Of a DNA stretch of 59,438 nt, positions 1 to 59,438 are shown piece after piece. The stretch covers positions 1-59,438 of the forward strand of contig CALXNU010000005.1 of assembly GCA_944389835.1 (NCBI GenBank). Reading direction: 5' to 3'. This stretch comes from an uncultured Succinivibrionaceae bacterium. GTDB lineage: Bacteria > Pseudomonadota > Gammaproteobacteria > Enterobacterales > Succinivibrionaceae. Positions within the stretch are counted from its first letter, which is position 1, and the number at the start of each line of letters is the position of its first letter. Made by a program: the position numbers and the translations under genes. Under the pieces are notes generated by a model. It saw only the letters and a program-made list of their open reading frames with translations, did no database searches and was not told the origin of the DNA.

Positions 1-74
1 AGCCGTGTGCGATAAAGTCGCACGCACGGTTCGGAGGGAGGGGCAAGGCGCTAAACGCCATCCCCTACCCCTAT
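1..74 (+). mobile_element. 3' end of a group II intron (domains V and VI)
   Basis: Bases 1-32 form a domain V hairpin: AGCCGTGTGCG pairs with CGCACGCACGGTT around a short loop. One base is missing from the usual GAAA tetraloop region, which here reads ATAAAGT. Bases 36-70 fold as domain VI: GGG (36-38) pairs with CCC (68-70), A39 with T66, GGGG (40-43) with CCCC (62-65), and GGCG (47-50) with CGCC (56-59). A67 is left bulged as the branch-point adenosine. The intron would end with AT at 73-74, seven bases after the bulge, matching the family's AY end. The rest of the intron lies outside the window. A run of ten T follows at once, as expected if the intron sits in a terminator T-tract (group IIC habit, inferred). 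Confidence 0.85.
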
Positions 75-97
75 TTTTTTTTTTAGGAGGTGCCCTT

Positions 98-2080
98 TTG
101 GCCTTAACAGACGATAGCAGTGAAAAATTAGAGCAAAATGAAGCTTTAAAGACGCCTTTGAACTCTCAAGATCCCAAAACAGAAACTCAAGATAAAAAAG
201 AGGGAGAGACATCTTCAGATCTAAAAGAAAAAAGTGTAGAAAAAGATTCTGAAGAGGTAAAGGAGAGTAAGGCTAAAATTAGCTATCCTATTATCCTAAG
301 TGATACTAAAGATCAAAGAGCCACGAGTTTCTTTAGAGGCTATGCGCAATTTTGGCCTTTTTTAAAGCCTTATTGGGTGTTAGCCGCCGTAGGTATTTTA
401 CTTACTGTACCAGTTGGCGCTTTAGATGCGGTGATTGCCTGGTTTTTAAAGCCTTTTATGGATCAGGTGATGATCGCGCAGCAAAAATCCTTTGCCGATT
501 ACGTACCCTTAGTGATTATTGGCTTTACTTTAATTCAAGGCACTTTTATTTACTTATCATCTCTAGTAAATGGCTATGTGGGCGGTAAGATCAATCTTTT
601 AATTCGCACCCGTCTTTATGATAAGCTTTTATCCTTTGAAACTAAGTTTTACGATGCTAATAATTCAGGATCGATTATTTATCGCTTCTTCAATGACGCC
701 GAGCAAGCCTCCTCAGGTTTAATTTCCAATATCAGGCTTTTTTTAACGAAGTTTTTCTCCTCAATCTCCCTAGTGTGCGTGCTTTTTTATAATTCTTGGC
801 AATTGTCGGCCGTAGCCTTAGGTGTGTTAGTATTTTTAATTTTACCGCTTAGAATTGTAAGGCGCAGAATTAAGAAGATTATCTCAAGATCGGTGACAGG
901 CTCCACCTCCATGATCACCTTGTACAATGAGACTACACAAGGCTCAAGAGTTATTAAAGCTTTTAATCTAAAAGAGCATATGCGTGAGGTGTTTCGTCAA
1001 AGGGCTGAGTATTTATTTAATATTTCAATAAAATTAGTGCGTGATACGAATTGGCTCTCCCCGGTGATGCACTTAGTTTCGGCAATTGGTGTGGCAGGAG
1101 TGCTTTACTATGGTGTGCATTTAATCTTATCGGGCGTTATTACCTCAGGATCATTTGTCTCCTTCTTAGCCGCCCTTATCATGCTCTATACACCAATTAA
1201 AACTATTGGTAATAATTACATTTCAGTCCAACAAGCTTTACTTGCCTTAGATAGAATTTATCAGCTTTTAGAGGAAGAGAGCTTTGAGGATGGTAAAGAT
1301 CAAGACAAGGAAGTCTTACAAGGCATTAATAAGAGCATTGAATTTAAGGATGTGCATTTTTCCTATAATCCAGATCGCGAAATTTTAAAGGGTATTTCCT
1401 TTAAAGTTCCAACGGGAAAGAAAATTGCTTTAGTAGGTAATTCAGGTGGTGGTAAGACTACAGTCTGCTCTCTTATTCCGCGTCTTTATGAAGTAGATAG
1501 CGGTGAGATCTTAATTGATGGTAAGGATATTAGAAGTTTTACCTTAGAGTCCTTGCGCCATCAAATTGCCATGGTCTTCCAAGACTCTTTCCTCTTTCAA
1601 GGCACGATAAGGCACAATATTGTCTGTGGCAAACCAGATGCCACTGAAGAGGAAATTCAACAAGCCTTGAAAAACGCCTATTTAGATGAATTTGTCAAAA
1701 CTCTCCCTCAAGGCCTTGAGACGCAAATCGGGGAGAGAGGTGTGTCACTTTCAGGTGGTCAAAAGCAAAGATTATCTATTGCAAGAGCTTTAATTCGCAA
1801 TGCGCCATTAGTTATCTTAGATGAGGCGACCTCAGCTTTAGATAATAAAGCTGAAAAGGTAGTACAAAAGGCTTTAGATAAGCTTATGGAAGGCAGAACT
1901 ACCATTGTGATTGCTCACCGCTTATCAACCATTCGTGACAGTGACTTAATTTTAGTGGTCAATGATGGTTTGATTGTGGAGCGTGGCTCGCATGAGGAAT
2001 TGTTAGCTCAAGACGGGGCTTATGCGGCTTTATATCGCTCACAATTTAAGGCTAAAGAGCAAGAGGAAATGCAAAGTTAA
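98..2080 (+). CDS. msbA: MsbA-type lipid A / multidrug ABC exporter, 660 aa
   Basis: A half-transporter with an N-terminal six-helix exporter domain fused to an ABC ATPase. Family knowledge suggests flipping of lipid A-core, or drug export, across the inner membrane. The start is TTG at 98 with AGGAGG at 85-90 and a 7-base gap. The open frame runs further upstream only because the group II intron happens to lack stops. Residues 1 to about 85 are a charged Lys/Glu-rich tail not typical of MsbA. Membrane helices follow, then Walker A GNSGGGKT at about residue 447, signature LSGGQKQ and Walker B LVILDEATSALD, then the H-loop region IAHRLST. It is longer than E. coli MsbA (582 aa) because of the tail. 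A second exporter lies at 57365, so which one is the true MsbA is uncertain. Confidence 0.85.
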   Translation: MALTDDSSEKLEQNEALKTPLNSQDPKTETQDKKEGETSSDLKEKSVEKDSEEVKESKAKISYPIILSDTKDQRATSFFRGYAQFWPFLKPYWVLAAVGILLTVPVGALDAVIAWFLKPFMDQVMIAQQKSFADYVPLVIIGFTLIQGTFIYLSSLVNGYVGGKINLLIRTRLYDKLLSFETKFYDANNSGSIIYRFFNDAEQASSGLISNIRLFLTKFFSSISLVCVLFYNSWQLSAVALGVLVFLILPLRIVRRRIKKIISRSVTGSTSMITLYNETTQGSRVIKAFNLKEHMREVFRQRAEYLFNISIKLVRDTNWLSPVMHLVSAIGVAGVLYYGVHLILSGVITSGSFVSFLAALIMLYTPIKTIGNNYISVQQALLALDRIYQLLEEESFEDGKDQDKEVLQGINKSIEFKDVHFSYNPDREILKGISFKVPTGKKIALVGNSGGGKTTVCSLIPRLYEVDSGEILIDGKDIRSFTLESLRHQIAMVFQDSFLFQGTIRHNIVCGKPDATEEEIQQALKNAYLDEFVKTLPQGLETQIGERGVSLSGGQKQRLSIARALIRNAPLVILDEATSALDNKAEKVVQKALDKLMEGRTTIVIAHRLSTIRDSDLILVVNDGLIVERGSHEELLAQDGAYAALYRSQFKAKEQEEMQS

Positions 2081-2128
2081 GCCTTTAAAAAAATCTAAAT
2101 TCACTGCGCTTTAAGAGTAACTTTAGGG

Positions 2129-2212
2129 TAAAATAGCGCAAATTTTTAACCTTAACTTCCCTTAAGCTGGGACTTTCTAAAAGAAAGCCCTTAGGGTTGT
2201 TTTAATTTTTTT
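2129..2212 (+). promoter_or_regulatory. xpt leader: candidate promoter and terminator-like hairpin
   Basis: A possible -10 box TAAAAT (2129-2134) precedes a hairpin at 2159-2196. Its inner stem is GGG-A-CTTTC with GAAAG-CCC, and its outer stem pairs CCCTTA with TTAGGG. A T-rich run (2197-2212) follows, and the xpt start codon lies 16 bases further on. AACCTTAA (2148-2155) could compete with CCCTTAAG (2159-2166) for the same 3' arm. The element may therefore be the msbA terminator or an attenuator controlling xpt. It does not match the purine riboswitch core. Confidence 0.4.
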
Positions 2213-2227
2213 ATCGAGGTAAAGGCC

Positions 2228-2821
2228 ATGGGAGCGACTTCTACCGAACAGTCATTTGCTCTTTTAAAAGAACGTATTTTAAAAGATGGTAAGTGTTTGC
2301 CAGGTGGCATTTTAAAGGTTGATAGTTTTATAAACCATCAAATCGATCCAACTTTACTGCGCGCTATGAGCGTGGAGTTTGTAAAGCGCTTTAGCGATGT
2401 TGAGATCAATAAGATTTTAACTATTGAAGCCTCAGGAATTGCACCTGCGGTAGTGCTTGGTATGTTACTTGATGTACCGGTTGTTTTTGCAAAGAAGAAA
2501 AAACCGTCGACAATGGATAATATGCTAACCACTGAAGTTTTCTCCTTTACCAAAAATACCTCCTATACCGTCTGCGTCAGCAGTGATTTTCTCTGCCCTC
2601 AAGATAAGATCCTCTTTATAGATGACTTTTTAGCCAACGGTAATGCCGCTAAGGGTATGATCGATTTAATTAAACAAGCTAATGCCACATTAGTTGGCAT
2701 GGGCTTTTTAATTGAAAAGGCTTTCCAAGAGGGGGGTAAATATTTGCGTGCAGCAGGTATTAGGGTCGAGTCTTTAGCCTTAATTGACAGTCTCGATAAT
2801 TGCCAAATCAAGGTACGCTAA
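2228..2821 (+). CDS. xpt: Xanthine phosphoribosyltransferase, 197 aa
   Basis: Converts xanthine plus PRPP to XMP in the cytoplasm (purine salvage). The protein looks like the Bacillus-type Xpt rather than enterobacterial Gpt: it has the type-I PRT fold, with PRPP-binding motif [11 protein letters not shown] at about residues 127-137 and an EASGIAP loop near residue 67. Length equals the family norm of about 190-197 aa. The start ATG is preceded by GAGG at 2216-2219. The gene is followed after two bases by an NCS2 permease, so the pair makes an import-and-salvage operon. A hairpin leader upstream suggests attenuation, which is inferred only. Confidence 0.93.
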
Positions 2822-2823
2822 TA

Positions 2824-4173
2824 ATGCAAAATACCCAAGAAACTATTACCGCAGAACAAAAGTCTGAGTTAATTTATGGCCTTGAAGATCGTCCTCCTTT
2901 CAGGGACACCTTCTTTGCCGCCTTGCAGCATTTGCTTGCAATTTTCGTGGCGATCATCACTCCGCCACTTATTATTGCAGGCGCGCTCAATCTTGACTTA
3001 GCTACCACTTCCTTCTTAGTCTCAATGGCACTTTTTGCCTCAGGTATTTCTACCTTTATTCAATGTAAAAGAGTAGGGCCTTTAGGTTGTGGTCTTCTGT
3101 GTATTCAAGGTACCTCTTTCTCATTCATCTCACCTATCATAAGTGCAGGTTTAACTGGCGGCCTTTCATCTATCTTTGGTGCTGTCATTGCAGGATCAGT
3201 GGTGGAGATGGGAATTTCCCGCGCCCTTAAATATACAAGACGTATTATCACCCCATTAGTTTCAGGTATCGTGGTAACTTTAATTGGTATGTCCTTAATT
3301 AAAGTTGGTATCACTGCCTGTGGCGGTGGTTTTGGCGCGATGGAAGATGGCACTTTTGGCTCCTTGCAAAACGTAGGTATTGCAGCTTTAGTTTTAATCT
3401 CCATTTTAATTTTTAATAGAAGCTCAAATCGCTATTTGCGCATGAGCTCCATTGTCATTGGCCTGGCTATTGGCTATGCAGTATCCTTTGCTTTGGGGAT
3501 GGTAGATTTTTCAAGTGTGGAAAGCTATGGTGGTTTAAATGTGCCACTTCCTTTTAAATATGGCATTTCCTTTGATATTTCAGCCATCATCGGTTTAGGT
3601 ATTGTCTATTTAATCACCGCCATTGAAGCTTATGGTGATATTACCGCAAATAGCTTAATTTCAGGTGAGCCAGTCTCTGGTGAGAAGTTTATTAAGCGCG
3701 CCTCAGGGGGTATTTTAGCCGATGGCTTTAATTCCATGCTCGCAGGTGTTTTAAACTCCTTCCCAAATTCTGTTTTCGCTCAAAACAATGGCATGATCCA
3801 ATTAACCGGTGTAGCCTCACGCTATGTAGGTTTCTTTATTGCCGTCTTCTTACTCTTATTAGGCATTTTCCCAGCCGTAGGTTTAGTCTTCTCCTTAATG
3901 CCAGAGCCGGTATTAGGGGGTGCTACTTTATTAATGTTTGGTACCGTAGCTGCCGCTGGAATTAGAATTATTGCCTCACAGAAGATCAATCGTAAAGCTA
4001 CCTTAGTGATGGCTTTATCCTTCTCAATTGGTCTTTCAGTTGAGTTAGTGCCACAGATCTTACAGCAATTACCTGAAGTTATTCGTGGTATTTTCTCATC
4101 TGGCATCACCGCAGGTGGTGTGACTGCCATTTTATCTAATTTCTTAATTAGAATTAAAGGCGAAGAGTATTAA
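2824..4173 (+). CDS. NCS2-family xanthine/uric acid permease, 450 aa
   Basis: Inner-membrane proton symporter of the NCS2 (NAT) family, with about 14 hydrophobic segments. The NAT signature QNNGMIQLTG lies near residue 320 and marks the xanthine/urate branch rather than UraA. The chosen start is ATG 2824, just after the xpt stop, with AAGGTA ahead of it. A longer frame starting at 2800 would overlap xpt and has no binding site. Co-transcription with xpt supports xanthine as the substrate. Candidate names would be PbuX, XanP or XanQ, and the sequence alone does not decide among them. Confidence 0.9.
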   Translation: MQNTQETITAEQKSELIYGLEDRPPFRDTFFAALQHLLAIFVAIITPPLIIAGALNLDLATTSFLVSMALFASGISTFIQCKRVGPLGCGLLCIQGTSFSFISPIISAGLTGGLSSIFGAVIAGSVVEMGISRALKYTRRIITPLVSGIVVTLIGMSLIKVGITACGGGFGAMEDGTFGSLQNVGIAALVLISILIFNRSSNRYLRMSSIVIGLAIGYAVSFALGMVDFSSVESYGGLNVPLPFKYGISFDISAIIGLGIVYLITAIEAYGDITANSLISGEPVSGEKFIKRASGGILADGFNSMLAGVLNSFPNSVFAQNNGMIQLTGVASRYVGFFIAVFLLLLGIFPAVGLVFSLMPEPVLGGATLLMFGTVAAAGIRIIASQKINRKATLVMALSFSIGLSVELVPQILQQLPEVIRGIFSSGITAGGVTAILSNFLIRIKGEEY

Positions 4174-4190
4174 GCAAAGAAGTCCTCTTA

Positions 4191-4213
4191 ACTGCCCAAG
4201 TGCTTTGGGCAGT
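4191..4213 (+). other. Stem-loop after the permease gene
   Basis: ACTGCCCAA (4191-4199) pairs perfectly with TTGGGCAGT (4205-4213). The stem is strong, but A residues follow it on the + strand and no T-run flanks it on either side, so classic intrinsic termination is doubtful. It sits between two convergent genes and may protect the mRNA 3' end. Confidence 0.5.
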
Positions 4214-4226
4214 ACTAAAAAAACGC

Positions 4227-4793
4227 CTATTCCTTGCGATTAGTAAATTTAAAGGGATTTTGGCGTTTTATTTTATCTTTAACCTCCTCAAAACGCTTTA
4301 AAGCCTCCTGAGCCTTATCTTTTTCTGTGTCTTCTTGGTTTGTCTCTTGCAGAGGATCAGCACCATACTGATTTTCACCTGCGGTACCAGGCTTTTGCAT
4401 CAAAAAGAGAAAGGCCAAAAAGAAAAAGGCAAAGCCTAAGGCTGCATAAAAGCAAGCCTCCACAATTTTTTCATCTTGTAAGCGCAAGGCTAAATCGCCA
4501 AAGACCACAATTAAAATGGCCAAAAGAAGTGGCATTAAGATGATCGCCCCTTTTAGGTTTAGATCATGTAAACGGCGCACCCCGACACAAACTAATGGGC
4601 ACAGTAGGATAATAAAACTTAGTGCAAAGATAAGATCGCCTACGATTGGAATAAAGCGACTTATAGCAAAGATTAAACTTTGGGTAATTACAAAAAAGAG
4701 GGCAAAAGACCAAAATTCAAAACGCGAGGCACGCCCTGAAATGCGGTAAAAGCGCTCTTTTAGGCATAAGAGGATACTGTCTTTAAACTGCAT
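4227..4793 (-). CDS. DUF805 family inner-membrane protein, 188 aa
   Basis: The N-terminal part matches the DUF805 pattern: a short amphipathic start ending in RISGRASRFEFW, then helices with VGVRRLHDLNLKG between them. Four hydrophobic segments are visible up to about residue 132. The C-terminal 50 residues are charged (QETNQEDTEKDKAQ and onward), probably cytoplasmic, and include the family's tail motif GENQYGADP. The function of the family is unknown. The gene stands alone, convergent with the xanthine permease, and its start lies just downstream of the terminator of the GH13 gene. Confidence 0.85.
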   Translation of the reverse strand: MQFKDSILLCLKERFYRISGRASRFEFWSFALFFVITQSLIFAISRFIPIVGDLIFALSFIILLCPLVCVGVRRLHDLNLKGAIILMPLLLAILIVVFGDLALRLQDEKIVEACFYAALGFAFFFLAFLFLMQKPGTAGENQYGADPLQETNQEDTEKDKAQEALKRFEEVKDKIKRQNPFKFTNRKE

Positions 4794-4830
4794 AAAACAT
4801 CCATCATTTAAAAATTAAGGCTTAATTTTA

Positions 4831-4858
4831 CAAAAAAAGCCCCACCTTTAAGGTGGGG
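4831..4858 (-). terminator. Intrinsic terminator of the pepD-GH13 operon
   Basis: CCCCACC (4840-4846) pairs with GGTGGGG (4852-4858). On the minus strand the hairpin is followed by a run of seven T (complement of 4832-4838). It lies 30 bases after the GH13 stop. Confidence 0.85.
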
Positions 4859-4887
4859 GTAAGTTAAACTTTGAAAAATTTTTGCCC

Positions 4888-6948
4888 TTAGGCTTTAGCT
4901 TGATTGTTTACAATCACCGTGGAGCGGGCGGGGATGGTTAAAGTTTTGCCTTGGGTTAACTCTTTGATAAATTTTTCTTGGAACTCATCTGAACTCATAG
5001 TTAAACCAAAGCTGTAAACCTTTAAATCCTCACGGGCTAAAAGCTCATATAAAGCCTCTAAGCCTTCACCATGATCGGTGCGGCGAACATTACGTCCGGA
5101 AAGTGGAATTAACAAAGACTCACCTGTATCTTCACTATCATCTTGGCCTTCAAGATCGGTTGGAAGATATAAGGCCGCTAATAGCGGTAAGAGCATCGAT
5201 CCTTGATCTATATTTATGGCCTGTCTTGCCACATTGACTAAGACTAAGGAGAAGCGATTGTTATAGAGGCGAATAAAGCCAAAGTGCGCACCACCTGAGG
5301 TAATAAAGACTTGTGAGCCATAGGTTAAAGCCTCATTAGAGCGTCTTATCGCGGCAAGTTCATGTAAAGCATTTTGGATCTTTGCAGAATAGGGGCTTAC
5401 ATGATGATCGCGCATGGCCTCAAAAGGAAGTGGGGATCTTGGCTGAATTTCGTATTGATTAATAGCATCGCCCAACTCATCGCCTTGATAGATACAAGGT
5501 ATGCCTCTCCAGGTATATAAAGTGGCTAAGGCTGCTAAATAAAGTGATTTCTCACCGCCTATGATGCTATAAAAGCGCGGGAGATCATGATTGTCTAATT
5601 GATTGATAAGACAAATTTTAACCTGCTGTGCCATACCCACTGAATAATTTTCACAGGTGCGACGCAAATCTTCACCAGTATACGGGGTAGGATCACCGGT
5701 TAAATTAACCCCACCAAAGAAAGCGCGAATAGGACTTAAAAAGCCAGTGTAATTAATGGCACCGTCTAAATTATTATCGGTATTTAGAGCATAGCGGCCA
5801 TCTGAGGGGAAGTCACCAATTAATAAGGTATCCTCGCGCACCGATCTTGCCTGCTCGCACATTTGCTTTAAGCGTCTTACATTATTTAAAGAAGTACCCT
5901 CATCACCTACTTGTGAGGCGGCATCAATACACCAACCATCAATACCATAAGGGACTCTTAAATACTTTTTAATAACGCTATTGTGCCCTTTATACATGCT
6001 ATGGCGCACAGCTTTTGAGCCATAGTTTAATTTAGGATTAGTGGGGATATTGCGATAGTAATAGGCATCATCATTGCCTTTGAAGCTATAAAAATCCCGA
6101 TAGGGTGAATCCTTGTGATGGCGTGCCCCCTTACCGGTACGCTCTTGTCTGTCAAACCAGGGGTGATTATCTCCGGTATGATTAAAAGGTGCATTTAAAA
6201 TCAAGCGCATCTCATAACTAAAGGAGTTCATGCGCAGACGCTTTAGCGCACCATTGCCTCCAAAGTGCGAGTCAATGACATCATAGTCTTCGACATCATA
6301 CTTATTAGGTGAGGTGGCTTTGAAAATTGGGGTGAGATATATACCATCAAAGCCCATGCCACGGATATAAGGGAGCATGTTGGAAATACCATCAAGATCA
6401 CCCCCACAATGCACTTCATCTAAATCCTTATATTCAAAGGAGTCATTGTGAATTGGGGTGTCTGCTGCATAGTGAGTGGCATCAATGGTGAAATAGCCTT
6501 TAGAGCTTGCAAATCTATCGGGGAAGATTTGATATAAAATCAAATCTTTAACCCAAGATGGGTGCACATCATTTAGTTCAAAGGCAAAGCAGTGTTGCAG
6601 TAAAGGCGGCTCACGTGACATACCAAGGGAGCTGTACCAGACCACATCAATGGTTTCTTGCTTGTCATTTAAAAGGGCAATCTTAAAGCTATAGCGCTGT
6701 AAGTTTGCACCTTCATCTAAAGGAATTTGCGCCACAAAACGGTGAATTCCAGCTTTAGATCCGGTATAGAGCATATCAACTCGCACCGGCTCATTTTGCG
6801 GGAAAGCCACAAGCTTGGCGCTTAAACGTTTAGGACTTGCACCGCGTACAAAAAGCACTGTGAACTTATGATTGTCACCTGGTGCTGTACAGGTGTGAAA
6901 GCATTGAAACGGAAGGTTGGTCCTCGGTGATGAAGTGTTTTGCCGCAT
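4888..6948 (-). CDS. GH13 maltodextrin-glucosidase-like protein with altered active site, 686 aa
   Basis: Architecture follows MalZ/neopullulanase: an N-terminal beta-sandwich domain (about residues 1-130), the GH13 barrel starting at ILYQIFPDRF, and a C-terminal beta domain. Region IV is normal (LDNHD, H454 and D455) and the nucleophile aspartate is present (D342 in DGWCIDAA). Three otherwise near-invariant positions differ: region I has Asn252 where Asp is expected (LNAPFNHTG), region II has Cys340 in place of the invariant Arg, and region III has Asp379 in place of the general-acid Glu (LIGDF). The protein may be a weak enzyme, a binding protein or a decaying gene. The frame is intact over its whole length. 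It is co-transcribed with pepD (12-base gap) and starts at an ATG with a GGAT site. Confidence 0.85.
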   Translation of the reverse strand: MRQNTSSPRTNLPFQCFHTCTAPGDNHKFTVLFVRGASPKRLSAKLVAFPQNEPVRVDMLYTGSKAGIHRFVAQIPLDEGANLQRYSFKIALLNDKQETIDVVWYSSLGMSREPPLLQHCFAFELNDVHPSWVKDLILYQIFPDRFASSKGYFTIDATHYAADTPIHNDSFEYKDLDEVHCGGDLDGISNMLPYIRGMGFDGIYLTPIFKATSPNKYDVEDYDVIDSHFGGNGALKRLRMNSFSYEMRLILNAPFNHTGDNHPWFDRQERTGKGARHHKDSPYRDFYSFKGNDDAYYYRNIPTNPKLNYGSKAVRHSMYKGHNSVIKKYLRVPYGIDGWCIDAASQVGDEGTSLNNVRRLKQMCEQARSVREDTLLIGDFPSDGRYALNTDNNLDGAINYTGFLSPIRAFFGGVNLTGDPTPYTGEDLRRTCENYSVGMAQQVKICLINQLDNHDLPRFYSIIGGEKSLYLAALATLYTWRGIPCIYQGDELGDAINQYEIQPRSPLPFEAMRDHHVSPYSAKIQNALHELAAIRRSNEALTYGSQVFITSGGAHFGFIRLYNNRFSLVLVNVARQAINIDQGSMLLPLLAALYLPTDLEGQDDSEDTGESLLIPLSGRNVRRTDHGEGLEALYELLAREDLKVYSFGLTMSSDEFQEKFIKELTQGKTLTIPARSTVIVNNQAKA

Positions 6949-6960
6949 ACTTATCCTGCC

Positions 6961-8427
6961 TTATTTTAGCTCTTTTAATGTTTCTCTTACCGCTTCAAAA
7001 ACGTGTAAGACTCCTTTTACGTCCACTCTTTCATCCGGGGAGTGGGGATAATCTATCGTAGCACCAATAGAGACAAGTTGTAATCTTGAAGGAGCTTTTT
7101 TCACAAAGAAGCCACACTCCAAGCCTGCGTGCAAGACGGTGACGATAAGTTTTTCACCGGTAATCTGCTGCCAGTGCTTACTTAAAGTATTAATTAAGTG
7201 ATTAGACGCTGGGGATTGCCAAGCACCGTGTTCACTTTCAACTTTAAAGCTAAAGCTCTCACCTAAAGCTTTAACTTGTGGGAGGGAAGTTTCTTTTGCT
7301 ACGACGTCTTTAAGCTCATTTTCATCTAAAGATCTTGCCATTAAACAAAGCTCAAGTAAGCCTTGCTTAAAGGAGGCCACGCCTAAATTGCAAGAGGTTT
7401 GCACAATATTAGGATCAACTTTAGACCAAGAGTGTGGACCTAGGATTAAAGCGTCAATTAACTTTAAGACTTTTAAAGTTTGAGCGTCGTCAATGAAGGT
7501 TAAAGCCTCAGATCCTGCACTTATTTCAAGGCGCATCTTAGGATCTGTTACTTGAAACTTTTGTCTTAGGCTTTCAAAGTTTAAAAGTAAGTCTTGTTTA
7601 AACTCATTAAGTTGTGAGGATTTAATAGCTAGGGTTACACAGCAATTTGGTGCAATGGAGTTTCGAGCTTGACCGCCTTGTAGCTCACCTAAATAAAGAT
7701 CATAGTCTTTTTTAGAGGCTAAAAGTAGACGTGCTAAGCTTACAATGGCGTTTGCATGTCCTTTGTGAATATCGGTACCGCTGTGACCGCCTTTAAGATC
7801 TAAAAGATTAAGCTTTAAAGCACTAAAACCCTCAGGTAAGGTTACAGGATTTCCCTTATAGTGCATCACAATGTCACAAGATCCCGCGCAACCTACATAA
7901 AGACGGCCGTTTTCCTCAGAGTCTAGATTGATTAGATAATCGGCATCTAAATGTTCACCACTTAAGCCTAAAGCACCTTTCATGGTGGTTTCTTCTTCAA
8001 CGGTGAAAATGGCAGTTAAAGGACCGTGCTCTAAACTCTCATCTTCCAAAAGTGCCAAGCTTGTTGCAATACCAATACCATCGTCAGCACCTAAGGTAGT
8101 ACCTTTAGCGTGCACAAAGCCATCATCGCCCAAATATGGCTCAATAGGATCGGTTAAAAAGTTATGAGTGCTCTGAACGTCTTTTACCGGCACCATATCA
8201 AGGTGGGCTTGTAAAATAACTTTGGGGGCATTTTCATAACCTAATGTAGGTCCCTTTTTAATAATGACGTTACCCACTTCATCGCTATAAGTCTCAAGAC
8301 CCTTACTTTTTGCATAATCTATAAGGTAGGTTGCAAGTTTTTCTTCATGCCCTGAAGGATGAGGGAAAGTGCAAATCTTAGAGAAATGTTGCCAAATAAC
8401 TTTAGGCTCTAAATTTTCAATACTCAT
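6961..8427 (-). CDS. pepD: Aminoacyl-histidine dipeptidase (peptidase D), 488 aa
   Basis: Cytosolic M20C metallopeptidase cleaving Xaa-His and other dipeptides. Metal ligands and catalytic residues are visible: QAHLDMVP (H75 and D77), GADDGIG, and VEEETTM with the catalytic and bridging glutamates. The chosen start is the ATG at 8427, giving MSIENLEPKVIWQHF, which lines up with the E. coli PepD beginning. An in-frame TTG three codons upstream has no better site. Length matches E. coli PepD (485 aa). It is the first gene of an operon with the GH13-like gene. A TATAAT at 8480-8475 on the minus strand is a candidate -10. Confidence 0.93.
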   Translation of the reverse strand: MSIENLEPKVIWQHFSKICTFPHPSGHEEKLATYLIDYAKSKGLETYSDEVGNVIIKKGPTLGYENAPKVILQAHLDMVPVKDVQSTHNFLTDPIEPYLGDDGFVHAKGTTLGADDGIGIATSLALLEDESLEHGPLTAIFTVEEETTMKGALGLSGEHLDADYLINLDSEENGRLYVGCAGSCDIVMHYKGNPVTLPEGFSALKLNLLDLKGGHSGTDIHKGHANAIVSLARLLLASKKDYDLYLGELQGGQARNSIAPNCCVTLAIKSSQLNEFKQDLLLNFESLRQKFQVTDPKMRLEISAGSEALTFIDDAQTLKVLKLIDALILGPHSWSKVDPNIVQTSCNLGVASFKQGLLELCLMARSLDENELKDVVAKETSLPQVKALGESFSFKVESEHGAWQSPASNHLINTLSKHWQQITGEKLIVTVLHAGLECGFFVKKAPSRLQLVSIGATIDYPHSPDERVDVKGVLHVFEAVRETLKELK

Positions 8428-8832
8428 AAATTTCAAATCTTACTTTTTAAGCTAATACAACAAAAATCAGGTCAATTATAATACTTGTGTCAAAGGCGCT
8501 AAAGTCTCTTGAGACTAAAAAGCTTTTTAGGTGAAAGGGGCTAAATTAGGACAAAAAAGAATACGCTAAGCTTTAGGGTGGGAGAGCCCCTGCCTTTTAA
8601 AAAGTTTAAGCTTTTTCTTATCAAGTTGTGATAGAGTATTTAGGATTTAAGATAGAGTTTTTTGTAAAAAAGCAAAACTTTCTTAAAAATTGGTCGTCAT
8701 ATTAAATATAGTTGAAGGTGTGCCAAATAATTTTGAGTTTTTTATATGTTTTGTTGGAGAGTTTCTTGCAAAGCTTAAAAGACTCAAGCATAATTCTAGA
8801 AATTTTTTATTTTACTTTTTAAGGATGGTTTT
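8428..8832. other. Divergent intergenic region pepD / lipoprotein gene
   Basis: 405 bases without a credible gene. It holds the pepD -10 candidate (8480-8475), a perfect 14-base palindrome AGTCTCTTGAGACT at 8503-8516 immediately followed by the palindrome AAAAAGCTTTTT (8517-8528), and a long-range pairing of AGGGGCT near 8536 with AGCCCCT near 8588. The short frame at 8690-8875 overlaps the lipoprotein start and lacks a ribosome site. No function can be assigned. Confidence 0.5.
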
Positions 8833-9315
8833 ATGCTTAAGTGGTTTAAAAGCTTTTTTTCAGGCAAAGCCCTAAGCTTGTTGCTTTTACCTCTAGCGTT
8901 TGTTTTAGCATCGTGTACTGCGTATAAGGATGATTACACCGGTACCTGGATAGGTCTTGATGAGTCAGGACAAAATTATATTGTCTATGAATATATGTTT
9001 ACGGATGTGGCAACTCCAGGTAATGAGAATGCACTTTCAGTACGCGTGATTAGAAAATCCTATGAGTTCAATCCTGAGAAAACCATTTTAAGCTGGACTG
9101 AAACCATTCCTCATTATTTCCCTTGTGTTTATGATGAGGATACCGGAATTGTCTCTACACCTTTTGGCCCAATTGAATTTGAGGTTAAATCCGGCTCTTT
9201 AATTTACAATAATATTCATTTTACTAAGAAAGCTAAAAATACTGAGCTTAAGCTTAAGTATGTGGCACGTGATCATTTAAAGACTTTGTATCCTGAAATT
9301 CCAATTAATGATTAA
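8833..9315 (+). CDS. Putative lipoprotein, 160 aa
   Basis: I do not recognise a family with certainty. The N-terminus (MLKWFKSFF then LSLLLLPLAFVLASC) is a lipoprotein signal with lipobox LASC, so Cys28 would be lipidated. The next residue after the Cys is Thr, which favours sorting to the outer membrane. The mature part of about 130 residues is polar, predicted mostly beta, and opens with DDYTGTWIGLDESGQ, reminiscent of small lipocalin-like folds. AAGGA lies 10 bases before the ATG. A second small lipoprotein at 49093 has a comparable layout. The gene stands alone between its own leader and a strong terminator. Confidence 0.8.
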   Translation: MLKWFKSFFSGKALSLLLLPLAFVLASCTAYKDDYTGTWIGLDESGQNYIVYEYMFTDVATPGNENALSVRVIRKSYEFNPEKTILSWTETIPHYFPCVYDEDTGIVSTPFGPIEFEVKSGSLIYNNIHFTKKAKNTELKLKYVARDHLKTLYPEIPIND

Positions 9316-9330
9316 TTAATCTTTTAAGCA

Positions 9331-9361
9331 AAAAAAAGCCTCCTAATGTGGAGGCTTTTTT
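9331..9361. terminator. Bidirectional intrinsic terminator
   Basis: GCCTCC (9338-9343) pairs with GGAGGC (9350-9355), with seven A before and six T after. It serves the lipoprotein gene on + and uspE on -. Confidence 0.9.
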
Positions 9362-9379
9362 AGCTAACATTGCACAAAA

Positions 9380-10300
9380 TTAATCATCTTTGTCCATGAC
9401 TTGATAGTTTAAGACGAAAAGATCTGCATCGATATAATCGACAATCTCCTCACAAGTATTACCAATTAAAGCAGCCGACATGCCTTGACGGCCTGCTGAG
9501 CCTATAAATACGGCCTGTGGCTTTAAGTTCTTGCACAAAGCTGGGATGACATCATCAGGTAAGCCTTCTGCAATATGGCAATTCTCATGGGCAATATTGT
9601 GGGCACTTGCAAACTCTAAAAGACGCTTCTTATGCTCTTTTAAGATATTTTCAGCATAAATCTCTGGAGCATAATTTGGCACTTCAAGCATAATGGCAGG
9701 TAATAATACCGGAGCTGAATTGACTAAATGAATTTCACCACCTGTGATGGTAGATAACATCTGTGCCTCACGCAGGAGGGACACATTATAAAGTCTCTTT
9801 TCAGGTGAGGTGAAGTCTAAGGCCACGACAATAGGTGAGCTTTCCTCCCAAGTGTGTTCTTTGGAGATCACCACTGGAATCTTGGCATTTCTTAAAACAT
9901 ACCAATCAATAGGCGTGAAAATAATTGAATCTAAAATTCCATGGTGATTGGCACTTTTAATTAGGAGATCATAACTGCCTGAGTTCATCTCATTGACAAT
10001 GCCTTCTCCTAAATCTTTAGCCCAAATGACCTTTGGTACGCAGTTGACTTGAACGTCTTTAGTATATTCAGCAATTAGCTTTTTAGTCTCTTCAATATGC
10101 ACGCTCATCACATCATCACGCGTATCTCTTTCTTTGTGACGATTTAAGATGTGCACATCATAGGAAAAATCATAGATAAGACGCAAGACAGTGATGTTTA
10201 CTTTATTGTTATAGCGAGCAAACTCCACCGCACGCTCTAAAGCTATTTGCCGATCACGTTTAGGTTCTACGACCACAAGAAGGTTTGTATATTTGCGCAT
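9380..10300 (-). CDS. uspE: Tandem universal stress protein UspE, 306 aa
   Basis: Two Usp domains in tandem (about residues 1-150 and 155-306), which is the UspE layout of gammaproteobacteria, where it acts in stress resistance and motility/adhesion. The first domain opens with MRKYTNLLVVVEP and the second with SSPIVVALDFTSPE. The C-terminal nucleotide-loop-like region is VFIGSAGRQGMSAALIGNTCEEI. Length fits (E. coli 316 aa). GGAGG lies 8 bases ahead of the ATG. It is monocistronic. Confidence 0.9.
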   Translation of the reverse strand: MRKYTNLLVVVEPKRDRQIALERAVEFARYNNKVNITVLRLIYDFSYDVHILNRHKERDTRDDVMSVHIEETKKLIAEYTKDVQVNCVPKVIWAKDLGEGIVNEMNSGSYDLLIKSANHHGILDSIIFTPIDWYVLRNAKIPVVISKEHTWEESSPIVVALDFTSPEKRLYNVSLLREAQMLSTITGGEIHLVNSAPVLLPAIMLEVPNYAPEIYAENILKEHKKRLLEFASAHNIAHENCHIAEGLPDDVIPALCKNLKPQAVFIGSAGRQGMSAALIGNTCEEIVDYIDADLFVLNYQVMDKDD

Positions 10301-10410
10301 ACTAGATCCTCCCTCTACCTTTGTGTTTGTTTTAACTTAATTTTATCCTGAAATTAAGACTTTTTATAAACTAAGAGGTGAGAGAGTGCACACTTTTTAA
10401 TAATTTTCTT

Positions 10411-11988
10411 TTAAAGCTTAAGGGTGCGAGGCTTTATGCCCAATACTAGACATAAGACCGTGAAGATAAGTGCTCCTAAACCTATAAAAAGGGCTAAGAA
10501 CAAAGATGCCTCAAAGGTACTTATATTTACCCAAGTTTCAAAATCAAAGCTTACAAAACGTACCACAGTGGCCATCACGGTAGCACTAATTAAAACTTTA
10601 AGGCAGAAAGTCAGGGTTTGTTTTGAGGGACAATAGATTTTTCTTTTAATTAAAAGATATAAAAGCTGTCCTGCATTGACGTAGGCGGCAAGGGCTGTGG
10701 AGAGGGCAAGACCTATATAGCCTAGCGGATAGACTAAAATTAAGTTAAAGATGATGTTTGCAGCAATGGCGACCATGGAGCAGCGCACCGGAGTTTTAGT
10801 GTCTTGAATGGCGGCAAAACCTTGCACGAGGACTCTTACTAACATAATAGCCGCTAAACCTGAGATTGAGGCTAAAAGGGAGGCTGAAGATAAGAGCACA
10901 TGTTCACTTGTAAATGCGCCATGCATGAAAATTACACGCAAGATACTCTCGCGCAACGCCACCATGCCCAAAGCAGAGGGAATTCCTAAAAGAAGGACCA
11001 AACGCACGCCCCAATCTAAGGTATTTTGATAGCGCAGAGGATCTTCTTTTATATTAATGCGCGAGAGGGCAGGTAAGATCACTGTGGAGATGGCTACTGC
11101 AAAAATGCCAATTGGAAACTCTAAAAGCCTGTCTGAATAATAAAGATAAGAGATAGCACCAGTTGCCAAAAAGGAGGCTAAGATGGTGTTGACTAAAAGA
11201 TTAAGCTGAGATGCTGAAACGCCAAATAAAGCTGGGATCATTAAAGTGCGAATTCTTACTACCCCAGGATGATGCCAGGCAAAGCGTGGCAGGGTTAAAA
11301 GCTTTAAACGCCAAATTGAAGGGAGCACAAATAACAATTGCGCAACGCCTCCTGCCACCATCGCATAGGCTAAGATTAAATTAGGATCTGAAGCTTTTGG
11401 GGCAATAAAGACTGCCGCGCCTATCATCACCACATTTAAAATACAGGGGGTGACTGCCGGAATGGCAAATTTCCCATAGACATTTAAAATTGATGAGCAC
11501 AGGGCAGTTAGGGTAATAAAGAAAAGGTAGGGGAAGGTTACTCTAAGTAAGAGGGAGGCTTCAACAAATTTTTCCCCATCGCTTGCCCCTTGTGAGTAGG
11601 CCTGATACCAACCGTAACCAAAAAGTGCCGTAACTACGGGTGATAAAACCATACCTAAAGCGCAGATCACAAAGACTATCGCCCCTAAAGTACCTGAGGT
11701 TTTGGAAAGTAAGTCTTTTAAATCCTCAAAGCTTTGCTCTTGTTTAGTTTTAGTCATCACCGGCACAAAGGCTTGGGCAAAAGCACCTTCGGCAAAGAGG
11801 CGGCGAAAGAAATTTGGAATACGATTGGCAAAAAAGAAGACGTCAGCCATTAAACCTGCACCTAAAAGGGAGGCTATGGCAATATCACGTAACATGCCCA
11901 AAATTCTTGAGGCGAATGTCATTAAAGCAGTAATGGAGCCTGCTTTTAAAAGTTTGGCACTTTTTGCCGGAACATTTTTTGAAGCCAT
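10411..11988 (-). CDS. murJ: Lipid II flippase MurJ, 525 aa
   Basis: MOP-superfamily membrane protein with about 14 helices that moves the peptidoglycan precursor lipid II to the periplasm. Diagnostic stretches are ITALMTFASRILGMLRD at the start, then FFFANRIPNFFRRLFAEG and AFAQAFVPVM, including the conserved arginines of the family. Length matches MurJ (511-525 aa). The start ATG gives MASKNVPAKSA, a slightly longer basic tail than in E. coli. It stands alone, with the 827-base AT-rich gap upstream. Confidence 0.95.
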   Translation of the reverse strand: MASKNVPAKSAKLLKAGSITALMTFASRILGMLRDIAIASLLGAGLMADVFFFANRIPNFFRRLFAEGAFAQAFVPVMTKTKQEQSFEDLKDLLSKTSGTLGAIVFVICALGMVLSPVVTALFGYGWYQAYSQGASDGEKFVEASLLLRVTFPYLFFITLTALCSSILNVYGKFAIPAVTPCILNVVMIGAAVFIAPKASDPNLILAYAMVAGGVAQLLFVLPSIWRLKLLTLPRFAWHHPGVVRIRTLMIPALFGVSASQLNLLVNTILASFLATGAISYLYYSDRLLEFPIGIFAVAISTVILPALSRINIKEDPLRYQNTLDWGVRLVLLLGIPSALGMVALRESILRVIFMHGAFTSEHVLLSSASLLASISGLAAIMLVRVLVQGFAAIQDTKTPVRCSMVAIAANIIFNLILVYPLGYIGLALSTALAAYVNAGQLLYLLIKRKIYCPSKQTLTFCLKVLISATVMATVVRFVSFDFETWVNISTFEASLFLALFIGLGALIFTVLCLVLGIKPRTLKL

Positions 11989-12815
11989 TTTTAAATCTTT
12001 TTGTGATCTTAAACTTAAGGGTCACATTATAGAGCAAGAAAGCTTAATCTTAAGCTTTAAGCACAAAGTTTAAGCAAAGTTATTTACAAAAGTGAAAGTG
12101 CAAGCGTTTGCGAAAGCTTTCTTATGGAGATTTTTAAGGCTGTGGGTTTTGTTGTGGAAAACGTCGATTTCGGTGGGGAAATGGCTTTTAAATCGCTTTT
12201 TTGAAGATGTGGGGAATTTGGCTTAAAGAAAGTGCTGAAGCTTAAATTAGCTTAATTTTTAATAAGTTAATTTGAAATAAAATTATCACTTGCAAAAATT
12301 GCGCAGTCTATTGAAAATTAAACACTAAAATTAAGCAAAAGAGTGAAACTTTTAGGCAAAAATTTACATTTTTCTTGCATATAAAAATATTTATTTGAAA
12401 AATAAATAAAAACTCTGGTAGAAAATGTGACTTAGGTGCACTTCTTTTTCATTTTCAAAAATGAAAAGAAGATACTTTCAGGTTAAAATTTAAGTTTTGT
12501 TAATAAATCTGTGGGAAAGTTGTGGGATAAATGTTGTTTTATGGTTGGATATAAAGTCCTGCCTTTTAAAGCTTAAAAAGCATGGAACAAAGTTTAGATA
12601 GCGTGAGGTTAGAGCTTGTTGCTTTGAAGTGAAACTTAATAAGCTGCCACAGCCCATGGACTTGAGCTTAGAAGACGCTCAAGCAATTAGTCCTCTTAAG
12701 GCTTTATCGCGTGGTGCTAAGATTTTTCTCACCACAACTCTGAGGCTTCAGCCTTACTTTGTCTGTCACATCTAAAGCCTCAATATGGATTTGTAAGTTT
12801 TTAGAACTTAAAAAG
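11989..12815. other. 827-base AT-rich gap without genes
   Basis: No credible coding frame. It contains an imperfect hairpin at 12441-12471 (CTTCTTTTTCATTTT against AAAAATGAAAAGAAG) with no T-run. Several same-direction TGTGG words are present: TGTGGAAAA (12153-12161), TGTGGGGAA (12208), TGTGGGAAA (12510) and TGTGGGATAA (12521). The first reads TTTTCCACA on the other strand, one base off the DnaA box. The middle (12230-12420) is extremely AT-rich. The last 250 bases are less AT-biased and could be remnant coding sequence, but I recognise nothing. Confidence 0.5.
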
Positions 12816-13604
12816 TTAGTCGAATAAAGCTGAGATACAACCGCTTACAGAATCGGCTACATTTGAGGCTAAATCACTTACGGAATCAAAGGCTTCACTG
12901 GCAGCGCCCGTGACGGAATCAATCGCATCACTTAAAGTGTCCTTTACCTCGTCGTGGGATAAGAGTGCAGACACGCCCACCGTTGCGGCAACACCAGCTA
13001 CTACTGGGATAGCAACAGAGGCTAAGCCTGCGCTTGCAACAGCACCACCTAAAGCTCCTACGGTGGTGGCAGTGGCTTTGGCACCTACTGCAGCACCACC
13101 CACTGTGCTTGCAGCACTGACAGCTCTAACCGCTGTAAAAGCAGCAGATCCTGCACGCGCGGCGGTGGTCGCATGGCGAATGGTTAAAGCTGTGGCAGTA
13201 GCTAAGGCTGCAACGGTAATGGTAGCTTCACGTACCTGATAGCTTTTGGATTGGCCTGTTACGCACCAGTTGGCAAAATGCTCGCAGTTGTTAAAGATCA
13301 GGCTGTAATTATCTTCCCCGATCCTACTTCGTGCACGATCAACAATCTCTTGGGTGGAAAATTGGGCGTCATCGTGTTCTAGCACCGTCACCTTATCTCC
13401 ATCTGCAAACTTTTTCCAGCTACAAATGGTGACACCTTTATCGCGCAAGTAGGCCACGACCTGACCATTTCCGATGTAGATGCCGTGATGTTGGTAGCCT
13501 ATACGGTGGGCCACGACGTGCATGCCAGCCTTAAGCCCATCAACAGAGGCTCCCTCAGAGGTGCCAAGTAGATCTGAAATCGTTGTAAGCGCAGTAGAAA
13601 TCAT
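12816..13604 (-). CDS. LRAT-domain (NlpC/P60-like) protein with Ala/Gly-rich tail, 262 aa
   Basis: Residues about 20-125 match the LRAT / H-rev107 acyltransferase-protease fold: the histidine box YQHHGIYIGNG (H39/H40) and the cysteine motif NNCEHFANWC (Cys107 as nucleophile). Such domains are circularly permuted papain-like folds that move acyl groups or cleave peptides. Residues about 128-215 are a long Ala/Gly/Val-rich hydrophobic stretch, and the end is acidic and Ser-rich. No signal peptide is present. The gene is more GC-rich than its surroundings and is flanked by 827 and 294 non-coding bases, which hints at acquisition. Substrate and role are unknown. The start ATG has AAGATAAG ahead of it. 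Confidence 0.8.
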   Translation of the reverse strand: MISTALTTISDLLGTSEGASVDGLKAGMHVVAHRIGYQHHGIYIGNGQVVAYLRDKGVTICSWKKFADGDKVTVLEHDDAQFSTQEIVDRARSRIGEDNYSLIFNNCEHFANWCVTGQSKSYQVREATITVAALATATALTIRHATTAARAGSAAFTAVRAVSAASTVGGAAVGAKATATTVGALGGAVASAGLASVAIPVVAGVAATVGVSALLSHDEVKDTLSDAIDSVTGAASEAFDSVSDLASNVADSVSGCISALFD

Positions 13605-13898
13605 ACTTATCTTAATTTTTTAAGAAAATGGAAATTAAAGGTTTGCGTGCTTGGATACACGTCTATTTTTACTAAGGCTACAGTTTAGCACTAAATAAGT
13701 GCTCTTAAGATAAAGCGCATAAAGATCGGCAATTTTCTGAAGCTTAAGTCTATTTGCCCAAGGTCACCTCTGCAAAAGCGCGCCATCCCAAGCTTTAGCT
13801 GGACTGTGCCTTAACTAAAAGGTCGTCAAAGAGTTTACAGTTTGCAAAGGGAGTAAGTCCCCAAACTTAAGAGGGTTTGGGGAGCTTTTTGTATAACC
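13605..13898. other. Intergenic region with one stem-loop
   Basis: 294 bases without a gene. CCCCAAAC (13859-13866) pairs with GTTTGGGG (13875-13882), followed on + by CTTTTT. On the minus strand, where the methyltransferase gene ends at 13899, no clear T-run follows the hairpin. Nothing else stands out. Confidence 0.45.
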
Positions 13899-15287
13899 TT
13901 ATTTAAGCCGTTTTAATTTGGCCATATAAAAGCCATCAAAGCCTTCTGATGGGTAGATTTGCTTGTCTTCAACAAGCTCAAAGGCACCTTCACAATTTTT
14001 AAGGAAGGTCTCAATTTGCTCGCGATTTTCTTTGGGCAAAATAGAGCAAGTAGAGTAGACCACCAAGCCTCCAACTTTAACTAATTTGCTATAGCGTCTT
14101 AGAATATCTTGTTGAATAAATAAAAGCTCAGGTAATTTCTCACGACTGTCGCGCCATTTTGAGTCTGGCACGCGTCTTAAAACACCCGTGCCTGAGCAGG
14201 GGGCATCAATTAGTACCCGGTCTGCCTTATCATAAAGGCGCTTTATGATCTTAGTTGAGTCAATGACTCTTGTTTCAATATTTGAAGCTCCAGCACGACG
14301 GGCTCTCTTTTTTAGATCATCTAACTTATAACCTTCAGTATCTAAGGCTAAAAGACGGCCTTTGCCTTCCATTAATGCTGCTAAATGTAAAGTTTTACCA
14401 CCTGATCCTGCACAAGTGTCAATTACAGTCATGGAAGATGACACTTCAAGGAACGGGGCGATAAGCTGTGATCCGGCATCTTGTTGTTCAAAATAGCCTT
14501 GTTTAAAAGCTTTAGTTCTAAATAAAGCTGAATTTGAGGTAACCTCAAGTGCGGTGGTCACGCCTTTTACGGATTTGGTAACTACACACTCATGGGCAAG
14601 CTCAGAGGCTAGGGAGTCACGGTCGATTTTTAAGGTATTAACGCGAATAAAACGCTTACTTTCACCGCCTAGGGCGCGTCTTTCACGTGGCCAAATATCA
14701 CCTAATTGCTTGGAGGCTAACTCCTCAAGCCAAATTGGGCAGCCTTCATTTAAAAGAGGATAGTTGGTAGCCTGTCCTAATCTTTGGGAGATCTTAGATC
14801 TTTCAAAACCCTCGCCACAATCTAAATCAGGTATAGGCCATTTTTGCTCAGCACAATAGCAGACAATTAAGCGATTGACATGACGCTCAAAATCCGAGGG
14901 GCGTCTTAGATTTGCCGCATAAGCATAAAAAGAGAGGCGGCGGAACATGCTATTGATGTGCTTTAGAATAAAGCCTTGCTCAACTGAGGGGAGTTTTACT
15001 TTTGCAAAATAGAGGGCATAAGCCTTATCTAAAGGTTTTTTCTCAACTAAAACCGCAGTTAAAATGCTTTGCACTAAACGGATCTGAAAATCAGAAAAAC
15101 CCACATGACTTGGCATAACCTTTAAAGGTCTTGAGTCATGATTAAAAGGGCGTTGAGTTTTACGTGGCGCAGATGATTTTATGCCATCCCGGGAAAAATT
15201 CTTTTTTGCGCTATCTTTGGAAAAATGACGCATTTTACCTTTAAAAACAGGTTTTTTAGCGCTTTTTCGATATGGACTATCAGTCAT
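13899..15287 (-). CDS. RsmB-like 16S rRNA m5C methyltransferase, 462 aa
   Basis: SAM-dependent RNA cytosine-5 methyltransferase of the Nol1/Nop2/Sun family. The N-terminal 60 residues are a basic linker; about 65-185 resemble the NusB-like helical domain of RsmB; the catalytic Rossmann domain follows with DTCAGSGGKTLHL for SAM binding. Both family cysteines are present: DAPCSGTG, and the nucleophile in YSTCSILPKEN. Length is near RsmB (429 aa) plus the basic extension. RsmB is the best fit because of the NusB-like domain, though other family members cannot be excluded. GAGGATCAA precedes the ATG. Confidence 0.85.
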   Translation of the reverse strand: MTDSPYRKSAKKPVFKGKMRHFSKDSAKKNFSRDGIKSSAPRKTQRPFNHDSRPLKVMPSHVGFSDFQIRLVQSILTAVLVEKKPLDKAYALYFAKVKLPSVEQGFILKHINSMFRRLSFYAYAANLRRPSDFERHVNRLIVCYCAEQKWPIPDLDCGEGFERSKISQRLGQATNYPLLNEGCPIWLEELASKQLGDIWPRERRALGGESKRFIRVNTLKIDRDSLASELAHECVVTKSVKGVTTALEVTSNSALFRTKAFKQGYFEQQDAGSQLIAPFLEVSSSMTVIDTCAGSGGKTLHLAALMEGKGRLLALDTEGYKLDDLKKRARRAGASNIETRVIDSTKIIKRLYDKADRVLIDAPCSGTGVLRRVPDSKWRDSREKLPELLFIQQDILRRYSKLVKVGGLVVYSTCSILPKENREQIETFLKNCEGAFELVEDKQIYPSEGFDGFYMAKLKRLK

Positions 15288-15440
15288 TTGATCCTCATTT
15301 GAGTTAAAAGGCCCTCGTTTTTCTCTAAAGTTTAAGGCTATGTTTTAAGTGTTTTTAAGCCTAAAAAAGGGAGGGTATAAGATTAATTTGCAAATTTTAG
15401 CAAGAATTTTACTTAATTTAAAATTAAAGTTTAAATTTAA

Positions 15441-15467
15441 GAATTTAAAACCCCGCCTTAAGCGGGG
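15441..15467 (-). terminator. Intrinsic terminator of alaA
   Basis: CCCCGC (15451-15456) pairs with GCGGGG (15462-15467). On the minus strand TTTTAAATTC follows the stem. It lies 10 bases after the aminotransferase stop. Confidence 0.8.
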
Positions 15468-15476
15468 CCTTGTAAA

Positions 15477-16691
15477 TTATTGATGGTAGGTCTTTAAGAA
15501 ATGCTCTAATCTGTCACATGCATCATTTAAGACATCTACGGTTGGAAGGAAGACGATTCTAAAATGATCAGGTGCTATCCAGTTAAAGCCGGTGCCTTGG
15601 ACAATTAACATTTTTTCTTGACGCAAGAGATCTAAGGCAAACTTTTGATCATCTTTGATATTAAATTTTGCTGTATCAATCTTTGGGAACATGTATAAAG
15701 CACCGTGAGGCTTTACGACACTAATACCATCAATGGCATTTAATCTTTCATACAAAGCATCACGCTGTGTTCTTAATCTGCCACCAGGAACTATCAACTC
15801 ATTAATGGATTGATAACCACCTAAGGCCGTTTGAATGGCATGTTGCAAAGGCACATTAGCACAAAGGCGCATGGCCATCATCATCTTAATGCCTTCAATA
15901 TAGCCTTTAGCTTTATTCTTAGGCCCTGTGATCATCATCCAGCCTTGTCTAAAACCACAGGCACGATAGACTTTAGATAAGCCATTGTAGGTGACGATGG
16001 TAAGATCATCGCAAAGGGTGCAAATACTGCGGTGGGCGACATCATCATAGAGGATCTTATCGTAAATCTCATCGGAGAAAATAATTAAATCATTCTCGCG
16101 GGCGATCTCAATTAAGCCTTGTAAAAGCTCGGTGCTGTAGACGGCACCAGTTGGATTATTTGGATTGATAATTACAATACCGCGAGTTCTTGGAGTAATT
16201 TTCTTCTTTATATCTTCTAAATCAGGAAACCAGCCTGCCTGTTCATCGCAAATATAGTGCACAGGTCTACCACCTGCAAGTGAGACACCTGCAGTCCACA
16301 AAGGATAATCCGGGGCTGGAACTAAGATTTCATCACCATTGTTTAAAAGGGCATTTAAAGACATGGTGATAAGTTCACTTACGCCATTGCCAATGAAGAC
16401 ATCGTCAACATCAACGTGCTTTAAGCCTTTTTGTTGATAGTATTGGGCAATAGCTTTGCGGGCTTGGAAAATACCATTTGATTCACAATAACCTTGGGAA
16501 TTAGGTAAGTTTCTTACAACATCACGAACTACTTCTTCAGGGGCTTCAAAGCCAAAGGCAGCTAAATTTCCAATGTTAAGTTTTAAAATTCTCACGCCCT
16601 CATCTTCAAGGCGTAAGGCCTCTTGATGAATCTTTCCTCTAATGTCATAACACACATTGTCAAGTTTGTGTGATTTTTCAATGGTTTTCAT
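15477..16691 (-). CDS. alaA: Alanine aminotransferase AlaA (YfbQ), 404 aa
   Basis: Class-I PLP aminotransferase making alanine from pyruvate and glutamate. It lines up with AlaA/YfbQ from the first residues (MKTIEKSHKLDNVCYDIRG) to the end. Visible motifs are IGNGVSELI, NPNNPTGAVYS, SDEIYDKILY and the PLP lysine in YNGLSKVYRACGFRQGW. Length equals E. coli AlaA (405 aa). GCGAGG lies 6 bases ahead of the ATG. It follows dacB in the same direction but is separated by a weak hairpin. Confidence 0.95.
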   Translation of the reverse strand: MKTIEKSHKLDNVCYDIRGKIHQEALRLEDEGVRILKLNIGNLAAFGFEAPEEVVRDVVRNLPNSQGYCESNGIFQARKAIAQYYQQKGLKHVDVDDVFIGNGVSELITMSLNALLNNGDEILVPAPDYPLWTAGVSLAGGRPVHYICDEQAGWFPDLEDIKKKITPRTRGIVIINPNNPTGAVYSTELLQGLIEIARENDLIIFSDEIYDKILYDDVAHRSICTLCDDLTIVTYNGLSKVYRACGFRQGWMMITGPKNKAKGYIEGIKMMMAMRLCANVPLQHAIQTALGGYQSINELIVPGGRLRTQRDALYERLNAIDGISVVKPHGALYMFPKIDTAKFNIKDDQKFALDLLRQEKMLIVQGTGFNWIAPDHFRIVFLPTVDVLNDACDRLEHFLKTYHQ

Positions 16692-16703
16692 AAAAAGCCT
16701 CGC

Positions 16704-16729
16704 AAATTTTAAGCCTCCAAAGAGGAGGC
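16704..16729 (-). terminator. Possible terminator after dacB
   Basis: GCCTCC (16713-16718) pairs with GGAGGC (16724-16729). On the minus strand TTAAAATTTG follows. The T-run is imperfect, so readthrough into alaA is likely. Confidence 0.55.
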
Positions 16730-16742
16730 AAATCTATTCTAC

Positions 16743-18230
16743 CTAAAAATCACGTCCTAGGATTTTTCCGTTATAGATATTTTCAAGAACATAGCGCTCA
16801 TAGGCATAGTGCGGAGAGGTTATTCTTCTATATCTTACTAAATCGCGGGTTCTTGCAGAATAGGTAATTGAGTTACTAAACATCACAAAAGGTGTAAGTT
16901 GCCCTTGAGCATTTCTCACAAAGCCTGCAAGATTTGAGACATTTTGTAAACTGCCAGTTTTAGCAATTACATTATGTGCTAAAGGTGGATTTACGGTAGA
17001 GCCACGCCAATGCAAAGTACCTGACTCATAAGAGACTGGGAAGCATTCAATAAGCCCTAAATCTTGATCATGATTTTTAATAAAAATTAATAGCTCCAAA
17101 AGCTCTTTTGGGGTAATTAAATTGTGTGGCGACAAGCCTGAGCCATCCACTAAATAAGCATCTCCCAAATCAATATCTGCATATTGACTTAAAATGGCGC
17201 GCATGGCGCGGGTGGCTCTTTGATAGGTTGCAGGAAGACTGTAGTATTCTGCGGCCACATTTTTGGCAATGGAGTCTGCATAAAGGTTATTTGAGCGATG
17301 CAACATATAAGTTACAAGCTCTTTTAAAGGTGCAGAACTAATCTTAGCAATATCAATAAAGCCTTCTTGTGGGTTGTGCACGATTTCAACTTGATTGTAG
17401 GAAATATTAAGGTCATCTAAGATCTGCTCAGTCCAATCAATACCCCAGCGCATCGGATCTGCAACTGCCAAGGATAATGGCCAAGGTTTGCCTTTATTTT
17501 CAGCAGGGACACAGCCTGTAATATGGTATTTATTGTCAATAAAAAGCTGTGTTTCAAGCTCACAATCTCCACCATAATCGCGATTGTTAACCGCAACGAC
17601 CTCGGCGGTAATCGAAATTGGAATGCGCGATGAAATTAAAGGTTCAGCCATGGAGCCTACACCATTAGTTTTAAGCTCAGCATAGGTGCAATTGCGATTT
17701 AAGATAATGGCAGCAGAAGGTGCCGTAAAGCATACCGGAAGATCATCCCAAGACCAGCCCTTAGCCCGCCCAGGACCTCCAAAGCGGCTTACATCTAAAT
17801 AGACCTTGCCATTTATTTTAGACACCTTTTGTTTAACTAAAGTTTGTAAAAGCTCAGCATAGGTGCGGGTGGTTAAAGTAGGATCGCCTGTAAATTTAAT
17901 TAAAACATCAGTATTTAAGACCCCGTTTTGATCTACTTTTAATTTATTGTCTAAAACCCCATCATTTTTAACCTGTAAACGGGTCTCTAAACGATATTCA
18001 GGTCCCAAATAGAGCATAGCCGAAAGTGCTGTGACTATTTTTTGCGTAGAGGCTGGGTGAAAGTAGGTGTCCCCATTTAGATCGTAAATTTGATTGTCTT
18101 GTGGATTTAAATAGGCAATCCCAATTTGAGCACCAGGTAAGGGAGTGGAACTTGCCTCAATGGCATAAGCTTCAACGCTTAAGCCTAAGGCTAAAGTAAG
18201 TGGTAAAAGTAAGTTAAAAATACGTCTCAT
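16743..18230 (-). CDS. dacB: D-Ala-D-Ala carboxypeptidase/endopeptidase PBP4, 495 aa
   Basis: Peptidase family S13, a periplasmic low-molecular-weight penicillin-binding protein that trims and opens peptidoglycan cross-links. There is a signal peptide at about 1-23 ending in AYA. The penicillin-binding motifs are all present: SxxK (S61-T-Q-K64), SxN in HRSNNLYAD, and KTG in IAKTGSLQNVSN. Length is close to E. coli DacB (477 aa). The gene is divergent from fabV, with TATAAT at 18277-18272 as a -10 candidate. Confidence 0.94.
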   Translation of the reverse strand: MRRIFNLLLPLTLALGLSVEAYAIEASSTPLPGAQIGIAYLNPQDNQIYDLNGDTYFHPASTQKIVTALSAMLYLGPEYRLETRLQVKNDGVLDNKLKVDQNGVLNTDVLIKFTGDPTLTTRTYAELLQTLVKQKVSKINGKVYLDVSRFGGPGRAKGWSWDDLPVCFTAPSAAIILNRNCTYAELKTNGVGSMAEPLISSRIPISITAEVVAVNNRDYGGDCELETQLFIDNKYHITGCVPAENKGKPWPLSLAVADPMRWGIDWTEQILDDLNISYNQVEIVHNPQEGFIDIAKISSAPLKELVTYMLHRSNNLYADSIAKNVAAEYYSLPATYQRATRAMRAILSQYADIDLGDAYLVDGSGLSPHNLITPKELLELLIFIKNHDQDLGLIECFPVSYESGTLHWRGSTVNPPLAHNVIAKTGSLQNVSNLAGFVRNAQGQLTPFVMFSNSITYSARTRDLVRYRRITSPHYAYERYVLENIYNGKILGRDF

Positions 18231-18271
18231 AAGTTAAAACTCAACATCGTTAGCTACGAATTTGAGATGCT

Positions 18272-18420
18272 ATTATAAGACTCTATTTTAAGGTTTAGGA
18301 TATAAAGTTTATGAGTTGAAATTTTAGAGCTAAATTTTTGATGAAGATCGGCTTTTGGTGAATGTATCGAAGTCTTAGAGCCTTTCAAATCTAAAAGCTA
18401 AATTTCAGTCGCGGTATAAT
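18272..18420. promoter_or_regulatory. Divergent dacB and fabV promoters
   Basis: A consensus TATAAT lies on the minus strand at 18277-18272 for dacB, and another on the plus strand at 18415-18420 for fabV. The -35 regions are weak in both cases. Confidence 0.6.
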
Positions 18421-18477
18421 AGAGAAGTTTAAACAAAAAGAATTAGGCTTAAGCCTTATTGGATCGGAGATTTTTTC

Positions 18478-19674
18478 ATGGTTATTGAACCTAAAGTTCG
18501 CGGCTTTATTTGTGTCACCACCCACCCTGAAGGCTGTAAAGCCAATGTGAAGTCGCAAATTGATTTTGTGAAAGCCCAAGGCAAAGTTGAAAATGGCCCA
18601 AAGAAAGTATTAGTCATTGGTGCTTCAACAGGCTATGGTTTGGCCTCAAGAATTAGTGCCGCCTTTGGCAGTGGCGCTGCCACCATTGGTGTGTTCTTTG
18701 AAAAGCCAGGCACCGCAAAAAGACCTGGAAGCGCTGGATGGTACAACAGTGCCGCTTTCACTGAATTTGCCCAAAAAGAAGGCCTTTATGCCAAAAATAT
18801 TAACGGCGATGCTTTCTCAGATGAGTGCCGTCAAAAGGTCATTGAGCTTATTAAACAAGATTTAGGACAAGTAGATTTAGTCGTCTATTCACTTGCAGCT
18901 CCAGTGCGTAAGATGCCAGATACTGGCGAAGTAGTACGCTCTTCATTAAAGCCAATTGGCAAAACCTATACTTCAACTGCTATTGATACTAATAAAGATA
19001 CCATTATTGAAGCAAGTATTGAGCCTGCAACTGATGAGGAAGTGGCCAATACCGTGAAAGTGATGGGCGGTCAAGATTGGGAATTATGGCTTAAGGCTTT
19101 AAGTGAGGCTAATGTTTTAGCTCAAGGCTGTAAGAGTGTAGCCTATAGCTATATCGGAACTGAAATTACCTGGCCAATTTACTGGCACGGCTCTTTAGGA
19201 AAAGCTAAAGAAGATTTAGACAGAGCGGCCAAGGCCAATCGTGAGCTTTTAGCTTCCGTGCAAGGTGATGCTCGCGTTGCCGTCTTAAAGTCAGTGGTCA
19301 CCCAAGCCTCCTCTGCCATTCCGGTCATGCCACTTTATATCTCAATTTGCTTTAGAGTCATGCGTGATCTTCACACCTATGAGTCGGTTATTGCCCATAT
19401 TTACAGAATGTTTAAAGACGCTTTATATGGCTATAAGGTTGAGATGGATAATGAAGGCCGCGTGAGAATGGATACTTGGGAGTTAGATCCTGCTTGCCAA
19501 GATAAGTGCAAGGAGCTTTGGCCTACCATTACTACTGAAAACTTAAAAGAGCTTACTGACTATGAGGATTACAAGAAACAATTCTTAGAGCTCTTTGGCT
19601 TTGACGTGCCAGGTGTTGATTATCAAGCTGATGTTAACCCTGAGGTTAACTTTGATGTAATAAGCTTAATTTAA
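18478..19674 (+). CDS. fabV: Enoyl-ACP reductase FabV, 398 aa
   Basis: NADH-dependent trans-2-enoyl-ACP reductase, last step of the fatty-acid elongation cycle. It is a FabV-type SDR enzyme, longer than FabI and known to be insensitive to triclosan. The N-terminus [17 protein letters not shown] and the NAD-binding stretch [15 protein letters not shown] are diagnostic. The Y-x8-K catalytic pair is in [20 protein letters not shown]. Length matches the family (about 400 aa). GGAG at 18466-18469 precedes the ATG. It is monocistronic, closed by a strong terminator. Confidence 0.96.
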
Positions 19675-19690
19675 GTCTTAAGCTTTAAAT

Positions 19691-19722
19691 AAAAGAGGGC
19701 AACCCATGGGCTGCCCTTTTTT
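19691..19722. terminator. Bidirectional intrinsic terminator between fabV and tctA
   Basis: GGGCA-CCC (19697-19705) pairs with GGG-TGCCC (19708-19716), with six T after on + and AAAAGA before. It serves fabV and probably tctA. Confidence 0.88.
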
Positions 19723-19733
19723 GTTACTTAATT

Positions 19734-21239
19734 TTAAGCTTTATTCTTTTTAAAATAAGGCTTTACTAATTTCATAACCAAGGGTGATAACCACAAGGCA
19801 ATGGTGATAACACCTAAGGTTGCAGAAATTGGGCGCTCAAAGAAAGAGGTTAAATCCCAATCTGATTTGATCATCGATTGCATGAAGGTATTTTCAAGCA
19901 TATCGCCTAAGACCAAACCTAAGATGCACGGTGCCACTGGAATTTCATGTAAGATCATCACAAAGGCTAGTACGCCAAAGCCTAACATGGCTAAGACATC
20001 AAAGTGAGTATTGTTAATGGCAAAAGCACCTACAATACAGAAGCCTACAATGATTGGATATAAAATATGCTGTGGCACATACAAGATCTTAGTTGCCAAA
20101 CGAATTAAGAGCCAGCCCAACGGGATCATTAAAAGATTGGCTAAAATAAAGACCATGTAAATTGCAAAGAGGAAATCGGGGCTGTTTTGGAAAAGATTAG
20201 GTCCTGGCTCCAAACCTTTCATAAAGAGCACGCCGATGACGATCGCGGTAATGGAATCTCCAGGAATACCAAAGACGAAAGCTGGAATGAAGGCACCTGA
20301 GATGGCGGCATTGTTTGCGGAGGTTGAATTGGCAATACCTTCAAGGGAGCCTTTACCGTATTCATCAGGGTTTTTACTAAATTTCTTGGAAATACCATAG
20401 CAGATCCACGCGGCAATATCGCCACCTGCACCTGGCAAAATACCAATACCAGTACCTAAAAGTGAAGATCTCATAAGCTGTCCCCACTTTTGTTTAATTA
20501 AAGTGAGCGTACCTTTGAAGATATTGGTGGTGACCATAGCAAACTTTTCAGCCGCGGACTCTTTTTGGGCGACATTTTTGAAGATCTCTGCAATACCAAA
20601 CATACCAATCATGGCCGGGATAAAGGAGAAACCTTCAAAAAGTTCAGGTCTGTCAAAGGTAAAGCGGGGGAAGCCTAAGGTAATATCAAGGCCGATGCAA
20701 TTAATTAGAAGACCTATTAAAAGGGATATTAAACCTTTAAGTGGTGATCCTGCAGAAATTAATACTGCACATGAAAGGCCAATGCAGGCTAAAAAGAAGA
20801 ACTCATAAGATGAGAACTGTAAGGCCACTTCTGCAAGCATCGGGGCCATAGTTAAAAGAATTAACGAGCCTACCAAGCCTCCAATACAGGACATGACCAA
20901 ATCCACCCCTAAGACGGTGGCAGCTTTACCTTTTTTAGCTAAAGCATAGCTGTCATCACAGTAAGCTGCAGATGAAGGGGTGCCTGGAATGTGCAAAAGC
21001 GTTCCTGGAATATCACCTGAGAAAATTGCCATGGCAGACATGGTAATAATTGAGGCTACCGCAGGCACAGGTGGCATATAAAAGGTAATTGGCACAAGTA
21101 AGGCTACGGCCATAGTGGCAGTTAAACCTGGCATGGAGCCAATAAAAAGTCCATAAAGACCTGAACAGATGATGACGATTAAAACTTGGGCGTTAAACAG
21201 TAATTCAAAGCCTGAGGCCATAACTTCAGAGGTAAACAT
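19734..21239 (-). CDS. tctA: Tripartite tricarboxylate transporter large permease TctA, 501 aa
   Basis: Large membrane subunit of a TTT-family secondary transporter that imports carboxylates with the help of a periplasmic binding protein. About 12 hydrophobic segments are seen. The family signature is present in the internal repeats, for example GLFIGSMPGLTATMAVALL and GTGIGILPGAGGDIAAWICY. Length is standard (about 500 aa). AGGAGG lies ahead of the ATG. It is the last gene of the tctC-tctB-tctA operon, 9 bases after tctB. The substrate cannot be read from sequence. Confidence 0.95.
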   Translation of the reverse strand: MFTSEVMASGFELLFNAQVLIVIICSGLYGLFIGSMPGLTATMAVALLVPITFYMPPVPAVASIITMSAMAIFSGDIPGTLLHIPGTPSSAAYCDDSYALAKKGKAATVLGVDLVMSCIGGLVGSLILLTMAPMLAEVALQFSSYEFFFLACIGLSCAVLISAGSPLKGLISLLIGLLINCIGLDITLGFPRFTFDRPELFEGFSFIPAMIGMFGIAEIFKNVAQKESAAEKFAMVTTNIFKGTLTLIKQKWGQLMRSSLLGTGIGILPGAGGDIAAWICYGISKKFSKNPDEYGKGSLEGIANSTSANNAAISGAFIPAFVFGIPGDSITAIVIGVLFMKGLEPGPNLFQNSPDFLFAIYMVFILANLLMIPLGWLLIRLATKILYVPQHILYPIIVGFCIVGAFAINNTHFDVLAMLGFGVLAFVMILHEIPVAPCILGLVLGDMLENTFMQSMIKSDWDLTSFFERPISATLGVITIALWLSPLVMKLVKPYFKKNKA

Positions 21240-21248
21240 TTTGGCCTC

Positions 21249-21710
21249 CTAAAAGTAGAGTATGCCTTCAGGTAAAGGTACTAAAAGGCCTTTAGCGAAG
21301 ATTAAGTAAATGACAACGGTGCCTAGGATCGCAATAATGCAAGCTAACACGGGTTTTGTTTTTAAAAGCAATAAGAGCACGAGCAAAATAATGCCCATGG
21401 TAATTAAAAAGCCTAGGGTCTCTACCGCATAGACATAGAAAATTACCGACAAAAAGGTTGCTATCATATTAAGGGCACCGCCTTTTCTTAATTGCAAGGT
21501 GACCTTAAATAATTTTCTGTCCTCTTTATTTAAAAAACCTTTAATGGTTAACACTAAACCTGAAATTGCAAAGAGGGTGGCTAAAACAGTAGGAAATAGA
21601 GCCGGGCCTGGTTTGCCATCCAATTGAGAGGGGAAGGTACTTGAATGCATAGCAATTGCAATGCCTGCAATCATGATAATAATCCCCAAGATACTATCGT
21701 GAAGTCGCAT
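21249..21710 (-). CDS. tctB: Tripartite tricarboxylate transporter small subunit TctB, 153 aa
   Basis: Small four-helix membrane subunit of the TTT transporter. Characteristic features are an N-terminal helix followed by a GPALFPTVLATLFAISGLVL stretch, a charged middle loop (LNKEDRKLFKVTLQLRKG), and two C-terminal helix pairs. Length is typical. AAGGATC precedes the ATG. A hairpin separates it from tctC upstream. Confidence 0.92.
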   Translation of the reverse strand: MRLHDSILGIIIMIAGIAIAMHSSTFPSQLDGKPGPALFPTVLATLFAISGLVLTIKGFLNKEDRKLFKVTLQLRKGGALNMIATFLSVIFYVYAVETLGFLITMGIILLVLLLLLKTKPVLACIIAILGTVVIYLIFAKGLLVPLPEGILYF

Positions 21711-21732
21711 ATTGAGATCCTTTAATACTTAC

Positions 21733-21754
21733 AAAAATCCCCGCTTGTGCGGGG
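21733..21754 (-). terminator. Hairpin between tctC and tctB (partial terminator)
   Basis: CCCCGC (21739-21744) pairs with GCGGGG (21749-21754). On the minus strand ATTTTTG follows. It lies 14 bases after the tctC stop and probably lowers permease relative to binding-protein expression. Confidence 0.75.
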
Positions 21755-21768
21755 ACTTCTTAAGATTT

Positions 21769-22749
21769 TTAGCGAGCCAAACCTAAGGCTTTAATAGAAG
21801 CGCCTAAATCAGCGTCTGATTTTTCCATGAACTTATAGAAGTCTTCACCTTCAACATAAGTTGCACCAAAGCCACGCTCAGCCATGAACTTGGTAAATTG
21901 AGGATCAGAGGCTGCCTTCTTAATAGCAGCATTTAACTTATCCTTAATCTCTTGTGGAGTGCCCTTTGGTACAGCAAAGCCACGCCAAGTACCAATTGAG
22001 ACATCAACACCTAATTCCTTTAAGGTTGGCACGTCAGGATACTTTGGATCACGCTTGTCAGCCATGACAGCAAGTGGAATGGCCTTGCCAGTTTGATACA
22101 TAGTGGCGCACTCTGATAATTGAGCAAAAGCGGCATCCACACCACCTGCGGCCATCTCCTTCATAGCCTCAGCCGCACCTGAGGTTGGCACCCAAGTAAT
22201 GGCGTTGGTTGGAAGGCCTAAAGCGGTTAACCATTGACCCATAGCAATGTGCCAAATACCGCCTACAGAAGTTGAGGCTGCACGTACTTTGCCAGGATTG
22301 GCCTTAATATAGGCTACAAACTCATCGTAAGTCTTATAAGGAGCGGTGGCACTAATGGTCACAGTTGCGGCATCTAAGTTTACTAAGGCAAGAGGCTCAA
22401 AATCTTTATAAGTAATTTTTACGGCTGGGTTTTGCCAGTGGTTCATGGCAAGCTCAGCTGTAATCTGACCCATGGTATAGCCATCTGGTTTTGCTCTCAT
22501 TAAGGATGAGAAGGCAATATTACCGCCACCACCGGTTTGGTTTACAACCTTAATTGGCTGGCCTAAATCTTTTTCCATAATACCTGCAATCATACGGGCT
22601 ACGGCATCAGATCCACCACCTGCACCCCAGGCACAAAGCATAGTAATAGAGCGCTGTGGATAAGCATCGTCGGCTGCTAAGCTTACCTGTGAGAAGGCAA
22701 GTACAGATGCGGCAAAGGCTGTGGCTAAGAATTTCTTGCAACCCAACAT
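21769..22749 (-). CDS. tctC: Tripartite tricarboxylate transporter binding protein TctC, 326 aa
   Basis: Periplasmic solute-binding protein of the TctC/Bug family. Signal peptide MLGCKKFLATAFAASVLAFS with cleavage after SLA at about residue 25. Mature motifs are YPQRSITMLCAWGAGGGSD and VNQTGGGGNIAFSSL, typical of the phosphate-like ligand loops of Bug proteins. The start is ATG 22749 with AAGGAG ahead; the longer frame from 22785 adds 12 residues without a binding site. It is the first gene of the operon, divergent from the DnaC-like gene. Confidence 0.95.
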   Translation of the reverse strand: MLGCKKFLATAFAASVLAFSQVSLAADDAYPQRSITMLCAWGAGGGSDAVARMIAGIMEKDLGQPIKVVNQTGGGGNIAFSSLMRAKPDGYTMGQITAELAMNHWQNPAVKITYKDFEPLALVNLDAATVTISATAPYKTYDEFVAYIKANPGKVRAASTSVGGIWHIAMGQWLTALGLPTNAITWVPTSGAAEAMKEMAAGGVDAAFAQLSECATMYQTGKAIPLAVMADKRDPKYPDVPTLKELGVDVSIGTWRGFAVPKGTPQEIKDKLNAAIKKAASDPQFTKFMAERGFGATYVEGEDFYKFMEKSDADLGASIKALGLAR

Positions 22750-22985
22750 CGTAAAACTCCTTATATAAAAAAATTTAAGAGACAATCCCTGAATATTTTG
22801 ATTTTAGGCATGAAGTTTAAAAATTAATAGGATTTATTTTAAGATTTGCAAGATAACTTACAATTTTTAGCAAAAATTTAAAAAATTTGTAGAAAAGTGT
22901 GATCAAAAATGCGCTTTGAGCATTAAGAGATCTGATCTTGACTTGCGTGCTAAAATTAGGCTTTGTAGATTTGGAGGAAGTGCCG

Positions 22986-23813
22986 ATGTTTAATGATGAC
23001 AAGACAAGAGAACCCCCTTTAACAGATGCTTATGAAGATTTAGTGCGCACGGTTGAATTTTTGTCTGGCAAAAAATTTCAAGAAGAAGATTTAAGCAAAT
23101 TTAAAGAAAGTTTTAAACAAATGAAAGAAAGGGAGGCACAAGATGTGGCCCGCGAGATTGCTGCCTCTAATAAAAAAGCCTATCTAGATTATGCAGAACA
23201 TCTTTACAGTGAAGGTATTGTCGATAAACGTTGGACGTTTAATACCTTATTGCGTGATCCAAATAATTTGCAGGCCATAACTAGCGCGGAGATTTTTTGT
23301 AAGGAAACTTCGGCAAATAAGCCTTTTAACTCTTTTGCCAAACCCAAACTTTTTTTAGTCTTTGGTAAAGAGGGTACCGGCAAAAGTGTGTTAGTTCATG
23401 CTATGGCCAATGAATATTTAAGAATTGGCGTTAAATCCTTGGAGCTTACCACCTTTGAGGATGTGCTTAAGGCCTGCTATTTCCAACCTGATGAATTGCG
23501 TCAAGAGCGCATTGAGCGTTATGAGGAATGGGATCATTACTGTCAGGTTAAGATATTAATTTTAGATGGCGTAGGTCAGGTCACAGACGGTTTTAATCTT
23601 TTTGAGCAAAAGGTTTTTGCTAAGTTAGTAAGAACAAGAGCTACGTATAAATTGCCACTTATTATTACTACTTCGCTACCTTCAGATCAGCTCTCAACTG
23701 CCATTGGTACATATCCTTATGAGTCTTTAAAAGAGTATGAGGGTTTGTGTGTGGGACTTTTAGGTAACAGCAGACGCGCTCCTTTAACTTTTAATGGCAG
23801 GATTTTAAGATGA
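22986..23813 (+). CDS. DnaC/IstB-like AAA+ ATPase, possible helicase loader, 275 aa
   Basis: The N-terminal 115 residues are charged and helical. An AAA+ core follows with Walker A GKEGTGKS (127-134) and Walker B ILILDGVGQ (Asp194). The layout resembles DnaC, which loads the replicative helicase DnaB. The Walker B glutamate of DnaC (DE) is Gly195 here, the sensor-1 region reads ITTSLPSD instead of TNSN, and I cannot find a clear arginine finger, so ATP hydrolysis is doubtful. The start ATG 22986 has GGAGG at 22973-22977; a longer frame from 22938 lacks a site. It overlaps ruvX by four bases, so the two are translationally coupled. Confidence 0.7.
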   Translation: MFNDDKTREPPLTDAYEDLVRTVEFLSGKKFQEEDLSKFKESFKQMKEREAQDVAREIAASNKKAYLDYAEHLYSEGIVDKRWTFNTLLRDPNNLQAITSAEIFCKETSANKPFNSFAKPKLFLVFGKEGTGKSVLVHAMANEYLRIGVKSLELTTFEDVLKACYFQPDELRQERIERYEEWDHYCQVKILILDGVGQVTDGFNLFEQKVFAKLVRTRATYKLPLIITTSLPSDQLSTAIGTYPYESLKEYEGLCVGLLGNSRRAPLTFNGRILR

Positions 23814-24250
23814 GTTTTGCTTTAGCTTTTGATTTTGGTAAATCCTCAATTGGAGTTGCCGTTGGCAATACCTCTTTGGGAACTGCACAACCGCTTGAGG
23901 CGCTTAAAGCTTCAGATAATGTATGTGCTAAAGAGCCACTTATTGCCTTAGTTAAAAAATGGCAACCCAAATTTTTAGTAGTCGGACTTCCCTTGAATAT
24001 GGATGATACGCCCATGGAGGAGTTAACTGACCTTGCTTTAAATTTTGGTAAATTTTTAGAAGAGACTTTAGAGCTTAAAGTTTATTTTAAAGATGAAAGG
24101 TTAACTACTAAAGATGCTAAGGCTTTAATTTTTAAAGAAGGCGGTTTTAGAGCTTTAAAAAAGGGCAAAGGGCGTATTGATTGTGTAAGTGCCGCTTTAA
24201 TTATGGAAGGCTTTTTTGAAGAGCACCCAGAATTTTTAACTCCTCTTTAA
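23810..24250 (+). CDS. ruvX: RuvX/YqgF putative pre-16S rRNA nuclease, 146 aa
   Basis: RNase H-fold protein thought to act in rRNA 5' processing or as a Holliday junction resolvase. Acidic active-site positions are visible: ALAFDFGKSSIGVAVG (Asp), DERLTTKDA (Asp/Glu) and GRIDCVSAALIME (Asp). VVGLPLNMD matches the family GLP loop. Length is standard (about 140 aa). The ATG overlaps the stop of the AAA+ gene. Many gammaproteobacteria have yqgE before ruvX; here a DnaC-like gene takes that place. Confidence 0.9.
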   Translation: MSFALAFDFGKSSIGVAVGNTSLGTAQPLEALKASDNVCAKEPLIALVKKWQPKFLVVGLPLNMDDTPMEELTDLALNFGKFLEETLELKVYFKDERLTTKDAKALIFKEGGFRALKKGKGRIDCVSAALIMEGFFEEHPEFLTPL

Positions 24251-24346
24251 GTGTAGTGTGAACTAAAAGTTAAGACCTAAAAACTACTTAAGACTTCTAA
24301 ACCTAAACTTTAAGCGCTAGGCTTAAAGTAAATTTAGGAGGCTTTA

Positions 24347-25327
24347 ATGAGTTTAAAGGCTATTTTTAAAAACTCAAGTGTGCTTGTTTTAAGTTTTACA
24401 GTGGCAAATCTAAGCTTGGCACAAGATGGTGAGGGACAAACTTTGCAAGCAAAACAATTTTTTACTAAAGACTCTCTAATAAGTGATGTTATAGCCGATC
24501 CTGCTTTTGCAGGTTTTGGGAGGCTTTTATTCCCCACCAATCCTAGATTTTACTCAGGCAATACCTTAGGTGAATTAGATTTAACCTAGTACAACAACAT
24601 AAATCCTCAAAAGACGGTGGAGATTGTAAATTACTTAAAAGAAAAGTCCCTTGCCGGGGAAAAGGTCTTTTATGACATCTACACCAAAGAGCAAAAGGAT
24701 TTAGATCCTAGAAAAGAGAATAGCGGTTTGTTCTTTTTTAGAGGAGAGAGTGGGGGTAAGGTTGCCATCTGTAATGTAGGAGGTGGCTTTATGTATGTAG
24801 GGGCGATGCAAGACAGTTTCCCTCATGCACTTGAGCTTTCAAAAAGGGGCTTTAATGCCTTTGCTTTAATTTACAGGCCTGGTGCGCAAACTTCCTGTGA
24901 GGATTTAGCCGCGGCTATTGCCTTTATTTTCAAAAACGCCAAAGAACTTCAAATTGACCCCTATGATTATTCTTTGTGGGGAGGCTCAGCTGGTGGGCGC
25001 ATGATTGCCTATGTGGGAGCTTTGGGTACAGAGTATTTTGGGCAAGAAGCTTACCCCAAACCTGCGGCTATTATTATGCAGTATACAGGACATTCTGAGT
25101 ACTCAAGAAATGATCCCCCAACCTTTGCCTGCGTGGGCACGGCAGATTGGATTGCCGACTATAAATTAATGCAAGAGAGATTAAGAAGACTTGAAAATTT
25201 CGGCATTCCAACTGAATTTCATGTCTATCAAGGCTTAGGACATGGCTTTGGTTTAGGTGAGGGCACGAAAGCTTTTGGTTGGCTTGATTTAGCTGTTAAC
25301 TTTTGGCAAAAGCAAATTAAAAACTAA
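24347..25327 (+). pseudogene. Alpha/beta-hydrolase (esterase) gene interrupted by an in-frame TAG
   Basis: The frame opens at ATG 24347 with AGGAGG ahead and encodes a probable signal peptide ending in SLAQ. It is stopped by TAG at 24587-24589 after 80 codons (GELDLT) and then continues in the same frame to 25327 (YNNINPQKTVEIVNYL onward). The downstream part holds the nucleophile elbow WGGSAGGRM and the catalytic histidine in GLGHGFG, so the fold is an acetyl-esterase-like alpha/beta hydrolase. The interrupted position probably held Trp (TGG to TAG), which is inferred. A GTG at 24617 could restart but has no ribosome site. No frameshift or other damage is seen, so the mutation looks recent. 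Confidence 0.8.
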
Positions 25328-25337
25328 ACTTAAAACA

Positions 25338-25379
25338 GGCACTATTAAGCAACTAAATAGTGCCAAAAAGCCGCTTTTT
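25338..25379. terminator. Hairpins between the esterase pseudogene and the small membrane gene
   Basis: GGCACTATT (25338-25346) pairs with AATAGTGCC (25356-25364), and the palindrome AAAAAGCCGCTTTTT (25365-25379) follows. On the minus strand TGTTTTAAG follows the first stem. It probably works in both directions. Confidence 0.65.
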
Positions 25380-25389
25380 AGAGGTTAAG

Positions 25390-25635
25390 TTAACGTCTGT
25401 CTAAATATCTAAATTCAGCATCTTTTCTTTCTTTAGAGTATGGAGGCTCTTTTTCCTTAAAGTAAAAAGGAGATCTTAAAGAGAAAGTTGCATTTGAGGA
25501 GCGATTAATAAGTGAGAGTACGATCTCCCCTATGGTTTGTACGATTACGGCAATGACGCCAAAGCATAATAAAAGACCAAAAACTAGCACCCCAAGACCT
25601 AAAACGCCTAAGATTAAAATCACGATAAATTTCAT
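25390..25635 (-). CDS. Small membrane protein of unknown function, 81 aa
   Basis: Not recognised. Residues 3-45 form one or two long hydrophobic helices (MKFIVILILGVLGLGVLVFG onward), and the last 30 residues are charged and tyrosine-rich. AAAGGTAG lies ahead of the ATG and a hairpin follows the stop, which supports a real gene. It stands alone between the esterase pseudogene and tyrS. Confidence 0.6.
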   Translation of the reverse strand: MKFIVILILGVLGLGVLVFGLLLCFGVIAVIVQTIGEIVLSLINRSSNATFSLRSPFYFKEKEPPYSKERKDAEFRYLDRR

Positions 25636-25821
25636 AAACTACCTTTTATTGTTGCTTTTATTAAAGTATGGAGGTCGTATGTTCCGTAAAACGGAATTTT
25701 AAAAAAGATTTTTAAAATAAAGGAATGAAGGTGTAGAGAGCTTAGAGGGGAAAATTTTTAGATCTTAATGAGGATTTATATCTTAAAGCAAGATAGTCAC
25801 GGCACAAATTTTTAAATAAGG

Positions 25822-25827
25822 TATAAT
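25822..25827 (+). promoter_or_regulatory. -10 box of the tyrS-rpiA promoter
   Basis: TATAAT in the context AAGGTATAATCAGG, 55 bases ahead of the tyrS start. No good -35 is visible. Confidence 0.55.
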
Positions 25828-25881
25828 CAGGCCTATTACTTTAAAATTTCATTTAATCAACATTTGTTTAAGAGGATAGAA

Positions 25882-27069
25882 ATGACTGACATCAGTGCGG
25901 CCTTACGCGAGATCTCCCGTGGTACTGAGGAAATTATTCCTTTAGAGGAGTTAAAGGAGAAACTAAAATCAGGTCGCCAACTCATTGTCAAATTAGGCAT
26001 GGATCCTACCGCGCCTGACATTCACTTAGGTCACACCGTAATTTTAAATAAGCTTCGTACTTTCCAAGAATTAGGCCACAAGGTGGTTTTAATTATCGGT
26101 GACTTCACTGCCTCTGTAGGTGATCCATCAGGTAAAAATGCCACTCGTCCACAATTATCTCGTGAGGCCATTTTAGCTAATGCTAAAACCTATGCTGAGC
26201 AAGCTTTTAAGGTCTTAGATAAAGATAAGACTGAAATTCGTTATAACTCAGAGTGGCTTAATGCCTTAGGTACTGAAGGTACGATCCGTTTAGCCTCCAA
26301 GCTTACTGTAGCTCGTATGCTTGAGAGAGATGATTTTACTAAGCGCTATCAAGCAGGTCAGCCAATTGCCATTCATGAGTTCCTCTATCCTTTATTCCAA
26401 GGTTATGACAGTGTCGCCTTGAAGGCTGATATCGAACTTGGTGGTACCGATCAGAAGTTTAACTTATTGATGGGCCGTGAGTTACAAAAAGATGCAGGCC
26501 TTGAGCCTCAAGTAGTACTTATGATGCCACTTCTTGTGGGTTTAGATGGCGTCAAGAAAATGTCAAAGAGTGCTGGCAACTACATTGGCGTTCATGATGA
26601 GCCTAAGGATATGTTTGGTAAGATCATGTCCTTGTCTGATGACTTAATGTGGAATTACTACGATTTATTATCATTTAAACCTGTCGATGAAATTGAAGCT
26701 TTGAAGACTAAGTGTCAAAGCGGTGAGATGAATCCTCGTGATGCCAAGATTGAGTTAGGCCGTGAGATTGTCGCTCGCTATCATGGTATGGATGAGGCCA
26801 ATAAGGCAGTTGATGGCTTTATAAGTCAATTTGCCAAGGGTGCCTTACCTGAGGATATGCAAGTTTTAACTTTAAAATTAGCTCCTATAGCTAATCTTTT
26901 AAAAGAAGCAGGTCTTTGTGAGTCTACCTCTGAGGCTTTGCGTATGATTAAGCAAAATGCGGTGAAGATTGACAGTCAAGTTGTTACCAACAAGGATGAG
27001 CAAGTTTCCTTAGGCGAGCACATTTTCCAAGTCGGTAAGAGACGTTTTGCTAAGATTACGCTAGAATAA
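25882..27069 (+). CDS. tyrS: Tyrosyl-tRNA synthetase, 395 aa
   Basis: Class-I aminoacyl-tRNA synthetase charging tRNA-Tyr. HIGH-type motif HLGH at 48-51, KMSKS at about residues 226-230, and a C-terminal S4-like RNA-binding domain ([20 protein letters not shown]). Length and motifs fit the shorter TyrRZ-type (YxxQ/HLGH) class rather than E. coli TyrS. The chosen start is ATG 25882 ([11 protein letters not shown]) with AGAGGA at 25871-25876. It is 27 bases ahead of rpiA, an operon. Confidence 0.93.
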
Positions 27070-27096
27070 GCTTATAGGGCAAATTAAGGAGTTTGT

Positions 27097-27756
27097 ATGA
27101 CCCAAGATGAACTTAAGGAAATGGTAGCTAAGGCTGCTTTAGACTACATTCCACGTGATGGTATTTTAGGTGTAGGTTCAGGTTCTACAGTAGTTAAATT
27201 TATTGAAGCAATTGGCAAATATAAAATTAAAGTAGATGCCGCAGTTTCAAGCTCGAATAAGACTACGGAACTTCTAAAAGGCATTGGCGTGAGAGTTTTA
27301 GATCCAAATGAATGCGAGCCATATGGTTGTTATATTGATGGAGCCGATGAGGTTAATCCTGAGTTTATGATGATAAAAGGTGGTGGCGCATGTTTAACTC
27401 GGGAGAAGATCCTAGCCTCCATGGCCGAAAAGTTCGTCTGTATTGTTGATAAGTCAAAGCTTGTTGACACCTTAGGTCATTTCCCACTTCCAGTTGAAGT
27501 GATCCCGATGGCAAGATGCCAAGTGGCTCGTACTTTGAAGGTGATGGGCGCAAATCCTGTCTTACGTCAAGGCTGTATTACTGATAATGGCTGTGAGATC
27601 TTAGATTTGCACGATTTTATGATAGAAAGCCCCATTACCCTTGAAGATGAGATCAATGCTATCCCAGGGGTGGTGACCGTAGGTCTTTTTGCCCGTCGCG
27701 GCTGTGATGTGGTCTTATATGCCACAGAAGATGGAGTGCATACTCGAACTAAGTAA
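27097..27756 (+). CDS. rpiA: Ribose-5-phosphate isomerase A, 219 aa
   Basis: Interconverts ribose-5-phosphate and ribulose-5-phosphate in the pentose phosphate pathway. Hallmarks are [40 protein letters not shown] and CIVDKSKLV, which carry the phosphate-binding and catalytic residues. Length equals E. coli RpiA (219 aa). AAGGAG precedes the ATG. It is the second gene after tyrS, closed by a strong terminator. Confidence 0.96.
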
Positions 27757-27774
27757 GCTTTAAAAACTTAAAAG

Positions 27775-27803
27775 AAGATCCGCTTTTTTTTGCGGATCTT
27801 TTA
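27775..27803 (+). terminator. Intrinsic terminator of tyrS-rpiA
   Basis: AAGATCCGC (27775-27783) pairs with GCGGATCTT (27792-27800) around a T8 loop, followed by TT and TTTT further on. Confidence 0.85.
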
Positions 27804-27895
27804 GTTTTGAGCAATTATTTTTTATTGAAAAAAGGCTCGTTTTGTTCACAGACTGGTAGAATTGACAGCAGAAAAACAGAAGCAAATCGTAGTGT

Positions 27896-27935
27896 TGGCA
27901 TGATTCTTGACTAGTTATAAATATAGTGTTGTAAA
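27896..27935 (+). promoter_or_regulatory. Candidate flagellar promoter(s) upstream of fliE
   Basis: TGGCATGATTCTTGAC (27896-27911) resembles the sigma-54 -24/-12 element (TGGCAC-N5-TTGC) with correct spacing but TTGA in place of TTGC. The same TTGAC also fits a sigma-70 -35 (TTGACT 27907-27912) with TGTAAA 17 bases later (27930-27935). fliE operons of Vibrio and Pseudomonas use sigma-54, which favours the first reading. Confidence 0.5.
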
Positions 27936-27962
27936 TATGTCAAAAACTTGTCAGAGGTATTT

Positions 27963-28397
27963 ATGATTTCTCCTGTAGATAATCCTCTCATGGGAACTGA
28001 GATGGTTAATGCTTTAGGGCAGATGCAAAGACAAATGCGTGATTTAGGACAAGAGGCGGGTGATCAAGTTGAAAATCCACTCTCCTTACTTAAAAATCCT
28101 GATCTTAGCGTGCAAGGCCAAGAAGCTGTAAGTCAAGCAAACGAGGTGAAGGGCCCAACTGCTGCAGATAGCGTAAGCGAATTTGCTCAAATGTTAGCCC
28201 AGGCTTTTGAAAATGTGAATGTGTTGCAAAATGAAAGCGCAGCTATGCAATCACGTTTTGATGTTGGTGATAGATCAGTAAGTTTAGCTGATGTAATGTT
28301 AGCCTCTCAAAAGTCAAGTATTTCTTTTGAAGCTACTTTACAAGTCAGAAATCGTTTAGCTGATGCTTATCGCTCAATTATGCAAATGCAGATTTAG
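27963..28397 (+). CDS. fliE: Flagellar hook-basal body protein FliE, 144 aa
   Basis: Small rod-base protein linking the MS-ring to the flagellar rod. The C-terminal half is diagnostic: VSLADVMLASQKSSISFEATLQVRNRLADAYRSIM is spread over about residues 108-141 and ends with the family's MQMQI-like tail. The N-terminal half is longer than in E. coli (104 aa total). The start ATG 27963 has AGAGG ahead; an in-frame TTG at 27948 is upstream of that site. It is the first gene of fliEFGHI. Confidence 0.92.
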   Translation: MISPVDNPLMGTEMVNALGQMQRQMRDLGQEAGDQVENPLSLLKNPDLSVQGQEAVSQANEVKGPTAADSVSEFAQMLAQAFENVNVLQNESAAMQSRFDVGDRSVSLADVMLASQKSSISFEATLQVRNRLADAYRSIMQMQI

Positions 28398-28419
28398 TTT
28401 AATAAAGTAGGATTAGTAA

Positions 28420-30330
28420 ATGTCAGAGCAGGAATTTCCGGTAGCGCGAGGAGCAGCGGCAAATAATAATCCGCCAGCTCTTGCTCAATCCCCTCAAGAC
28501 ACTCAAACCCAACGCAGTCAAGCTGCAGATCCAAATGGTTTTGATGAGCTTGAAAGTGAAACTACCTCTGAGCAAGGGGCCTCTGAAGGCTCTAAGACAA
28601 CCACAAAGCGTTCGCGTTTGTCTGAATTTTTCAGAAGCGGTGATGTCCTGCGACGCATTATTATCCTAGGTTTATTAGTGTTATTTTTAGCAGGTGCTAT
28701 CTTTGCGATGGTCAGCCTGCAAAGCTCTTCAGTCTCTCCAACTTACCGTGAGTTAGGGCGTTTTACCACGCAAGAGATTGGTCCTGTTTTAGACTTTTTA
28801 GACTTAGAAGGCTATGACTATCAATTACGTGGCTCTGATGCTGTTGCGGTGAGAGTTGAAGATTATTCACAAATTCGTGAGTTAATGTTACGCCGTGGCA
28901 TTGCCGTGCCTGAATTAGCAACTGATGAAGGCGATAGCATTATCATGTCAGATTCAGGATTTGGTGTTTCACAGCGCCTTGAAGGTGAGAGAATAAAACA
29001 CGGACGTGAGATACAGTTAGCAAGAGCTATTGAGAGAATTGATGGTGTGGATCATGCAACCGTTTTGCTTGCCATTCCAAAGGAAAATGTCTTTGCTAGA
29101 ACCGAAAAGCGTCCTTCAGCTGCCGTAGTGGTGACCTTGCGTGATGGCGTGTTCTTATCTCCTGAATCTGTAAACTCCATTCGTTTCATGGTTGCATCAT
29201 CTGTGCATAATCTCTTATCAAAGGATGTAACCGTAACCGATCAAACCGGACGTCTTTTAAGCTCACAAAACACCTCAGCTACCGCTGATGATAGATTACA
29301 GCGTGAATTTGAGTTAAGAACCTTACGTGAGGCTCAATATCGCGACAAGTTAGATACGATCTTAGCGCCGATGCTTGGCCTTGGAAATTATTCAGCCGAA
29401 GTTGATGTGACTTTAGACACCACGGTTGAAGAAGAGACCCGTCAAATTTTTAATCCTGACAGACAAGCTATTCGCTCTGAGACTTTGCGTGAGGATAGAG
29501 GATCTGAAGATCAAACTAATCCTTATGGCGTGCCAGGATCACTTTCTAATCAACCACCTGCAAATGCTGCCATTCCGCAACAGTTAAGAGATGGTACTGC
29601 AAATGCCGCAAATGGTGATAGCAATACTCAAGAAAGCCGTGAGGCGGTAAGAAACTATGAAGTTGACACTACCGTGCGTCACACCACAAGACCTACTAAT
29701 ACCGTACAACGTTTAACCGTATCGGTAGCCGTTGACTATTTACGTCAAGTAGGTACTGATGGAGTGGTCACCTGGGTGCCACGTCCTCAAGAGGACTTAG
29801 ATAAGATTGCAGATTTAGTAAGTGGTGGTTTAGGTCTTGATCCAAGACGTGGGGATGTGGTGCACGTGGAAACTATTTCCTTCCCACACGCTGGTGAACC
29901 TCCAGTACTTCCTTGGTGGCAACAAGAAAGCTTCTATCGCATCATAAGAATTGCAGGTGCCGTACTTGTAGTCTTGATCTTAGTCATCTTCGTGATAAGA
30001 CCTATGGTCAATAGACTTATCCGTGGCAAGACTGCTGAAGAAGAAGCTATGGAGGCCTTGGATCTTGATGATTCACCTGCCATGGAAGGCAATGATGATC
30101 TCAACTTAATTGCTCAGAAGTCAGATCTTGAAGATCAGATTTACTCCATTAACCGTGATGGAGGTATTGAATTGCCGAACTTACGTCGCAATGAGGATCT
30201 CTTGAAGGCAGTGAGAACCTTAGTCTCCAACGAGCCTCAATTATCCACTGAGGTGATCCGCGATTGGATTAACCAAGATATGGAAGACAAGAAAGATAAG
30301 AATAAGAAGAAATCTTCTAGGGGGTCTTAA
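28420..30330 (+). CDS. fliF: Flagellar MS-ring protein FliF, 636 aa
   Basis: Forms the membrane ring at the base of the flagellum. The N-terminal 70 residues are a polar extension. The first membrane helix is at about 80-100, a periplasmic ring-building region follows with GERIKHGREIQLARAIERID, then a Pro/Asn-rich linker. The second helix is near 507-530 (AGAVLVVLILVIFVIRPMV), and the C-terminal tail, with its FliG-binding end, is acidic then basic (MEDKKDKNKKK). Length is slightly above E. coli FliF (552 aa) because of the extension. It precedes fliG by four bases. Confidence 0.94.
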   Translation: MSEQEFPVARGAAANNNPPALAQSPQDTQTQRSQAADPNGFDELESETTSEQGASEGSKTTTKRSRLSEFFRSGDVLRRIIILGLLVLFLAGAIFAMVSLQSSSVSPTYRELGRFTTQEIGPVLDFLDLEGYDYQLRGSDAVAVRVEDYSQIRELMLRRGIAVPELATDEGDSIIMSDSGFGVSQRLEGERIKHGREIQLARAIERIDGVDHATVLLAIPKENVFARTEKRPSAAVVVTLRDGVFLSPESVNSIRFMVASSVHNLLSKDVTVTDQTGRLLSSQNTSATADDRLQREFELRTLREAQYRDKLDTILAPMLGLGNYSAEVDVTLDTTVEEETRQIFNPDRQAIRSETLREDRGSEDQTNPYGVPGSLSNQPPANAAIPQQLRDGTANAANGDSNTQESREAVRNYEVDTTVRHTTRPTNTVQRLTVSVAVDYLRQVGTDGVVTWVPRPQEDLDKIADLVSGGLGLDPRRGDVVHVETISFPHAGEPPVLPWWQQESFYRIIRIAGAVLVVLILVIFVIRPMVNRLIRGKTAEEEAMEALDLDDSPAMEGNDDLNLIAQKSDLEDQIYSINRDGGIELPNLRRNEDLLKAVRTLVSNEPQLSTEVIRDWINQDMEDKKDKNKKKSSRGS

Positions 30331-30334
30331 TTAA

Positions 30335-31456
30335 ATGACTGATGCTGCTAAAAAACCACCGGTACCAAATCAAAATGTCTTGGCAAGTACCATGCCAAGC
30401 ACTTTAGCAGGTAACTCTGCAACCGGTCTTGAGCTTTCAGATGATGAGAAGGCCGCCTTAGAGCGTTTATCGGGTATTGATAAAGCGGCTATTTTGATGC
30501 TCTCTTTATCTGAGGAAGATGCGGCGCAAATTTTCCGCAATCTCCAACCAAAGCAAGTACAAAAGCTTGGTATTAGAATGGCTGAGCTTACAGACTTTAG
30601 CTTAGATACCGTAAATGCCGTTCATAAGACCTTTTTAACTGCCATTACGCGTCATTCTAATATTGGTCTTGGAAGCTCTGACTTCGTGAAGAACGCCTTA
30701 ATTGCCGCTTTAGGTGAGGATAAGGCTAATAACTTAGTAGATCAGATCTCCATGGGCTCAGGATCTCAAGGCTTAGATGCCTTGAAGTGGTTAGATGCCC
30801 GTCAGGTTGCAACCATTATTCAAAACGAGCACCCACAAATTCAAACTATTGTGCTCTCATATTTAGATCCAGAGCAAAGTGCGCAGATTTTAAGTCAATT
30901 CCCAGAGTCATCCCGCCTTGATTTAATTATGCGTATTGCAACCTTAGAGGAAGTGCAACCTGCCGCCTTACAGGAGTTAAATGAGATCATGGAGAAACAA
31001 TTTGCCGGAGCCACCGGTGCTCAAACGGCTAAGATTGGTGGTCTTAAGAGTGCTGCTAATATCATGAACTACTTAGATACTTCCACTGAAACTAAGCTTA
31101 TGGAAGCTATTCAAGGTCAAGATCGTGATATGGGACAACAAATTCAAGATCTTATGTTCGTCTTTGAGAACCTCGCTGACGTTGATGATAGATCTGTACA
31201 GACTCTGTTGCGTGAAATCCCAACTGAGACTCTTGAAAAAGCCCTTAAAGGTGCTGATGAAGCCTTACGCGATAAGTTCTATCGCAACATGTCCTCACGT
31301 GCTTCTGCTGCCTTGAAAGAAGATTTGGCCTCTATGGGGCCTGTCAAACTTTCCGATGTGGAGGCTGCCCAAAAGGATATTCTCACCATTGCTCATCGTA
31401 TGTCAGAGCAAGGTTTAATTATGTTAACTCGTGGTGGTGGCGAGGACTTCGTCTAA
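30335..31456 (+). CDS. fliG: Flagellar motor switch protein FliG, 373 aa
   Basis: Rotor component on the cytoplasmic face of the MS-ring that transmits stator torque and switches rotation. FliG_N, FliG_M and FliG_C are seen in order: LSGIDKAAILMLSLSEEDAA, the EHPQIQTIVLSYL middle motif, and the C-terminal charged motor helix LREIPTETLEKALKGADEALR. The N-terminus carries about 35 extra polar residues relative to E. coli FliG (331 aa). It sits in the canonical place between fliF and fliH. Confidence 0.95.
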   Translation: MTDAAKKPPVPNQNVLASTMPSTLAGNSATGLELSDDEKAALERLSGIDKAAILMLSLSEEDAAQIFRNLQPKQVQKLGIRMAELTDFSLDTVNAVHKTFLTAITRHSNIGLGSSDFVKNALIAALGEDKANNLVDQISMGSGSQGLDALKWLDARQVATIIQNEHPQIQTIVLSYLDPEQSAQILSQFPESSRLDLIMRIATLEEVQPAALQELNEIMEKQFAGATGAQTAKIGGLKSAANIMNYLDTSTETKLMEAIQGQDRDMGQQIQDLMFVFENLADVDDRSVQTLLREIPTETLEKALKGADEALRDKFYRNMSSRASAALKEDLASMGPVKLSDVEAAQKDILTIAHRMSEQGLIMLTRGGGEDFV

Positions 31457-31490
31457 AATCACTTAATCTTTTGCTTGTTTCTCAATTTAA

Positions 31491-31539
31491 AGGAGGAGGC
31501 TTGAGCTTTAAAACGCTTGAGCCTGTGTTCTATGACTGA
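31491..31539 (+). promoter_or_regulatory. Possible 12-codon leader reading frame overlapping the fliH start
   Basis: A strong AGGAGGAGG (31491-31499) is followed not by a fliH start in frame but by TTG at 31501, which opens a 12-codon frame ending in TGA at 31537-31539. That stop overlaps the fliH ATG (31532-31534). This could couple fliH translation to a minicistron. It may also be coincidence. Confidence 0.35.
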
Positions 31540-32833
31540 TGATAGTAGACCAAATGATCTAAAACCAGAAATTATCACCGATCTTGATGAGAACGATATT
31601 TTCAAAGCCTTTGAAGAAAGAACCGATGGCAGATTTTTAATTAAAAAAGCTGCGGTTTTAGAAAAGGATGAAGCAAAAGAATTCTCTCCTATGATGTGGC
31701 CGATGATGGATGATGGCAAGGGCGTGTCTACTAATGCCATAGGCTATCCTACAGGTGGCTGGTTTGCCTTACAAAAAAAGGCTGCCGAAGAGAAACGTGC
31801 TCAAGAAGAAGCCTTAGAACATGAAAAGCACTTAGAAGAAATTCAAGCGCAAGAAAAGGAAAATGAAGTTCAAAGATTAACTGCTCAAGCAGTTGAGCAG
31901 ATTCGCCAAGATGCCTATAACGAAGGTTTTTCACAAGGCTTAAAAGAGGGCCAAGAAAAAGGCTATCAAGACGGCTTCCCCAAAGGTGAAGAGGCAGGAT
32001 ATCAACAAGGCTTTGAGCAGGGCCAAAAAGCAGGTGTAGTTGCCGGACAAAAACAAGGTCGTGAAGAGGGGTTTACTCAAGGACAGCGTGAAGGCTTAGA
32101 TAATGCCAAAGATTTAGTTGAAGCTAAGGTTGCCCGTTTTGCTCATTTAGGAGATATGTTAGCCAATCCCATTCGCGAGCTTAATAAAGATGTCATAGAT
32201 GAGATTTTCTACATTATCTCAAGATTGTGCTCAGTGATTTTACATCGTGAGTTAAAAGGTGATGTGGAGAATTTAAAAGAAGGCATCGCCAAGTGTTTGG
32301 AGCTTATTCCAAATGCTGAAAAAGGTGCCACCATTACCTTAAGTCCTGATGATTATGATTTAATTTTAGCCAACTTGGGGCGTGATTATCTTAAGGCACA
32401 AAAGTGGGACTTACAAAGTAGCGATAAATTAAGCGCTGGGGATGTTGAAGTTTCAAATGATATAAGCCTTGCTGATTTTAAAGTAAATGATCGCATTGAT
32501 GCTTTACTTGAGGGCTTTTTACAACAGGCAACTGAGGTTTCAGATAGAACTTTGCGCGAGAGTATCCCTGAGGCACCAGAATACAATGAGATCCCCAAAA
32601 AGCCTTTAGCCCCACCTCCTGATTTAATGGCCTATGAGGATAATATTAAAGCTCATTTACAAGATGAAAAAATTAATGAGAGCGCAGATCTAGAGGAGCC
32701 TTTAGTAGAAGCAAAATCTCCAACTTCGGCACAAGTGGTCTCAAAAGATCAAACTAAGCCTGAGGTCATTGATGGCAGTAAAGATCTAAGTGAACTTCAA
32801 GTCTCAGATGATCCTTTTGTTAAAGTGCAATAG
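31532..32833 (+). CDS. fliH: Flagellar assembly protein FliH, 433 aa
   Basis: Regulator of the FliI ATPase in flagellar protein export. Residues about 85-128 are a charged coiled coil. Residues about 129-189 hold the FliH hallmark, a run of GxxxG repeats ([18 protein letters not shown] and onward). The FliH/NolV domain follows ([21 protein letters not shown]). The C-terminal 110 residues (Pro/Asp/Glu/Ser-rich) are an extra tail, making it much longer than E. coli FliH (228 aa). The start is ATG 31532; an in-frame TTG at 31517 is an alternative. Neither has a well-spaced ribosome site of its own. Confidence 0.9.
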
Positions 32834-32856
32834 TCATTAAGCATAAGGAAAAATTT

Positions 32857-34302
32857 ATGAATGGCCTTTTAAATCGTTTGCAAGCCGTGGACTTTGAGCC
32901 CCGGGAGATGAAGCCTAGGCTTAATGGCAGATTAGTGCGCGTGGTAGGTTTGACCTTAGAGGCAGTAGGGCTTAAAGCTGCCTTAGGTGATCTTTGTGAA
33001 ATTGAAACTGAAGATGGAGTCGTTGACGCTGAGGTTGTAGGTTTTTCAGGTAATATTATCTATTTAATGCCAACCGGGGAGATGGGTGGTATTGTCCCAG
33101 GGGCTAGAGTTAGACCTAAAACTGCCTTAAGTACTTTCCCATATGGAGATCATCTTTTAGGACGTGTCGTAGATGGTATGGGAAATCCTATTGATGGCTT
33201 AGGTCCTTTAAAAGTTACCGCCGACACCCACTATAAATCAAAGCGCATCAATCCTATGGCCCGCCGCCCCATTCGTGAGCACTTAGATGTCGGAGTGCGC
33301 GCTATTAACTCACTTCTAACCATCGGACAAGGGCAAAGAATGGGCCTTTTTGCAGGCTCAGGTGTTGGTAAATCAGTGCTCCTTGGTATGATGACCCGCG
33401 GTACTACCGCAGATGTGGTGGTAGTAGGCTTAATTGGCGAGCGTGGTCGTGAGGTAAGAGAGTTTATTGATGATATTTTAGGCCCGGAAGGTCGCGCCCG
33501 CTCGGTGGTAGTGGCAGCACCTGCAGACTCTTCGCCTTTAATGCGTTTAAAAGGCTGTGAGACTACTTTGCAAATTGCAGAATACTTTCGTGATGAAGGG
33601 CGCAATGTTTTATTACTTGTCGACTCTTTAACTCGTTATGCGATGGCCCAACGTGAGATTGCCCTCTCAGTAGGAGAGCCTCCTGCTACGCGTGGTTATC
33701 CGCCATCAGTATTTGCCAAATTGCCAGCTTTAGTTGAAAGAGCAGGTAATGGTGGTGAACATCAAGGCTCAATTACCGCTATTTTTACCGTGTTAGTGGA
33801 AGGTGATGATCTTCAAGATCCAATTGCCGATGCGGCGCGTGCTATTTTAGATGGTCACATTGTCTTATCAAGAGAGCTTGCCGACTCAGGTCACTTCCCA
33901 GCAATTGACGTTGAAAAATCAATTTCCCGTGTGATGCCTGCTATTGTTACTGAAGAGCATATGGTGATGGCAAGAACTATTCGTCAATGCCTCTCACAAT
34001 ACTCACAAAATCGCGAGTTAATCTCCATTGGTGCTTATCATCAAGGCACGGATGCAAGGATAGATCAGGCAATTATGATTAAACCGCATATTGATACTTT
34101 CCTACAGCAAGGTATGAAAGAAGTTATTCCTTATGCGGCATCTTTAGATGAGTTAAGACGCCTTTCAATGATTTTAATTGATGATGCTAAGCAAAGATTA
34201 AATGCCCTGCAAGCTCAAGCCGGAGCTCAAGGGCAAAAGCCTCTGCCAAATCGCTCACAGTCTCAACCTGTGGCGCGCATGAATTTTAAGAAAAAAGCTT
34301 AA
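32857..34302 (+). CDS. fliI: Flagellum-specific export ATPase FliI, 481 aa
   Basis: F1-beta-like hexameric ATPase of the flagellar type III export apparatus. Walker A GSGVGKS (167-173), the catalytic glutamate region [13 protein letters not shown], Walker [13 protein letters not shown], and the family loop [17 protein letters not shown] are all visible. Length is a little above E. coli FliI (457 aa). AAGGA precedes the ATG. fliJ, which usually follows, is missing; instead the stop overlaps the convergent folD gene by four bases. Confidence 0.96.
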
Positions 34303-35150
34303 GCAGTATGTCTTTGCCAGGCCTCAACGGTATTTTCCATTAAGGTGGCAACAGTCATAGGACCTACGCCGCCTGGAACTGGGGTGATGAAAGAGGCTCG
34401 CTCTTTTGCCACCTCAAAGTCCACATCACCGCATAAGCCTTCAGGGGTGCGATTAATACCCACATCAATGACCACTGCGCCTTCTTTAATCCAATTGCCA
34501 TTTAAAAACTTAGGCTTACCTACGGCAATGATAACTAAATCAGCTGCTCTTACATGATCTTCTAAGTTTTTGGTAAAGCGATGGGTGACTGTTACGGTAG
34601 CACCACGCAATAAAAGCTCTAAAGCCATTGGGCGGCCTACGATATTTGAAGCGCCAATGACTAAGGCATTGATCCCCAATAAATCAAGCTTGATGCTATC
34701 TAGTATGGTGATAATGCCCTTTGGGGTGCAGGCGCGCATTAAAGGCACACGTTGGGTTAAACGGCCAACATTGTAAGGGTGGAAACCATCGACATCTTTA
34801 CTTGGATTAATGCACTCAATAACCTTGCTCTCATCAAGATGGGAAGGGAGAGGAAATTGCACTAAAATGCCGTCAATTTCAGGGTTTTGATTGCACTGTG
34901 CAATTACTTTTTCTAATTGCTCTTGAGTGGTATTTTCATCAAGATCATAGGCAAAAGATTTAATGCCAACCACTTCACAGGCTTTTCTTTTATTGCGTAC
35001 ATAAACTTCAGAGGCAGGATCTTTGCCAACTAAAATTACTGCAAGACCTGGGCTTCTTTTACCTAACTTAAGGCCCTCTTGCACTTTATCGTGTAATTTA
35101 TTTTTAAGATCTTGGGCAATGGCCTTGCCATCAATTAAAGTTGCACTCAT
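34299..35150 (-). CDS. folD: Methylene-THF dehydrogenase / methenyl-THF cyclohydrolase FolD, 283 aa
   Basis: Bifunctional one-carbon enzyme giving formyl-THF. Signatures are the catalytic-lysine region [24 protein letters not shown], the NADP loop [17 protein letters not shown], and [18 protein letters not shown] at the end. The start ATG 35150 ([13 protein letters not shown]) has GGAG ahead; a frame opening at 35165 adds five residues. Length equals the family norm. It follows the TSUP gene by 17 bases, an operon, and collides with fliI at its 3' end. Confidence 0.95.
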
Positions 35151-35167
35151 TAAAATACTCCACAAGT

Positions 35168-35995
35168 TTAGATAGCTGACATGAGCATTCTTACGCTAAT
35201 AATAAATAAAGCTATAGCAAAAATGCGCTTTAAGGTTACAGGACTTATCATTTTACCGACTTTAACGCCAAATGGGGCACAAAGCACAGATAAAGGAATA
35301 ATGCAGGCTGCACCTAAAAGATTTACGTGACCGAAGGTACCAATTGGCGCTAAGGCTGGAGTGGTGGCAGTTGAGACTAAGATAATGGCCCCTGGCACAC
35401 AGACAAATAAAGAGACGGCCGAGGAGGTACCAACTGATTTGTGAGGCTCAACCGAGCAGGCATTTAAAATTGGTACGGTTAAAGTACCACCGCCTACGCC
35501 TAGCATGACTGAAAAACAGGCAATACCAAAACCTATAAACTGTTGGAAAAAAGGTCTAGGTAAAGAAGAGAAGGCAGGTTTGGCTTTAGCTCTAAATAGG
35601 GTGTTAATGGAATTTATAATCATCACACAGCCAAAGAGCACGGCAAGCCACTCACCACCATAGTTTACAGAAATTAAAGTGCCAACTGTAACCCCCACAA
35701 TCATCGCAATGGCCCAGGTTTTAATGACTTGTAAGTCAGTATTGCCGCGTTTGTACTGTGAAATGGCCGCTACAATGGAAGTTGGGATCATACACATTAA
35801 AGAAGTGCCGGTAGCTAAAATAATGGCTAAATCTTCGCTAATGTGGAAGGCATGGATAAAAATAAAATAGAGGGCCGGAACGAAGACGATGCCACCACCA
35901 ATGCCCAAAAGACCTGCTAAAAAGCCTGCAATACCACCGCAGATTGCAAGAATGACCACTGAGTAGATGACTTCTGTAAGTTCTAAACCGAACAT
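35168..35995 (-). CDS. TauE/SafE (TSUP) family membrane transporter, 275 aa
   Basis: Eight-helix permease of the sulfite exporter TauE/SafE family. The two family repeats each start with a glycine-rich helix: [21 protein letters not shown] near residue 20 and [18 protein letters not shown] near residue 160. Transported substrates in the family are small sulfur- or carbon-containing anions; the one here is unknown. The start ATG 35995 has GGAG ahead; the longer frame to 36046 runs through the leader. It is the first gene of an operon with folD. Confidence 0.9.
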
Positions 35996-36205
35996 GATAG
36001 TCTCCAAAATACTTAAGACGCGCATATTATCCTGCAAAAGGGCCATTTAGCCTAAGCTTTTTTGACAAAATCTGCCTAAAAATCCTTAAAGCGGTGCAAG
36101 GGAGACTTAATTTTATCTAGTAAATTAGATTTTACTTACAAAGCGCATAAATAAGCGCTTTTATAAAAATTTCGGCAAATTTTTGTAATTTTTTTTAAAA
36201 AGTGC

Positions 36206-36234
36206 TTGACCTTAAGGTACAAACCCCTTAGAAT
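36206..36234 (+). promoter_or_regulatory. Strong sigma-70 promoter of the tRNA cluster
   Basis: -35 TTGACC (36206-36211) and -10 TAGAAT (36229-36234) with exact 17-base spacing. A GC-rich stretch (GTGCACCCG) follows the -10, typical of stringently controlled stable-RNA promoters. The upstream DNA is AT-rich. Confidence 0.85.
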
Positions 36235-36257
36235 GTGCACCCGTTGACGGCACTAGC

Positions 36258-36334
36258 CGGTGATTAGCGCAGTCCGGTAGCGCACTTCGTTCGGGACGAA
36301 GGGGCCACAGGTTCGAATCCTGTATCACCGACCA
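36258..36334 (+). tRNA. tRNA-Pro (anticodon CGG)
   Basis: 77 bases with encoded CCA. The acceptor arms CGGTGAT and ATCACCG pair, the anticodon loop is TTCGGGA, and the T-loop is GTTCGAATC. It closely resembles E. coli proK. First of four tRNA genes. Confidence 0.96.
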
Positions 36335-36358
36335 AAAGGGCTGGCAATGCTAAGTGTT

Positions 36359-36435
36359 GCGTCCTTAGCTCAGTTGGATAGAGCAACAGCCTTCTAAGCT
36401 GTGGGTCAAAGGTTCGACTCCTTTAGGACGCGCCA
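36359..36435 (+). tRNA. tRNA-Arg (anticodon TCT)
   Basis: 77 bases with encoded CCA. Acceptor arms GCGTCCT and AGGACGC, anticodon loop CTTCTAA, T-loop GTTCGACTC. It resembles E. coli argU, which reads AGA. Confidence 0.96.
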
Positions 36436-36460
36436 GCTTGGAAGAAAAAATTCTACTATG

Positions 36461-36536
36461 GTGGCTATAGCTCAGTTGGTAGAGTCCCGGATTGTGATTC
36501 CGGTTGTCGAGAGTTCGAGCCTCTCTAGCCACCCCA
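36461..36536 (+). tRNA. tRNA-His (anticodon GTG)
   Basis: 76 bases with encoded CCA. Acceptor arms GTGGCTA and TAGCCAC, anticodon loop TTGTGAT, T-loop GTTCGAGCC. It is nearly identical to E. coli hisR. Confidence 0.97.
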
Positions 36537-36560
36537 TCTAATTTTTCTTTCTTAACTCCT

Positions 36561-36644
36561 GCGGGAGTGGCGAAATTGGTAGACGCACCAGATTTAGGTT
36601 CTGGCGCCTTGTGTGTAGGAGTTCGAGTCTCCTCTCCCGCACCA
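36561..36644 (+). tRNA. tRNA-Leu (anticodon TAG)
   Basis: 84 bases with a long variable arm and encoded CCA. Acceptor arms GCGGGAG and CTCCCGC, anticodon stem CCAGA/TCTGG around TTTAGGT. Last gene of the cluster. Only a weak hairpin (ATTTGC/GCAAAT, 36717-36731) with T-rich sequence follows as a possible terminator. Confidence 0.96.
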
Positions 36645-36858
36645 GTGTTAAGAAGAAAGTACCCAATCTCAAATCTCCTTTTCAACAACAAACTTTTGAA
36701 TTTCATAGCTTTTCAAATTTGCGCCGCAAATATTTTGTCTATTATTTTAAATTTTCTTTTCAAGATCCCGGATTAAGATACTCAAAAATGTGTCTGTTAT
36801 TGTGTCCTAAATGTGTGTCTGACCTCATACTTAAGTTTTTGATAAAAATTCTCAAGCT

Positions 36859-36917
36859 TTGAATTTTTAAACACGCTCTTGCTATATTTAACTCATACAT
36901 ATACCCCGTGGGGGTAT
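36859..36917 (+). promoter_or_regulatory. copA promoter with CsoR operator
   Basis: -35 TTGAAT (36859-36864) and -10 TATATT (36883-36888) with 18-base spacing. A perfect palindrome ATACCCC-GTG-GGGGTAT lies at 36901-36917, just past the expected transcription start. It matches the GC-rich CsoR operator type (TACCCC...GGGGTA). The csoR gene is the last gene of this operon, so autoregulated copper induction is expected. Confidence 0.82.
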
Positions 36918-36928
36918 TGGGAGTTAAT

Positions 36929-39487
36929 ATGAAAGAGAAATTTAATGTAAGCGGTATGTCTTGTGCAGCGTGTTCTGCGCGTGTGCATAAGGCTGTAAGT
37001 AAACTTGAGGGCGTACAAGATTGTAATGTCAACCTGCTTAAAAACAGTATGCAAGTTGAATTTGATGATAGTAAAGTTGATGAAAATAAAATTATTCAAG
37101 CGGTAATTGATGCAGGCTACGGGGCAAGTACTATTGAAAGTAAAAGTAGTAAAAGCACTTCTACCCAAGCAGTTGATGAAAGTGTGCTTGAATATCAGAG
37201 CTTAAAAAAGCGTTTTATTTTATCGCTAATTTTTACCTTGCCACTTTTTTATCTCTCCATGGCCCCGATGGTTGGTTTGAGTATCCCAAGTCTTTTTGAA
37301 GGGGTGCAAAATAGCGTTGTTTATGCCTTAGTACTTTTTATCTTAGCTAGCATCGTAGCTTTTATTAATACTAAGTATTTTAAACAAGGCTTTATAAGTT
37401 TATTTCATTTAAGTCCTAATATGGACTCATTAGTTGCCATAGGCGCGGGCGCTTCATTGCTTTATGGCGTATATGCACTCTTTAAAATGGCGTATGCCTT
37501 AGGTGCTCAAGATTTAGCAACCGTTGAAAGTTTACGTCATGATCTCTACTTTGATGGGGCAGCCACCATTTTAACTTTAATCACCTTAGGTAAGACCTTT
37601 GAGGCCAGAGCTAAGGGTAAGACTAAAGATGCTATTAATAAACTTATGGATCTCACCCCTAAAACGGCAATTTTGCTTGATGGGGATCGTGAAAAAGAAA
37701 TTTTAGTAAGCGAAGTTAAAGAAGGTGATCTTTTAGTTGTCAAAGAAGGTTTGGCAATTCCTGTAGATGGCGAGGTAATCGAAGGGGTCGGTGCAGTTGA
37801 TGAGTCAATTATCACCGGTGAAAGCTTACCTGTTGATAAGAATCTAAAAGATCCATTAATTGGCGGGAGTATTTTAAAAAGTGGCTTTTTAAAGATGAAG
37901 GCCACTAAAGTAGGTGATAAGACCGCCCTTGCCCAAATTATCGCTTTAGTTGATGAGGCTACAAGCTCTAAAGCTCCAATTGCGAAACTTGCAGATCAGG
38001 TGGCGGGGATCTTTGTGCCAATTGTTATAGGTATTGCATTAATTACTTTTATAAGCTGGCTTGTAGTAGGCTCAAGTTTAGAGTTTGCACTTACCATGGC
38101 CGTATCGGTATTGGTAGTCTCCTGTCCTTGTGCTTTAGGTTTGGCAACGCCAACCTCCATTATGGTAGGCACTGGCCTTGGAGCTTCAAATGGCATTTTA
38201 ATTAAAAATGCCCAAAGTTTAGAAACTCTAGCCTCAATTAATGAAATTATCTTAGATAAGACCGGGACTATCACCAAGGGTACACCTAATGTCGTCTATG
38301 CCAAGGCTTTATCTGAGCCTCAAGAGTTTTTAGCTTTAGCCTTAAGTATTGAAAAGCTCTCCTCCCATCCATTAGCGACGGCAATTGTAAATTATGTAAA
38401 AGAAAAAGGGGCGCAGGAGCTTAAACTTGAGGATTTTGAAAGTATAGAGGGACAAGGTCTTAAGGCTTTATTTGAGAAGCAGACAATCTTAGCTGGTAAC
38501 AAGCGTTTAATGGCAAGCTTTAAGGTAAATTTAGAGCCACTTCAAGATGAGATTAAAGCTTGTGAAGATCTAGGGCAGACGGTGTTATATCTTGCAAAAG
38601 ACCATAAGCTTTTAGGTATGCTTTCTTTAAGTGATGAAATAAAAGAGGATAGTTTTGAGGCTATTGCCAAGCTTAAAGCTTTAGGTCTTAAGATCACCAT
38701 GCTTACAGGCGACAGTCAAAAGGTTGCAGTGGCGGTTAAAAATAAATTAGGCCTTGATGATTTTAAGGCTCAAGTGCTCCCACAAGATAAGGCACAAGCG
38801 GTTAAAGATCTGCAAGATAAGGGACATAAAGTTGCCATGGTAGGTGATGGCGTAAATGATGCTCCAGCTTTAGCACAAGCCGATCTTGGAATTGCCATTG
38901 GCGCTGGCACTGATGTCGCCATTGATTGTGCGGATGTGGTTCTTATGAAAAATAGCCTTCAGGATGTGGTAGGGGCTATTGAGCTAAGTAAGGCTACCTT
39001 GCGCAATATTAAAGAGAATCTCTTTTGGGCCTTTATTTACAATATTATTGGCATTCCAATCGCCGCAGGCTGTTACTATGCTTTATTCTCTTTAAAGTTA
39101 AACCCGATGATTGCTGCTTTAGCAATGAGTTTTAGCTCAGTTTTCGTGGTAAGTAATGCCTTAAGATTAAGATTTTTTAAACCTACCGTCTCAAAGAGCG
39201 TGACTACTTCTAAAAAAGAAGTTGAAGCTTTAGCCCCTCTTGTACAGGCGGATTTATTAACTAATAAAGGAGAATCAACTATGGATAAGGTAATTTCAAT
39301 TAAAGGTATGATGTGCCAGCATTGTGTAGCTCATGTCACAAAGGCTTTAGAGAAAGTACCTGGAACTTCTGAAATTAAGGTAAGCTTAGATGAGGGTAAG
39401 GCTTACTTGAAAGTAAATGATGAAGTAAGTGATCAAATGTTAATTGACGCGATTGTCGATGCAGGATATGAGGTAACTGGTATTTAA
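36929..39487 (+). CDS. copA: Copper-exporting P1B ATPase CopA with C-terminal CopZ-like domain, 852 aa
   Basis: Inner-membrane Cu(I) efflux pump. In order: N-terminal HMA domain GMSCAAC (C12, C15), helices, TGESLP actuator loop, CPC copper site (C399-P-C401), phosphorylation site DKTGT (Asp443), SSHPLATA, GDGVNDAPALA, then a linker and a second HMA domain with GMMCQHC (C796, C799). A C-terminal HMA is unusual; most bacterial CopA proteins carry HMA domains only at the N-terminus. The start ATG 36929 has GGGAG ahead; the GTG at 36908 lies inside the operator. The stop overlaps csoR by one base. Confidence 0.94.
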   Translation: MKEKFNVSGMSCAACSARVHKAVSKLEGVQDCNVNLLKNSMQVEFDDSKVDENKIIQAVIDAGYGASTIESKSSKSTSTQAVDESVLEYQSLKKRFILSLIFTLPLFYLSMAPMVGLSIPSLFEGVQNSVVYALVLFILASIVAFINTKYFKQGFISLFHLSPNMDSLVAIGAGASLLYGVYALFKMAYALGAQDLATVESLRHDLYFDGAATILTLITLGKTFEARAKGKTKDAINKLMDLTPKTAILLDGDREKEILVSEVKEGDLLVVKEGLAIPVDGEVIEGVGAVDESIITGESLPVDKNLKDPLIGGSILKSGFLKMKATKVGDKTALAQIIALVDEATSSKAPIAKLADQVAGIFVPIVIGIALITFISWLVVGSSLEFALTMAVSVLVVSCPCALGLATPTSIMVGTGLGASNGILIKNAQSLETLASINEIILDKTGTITKGTPNVVYAKALSEPQEFLALALSIEKLSSHPLATAIVNYVKEKGAQELKLEDFESIEGQGLKALFEKQTILAGNKRLMASFKVNLEPLQDEIKACEDLGQTVLYLAKDHKLLGMLSLSDEIKEDSFEAIAKLKALGLKITMLTGDSQKVAVAVKNKLGLDDFKAQVLPQDKAQAVKDLQDKGHKVAMVGDGVNDAPALAQADLGIAIGAGTDVAIDCADVVLMKNSLQDVVGAIELSKATLRNIKENLFWAFIYNIIGIPIAAGCYYALFSLKLNPMIAALAMSFSSVFVVSNALRLRFFKPTVSKSVTTSKKEVEALAPLVQADLLTNKGESTMDKVISIKGMMCQHCVAHVTKALEKVPGTSEIKVSLDEGKAYLKVNDEVSDQMLIDAIVDAGYEVTGI
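39281..39487 (+). CDS. Possible separate CopZ-like copper chaperone from an internal start, 68 aa
   Basis: Within copA, in frame, AAAGGAG (39266-39272) stands 8 bases ahead of an ATG at 39281. From there the protein is MDKVISIKGMMCQHC onward, 68 residues, the exact size and shape of free CopZ/Atx1 chaperones, with the CxxC copper site. This suggests that a copZ gene became fused in frame to copA while keeping its own translation start, so both a fused and a free form may be made. It is inference from the ribosome site and length. Confidence 0.55.
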   Translation: MDKVISIKGMMCQHCVAHVTKALEKVPGTSEIKVSLDEGKAYLKVNDEVSDQMLIDAIVDAGYEVTGI

Positions 39488-39753
39488 TGCACGCCGACTC
39501 AAAGAAAATAAGCCGCGAGCTTAAAATTGCTCGCGGTCAATTAGATGGGATCTTACGCATGGTCGATGAAGATCGCTATTGCGTGGACATCTCCAATCAA
39601 TTATTAGCAACTTTAGCTTTACTTAAGAAAATCAATCAAGAGATCTTACGTGAGCACATTCGAGGTTGTGTTCGTGAGGGCTTAGGTTGTAGTGAGGATA
39701 ATCCTAAAGTTGAAGAGGCTTTAAAGCTTTTAGAAAAGCTTGCCACGACTTAA
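39487..39753 (+). CDS. csoR: CsoR-family copper-sensing repressor, 88 aa
   Basis: All-helical metal-dependent repressor of the CsoR/RcnR/FrmR family. The Cu(I) ligands of CsoR are present with the right spacing: Cys32 (DRYCVDIS), His57 and Cys61 (REHIRGC). This C-H-C set separates CsoR from the nickel/cobalt (RcnR) and formaldehyde (FrmR) branches. The ATG overlaps the copA stop (TAATG). A matching palindromic operator precedes copA. Copper binding is expected to release the DNA. Confidence 0.92.
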   Translation: MHADSKKISRELKIARGQLDGILRMVDEDRYCVDISNQLLATLALLKKINQEILREHIRGCVREGLGCSEDNPKVEEALKLLEKLATT

Positions 39754-39755
39754 AC

Positions 39756-39785
39756 AAAAAACCCCGCTTTGAGCGGGGATTTTAA
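39756..39785. terminator. Bidirectional intrinsic terminator csoR / araD
   Basis: CCCCGC (39762-39767) pairs with GCGGGG (39773-39778). ATTTT follows on +, and six T follow on the minus strand. It closes both converging genes. Confidence 0.85.
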
Positions 39786-39809
39786 ATCAAAACTTAAGGT
39801 AAAAATTAA

Positions 39810-40523
39810 TTAGTGCTGAGTATTAGCCTGACCATAGTAAGCATTCTTACCATGCTTTCTTAAATAGTGCTTATCAAGTAAAGTCTGTTGCATAGGCTCA
39901 ATGTGACCGCCTAAAAGCATCTTGCTGTGGAAGGCCATGAAAGCTACTTCCTCTAAGACTACTGCATTGTGCACTGCATTGTATGGAGAGGTACCCCAAG
40001 TAAATGGACCGTGAGAGTGAACGATTACCGCTGGTACGTCCTTCATGGCAATACCGCGAGTCTTAAAGGTTTCAACAATCACCTTACCAGTTTCTGCCTC
40101 ATATGAGCCTTTGATCTCTTCATCAGTCATCATACGGGTGCAAGGAACTGCGCCGTAGAAATAGTCAGCGCCGGTGGTGCCTAAAGCTGGGATATCAATA
40201 CCAGCTTGTGCCCAAGAGGCAGCATAGCGGCTGTGAGTGTGAACAACACCTTTGATATCCTCACAAGCACGATAGAGCTCTAAGTGAGTATCGGTATCAG
40301 TAGATGGATTTAAATCGCCTTCAACCTTCTTACCGGTCTCTAAGTCAACTACTACCATATCGCTTGCTTTCATGGTATCGTAATCAACTCCAGATGGTTT
40401 AATTACCATTAAACCTTCATTACGATCGATACCTGAAACATTACCCCAGGTAAAAGTGACCAAATTGTGCTTTGGAAGTAATAAATTTGCCTTAAAGACT
40501 TCTTCTTTTAAATCTTCTAACAT
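39810..40523 (-). CDS. araD: L-ribulose-5-phosphate 4-epimerase, 237 aa
   Basis: Class-II aldolase-fold zinc enzyme producing D-xylulose-5-phosphate. Metal-binding histidines appear in [14 protein letters not shown], and a later His in [12 protein letters not shown]. The substrate-binding stretch [11 protein letters not shown] near residue 25 is typical of AraD/UlaF/SgbE. Length matches (231 aa in E. coli). No other arabinose or ascorbate gene is adjacent, so which of the three isozymes it represents is uncertain. AAGAGGT precedes the ATG. Confidence 0.88.
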
Positions 40524-40691
40524 GACAGCGACCTCTTAAGAAATTTGTTTGATGGGTAAATATTAGCAGGGATTTTAAGTTTTGGCGTAACTTTTTGCGC
40601 AAACTTTGAACTAGGTTAAATTTTTTAAAGTAGCTTAAAATTAAGGCTTTGAGATAAAAGAAGTCTTAATTTTAAGCAAAACCGCAAACGG

Positions 40692-41447
40692 TTACGGATT
40701 TTCTTTAAAATCAAAATCCAAAAGGGAGCCGCGAAGATCAAAAAAGCGCAAGAAAAGGCGCAACAGGGGTAGTTTAAATTTGCTTTGATGCATAAGAGAG
40801 AAAAGCTCATTTAAAGTTAAGGTCTTATCATAAAGGTAAACAAAGGAGCTTTGACTTTTATAGTTTTCAATTAAAAAAAGTAGTTTTTCACTGCAACTTT
40901 CAAGGCTTATTAAGGGTAAATGATTGTGACCGTCTAAAAAGTATAAAGGCGGGAATTTTTTGAAGATTTTAATGGCAGGGGCACTGTCATCTAAGACTAA
41001 AGCAAAGCGCAACATCGTAGTTTTACTGTGCCCAAAAGTTTTATAACCATACTCTTCTAAGCTTAAGGCAAAGTTTGTAAAAGGGTTGTGCTCGCCGTTT
41101 TCTTGTGCACTAAAACCTGAGCCTTGAAAATAGGCTAAAGGCTTGGGGCAGATTTTAAAAAGTTTATCGACAACTGCAACTCTTGAGTCATAAAGCTCTT
41201 GTAAACGCTTTTTACCAATAAATTTTGCCCCTAAATTTTCACCTGCTAGGTTTATGAGAATAAAGTCCTCTTGTGGATCTAACTTTACTTCATCATAAGT
41301 TGCAAACTCAACATGAGGTAAATTAAAGCGCTCTTTATTATTTTTAAAGCGGGAGAGGGCAATGGTTTGGATGTTGTTTGCAGAAAGCTTTTTTACCAAG
41401 GAAAAGCCAATAAGACCTGTGGCTCCTGCGACAATCACACGTAACAT
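40692..41447 (-). CDS. YfcH-like NAD-dependent epimerase/SDR protein, short form, 251 aa
   Basis: Extended SDR of the TIGR01777 (YfcH/SDR39U1) type. The N-terminal GATGLIGFSL is the nucleotide-binding glycine motif, INLAGENLGAKFIGKKRLQ and DSRVAVVDKL match the family, and the central serine-glycine region reads GSGFSAQENGEH. The protein is about 45 residues shorter than E. coli YfcH (297 aa), mainly in the middle, and has diverged. The role is unknown in the family. AAGGA precedes the ATG. A small hairpin (AACCG/CGGTT, 40680-40693) overlaps the stop and may terminate. Confidence 0.75.
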   Translation of the reverse strand: MLRVIVAGATGLIGFSLVKKLSANNIQTIALSRFKNNKERFNLPHVEFATYDEVKLDPQEDFILINLAGENLGAKFIGKKRLQELYDSRVAVVDKLFKICPKPLAYFQGSGFSAQENGEHNPFTNFALSLEEYGYKTFGHSKTTMLRFALVLDDSAPAIKIFKKFPPLYFLDGHNHLPLISLESCSEKLLFLIENYKSQSSFVYLYDKTLTLNELFSLMHQSKFKLPLLRLFLRFFDLRGSLLDFDFKENP

Positions 41448-41461
41448 AGATTTATCCTTGA

Positions 41462-41487
41462 GAAAAAAGCCTTCATTAAGAAGGCTT
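41462..41487 (-). terminator. Intrinsic terminator of pta
   Basis: GCCTTC (41469-41474) pairs with GAAGGC (41480-41485). On the minus strand six T follow. It lies 22 bases after the pta stop. Confidence 0.85.
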
Positions 41488-41507
41488 TTGTAAACTTAAT
41501 TAAGTTT

Positions 41508-43481
41508 TTAGCACTGAGTGGCTTGAATTGCAGTAATTGCAATAGTGTAGATGATGTCATCTACTAAAGCGCCACGTGATAAGTCATTCACAGGCTTTCT
41601 CATACCCTGTAACATAGGTCCAATGGAGACTAAGTTTGCAGATCTTTGAACAGCCTTGTAAACGGTGTTACCAGTTTCAAGTGATGGGAAGATAAAGACG
41701 GTAGCTTTACCTGCCACAGGTGAGCCTGGAGCCTTTTGAGCGGCTACATTTGGCATTACGGCAGCATCGTACTGTAATGGACCGTCGATGCAAAGATCAG
41801 GTCTCTTCTCCTTGGCAATGCGGGTTGCTTCAACCACAGCATCAATGTCAGGACCCTTACCTGAAGTACCAGTTGAATAGGTAACCATGGCCACGCGTGG
41901 GTCAATACCAAAGGTCTTGGCAGTATCTGCAGATTGAATAGCAATTTCAGCTAATTCCTCTGGCTTTGGATTTGGATTGATAGCGCAATCACCAAAGACA
42001 TAGACTTGCTCTGGCATGAGCATGAAGAAGACTGAGGAGACTAAAGAGGCATTTGGAGCGGTCTTAATGATCTGAAGTGGTGGACGAATAGTATTGGCGG
42101 TAGTGTGTACAGCACCTGAAACTAAACCATCAACCTCGTCGCGCTCAATCATCATAGTAGCTAAAACTACATTATCTTGAAGCATGTCGCGAGCTTGATC
42201 TTCAGTTAACCCCTTCTTTTTTCTAAGCTCAACTAAGCGGGCAACATAGTTTTCACGAACTTGCTCTGGGTCTACAAATTCAACACCCTCACCTAAGGTG
42301 ACACCTTGTTGGGCGGCAACTTCTAAGATCTTATCCTTGTTACCAAATAACACTGGGGTGGCAATACCTTCACTTGCAACCTTGGCGGCAGCGCACACGG
42401 TACGTGGCTCATCACCTTCAGGAAGAGCAATGCGCTTGTGGGCTGCTCTTGCAAGCTCAGTTAACTTGTAGCGGAAAGCAGCAGGGCTCATTAAGGTGAC
42501 ACGGTCTTCATCACCCTTTAAGGATGCAATGACCTCTTTATCAAATAAAGGTGCAGCATACTCGCTTACACGAGTGATCTTAGCCTCATCATCTAAAGCT
42601 AAGAGAGCAGGCATAGCATTTAAAGTAGTTAAAGTCTCTAACTTGCAGGCCTTAGTGTAAATTACAGTCTTGCCTTCGATTTCATCTTTCTTATCGCAAG
42701 TTAAAACGATAACTTTGGCAGCAGTCTCGCAAGGCTCAGTGGCAATTAAGACATCCTTGTCAGTTGCACACTTGCCGCATAAGCTCAAGCCAGTAACGCG
42801 AGCCTCACCGTCACCCTTATAGTCTGCACCTAAGAACATAGCAACGTCTTTGGCACGAACTGAGTAGCAGCATGGGCAATATGGGATAGTGGCGATTACC
42901 TTATCTAAGGCAGGTTCTTTTTGACCTTTGCTGCAAGCACAGCTCTCACCATCACAGCCACAATCTTTGTCACCTGCAAGAACTAACTTGCGGGAATGAT
43001 CAGGGCCTTTTTTGGCATCTGCATTTAAGATCACGTTGCCCAAGAATCTGTCAGTTGCAGCCTTACCAAAAGCTTGTAAGGTAATGGCATTAGCATTCTT
43101 GGCATTTTGGCAAGCGCCTTGATTTACAGCGATGATCTGAGCATCTAAAGCGTGGCAAATCTCAGCGTTGATCTCATCTTGATTGAAGCGGTCCGTCACC
43201 ACACCTTCAACTACGACGCAATCTGGCTTTTGGCCTTCACAAATTGCATTAAACTTAGCTAAGATCTTCTCAATTAATTCAGTCTTTTGGCCCTTGGCAA
43301 TATACTTTACAGCCTCGCGTAAAGAAATTGCGCCATCACAGACTTGGCAGCAGCAAACGCTAATTGGACGGAATAAAATGGTCTTTACGCCACTGTCATT
43401 TAAAGCTTTAACAAGACCTAAGGATACTGGGAAAATACCTGCAGACTTACCTGCTGGAACAATCATTACTTTGCGAGTCAC
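41508..43481 (-). CDS. pta: Phosphate acetyltransferase with cysteine-rich N-terminal half, 657 aa
   Basis: Makes acetyl phosphate from acetyl-CoA, the first step of acetate fermentation. The C-terminal half is a normal PTA catalytic domain (KRIALPEGDEPRTVCAA to the end). The N-terminal half keeps the P-loop-like (BioD-type) domain and a shortened DRTGG-like region but carries 20 cysteines in about 280 residues. These include SVCCCQVC (C43-C48), CGCDGESCAC (C174-C183), CPCC (C202-C205) and LCGKC (C235, C238). Such clusters look like metal sites and are not found in E. coli Pta. The chosen start is GTG 43481 (MTRKVMIVPAGKS), with GGAGAG 7 bases ahead, matching the E. coli beginning. ackA is not adjacent. 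Confidence 0.93.
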   Translation of the reverse strand: MTRKVMIVPAGKSAGIFPVSLGLVKALNDSGVKTILFRPISVCCCQVCDGAISLREAVKYIAKGQKTELIEKILAKFNAICEGQKPDCVVVEGVVTDRFNQDEINAEICHALDAQIIAVNQGACQNAKNANAITLQAFGKAATDRFLGNVILNADAKKGPDHSRKLVLAGDKDCGCDGESCACSKGQKEPALDKVIATIPYCPCCYSVRAKDVAMFLGADYKGDGEARVTGLSLCGKCATDKDVLIATEPCETAAKVIVLTCDKKDEIEGKTVIYTKACKLETLTTLNAMPALLALDDEAKITRVSEYAAPLFDKEVIASLKGDEDRVTLMSPAAFRYKLTELARAAHKRIALPEGDEPRTVCAAAKVASEGIATPVLFGNKDKILEVAAQQGVTLGEGVEFVDPEQVRENYVARLVELRKKKGLTEDQARDMLQDNVVLATMMIERDEVDGLVSGAVHTTANTIRPPLQIIKTAPNASLVSSVFFMLMPEQVYVFGDCAINPNPKPEELAEIAIQSADTAKTFGIDPRVAMVTYSTGTSGKGPDIDAVVEATRIAKEKRPDLCIDGPLQYDAAVMPNVAAQKAPGSPVAGKATVFIFPSLETGNTVYKAVQRSANLVSIGPMLQGMRKPVNDLSRGALVDDIIYTIAITAIQATQC

Positions 43482-43632
43482 GACAAAGCTCTCCATTAAA
43501 TAAACTTAAGACAAAGGCTCTAGCCTATACCACTTTAGGATCTTACTCCACCATACAAAAAAATGTACAAACAAAGCTTAAGATCCGTGAGGTATTTCAT
43601 TTCATTTTCCAAAAAAATAGCAAGGTTTGGCA

Positions 43633-43665
43633 AGAAAAAAATAAAGCCTCAAGACTTGAGGCTTT
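43633..43665 (-). terminator. Intrinsic terminator of the idnD-like gene
   Basis: AAAGCCTCAAG (43643-43653) pairs with CTTGAGGCTTT (43655-43665). On the minus strand ATTTTTTT follows. Confidence 0.88.
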
Positions 43666-43711
43666 GACGGAGGACAATTACAAAAAGGCACATGCCTATT
43701 TTGAGGTTAAT

Positions 43712-44755
43712 TTAAAAATGAACTTGTACTTTGCAAGTATCAGGTGAAATGGCAGCTTTCATGGCTTCCACGCACTCACTTGCCGGGAATGAGGCACTAA
43801 GAAGTGGCAGTGGATTGATTAAGCCTTTCTCTAAGGCATTGACTGCCGGGCCAAATTCCTCATAGAAACGGAAGACGGCATTCCACTTTAAACCCTTAGT
43901 TGCAAAAGGACCTAAATCTGTTGGTTGATGGCCGGTGCCAAACATGCCAACTTGAGAGACCGTACCTTCAGGACGGACCATTTGCATGGTTTGCACGCAA
44001 GCAAAACCGTTACCTGTGGCCTCTAAGGCACAATCAAAGTGTCCTTTGTGCTCACACCACTTTTTAATTTGCTCAGGATTATCCTTAGAGTTGCAAATCT
44101 CATCGGCTCCCATCTCAAGGGCGATTTCAAGTGGCTTTTGACGAATATCAACTACGGTCACACGATCGGCACCTAAGACTTTAGCTGAGGCTGCACATAA
44201 AAGGCCAATTGGACCTGCACCCATCACTAAGACATTTTTACCAATTACCTCACCTAAGGAGTGCACACCATTGTAGGCGACCCCTAAAGGCTCAGCAAAA
44301 GCGCCTATTTCAGGCTTCATATTTTGCACGACGCGGCATTGTGCCTCATGTACCACCACTTTTTCAGCAAATAAGCCTTGAACGTGGGGGAAGGTAGCAG
44401 CTGATCCTAAGTGGCGCATATTCTCACAGTATGAGTACATCTGATGGGCGCAATAATAGCAATCATCTCTAAAGCAAGGGCGGGCTGGACGTAAGATCAC
44501 CATATCGCCTTTTTTGATGCCTTGAACCTTTGCGCCTACTTCCTCAACAATACCGCAACCTTCATGACCAATTACGATAGGTTCACGGACGACAATTGCA
44601 GAGCCAATGCCACCTTCTAGGTAGTAGTGTTGATCTGAACCACAAATACCACCTGCTTGGATTTTTACCTTCACCTCGTGATCTTCAGTAATTTGAGGCT
44701 CGGCAATATCTTCAAATCTTAAATCTTCCTTTTTATGTAACACACAAGCTTTCAT
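43712..44755 (-). CDS. Zinc-dependent dehydrogenase, L-idonate 5-dehydrogenase-like, 347 aa
   Basis: Medium-chain alcohol dehydrogenase. Catalytic zinc residues are in GGICGSDQHYY (Cys) and GHEGCG (His, Glu). The structural zinc cysteines are in CFRDDCYYCAHQMYSYC. The NAD(P) fold reads VMGAGPIGLLCA. The stretches SDQHYYLEGGIG and MRHLGSAATFPHVQG fit IdnD and its sugar-acid relatives best. Length is typical. It is divergent from a TRAP transporter and close to a GntR regulator, suggesting a sugar-acid uptake-and-oxidation locus. The exact substrate is open. Confidence 0.85.
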   Translation of the reverse strand: MKACVLHKKEDLRFEDIAEPQITEDHEVKVKIQAGGICGSDQHYYLEGGIGSAIVVREPIVIGHEGCGIVEEVGAKVQGIKKGDMVILRPARPCFRDDCYYCAHQMYSYCENMRHLGSAATFPHVQGLFAEKVVVHEAQCRVVQNMKPEIGAFAEPLGVAYNGVHSLGEVIGKNVLVMGAGPIGLLCAASAKVLGADRVTVVDIRQKPLEIALEMGADEICNSKDNPEQIKKWCEHKGHFDCALEATGNGFACVQTMQMVRPEGTVSQVGMFGTGHQPTDLGPFATKGLKWNAVFRFYEEFGPAVNALEKGLINPLPLLSASFPASECVEAMKAAISPDTCKVQVHF

Positions 44756-45114
44756 GGTGTCTCCAAATGATCTTAAACAAATCTTAATAATCTCTTTTAA
44801 GCGCTATTATAGGCACTTTTTTAAAGAATAGGGAAAAACTTGGATACTAGTTTACAAGTTTTTCTTAAAAGTTCGACGAGCTTCAAATTTTCAAAAATAG
44901 TCATCTAGTCACCTAGTAACCAAGATTTAAAAAATTTTATTTTAAATTAAAAAGATAAATAAAATTTAATACTCAAATTTTATCCAAAAGAGCAAAAACT
45001 TTTTAAAAATGAGAGCTAGCTTACATTTCTTTTAAAGAAAATTTTATAAGATGCACTCAAAGCGTGTCTTTAAAAACGCTTGCCAAATTTGTCATTACTT
45101 TAAGAGGTTTAGTT
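44756..45114. promoter_or_regulatory. Divergent control region idnD-like / dctPQM with CTAG-N4-CTAG site
   Basis: 359 bases without a gene. TATAAT on the minus strand (44811-44806) is the -10 candidate for the dehydrogenase gene. CTAGTCACCTAG (44905-44916) is a paired CTAG motif, and ACTAGT occurs at 44846-44851. The same CTAG-N4-CTAG arrangement lies in front of the gntR gene (48887-48898), so this is the likely operator of that regulator. The rest is very AT-rich. Confidence 0.6.
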
Positions 45115-46122
45115 ATGAGAAAGTCATCTGTTTTAGCTTTAGTAGCTGCCGCCGTGATGGCCGTAGTTCCATTAACATCTGCCAATGCTAAGACCTATCG
45201 TGCAGTCTTTGCAGGTTACTTTGGACCTGATCATCCAAATACTACTATGATGCAGTATTTTAAAGATGAGCTTGAGAAAGTTTCAGATGGCCAATTTAAG
45301 ATCACCTTAAAGCCAAACAATGAGGCAGGTGGTGAAGAGAAGATCATGGAGCTTTGCAAGAGAGGCACAATTCAGATTGCTCAAGTTGGCGGTCTTTTAA
45401 AGTATGACGAGCCAATGATTGCCGCTTGGGAGCAACCATTTGTGATCAATAGCTGGGAACATGCTCGCAACGTCTTTTTATCAGGTGGTATGAAGCCATT
45501 TGAGGGTCAATACACTGAAAAGTCAGGTGCCCGTATTGCAGGTATTATTGTTAACGGCTTCCGTCAGATCTCCTGCAATTTCCCAATCAATAGCATGGAA
45601 GATTTAGGCAAGATGAAGATTAGAACTCCATTAAATGATGTATTCGTGGAGTTATTTAAAGCCTTAGGCACCAATCCTACTCCAATGCCAGCTACCGAGC
45701 TTTATACCGCATTAGAGACTAAGGTTGTAGACGGTCAAGATAATCCTTACTCTATGTTCCAATCTATGGGCTGGTATGAGGTTAACAAGTACATGTTAGA
45801 GAGCCGTCACATCTTCTCTCCAACCTTTGTGATTGTAAATGACAAGTGGTATAACCGCTTAGATGATCAAGCCAAGCAATGGTTTGATACTGCGATGAAG
45901 AATGCTATCGCCTATAACTGGGATGAGTCAGAAAAGGGTGAGGCTAAAACCGTTGAATTCTTAAAGAGCCACGGTGTTACCATTAACATTCCATCAGAGG
46001 AGTTTAAGGCTCAAATGGTTAAGGCCAGTGAGCCAGTTTGGGCTTGGTTTGATAAAGAAGTTCCAGGTTCAAAGGAAATTCGTGATTATTGTGCAAGCGT
46101 CGATCCTGCTAAGGCTAAGTAA
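45115..46122 (+). CDS. dctP: TRAP transporter periplasmic binding protein DctP, 335 aa
   Basis: Binds a carboxylate or sugar acid in the periplasm for the DctQM permease. Signal peptide MRKSSVLALVAAAVMAVVPL with cleavage after ANA at about residue 26. The DctP-family conserved arginine that contacts the carboxylate lies in DLGKMKIRTPLND, and PATELYTALETKVVDGQDNP is the family signature. Length is typical. The start ATG 45115 has AGAGG ahead; a frame from 45064 adds 17 residues upstream of that site. First gene of dctPQM. Confidence 0.95.
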   Translation: MRKSSVLALVAAAVMAVVPLTSANAKTYRAVFAGYFGPDHPNTTMMQYFKDELEKVSDGQFKITLKPNNEAGGEEKIMELCKRGTIQIAQVGGLLKYDEPMIAAWEQPFVINSWEHARNVFLSGGMKPFEGQYTEKSGARIAGIIVNGFRQISCNFPINSMEDLGKMKIRTPLNDVFVELFKALGTNPTPMPATELYTALETKVVDGQDNPYSMFQSMGWYEVNKYMLESRHIFSPTFVIVNDKWYNRLDDQAKQWFDTAMKNAIAYNWDESEKGEAKTVEFLKSHGVTINIPSEEFKAQMVKASEPVWAWFDKEVPGSKEIRDYCASVDPAKAK

Positions 46123-46147
46123 GATTGAAGCTTTAAGCAAACAAATG

Positions 46148-46168
46148 GGGGACTTAAAGTCCCCTTTT
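46148..46168 (+). terminator. Hairpin between dctP and dctQ (partial terminator)
   Basis: GGGGAC (46148-46153) pairs with GTCCCC (46159-46164), followed by TTTTATT. It probably reduces transcription into dctQM. Confidence 0.75.
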
Positions 46169-46201
46169 ATTAGGACTATCCTCAAATAAAAAGGTTTTTT
46201 T

Positions 46202-46717
46202 ATGCAAGGTTTTGTAAAACTTTGTAGCGAGATTAACAAGTATTTGTCCTGTGCCATCTTAATTACCATGGTGATCTTTGTGGCAGGAAATACCTTTTTA
46301 CGCTACTTCTTCTCCTCAGGAATTATCATTACCGAAGAGTTTGTTCGCTACCTTTTCTTGTGGGGCGTGTACTTAGGTGTGATCTCAGTATGGTATACAA
46401 GAGGCCACATTAGAGTTACTACCATTGTTGATAGATTAACCCCACGCGGTAAGCTTTACTTTGACATCGTCTTTGAAATTGTCTCCATGATTGTGCTTTT
46501 AGTCATGGCTTATGGTTGCTATCAATACTTTATTGATACCACCACCGTAGGACAGGTAACCGGTATTCCATATAGCTTTATGATCTTAGCGGTATTAGTC
46601 GGATCATTTACCTGCGCGGTAATTTCTGTAGGCCATATTCTTCAAGACGTAAATATGTTAAAGCTTGATGATGAGACCTTAGCTAAGCTTGATGCTGAAG
46701 CTAATAAACAGGAGTAA
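46202..46717 (+). CDS. dctQ: TRAP transporter small permease DctQ, 171 aa
   Basis: Four-helix membrane subunit of the TRAP transporter. It shows the DctQ pattern of a first helix followed by NTFLRYFFSSGIIITEEFVRYLFLW spread over residues 29-53, with the conserved EE. Two further helices follow. Length is typical. AAAAGG precedes the ATG. It sits between dctP and dctM, five bases ahead of dctM. Confidence 0.93.
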   Translation: MQGFVKLCSEINKYLSCAILITMVIFVAGNTFLRYFFSSGIIITEEFVRYLFLWGVYLGVISVWYTRGHIRVTTIVDRLTPRGKLYFDIVFEIVSMIVLLVMAYGCYQYFIDTTTVGQVTGIPYSFMILAVLVGSFTCAVISVGHILQDVNMLKLDDETLAKLDAEANKQE

Positions 46718-46722
46718 GAATA

Positions 46723-48012
46723 ATGGAACTATTTGTCTTTTTAGGCTCACTGTTCGTGCTCTTGTTTACGGGCATGTCCATTGCCATTGTGCTTTTTATC
46801 TGCTGCTTAATCCTTCTTTGGTTTTTGGAGATGGGAGATGATTTATCCTATCAATTAGCCTTCCAAGTAGTATCAGGTACGGATAACTACATCCTAATTA
46901 CAGTGCCATTTTTCATCTTAGCAGGTGAAATTATGAAGCACGGCGGTATTTCCAAGCAGTTAATTGAATTTGCTCAGGTTATCGTCGGACGATTTAGAGG
47001 CGGTTTAGGTTATGTCACTATTTTAGCTTGTATGCTCTTTGCAGGCTTATCAGGCGTGGCAATTGCTGACGTTTCAGCCTTAGGTGGTATGTTAATTCCA
47101 ATGATGGTCGCCTCAGGCTATGATAAAGCAAGGGCTACAGGTTTGGTGTGCTCATCTGCCTTAACTGCCCCAATTATTCCGCCATCACTGCCACTTATTA
47201 TCTTAGGTGTTACCGCAGGTTTATCAATTGGCCGTCTTTTCGTGATGGGTATTGTGCCAGGTATCTTACTTGGTATGTCCATTATGGTTGCTTGGTTTAT
47301 TATGGTACGCCGTGATGGTGTTACTGATGTCACCAAGGTACCGCTTGATAAGGTAATTCCAATTACCATTAAAGCAATTCCAGCTATCATGCTCCCGGTA
47401 ATTATTATCGTGGGTATTCGTATGGGTGCTTTCACTCCAACTGAAGGTGGTGCGGTAGCTTGCGTTTATGCTTTCTTTGTTTCAACCGTTATTAATCGTC
47501 AGTTAAAGTTTAAGATGATCCCGCAGCTTTGCTATGATGCCATGCGTTCAACTGCAGTGGTGATGTTCATCGTAGGCGGCGCTTCAGCTGTAGGTTGGAT
47601 GATCACCATGGCCGATGTTCCTGCACAATTAGTGGAGTTAATGTCAGGTTTAGTTGAACATCCAATCATGCTGATGGTTGTCTTAAATATTCTTCTTTTA
47701 GCCTTAGGCATGGTAATGGATATTACGCCAATTACCTTGATCTTCACTCCAGTTATCTTCCCACTTGTGGAAGCTGCAGGTATTGATGTTTACTACTTTG
47801 CTATCGTGATGATCATTAACTTGTGCTTAGGTCTATTAACACCACCTGTAGGTACGGTGCTTTATATTGGCTGCTCAGTAAGTAAGCTTAAGATGGGTCA
47901 AGTGGTAAGAGGTATTGGTCCATTCTTAATTGCAGAGTTTATCTTCTTAATTCTCTGCTTACTCTTCCCAGCCATTATTACGGCACCTGCAGCCTGGTTT
48001 GGTTATGAGTAA
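46723..48012 (+). CDS. dctM: TRAP transporter large permease DctM, 429 aa
   Basis: Sodium-coupled membrane subunit with about 12 helices and two hairpin loops. Family signatures are GGLGYVTILACMLFAGLSGV near residue 90, IIPPSLPLIILGVTAG, and FTPTEGGAVACVYAF near residue 240. Length is standard. It is the last gene of the dctPQM operon, closed by a strong terminator. Genetic context with the idonate-dehydrogenase-like gene suggests sugar-acid transport. Confidence 0.95.
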   Translation: MELFVFLGSLFVLLFTGMSIAIVLFICCLILLWFLEMGDDLSYQLAFQVVSGTDNYILITVPFFILAGEIMKHGGISKQLIEFAQVIVGRFRGGLGYVTILACMLFAGLSGVAIADVSALGGMLIPMMVASGYDKARATGLVCSSALTAPIIPPSLPLIILGVTAGLSIGRLFVMGIVPGILLGMSIMVAWFIMVRRDGVTDVTKVPLDKVIPITIKAIPAIMLPVIIIVGIRMGAFTPTEGGAVACVYAFFVSTVINRQLKFKMIPQLCYDAMRSTAVVMFIVGGASAVGWMITMADVPAQLVELMSGLVEHPIMLMVVLNILLLALGMVMDITPITLIFTPVIFPLVEAAGIDVYYFAIVMIINLCLGLLTPPVGTVLYIGCSVSKLKMGQVVRGIGPFLIAEFIFLILCLLFPAIITAPAAWFGYE

Positions 48013-48030
48013 CAAATCACAACAAACGTA

Positions 48031-48060
48031 AAAATAAAGGGCACCCTAGGGTGCCTTTTT
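48031..48060 (+). terminator. Intrinsic terminator of dctPQM
   Basis: GGCACCC (48040-48046) and GGGTGCC (48049-48055) pair, followed by TTTTT. Confidence 0.88.
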
Positions 48061-48082
48061 CGTGCGTTTAATTTTTTAAAAT

Positions 48083-48832
48083 TTATTTTTTGCGCATTTT
48101 TTTGTGAAATTCTGCAACATCATCTTCACAAAACCACTCTTCATTTTCCTCAAGGGCATATTTATAAGTGGAGCTTATCGTGTAAAGATGATCTTTTAAA
48201 AGCGTGCAGGCCCCTTGTGCATCCTTGTTTTTAATGCACTCTAAAATCTCTTGATGTTCCTTATATAAAGTGTCGATACGGGAGATCTTAGCGAAAGTGA
48301 AAAAGCGTACTCTATCTAAATTACCTTTGACACTTTGTACTAAATCCCAAGCAATTTTAGTTTGAGAAAAAGAGCAAATGAGCTCATGGAAATTATCATC
48401 TAAACGTAAAAAGTGCTCATGGACATTCTTTTTTGAGAGATCTAATTTAAGTTGTTGCTCTAAATTGCGCTCAAGCTTTTTATAAACTCTCTCAAAGCTT
48501 TTAGGATCAAGCTCCATAGCATCCCGCACCGCTGTACATTCCATAGCATCACGCACAAAGCAGATCTCTTTTAAATTTTTAACAGAAATCTTTTTTACAA
48601 AAGAGCCTTTTTGCGGAAAAACTTCGATTAATTCCTCACGTTTTAAACGCGCTAAAGACTCGCGCACCGGTTGTCTTGAAGTTTCAAAGTGGGCGGCTAA
48701 TTCATTTTCAGAAAGCGGAGAGCCTGGGGGGAGTTTATTTTCAATAATTAACTCGCGCAAATAGCTATAAACCTGTGTGGCCATAGGTTCTTTATCATTG
48801 CGCTTTAATTTAGGTAACTTTAAAGTTTTCAA
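48083..48832 (-). CDS. GntR-family (FCD) transcription regulator, 249 aa
   Basis: N-terminal winged helix-turn-helix (YSYLRELIIENKLPPGSPLSENELAAHF then TSRQPVRESLARLKREELI, as two stretches at about residues 22-66) and a C-terminal FCD ligand domain with metal-type residues in the stretch DDNFHELI. The likely start is TTG 48832 with GGAG 5 bases ahead; a longer frame begins at TTG 48886. It is convergent with dctPQM, and the CTAG-N4-CTAG motif in its own promoter and in the idnD-like/dctP region suggests that it controls both and itself. Ligand unknown. Confidence 0.87.
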   Translation of the reverse strand: MKTLKLPKLKRNDKEPMATQVYSYLRELIIENKLPPGSPLSENELAAHFETSRQPVRESLARLKREELIEVFPQKGSFVKKISVKNLKEICFVRDAMECTAVRDAMELDPKSFERVYKKLERNLEQQLKLDLSKKNVHEHFLRLDDNFHELICSFSQTKIAWDLVQSVKGNLDRVRFFTFAKISRIDTLYKEHQEILECIKNKDAQGACTLLKDHLYTISSTYKYALEENEEWFCEDDVAEFHKKMRKK

Positions 48833-48880
48833 AATCTCTCCGAAATAATCTGATTTTAAAGAGAAAAATTTAAAAAATCT

Positions 48881-48898
48881 TGTCAACTAGCATACTAG
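48881..48898 (-). promoter_or_regulatory. gntR -35 box abutted by a CTAG-N4-CTAG operator
   Basis: On the minus strand CTAGTATGCTAG (48898-48887) is followed directly by TTGACA (48886-48881). A well-spaced -10 is not obvious. The arrangement fits autoregulation. Confidence 0.55.
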
Positions 48899-49092
48899 GA
48901 TAATTAACCTCACTTAAGTATAGCTCACTTAAATCGCTAAGCCTATAACTTATTTGCCTTTAAGCGAACAAGTTCACAAAAAATAAACCACAAGGGGTTA
49001 AATGGGAATTTTTTGCAAATGCTTTGCATTTTCTAAGTGAGATCTTTTACTCTTTGCATAAGTATTTGAGGTAAGAGTTTAAAGGTTTTTGT

Positions 49093-49536
49093 ATGAGAAA
49101 GAATAGAGCATTAGTGACAATTGTAGGGCTTGCTTCCTTGCTTTTAACAGCTTGTGCCTCAAACTTTGCCTTTAAAGAGCAGTTAGTAGGTTCTTGGGTG
49201 CAAGAGATCCCAGGGGAAATTCAAGGCTATCAAGGTTTTATCTTATCAAGAGATGGTAAAGCGGCCTCCCTTAATATGGCAAGCTTGCAATATTTTTCTT
49301 ATATTATTGATGAGCAAAGTTTAATCTTACAAGGACAAAGCTTAGGTAATGGGCAGACTATAGATTTTACTGACAAGTACCAAATTGTGCATGTAGACGA
49401 AAAAAGCTTAGTTTTATCTAAAGAAGGGCAGAGACTTGAGTATCAAAAATTGCCCAATAATCTTGATTTTGAGCCACAAAAGACGCCTCTTTCCTCAAAA
49501 TCTGGGCGTTTTAAGGCTAAAAGTCAAAACTCTTAA
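49093..49536 (+). CDS. Putative lipocalin-like lipoprotein, 147 aa
   Basis: Signal sequence MRKNRALVTIVGLASLLLTAC, lipobox LTAC with Cys21 lipidated, and Ala following. The mature part starts with FKEQLVGSWVQEIPGEIQGY, which resembles the opening strand of small lipocalin-like folds, and continues as short beta strands with polar loops. The last 25 residues are basic and probably disordered. The function is unknown. It stands alone between the GntR promoter region and an amino-acid ABC operon. AAAGG precedes the ATG. Confidence 0.75.
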   Translation: MRKNRALVTIVGLASLLLTACASNFAFKEQLVGSWVQEIPGEIQGYQGFILSRDGKAASLNMASLQYFSYIIDEQSLILQGQSLGNGQTIDFTDKYQIVHVDEKSLVLSKEGQRLEYQKLPNNLDFEPQKTPLSSKSGRFKAKSQNS

Positions 49537-49642
49537 GCGTTAAATCTTTGAGTGTGACGGCAATTTCTTAGGCAAAATAAACAAAAGATCTGCTAAAATT
49601 AGCCCCATAGTTTTCCTAAACCCTAGGAGAGGATTAAAACAG

Positions 49643-50392
49643 ATGTTTAAAAAATTTGGGCTAATTGCCGCTGCTGCAATGTTGGCCACTGGCGCTTTTT
49701 CAAGTGCAAATGCCGCCGATGTAATTCGTGTGGGTACTGAGGCTACCTATGCCCCATTTGAGTTTATGGATGAGAATGCCAAACCTCAAGGCTATGATAT
49801 TGATATCATTAATGCCATTGGTGAGGCTATGGGCTATGAAGTTGAAGTTGTAAATATGCCATTTGATGGTTTAATTCCAGCTTTAATGACTTCACAAATT
49901 GATGCCGTGATTGCTGCTATGACTATTACTGAGGAGAGGGCCAAGCGCGTTGACTTCTCAGAGCCTTATTATAAGTCAGGTTTATCTGTCTTAATCCTTG
50001 AGCAAAATAAAGATAAATATAAAACCTTAGAGTCTTTAAAGGGTCAACCTTTATGCGCTCAAATTGGTACCACCGGTGCCATGAAGGCTGAGGAATTATC
50101 CCCAGGTAATGCCAAATCCTTTAACACTGAGCCTGAAGCTTTTATGGAGCTTAAGGCTGGCGGTTGCCAAGGTGTGGTAAACGATCGTCCAGTTAACCTC
50201 TATTACTTATCTTCAAATGCCTCAGAAGGCGTGATTGAGATGAGTGAGATGATCACCGCTGAGGATTATGGTATTGCGGTAAATAAGGGCAATACTGAAA
50301 TGAAGCAAATCATTGATGAAGGTCTTAAGAAGATCCGTGACAATGGTAAATTTGCTGAAATTCACAAGAAGTGGTTTAAAGTAGCTCAATAA
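49643..50392 (+). CDS. Amino-acid ABC transporter substrate-binding protein, 249 aa
   Basis: Periplasmic SBP_bac_3 family protein. Signal peptide MFKKFGLIAAAAMLATGAFS with cleavage after ANA. The mature start VIRVGTEATYAPFEFMDENA and YDIDIINAIGEAMG are hallmarks of polar or basic amino-acid binders (ArtJ/ArgT/GlnH type). AITE-like loop IAAMTITEERAKRVDFSEPYY carries ligand-contacting residues. Length is typical. AGGAGAGG precedes the ATG. It is the first gene of a three-gene operon. The preferred amino acid is not decided by sequence. Confidence 0.92.
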   Translation: MFKKFGLIAAAAMLATGAFSSANAADVIRVGTEATYAPFEFMDENAKPQGYDIDIINAIGEAMGYEVEVVNMPFDGLIPALMTSQIDAVIAAMTITEERAKRVDFSEPYYKSGLSVLILEQNKDKYKTLESLKGQPLCAQIGTTGAMKAEELSPGNAKSFNTEPEAFMELKAGGCQGVVNDRPVNLYYLSSNASEGVIEMSEMITAEDYGIAVNKGNTEMKQIIDEGLKKIRDNGKFAEIHKKWFKVAQ

Positions 50393-50399
50393 GCTTAAG

Positions 50400-50420
50400 G
50401 TGCAGCGCAAGCTGCACTTT
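50400..50420 (+). terminator. Hairpin between binding protein and permease genes (partial terminator)
   Basis: GTGCAGC (50400-50406) pairs with GCTGCAC (50411-50417), followed by TTTCCC. The T-run is short, so readthrough into the permease genes is expected. Confidence 0.65.
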
Positions 50421-50449
50421 CCCTAAAATTAAAATTTAAGTAACTAATA

Positions 50450-51106
50450 ATGTCTATCCCCTTTGATTTTTCTTTAATCATTGACTCCTTACCTTTGCTT
50501 GGCATTGGAGCTTTAGTGACCATTGAGATCACCGCAGTTGCTGTGGCAATTGGTGTGATGATTGGTTTATTTGTTGGTATCGCAGAGCTTTCACGCTATT
50601 GGTACTTAAGGATCCCTGCAAAGGTTTATGTTGATTTTATTCGTGGCACGCCTCTTTTGGTGCAAATTTTCATTATCTACTTTGCACTACCTATTGTCTT
50701 AGGCGTGAGAGTAGAGCCTTTTGTGGCAGCTGTGGCCGCCTGTTCAATTAACTCCGGAGCATATGTTGCTGAGATTTTTAGAGCCGGTATTCAATCTATT
50801 GATAAAGGCCAAACAGAGGCTGGCAGAAGCCTTGGTATGAGTTGGGGACAGACGATGATCTTTATTGTCATACCTCAGGCTTTTAGAAGAATTATTCCAC
50901 AACTTGGCAATGAGTTTATCGCCATGTTAAAGGATTCCTCCTTAGTCTCAGTAATCGGCTTTGAGGAATTAACCCGCAAAGGTCAGTTAATTATTGCTTC
51001 AACTTACGGATCTCTTGAGATTTGGTCAGCGGTAGCTGTCATTTACCTTATCATGACCTTATCTATTACCCGTTTTGTGGCCTACTTAGAGAAGAGGTTC
51101 AAGTAA
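50450..51106 (+). CDS. Amino-acid ABC transporter permease, 218 aa
   Basis: HisM/GlnP-family inner-membrane subunit with about five helices. [20 protein letters not shown] near residue 64 and the EAA loop [22 protein letters not shown] (about 123-144) are diagnostic. Length is standard. It is followed after one base by the ATPase gene. It probably works as a homodimer, since only one permease gene is present. Confidence 0.94.
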
Positions 51107-51107
51107 C

Positions 51108-51827
51108 ATGATCAAGATTTCAAATTTACACAAGTCTTTTGGCTCTTTAGAAATTTTAAAGGGTGTGGACTTGGAAGTTGAAAAAAGTGAAGTGGTGGTC
51201 ATTATTGGACCTTCAGGTTCTGGTAAGTCGACTTTATTGCGCTGTGTAAATTACTTAGAGGTTCCAACCTCAGGTACGATTACTATTGATGGACAGACCA
51301 TTACCCGCGATGTAAATATCAATACTATTCGCGCCGAAGTGGGTATGGTTTTCCAACATTTCAATTTATTTGGCCACATGTCAGTTTTGCAAAACATTAC
51401 CTTAGCGCCAATTAAGGTACGTGGCATGTCACGCTTTGAAGCTGAAAATCGTGCTATGGAGCTTTTAACTCGGGTAGGTCTTAAGGATAAAGCTAATGTA
51501 TACCCCGCTCAACTATCAGGTGGTCAACAGCAAAGAGTGGCCATTGCAAGAGCCTTAGCGATGAACCCTAAGATCATGCTTTTTGATGAGCCAACCTCAG
51601 CTTTAGATCCTGAAATGGTAAATGAAGTATTAGAGGTTATGAAATCTTTAGCTGAAAGTGGCATGACCATGATGATCGTCACCCACGAGATGGGCTTTGC
51701 AAGACAGGTTGCAGATAGAGTGCTCTTTGTAGATGGTGGCAAGATCATCGAACAAGGCAAACCTGAGGAGGTCTTCTCTCATCCAAAAGAGAAGAGAACT
51801 CAAGACTTCTTAGCTAAGATCCTCTAA
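51108..51827 (+). CDS. Amino-acid ABC transporter ATP-binding protein (GlnQ type), 239 aa
   Basis: Cytoplasmic ATPase subunit. Walker [10 protein letters not shown] (about residues 34-42), Q-loop [12 protein letters not shown], signature LSGGQQQR, Walker [16 protein letters not shown] and H-loop VTHEMGFA. Length equals GlnQ/ArtP (240 aa). It completes the SBP-permease-ATPase operon. No terminator T-run follows at once; the lpxM leader hairpin begins 28 bases later. Confidence 0.95.
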
Positions 51828-51850
51828 TTAATCGAAACTTTTTTAAAGTC

Positions 51851-51903
51851 AAAAGGTCCAAGTTATGTTTTTAACTTGGACTGTAACAATATGGAAAATT
51901 TAA
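51851..51903 (+). promoter_or_regulatory. Hairpin and 12-codon reading frame over the lpxM start
   Basis: GTCCAAGTT (51856-51864) pairs perfectly with AACTTGGAC (51873-51881). The loop holds an ATG (51865) with AAAAGG 8 bases ahead. It opens a 12-codon frame ending in TAA at 51901-51903, past the lpxM ATG (51891). lpxM itself has no good ribosome site, so its translation may depend on this structure or minicistron. Confidence 0.45.
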
Positions 51904-52943
51904 AGGAAAATCAAGCGGTAGCTTTTGATAAAAGCTCCTATAGAAAACTTTTAGCCCCCAAGTTTTGGCCCTCTTGGCTCTCTCTTGGGTTTTTGTGTTT
52001 ATGTGCTTTTATTCCAAGGCGAGTGCGCGATTTAATTGCCATTTGTTTTTCATATCTTGGAGCTTTAATCCCCTCAAGGCCAAGGCGTCTTTGCTATGCT
52101 AATTTGCGCACGGCCTTTCCAAATTTAAGTGCTCATGAGTGTCGACTTTTATATAGAAAATCTCTAGCAGTTGGATTTACGGTTCTTTTATCTTACGCAC
52201 AGCCTTTAGTGTTGCCTAAATTTATTTTAAAAAAAGGTTGGAGAGTCTTTGGTCTTGAGCATTTACAAGAGGCTAAAAAAAGCGGTAAGGCTACGTTATT
52301 TATTGCCCCGCACTGTTATGCCATAGATCGTTGTGGCTTGTATTTATCTTATGCAGGCTTTCCAATGTGCACCATGATGCACTCACAGCGCAATAAAGTT
52401 TATGATTGGTTTTTAAATACCCAAAGATTAACTTTCGGCGGTGCAGTCTATGAGCGAGGCTCAGGGCTTAGAACTATTATTCGCGAGCTAAGACAATGTC
52501 ATTCGTGCTTTTTCCTACCGGATCAAGATTTAGGCAAAGAAAATAGTCTTTTTGTGCCTTTTTTGGGCGTGCCAAAGGCTACTTTATCGTCTCTTCCTGG
52601 ACTTGCAAGAGTGGGGCGGGCGCAGGTAATGCAAATTTTTTCGACCTATAATTTTAAAACCGCCACCTTTGATGTGCATTTTTCACCTATTTATCCAAAC
52701 TATCCAAGCGATAACCTATATAACGATTTAAAGGTGATGAATGATGAAATAGGGCGCATGATTGAGAAATTCCCAGAGCAGTTTATGTGGTTTTTGCGCA
52801 TTTTTAAAACTCGCCCGGATAATACTTACCCCAATATTTATGAGAATTTGCATTATTCTGTATTTAAAAAGGGTAAAAGCATTGATTATGCTGCAAGGCG
52901 CAAACCTTATGTAGAAGATCTAAAACCAAAAAGCGATAAGTAA
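51891..52943 (+). CDS. lpxM: Lipid A acyltransferase LpxM (MsbB)-like, 350 aa
   Basis: Inner-membrane late acyltransferase of lipid A synthesis (LpxL/LpxM/HtrB family). One N-terminal membrane segment, the catalytic H-x4-D/E motif as HCYAID (about residues 133-138), which is the LpxM form with Asp, and LPDQDLGKENSLFVPFLGVP, a family signature. Length fits (E. coli 323 aa) with a short polar N-terminal extension. Chosen start ATG 51891; an in-frame TTG at 51876 is inside the leader hairpin. It is followed by a strong terminator. Confidence 0.88.
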   Translation: MENLKENQAVAFDKSSYRKLLAPKFWPSWLSLGFLCLCAFIPRRVRDLIAICFSYLGALIPSRPRRLCYANLRTAFPNLSAHECRLLYRKSLAVGFTVLLSYAQPLVLPKFILKKGWRVFGLEHLQEAKKSGKATLFIAPHCYAIDRCGLYLSYAGFPMCTMMHSQRNKVYDWFLNTQRLTFGGAVYERGSGLRTIIRELRQCHSCFFLPDQDLGKENSLFVPFLGVPKATLSSLPGLARVGRAQVMQIFSTYNFKTATFDVHFSPIYPNYPSDNLYNDLKVMNDEIGRMIEKFPEQFMWFLRIFKTRPDNTYPNIYENLHYSVFKKGKSIDYAARRKPYVEDLKPKSDK

Positions 52944-52986
52944 ATTAAGATTTAAAGAAAGATTGTTCCCTAATTTGGGGCAGAAG

Positions 52987-53017
52987 GGCTAATTTAAGCA
53001 TAAATTAGCCTTTTTTT
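52987..53017 (+). terminator. Intrinsic terminator of lpxM
   Basis: GGCTAATTT (52987-52995) pairs with AAATTAGCC (53002-53010), followed by seven T. Confidence 0.9.
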
Positions 53018-53089
53018 GTGATATATTTTGCAAAACGTGAATAAAGCCATTTACGGCATAACTTGGGTATCAAATACAGGAAGTAAGAG

Positions 53090-54289
53090 ATGTTTTTTGA
53101 TCGCATTGAAGCGGCACCTGCCGATCCTATTTTGGGTTTAACTGATGCTTTTCGTAAAGATCCAAATCCTAATAAGATTAATTTAGGCGTAGGCGTCTAT
53201 AAGACAGAAGAGGGTGTCACTCCGGTTTTAGACTGCGTTAAAGCCGCTGAGAAGAAGATCTTAGATGAGGAAACTACTAAGTCCTATTTACCGATTACAG
53301 GTTTACCTGAGTTTGGTGAAATCACCCGTAATATGATTTTCGGTGAGGGAAGTGAGCTTGCAAATTCAGGTCGTGCTGTAACTTGCCACTGCCCTGGTGG
53401 TACTGGTGCTTTACGTATCGGTGCTGATTTTATTAAGCAACAAAATGTCGCTACCACCGTGTGGATCTCCGATCCTACTTGGGCTAATCACTATCAAATC
53501 GCCACTAATGCAGGTTTAAAGTTTGAGCGCTATCCATACTATGATAGAGCAACTCACGGTTTAGCCTTTGATAGAATGATGGAAACCTTATCTCAGGCCA
53601 AAGAGGGGGATGTCGTTTTATTACATGCTTGCTGCCACAATCCAACTGGTATTGATCCAACCGTTGAGCAATGGGAAAAGATTGCTGATTTCTTAGCTAC
53701 TAAGAAGTTATTACCATTTATCGATTTTGCCTATCAAGGCTTTGGCCATGGTTTAGAGGAAGATGCTCAAGGCGTGAGAATTATTGCCTCACGTTGCAAG
53801 GAAATGTTAATTGCAAGCTCATATTCTAAGAACTTAGGTCTTTACAATGAGCGTGTGGGCGCTTTAACTATTCTTTGTGCTGACAAAGATACTGCTCAAA
53901 AGGTCAATTCACAACTTAAGATTGCAGTAAGAACCGCTATTTCAAATCCACCAGCTCACGGTGAGAAGATTGTTGTTTCCGTGTTATCTGATAAGGATTT
54001 AAGAGCTAAGTGGGAAAGCGAGCTTACCGCTATGCGTGAGCGTATTCGTCAAATGCGTGTGCTTTTATGTGAGAAATTACAAGAGTACGGTGCAGGTGAC
54101 TTTAGCTTTATTACTGAGCAAAATGGTATGTTCTCCTTCTCAGGTTTATCAAAAGAGCAAGTTGAGAAGTTAAAAACTGAGCATGGTATTTATATCGTAG
54201 GCTCAGGCAGAATTTGTGTAGCTGCTATCACTAAGGCTAATGTTGATACCTTAGCAAAGTGCATTGCCAAAGTAGTTAAGGCACAATAA
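53090..54289 (+). CDS. aspC: Aspartate/aromatic aminotransferase AspC/TyrB, 399 aa
   Basis: Class-I PLP aminotransferase interconverting aspartate and oxaloacetate, possibly also aromatic amino acids. The beginning FDRIEAAPADPILGLTDAFR and LGVGVYKTEEG matches AspC/TyrB. Other motifs are LLHACCHNPTGIDPT and the PLP lysine in SSYSKNLGLYNERVG. Length equals E. coli AspC (396 aa). AAGTAAGAG precedes the ATG. Monocistronic. AspC and TyrB cannot be separated by eye here. Confidence 0.93.
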   Translation: MFFDRIEAAPADPILGLTDAFRKDPNPNKINLGVGVYKTEEGVTPVLDCVKAAEKKILDEETTKSYLPITGLPEFGEITRNMIFGEGSELANSGRAVTCHCPGGTGALRIGADFIKQQNVATTVWISDPTWANHYQIATNAGLKFERYPYYDRATHGLAFDRMMETLSQAKEGDVVLLHACCHNPTGIDPTVEQWEKIADFLATKKLLPFIDFAYQGFGHGLEEDAQGVRIIASRCKEMLIASSYSKNLGLYNERVGALTILCADKDTAQKVNSQLKIAVRTAISNPPAHGEKIVVSVLSDKDLRAKWESELTAMRERIRQMRVLLCEKLQEYGAGDFSFITEQNGMFSFSGLSKEQVEKLKTEHGIYIVGSGRICVAAITKANVDTLAKCIAKVVKAQ

Positions 54290-54315
54290 AGGATCTTAAC
54301 TTAAAGGGAAATCAG

Positions 54316-54343
54316 GAGGGACGCATTAACGCCCCTCTTTTTC
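54316..54343 (+). terminator. Intrinsic terminator of aspC
   Basis: GAGGG (54316-54320) and an adjacent CG pair with CG and CCCTC (54333-54337), followed by TTTTTC. Confidence 0.8.
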
Positions 54344-54349
54344 TTTGCC

Positions 54350-55276
54350 TTATAAATTTCCCATCAAAGATCTTAATTGTAAGACCTCATCTTTTGAGGC
54401 AATGCCAATGGCTGTAGCGGTCGCAGAACCTGCAGCTACAGCCATTAAAGCGGCACTCTTTAAATTTGCTGTTTCAAGATAATCAAACAAAAATCCTGCA
54501 ATCATCGAATCTCCAGCCCCGGTCTTATCTAAATTCACGGCATTTTCAGCCTTAGGGCTTGCAATGTAGGTGATCTTTTCATCTGAGGTCATAAAATAGG
54601 TGCCCCTTTTACCTATGGAGAGCAAAATATTTTGTGCACCTTTATCTTTTAAGTAATCTAAAGCCTTAAAAACATCTTCCTCTTTTGTAAAATCAAGTTT
54701 TAAATAGTTGGCAAGTTCTAATTTATCAGGTTTTACTAAAAAGGGCTGAAACTCTAAGATCGCCTCTAAAAACTCAGGGGAGGTATCAATAATAACTTTA
54801 GTTTTCTTACCTTCTAAGGCTTTAAAAAAGGTTTTGAAAATATCCTGCGGTAAAGTAGGCGGTACAATCCCACCTAAAACTAAAATATCATCATCGGTTA
54901 AGCTTTTAAGTTTTCTAAGTAAATACTCTAAATCCTGTGCCGTTACAGCAGGCCCTAAACCGTTAATCCTAGTTTCTTTTTGATGATCTTTAATTCTTAA
55001 GTTAATACGCGTTCTGCCCCGCCTTACGCGAATAAAGCCGGTTTGAATTCCTGAGGCTGCCGTAAGACGCATCAGCTCATCGCCTGAAAATCCTGCCACA
55101 AAGCCCAAAGCCGTGGAGGTAATTCCAAGGTGGCAGAGCATAATTGAAATATTAATCCCCTTTCCCCCAGGTCTTAATTCCTCATGACTTGCCCGATAAG
55201 CACCTCCCGAGATTAAAGGGTCATTAATGTCCATAATAAGATCTAAAGTGGGGCTTGTAGTTACGGTATAAATCAT
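54350..55276 (-). CDS. PfkB-family 1-phosphofructokinase/tagatose-6-phosphate kinase-like, 308 aa
   Basis: Sugar-phosphate kinase of the ribokinase superfamily, FruK/LacC branch. The N-terminus MIYTVTTSPTLDLIM with RPGGKGINISIMLCHLG and the C-terminal DKTGAGDSMIAGFL (catalytic Asp in GAGD) are diagnostic. Length is typical. It begins three bases after the potF-like gene. No PTS fructose genes are adjacent, so FruK is the best but not certain assignment. Confidence 0.82.
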   Translation of the reverse strand: MIYTVTTSPTLDLIMDINDPLISGGAYRASHEELRPGGKGINISIMLCHLGITSTALGFVAGFSGDELMRLTAASGIQTGFIRVRRGRTRINLRIKDHQKETRINGLGPAVTAQDLEYLLRKLKSLTDDDILVLGGIVPPTLPQDIFKTFFKALEGKKTKVIIDTSPEFLEAILEFQPFLVKPDKLELANYLKLDFTKEEDVFKALDYLKDKGAQNILLSIGKRGTYFMTSDEKITYIASPKAENAVNLDKTGAGDSMIAGFLFDYLETANLKSAALMAVAAGSATATAIGIASKDEVLQLRSLMGNL

Positions 55277-55279
55277 AAG

Positions 55280-56377
55280 TTAATCTCCAGCATTAGCGCG
55301 AACTTTGTTCCAAGTGCGCGTCATGAGGCGCTCAAGCTTGGAAGAAGGTACGACAATTTGCATGCGCTCTAAGGTTTTTTCATCATAGAAAATCCCCTTA
55401 TTATTTAAAATTTCAGGGTCAATTAATTTATAGGAGGCCTGATTGGCATTAGCATAGCGCACATAATTTGAAATATCGGCACTGACTTTTTCTTGCAAAA
55501 TATAGTCCAAGAAGAGGTAGGCATTTTCCACATGTGGACTGTCTTTGGGGATGGCAAGCATATCATAGCCCATTAAAGCCCCTTCCTTGGGGATGATATA
55601 AACTAGTGGCTCTAGCCCTGCCTCAACTCTTCTTTGAGAGGCTAATTGCACATCTCCAGACCAGGCAAGTGCTAGACAAAGATCACCTGAGGCTAAGTCG
55701 TTGGCATATTGTGAGGAGTGGATATAGGTGATATAGGGCATAATAGAACTTAAAAGAGCGGAGGCTTTGGCATAATCCTCTTTTTTGGAAGTTTCAGGAT
55801 CAAGTCCTAAATACATTAAACTTGAGCAAATTACATCAGAGGGGCTGTCTAAAACTGAAATTCCACATTGCCTTATTTTCTCTAGATAGTCTTTTTTAAA
55901 TAAAAGATCAAAGCTCTCGGGGATTTTTTTATTGCCTAAGGCTTTTTGGACTGCTTGTGGGTTAAGTCCAATACCGGTTGACAGCTCAAGATAGGGGATC
56001 CCAAAGCGATTTTGTTCATCGACAGTGGCAATTTTGGCCATTTTTTTAGGATCTAAATTGGCATAGTTTTTAAGTTTGCTTTTATCAAGCTCCATGATTA
56101 ACCCAGCTTGTGAGAGTCGTTTTAGAACATGTAAAGAGGGGACGATAATATCAAAACCACTGTTGCCTGCTAAAAGTTTGGCCTCTAAGATCTCATTTGA
56201 GTCCATTAAAGTGTAGTTTACTTTAATGTTATATTCTTTCTCAAAATCTTCGATGGTATTAGGTGCAATATAGTCAGACCAATTAATAATATTAAGTTCA
56301 CCTTCAGCAAAAGCAGTAGATGCAGATCCAAAAAGAGTGATTAAAAGGAAAATTCGGATTTTTTTCAATAAAAACAC
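55280..56377 (-). CDS. potF: Putrescine/polyamine-binding protein PotF-like, 365 aa
   Basis: Periplasmic polyamine-binding protein of the PotD/PotF type. Signal peptide at about 1-24 (KKIRIFLLITLFGSASTAFA). Mature motifs follow PotF closely: INWSDYIAPNTIEDFEKEYN, DSNEILEAKLLAGNSGFDI, HSSQYANDLASGDLC, AWSGDV and YANANQASY. Chosen start GTG 56377 with GAGGG 5 bases ahead; a frame to 56419 adds 14 residues without a site. No potGHI genes follow; instead a fruK-like kinase comes next, so it is an orphan binding protein. Confidence 0.88.
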   Translation of the reverse strand: MFLLKKIRIFLLITLFGSASTAFAEGELNIINWSDYIAPNTIEDFEKEYNIKVNYTLMDSNEILEAKLLAGNSGFDIIVPSLHVLKRLSQAGLIMELDKSKLKNYANLDPKKMAKIATVDEQNRFGIPYLELSTGIGLNPQAVQKALGNKKIPESFDLLFKKDYLEKIRQCGISVLDSPSDVICSSLMYLGLDPETSKKEDYAKASALLSSIMPYITYIHSSQYANDLASGDLCLALAWSGDVQLASQRRVEAGLEPLVYIIPKEGALMGYDMLAIPKDSPHVENAYLFLDYILQEKVSADISNYVRYANANQASYKLIDPEILNNKGIFYDEKTLERMQIVVPSSKLERLMTRTWNKVRANAGD

Positions 56378-56443
56378 TTGGGCCCTCACTAAATTGCAGT
56401 TAAGATAATATATAGTCAAGTGTAAAGCATAAGCGAGGACAAA

Positions 56444-57355
56444 ATGCAGGTAAATTCAAAATTTTTAACAGGCACACTTGCAACTATTGTCGGGTTGTCG
56501 GTGATTTATTTAGGGGTACTTGGGGTGTGTTCAACTTTTGATCCGCCATCCTTTAATCCAAAAACTCTAGATGCTAGTGCTACTGAACAGCAAAAAGCGC
56601 AAGTTATGGCACAGGCGGTGACTTTTGCTTTAGATAATGAATTAAACCGCACTTTTGGTCTTATTACTAATGATTTGTGCTTCGTGCCAACTATTATCGA
56701 TAATTTAAGCTCTTATCAATTAGGGGTTATTTATGCAACGCGCCCTGCCTCTGATATGGTGGCAAAAACGGTAGCAAGGGTAGGTGAGAGAGATACTATT
56801 GATCCAAGACTTACGGATGCTACTTCCCGTTATTTTACTTATGGCGATAATGTCTGGGGCTTTTGGTTTATCTATGATTGTGAGGGTAAATATAAAGCAG
56901 GTATTAAAGATTGGCAAGATTGGGCAAATGCAGTAGGTACTACCGGTAAAAATGCAGGCATTTACAATGTCAAATCCGATGATGTCTATGCGATTTTGCG
57001 TTACTGCTCTTTAATGACAGATTATGCCTTAGGTATTTTAAATGATACCGATATGGGACATTTTAAAGCCGATAATAATATTTACTATGCAAAAGGCGTA
57101 GCCGCAGTTGCAGGTAATTTATTAAAGGGTATTGCCGCAGTTGATAACTCGGTAAGTGAAAGAGGTGGCGCAGAAAATTTAGCTGAGGCTTTAAAGCGTT
57201 TTTCTTATATTGAGCAATTTGAGCCAATCTATATTTTTGCAGGTGGTAACGCTATTGGTGATGCGATGATGCCAAACCATGTAGCAGCTTTAGCCCGTCA
57301 CTTTGATATTGTTAATAATCGTATTAACGATATGTTAAAGTCCATGGAAAAATAA
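56444..57355 (+). CDS. DUF2333-like membrane-anchored protein, 303 aa
   Basis: N-terminal membrane anchor (about residues 8-28, FLTGTLATIVGLSVIYLGVL) followed by a soluble domain. The stretches FALDNELNRTFGLITNDL, DNLSSYQLGVIYATRP and FTYGDNVWGFWF fit the DUF2333 family, recalled rather than searched. Function unknown. It is followed after nine bases or less by an ABC exporter gene, so the two probably work together. The start ATG 56444 has GAGGAC ahead. Confidence 0.65.
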   Translation: MQVNSKFLTGTLATIVGLSVIYLGVLGVCSTFDPPSFNPKTLDASATEQQKAQVMAQAVTFALDNELNRTFGLITNDLCFVPTIIDNLSSYQLGVIYATRPASDMVAKTVARVGERDTIDPRLTDATSRYFTYGDNVWGFWFIYDCEGKYKAGIKDWQDWANAVGTTGKNAGIYNVKSDDVYAILRYCSLMTDYALGILNDTDMGHFKADNNIYYAKGVAAVAGNLLKGIAAVDNSVSERGGAENLAEALKRFSYIEQFEPIYIFAGGNAIGDAMMPNHVAALARHFDIVNNRINDMLKSMEK

Positions 57356-57364
57356 GGCTTGTTG

Positions 57365-59200
57365 TTGGACAGACTTTTAAAATTTTTTGAAAAATTAGTA
57401 CCACCTTTTCCGATGGAGTCACGTGGTGAGCCTCCAACGGGACTTATGCGCTTTATTTTCTTCTACACTAAAGGACTGTGGAAATTTTTAATTATTACCG
57501 CAGCCCTCACCGCCTTCATGGCAGCAGGGGAGGCCTTGTTTTTTGCCTGTATGGGCGTGATTGTAGATTGGACTTCTAATACCTCTCCGGTGGCTTTTAT
57601 TGATTTGCATGGCAGAGATCTGCTCATCATGTTAATTCTAGCCGGAGTCTTATTGCCAATTGCCACTCTTTTGCATTCTCTTTTATTGCATCAGACCATC
57701 TCCGGTAATTATCCGATGCAAATTCGCTGGCAGGTGCATCGCTATATCTTAGGGCAGTCGCTATCTTTTTTTACCGATGAATTTGCAGGGCGCGTTGCCA
57801 ATAAGGTAATGCAAACTGCCCAAGCGGTTAGAACCTCAGTTTTAAAGCTAAGTGATGTGGTAGTGCATATGGTAGTCTACCTTGCCACCATGCTTTTTAT
57901 GCTAGGTGATGCCGATTTACTCATGATGATCCCCCTTGCTCTGTGGCTTATGCTTTATTTAAGTGCGGTCTTTATTTTTATCCCGCGCCTAAGAGCGCAA
58001 GCTCAAGTGCAAGCTGATACGAGATCTGATATGGTAGGCCGCATTGTCGACTCTTATGTCAATATCTCAACTGTAAAACTTTTTGGCGGTAAAGGCCGTG
58101 AGGTGCAATATGCCAAAGAGGGTATGCGCGGCTTTATTGAGGCCGATTACAAAGCCTTGCGGATTTTAACTTTGTATGATGTCACGGTGCAGCTTTTAAA
58201 TTATGCCCTCTTAATTTCTCTTACTATGCTCTGTCTTTGGCTTTGGATGGGACATTTTATAAGTCCAGGAGATATTGCGGTGGCGGTGGCAGTTGCCATT
58301 CGCATGATCAATATGTCACGCTGGATGATGTGGGAGATTGGAGCGGTATTTGAAAATATTGGTACGGTATATGATGGCATTCATACCATAGCCAAACCTC
58401 AGGAAATAAAAGACCCCAAAAAACCTCAAAAGATTAATAAAATTCAAGGTCAGATTGAATTTTCTCATGTGACCTTTTCCTATGTTGATGGCAAAGATGT
58501 CATTCATGACTTTAATTTAGTGATAAATCCAGGTGAAAAATTAGGCGTGGTGGGACCTTCTGGGGCTGGCAAGTCAACTTTAATTAATCTTTTATTGCGC
58601 TTTTATGATGTAAAACAAGGTGAAATTCTTTTAGATGGGATTAATATCAAAGATTTACTTCAAGATGATCTACGTGATGCTTTTGCTTTAGTAGCCCAAG
58701 ATCCTTCATTGATGCATCGCACTGTAGGTGAGAATATATCCTATGGTTCAAGACGCAAGGATGTGGACTCTTTAATTGAGGCGGCGCGTGCCACCGATGC
58801 TTTAAGCTTTATTGAAAATTTATCTGATTATCGGGGTGGACGAGGCTTTGATTCGATGGTAGGCGATCGCGGAGTAAAACTTTCCGGGGGACAAAGACAG
58901 CGCATTGCTTTGGCTCGAGTGGTGATGAAAGATGCGCCAATTTTAATTTTAGATGAGGCAACTTCAGCTTTAGACTCTCAATCTGAGCAAATTGTAAAAG
59001 ACAATTTAGGCTCGATTATGGAAGGACGTACCGTAATTGCTATTGCTCATCGCTTATCGACTTTACTTAAGATGGATAAGATTGCAGTTATCAACGAAGG
59101 TCGACTTGAGGAATATGGCACGCATCAAGAATTATTAAAACGCGAAGGTCTTTATGCAAGATTGTGGCGCATGCAAACCGGTGGTTTTTTAGGGGGCTAA
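57365..59200 (+). CDS. ABC exporter (fused permease and ATPase), 611 aa
   Basis: Half-transporter like MsbA. Six-helix domain at about residues 30-330, Walker A GPSGAGKST near 390-400, Q-loop VAQDPSLMHRT, signature LSGGQRQR, Walker B ILILDEATSALDS and H-loop IAHRLST. Substrate unknown. Three TTG codons stand in a row (57359-57367); TAAGG (57353-57357) is best spaced (7 bases) for the third, which I chose. Co-transcribed with the DUF2333-like gene. It differs from the exporter at 98, which has a charged tail instead. Confidence 0.88.
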   Translation: MDRLLKFFEKLVPPFPMESRGEPPTGLMRFIFFYTKGLWKFLIITAALTAFMAAGEALFFACMGVIVDWTSNTSPVAFIDLHGRDLLIMLILAGVLLPIATLLHSLLLHQTISGNYPMQIRWQVHRYILGQSLSFFTDEFAGRVANKVMQTAQAVRTSVLKLSDVVVHMVVYLATMLFMLGDADLLMMIPLALWLMLYLSAVFIFIPRLRAQAQVQADTRSDMVGRIVDSYVNISTVKLFGGKGREVQYAKEGMRGFIEADYKALRILTLYDVTVQLLNYALLISLTMLCLWLWMGHFISPGDIAVAVAVAIRMINMSRWMMWEIGAVFENIGTVYDGIHTIAKPQEIKDPKKPQKINKIQGQIEFSHVTFSYVDGKDVIHDFNLVINPGEKLGVVGPSGAGKSTLINLLLRFYDVKQGEILLDGINIKDLLQDDLRDAFALVAQDPSLMHRTVGENISYGSRRKDVDSLIEAARATDALSFIENLSDYRGGRGFDSMVGDRGVKLSGGQRQRIALARVVMKDAPILILDEATSALDSQSEQIVKDNLGSIMEGRTVIAIAHRLSTLLKMDKIAVINEGRLEEYGTHQELLKREGLYARLWRMQTGGFLGG

Positions 59201-59247
59201 AATGTGAGCAAATTTGCATTCTTATGCCGTTTAGCGTGGGTTTATTG

Positions 59248-59318
59248 TAAATTTTTTATAAAAAAATTTAAAAATTTTTGAAAAAAGTTGTTGACGGATT
59301 TTAAAAAGTGTCTATAAT
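59248..59318 (+). promoter_or_regulatory. rRNA operon promoter with UP element
   Basis: -35 TTGACG (59291-59296) and consensus -10 TATAAT (59313-59318), 16 bases apart, behind an A/T-tract region (59248-59288). GCACATCCGCTGAC follows as a GC-rich discriminator typical of stringent control. Confidence 0.9.
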
Positions 59319-59370
59319 GCACATCCGCTGACTGACACTGAGGCTTCAAAATAAAGCTCAAGCAGAAAGC

Positions 59371-59438
59371 AACAAAATCCAAGCGGTTTTGTTAAGTTCT
59401 TTAAAAAGGTAGAAGAAAGACAATCTGTGTGGGTTCTT
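59371..59438 (+). promoter_or_regulatory. rRNA leader: boxB/boxA antitermination region
   Basis: AACAAAA (59371-59377) pairs with TTTTGTT (59387-59393) as a boxB-like hairpin. GTTCTTTAAAA (59396-59406) is boxA. GACAATCTGTGTGGG near the end matches the E. coli pre-16S leader. The 16S gene begins beyond the window edge. Confidence 0.88.

Follow-up and report, generated by a model that had tools for sequence, protein, structure and literature searches.

A MalZ-like GH13 protein with a dismantled active site, encoded beside pepD in Succinivibrionaceae, is probably a conserved pseudoenzyme

The gene at positions 4888..6948 of the window, a stretch of 59,438 nucleotides from an uncultured Succinivibrionaceae bacterium, raises the question why bacteria of the gut and rumen would keep a glucosidase-like protein with a ruined cutting site. 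Initially, it had been annotated as encoding a GH13 protein that lacks three hallmark active-site residues, lies in an operon with pepD and is either a maltodextrin-binding pseudoenzyme or an enzyme with a changed mechanism. The coordinates are right and the frame is intact over 686 codons as claimed; the strand, which the initial annotation left unstated, is minus, where the gene forms an open ATG frame, and the plus strand across 4888-6948 contains stops throughout. The encoded protein, which we call pseudo-MalZ, matched PF00128 with 177.6 bits (E 6.9e-52, cut-off 22) and E. coli MalZ (5bn7) in phmmer with E 6.7e-101. The MalZ equivalog NF008051 was its best NCBIfam match, but the 430.9 bits obtained are under the curated cut-off of 568 bits, a score above which was found in 0 of 56 Succinivibrionaceae genomes. 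An AF2 model of pseudo-MalZ had a pLDDT of 89.2 and a pTM of 0.90, and the structural comparison with MalZ that had been proposed as a check gave VIA Z scores of 45.5-49.9 to Apg and MalZ (571-579 residues, 32-33% identity, ranks 1-9), predicting that the fold is kept. Foldseek matched Apg and MalZ to the model along nearly the whole chain, and E. coli MalZ and the acarbose hydrolase Apg are the closest solved relatives. Homology, together with the predicted (beta/alpha)8 barrel with domain C, places pseudo-MalZ in GH13, close to the MalZ subfamily, which we take to be GH13_21.

The active site of the window protein departs from this relationship. A script identified N252, C340, D342 and D379, which pair with D246, R334, D336 and E373 of MalZ both in the phmmer alignment to 5bn7 and in a MAFFT alignment to K-12 MalZ. 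These alignments bear out the annotated replacement of the region-I Asp by Asn252 (6193..6195, on the minus strand like all codons given here), of the region-II Arg by Cys340 (5929..5931) and of the general-acid Glu by Asp379 (5812..5814), and equally the retention of the nucleophile Asp342 (5923..5925) and of His454-Asp455 (5584..5589), the HD of the region-IV NHD motif, which pair with H447 and D448 of MalZ and are canonical in the window protein. The catalytic Asp, Glu and Asp of GH13 regions II, III and IV are thereby represented by D342, D379, which is not Glu, and D455.

Close orthologues of pseudo-MalZ were found in 30 of 56 Succinivibrionaceae genomes. They span seven genera and occur in 30 of the 31 genomes of those genera, the sole genome without one (G071) being 69% complete. 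Contig ends cut the copies of G079, which lacks the first 15 residues, and of G072, which has nothing past residue 329; the other 28 are complete. All family counts given below refer to 29 rows, the window protein and 28 orthologues with 57-76% identity to it. Left out of these counts were L001, which equals the window, L032-L035, which are the same matches as L036, L037, L039 and L004, and L050, the G072 copy cut after residue 329; L002 and L024 were additionally left out of the tree. Succinatimonas hippei YIT 12066 (L035) is among the carriers. No MalZ homologue was detected at E 1e-50 in 20 genomes of the other six Succinivibrionaceae genera, and a scan of genome contigs for relatives, which reaches close relatives only, returned four loci, all from Succinivibrionaceae. 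When 274 genomes of the wider class were searched for the MalZ family, with at most four candidates per genome scored among the rows listed, the window's own genome alone gave a match at E 1e-80.

The loss of active-site residues extends through this family. Neither the region-I Asp nor the region-II Arg is present in any of the 29 rows: position 252 is occupied by N, S, C, H, Q or A and position 340 by C, V or I. At the general-acid position 379, ten rows have D, eight Q, five H, three N and one each E, S and K. His454 and Asp455 are each present in 7/29 rows, the nucleophile position 342 is Asp in 25 and A or T in four, and the region-I His (H257) is retained in 23. No row contains more than four of the seven canonical residues, a maximum reached by the window protein and L008, so that the canonical orthologues sought as a sign of sequence error or local decay were not found in this set. 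As a control, 20 canonical MalZ- or neopullulanase-like GH13 paralogues from the same bacterial family (20 of 21 such matches, presumed active from their sequences) all retain 7/7. Among 68 columns conserved in these paralogues, MalZ, L020 and L022, mean entropy in the pseudo-MalZ family was 1.81 for the seven active-site columns versus 0.47 for the other 61 (permutation p 1.1e-4), and 37 of the 61 non-catalytic columns versus none of the seven active-site columns are retained in 26 or more of the 29 rows. Ranked by entropy among all 686 columns, 454 and 455 reach the 98th percentile, 379 the 90th, 252 the 77th, 340 the 62nd, 257 the 52nd and 342 the 45th. Judged from the alignment, active-site loss is general, yet some columns appear constrained, with four of the seven between the 45th and 77th percentiles.

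A decaying gene or a sequence error might likewise leave many canonical residues missing, but the frame is open from end to end in 28 genomes, and the identities given above extend across seven genera. As the selection check suggested for the orthologues, we determined NG86 dN/dS, which was 0.014-0.017 in three close g8 pairs and 0.039-0.243 in seven other pairs; these NG86 values, chiefly those of the three close pairs, indicate that pseudo-MalZ is under strong purifying selection. The dN/dS of pseudo-MalZ was below that of PepD in each of the ten pairs for which dS was defined (11 were tried, dS being undefined for the window versus L003). Pseudo-MalZ also exceeded PepD in identity in 325 of 325 pairs among 26 genomes, with medians of 61.8 vs 44.1% (the PepD row of L038 in this comparison is a fragment). 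Because the orthologues share both the active-site loss and the purifying selection, sequence error and local decay are ruled out, and we grant them a negligible probability. An enzyme homologue whose catalytic residues are gone and whose gene is kept by selection would be a pseudoenzyme, and of the two possibilities in the initial annotation it is this one that is well supported by the family-wide loss, by the drift of most active-site columns and by the strong purifying selection on the rest; judged from its residues, pseudo-MalZ probably does not catalyse hydrolysis.

The second possibility was an enzyme whose mechanism had changed; such a protein, or one active on another substrate, would use Asp342 together with other residues. 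Asp342 is indeed common in the family, and 78 positions that are invariant in the 29 rows differ from or are missing in MalZ, among them C16, H119, C120 and H180. There is also a precedent in BmaN1, which is reported to be active despite an odd catalytic triad (PMC5347038). However, the general acid, the region-II Arg and the transition-state Asp have no conserved replacement, positions 454 and 455 are highly variable, and Asp342 is missing from four orthologues (L004, L007, L009 and L010) that are complete and share 67-71% identity with the window protein. Since conserved replacement residues are lacking, a changed mechanism has little support, and we regard it as very improbable.

A protein that does not cut may still bind maltodextrin or glycogen, the former as the initial annotation had proposed, and act as a sensor or assist the glycogen enzymes. 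Such a role would fit the presence of two GlgX, GlgB and MalQ as intracellular alpha-glucan enzymes in the window's own genome, the predicted integrity of the MalZ fold and the retention of 37 of the 61 non-catalytic canonical columns, and plant isoamylase 2 (ISA2) would provide a precedent (PMC12510319). Against it, most active-site residues are lost or drifting, and further columns conserved in the canonical proteins either vary (H215 is kept in 12/29 rows and Y217 in 14/29) or are replaced family-wide (Y488 by Q in 28/29, W509 by F in 27/29), the sugar-facing role of each being putative. The GH13 residues that fix the glucose in subsite -1 are an established set, and their loss or variation in pseudo-MalZ argues against maltodextrin binding in the old pocket. 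MalQ is present in 55 of 56 genomes, including genera without pseudo-MalZ, and its presence thus does not track that of pseudo-MalZ. Overall, we consider retained glucan binding rather unlikely; a surface glucan site or another glucan-related role may still exist. The two GlgX-type debranching enzymes (L053, L054; G000 C60 and C38) both score above the TIGR02100 cut-off.

Two family-specific motifs point in another direction. The N-terminal motif MRQNTSSPRTNLPFQCFH (codons 1-18, 6895..6948, minus strand) is near-invariant and occurs neither in MalZ nor in the divergent homologues of genus g5 described below, and a near-invariant LLIPLSGRNVRRTDHGEG-type loop in domain C (codons 611-630, 5059..5118, minus strand) is likewise missing from MalZ. 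In the family, the former reads MRQNTSSPRxxLPFQCFH and the latter LLIPLSGRNVRR, with the loop consensus LLIPLSGRNVRRxD. The core of each is predicted to be unfolded: in the AF2 model, residues 1-10 and 612-624, 23 in total, have a pLDDT <50, which may partly be explained by seven distant alignment rows that lack both motifs. Invariant positions make up 15 of these 23 residues versus 138 of 663 elsewhere (Fisher p 8.5e-6). The synonymous sites of the N-terminal motif codons vary freely in 28 rows, indicating that selection acts on the peptide. Stretches that are conserved but unstructured tend to bind something.

Our preferred explanation, which we hold to be probable but by no means secure, is that pseudo-MalZ is a GH13 pseudoenzyme with a docking or regulatory function. 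It would descend from a maltodextrin glucosidase (MalZ) whose gene probably lay behind pepD even then and whose catalytic residues disappeared early within one lineage of the Succinivibrionaceae, the folded, non-catalytic protein being retained afterwards. The MalZ barrel may then serve as a rigid platform from which the two flexible motifs bind a conserved partner. The frequent retention of D342 (25/29) and H257 (23/29) and the four of seven canonical residues in the window protein would speak against this docking role. Neither a read-through fusion model with PepD nor a profile search for MalT yielded a binding partner. MalT was rejected as a general partner, since NF003420 found no MalT at E 1e-30 in the 56 family genomes and detected the E. 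coli control. The residues C16, H119, C120 and H180 are invariant and specific to the family, and C20 (25/29) and C181 (27/29) are nearly so; the four invariant residues could possibly form a metal or redox site.

The upstream neighbour of pseudo-MalZ is pepD (6961..8436, minus strand), which encodes a Xaa-His or cytosol non-specific dipeptidase of the M20 family and is the first gene of a conserved two-gene unit. Its product scored 451 bits with TIGR01893, over the cut-off, and matched 3mru with E 4.8e-96, and the motif His, Asp and Glu, presumably the metal and catalytic residues, are invariant in 26 rows. In the window, pepD lies 12 nt upstream of the pseudo-MalZ gene on the same strand, and at 29 of 30 loci it is found directly upstream in the same orientation (21/21 contigs, five more, and L039, L045 and L050); at the thirtieth (L049), the contig begins inside the pseudo-MalZ gene. 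The 26 measured gaps are 2-55 nt long and contain no other gene. What holds of the annotated operon with pepD in nearly every orthologue is therefore two neighbouring genes on one strand with little space between them, and the operon itself is putative. USP is encoded further upstream in 17 of 21 contigs and MurJ in 15 of 21, with genes inserted between these and pepD, and the downstream side of pseudo-MalZ changes among contigs. The recurrence of USP and MurJ suggests that shared descent explains part of the linkage to pepD. Downstream of pseudo-MalZ in the window, a gene for a DUF805 membrane protein (4227-4793) lies on the same minus strand and is absent from the other 20 contigs examined. 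On the other side of pepD, a lipoprotein-like small ORF (8833-9315, plus strand, 160 aa, no Pfam match) is found in 9 of 21 contigs, and also occurs close to pepD in three genomes of g2 that have no pseudo-MalZ. The window further encodes an LRAT-domain protein of 262 aa (PF04970, 1.1e-22; 12816-13604, minus strand) in a bacterial genome.

As a special case of the docking role, pseudo-MalZ might serve PepD as a dedicated partner or regulator, with the two proteins produced together and forming a complex. The adjacency at 29 loci with gaps that never contain an insertion, unlike the interval between pepD and USP, would be expected in this case, and the order of pepD and a GH13 gene recurs in two of four g5 genomes. 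On the other hand, the linkage may in part be plain shared descent, PepD evolves much faster than pseudo-MalZ, and the reading frame of pepD appears disrupted in G076 and G078. PepD is present in 52 of 56 Succinivibrionaceae genomes and in all 14 genera, and at nine pepD loci in genomes where no MalZ homologue reaches E 1e-50, pepD is never followed by a GH13 gene (0/9; at L086 the contig ends 194 bases past the gene). PepD and pseudo-MalZ were modelled as a read-through fusion with 11 in-frame paired and 15 + 15 unpaired rows, using a monomer network and a short linker. With this shallow pairing, the model reached a pTM of 0.57, the larger body's share being 0.58, and showed no confident interface with PepD; by our estimate, a pTM of about 0.57 is to be expected for two unrelated bodies of this size. 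The GH13 half had lower confidence than pseudo-MalZ modelled by itself, which weakens the test, and both motif cores stayed at pLDDT <50. Taken together, we think it quite unlikely that PepD is the dedicated partner. The broken appearance of pepD in G076 (L097 2977-4245) and G078 (L045 2592-3922) consists of two-piece tblastn matches and short open frames, the pseudo-MalZ gene behind each is intact, and the cause may be assembly error or real decay.

Returning to the proposed docking or regulatory protein, the genus g5 bears on when a non-catalytic role may have arisen. Four of five g5 genomes contain a divergent MalZ homologue with about 30% identity (L017, L018, L019 and L023), in which the region-I Asp and the Glu are kept in 4/4 copies and the nucleophile is G or R in 4/4. 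L017 retains 6/7 active-site residues and, judged by its nucleophile position, is presumably inactive. The g5 copies are under purifying selection as well, dN/dS being 0.07-0.27 wherever dS was defined (four of six pairs). The divergent GH13 gene directly follows pepD in G005 and G034; in G025 the two genes are on different contigs, away from contig ends, and in G029 the contigs end. In the tree, g5 groups with the main clade at a support of 90/81, flagged for long branches, and owing to these long branches the kinship rests equally on the pepD neighbourhood in two of the four genomes. None of the losses is shared as a fixed one by g5 and the main clade, which suggests two separate inactivations. 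In a more far-reaching version, which we consider speculative and not likely, pseudo-MalZ would be a core and possibly essential regulatory hub of one Succinivibrionaceae lineage, in which the two motifs clamp a conserved cellular machine and C16, H119, C120 and H180 form a metal or redox site. The g5 homologue, behind pepD in two genomes, would in this version have been inactivated separately and by another residue, and the non-catalytic role would be older than the catalytic loss.

The retention of such a protein suggests a different job that does not involve cutting, and the apparently dead protein is better conserved than its enzymatic neighbour PepD; there would also have been two separate inactivations. 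Canonical and presumably dead versions occur together in ten genomes of the canonical control set, which thus offer a natural case for comparing them. Annotation by best match would probably label pseudo-MalZ genes as maltodextrin glucosidase, and predictions of starch and glycogen use for gut and rumen Succinivibrionaceae could therefore err at this point. To our knowledge, non-catalytic GH13 proteins are known from animals (4F2hc, rBAT) and plants (ISA2). Among the open-access literature matches listed, as far as their accessible parts show, there was no report on the pseudo-MalZ family itself, and none on a bacterial non-catalytic GH13 protein kept across genera. PMC5347038 mentions a small bacterial group whose catalytic positions are irregular. 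The BmaN1-type alpha-amylases described in the same source are bacterial GH13 proteins with aberrant catalytic residues that are common to their group, whereas the replacements in pseudo-MalZ drift. The ectodomains of the SLC3 heavy chains 4F2hc and rBAT have the GH13 fold, glucosidase activity has not been shown for them and they act via partner binding, 4F2hc lacking all three catalytic residues, according to PMC8537225. These are vertebrate membrane proteins with a transmembrane helix, whereas pseudo-MalZ is a bacterial protein of the MalZ branch encoded beside a dipeptidase gene. ISA2, described as a GH13 pseudoenzyme in PMC12510319, has its paralogue ISA1 as partner, whereas a search for a second MalZ-like protein in the window's own genome found none. 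Like E. coli MalZ and Apg from Klebsiella grimontii (PDB 9izo, 9ixw), pseudo-MalZ has their predicted fold over the whole chain and no signal peptide obvious by eye; unlike them, it has a dismantled active site, an added N-terminal motif and domain-C loop, and a score that misses the NF008051 cut-off. GH13 pseudoenzymes are already a known kind, to which this bacterial family would be the new addition.
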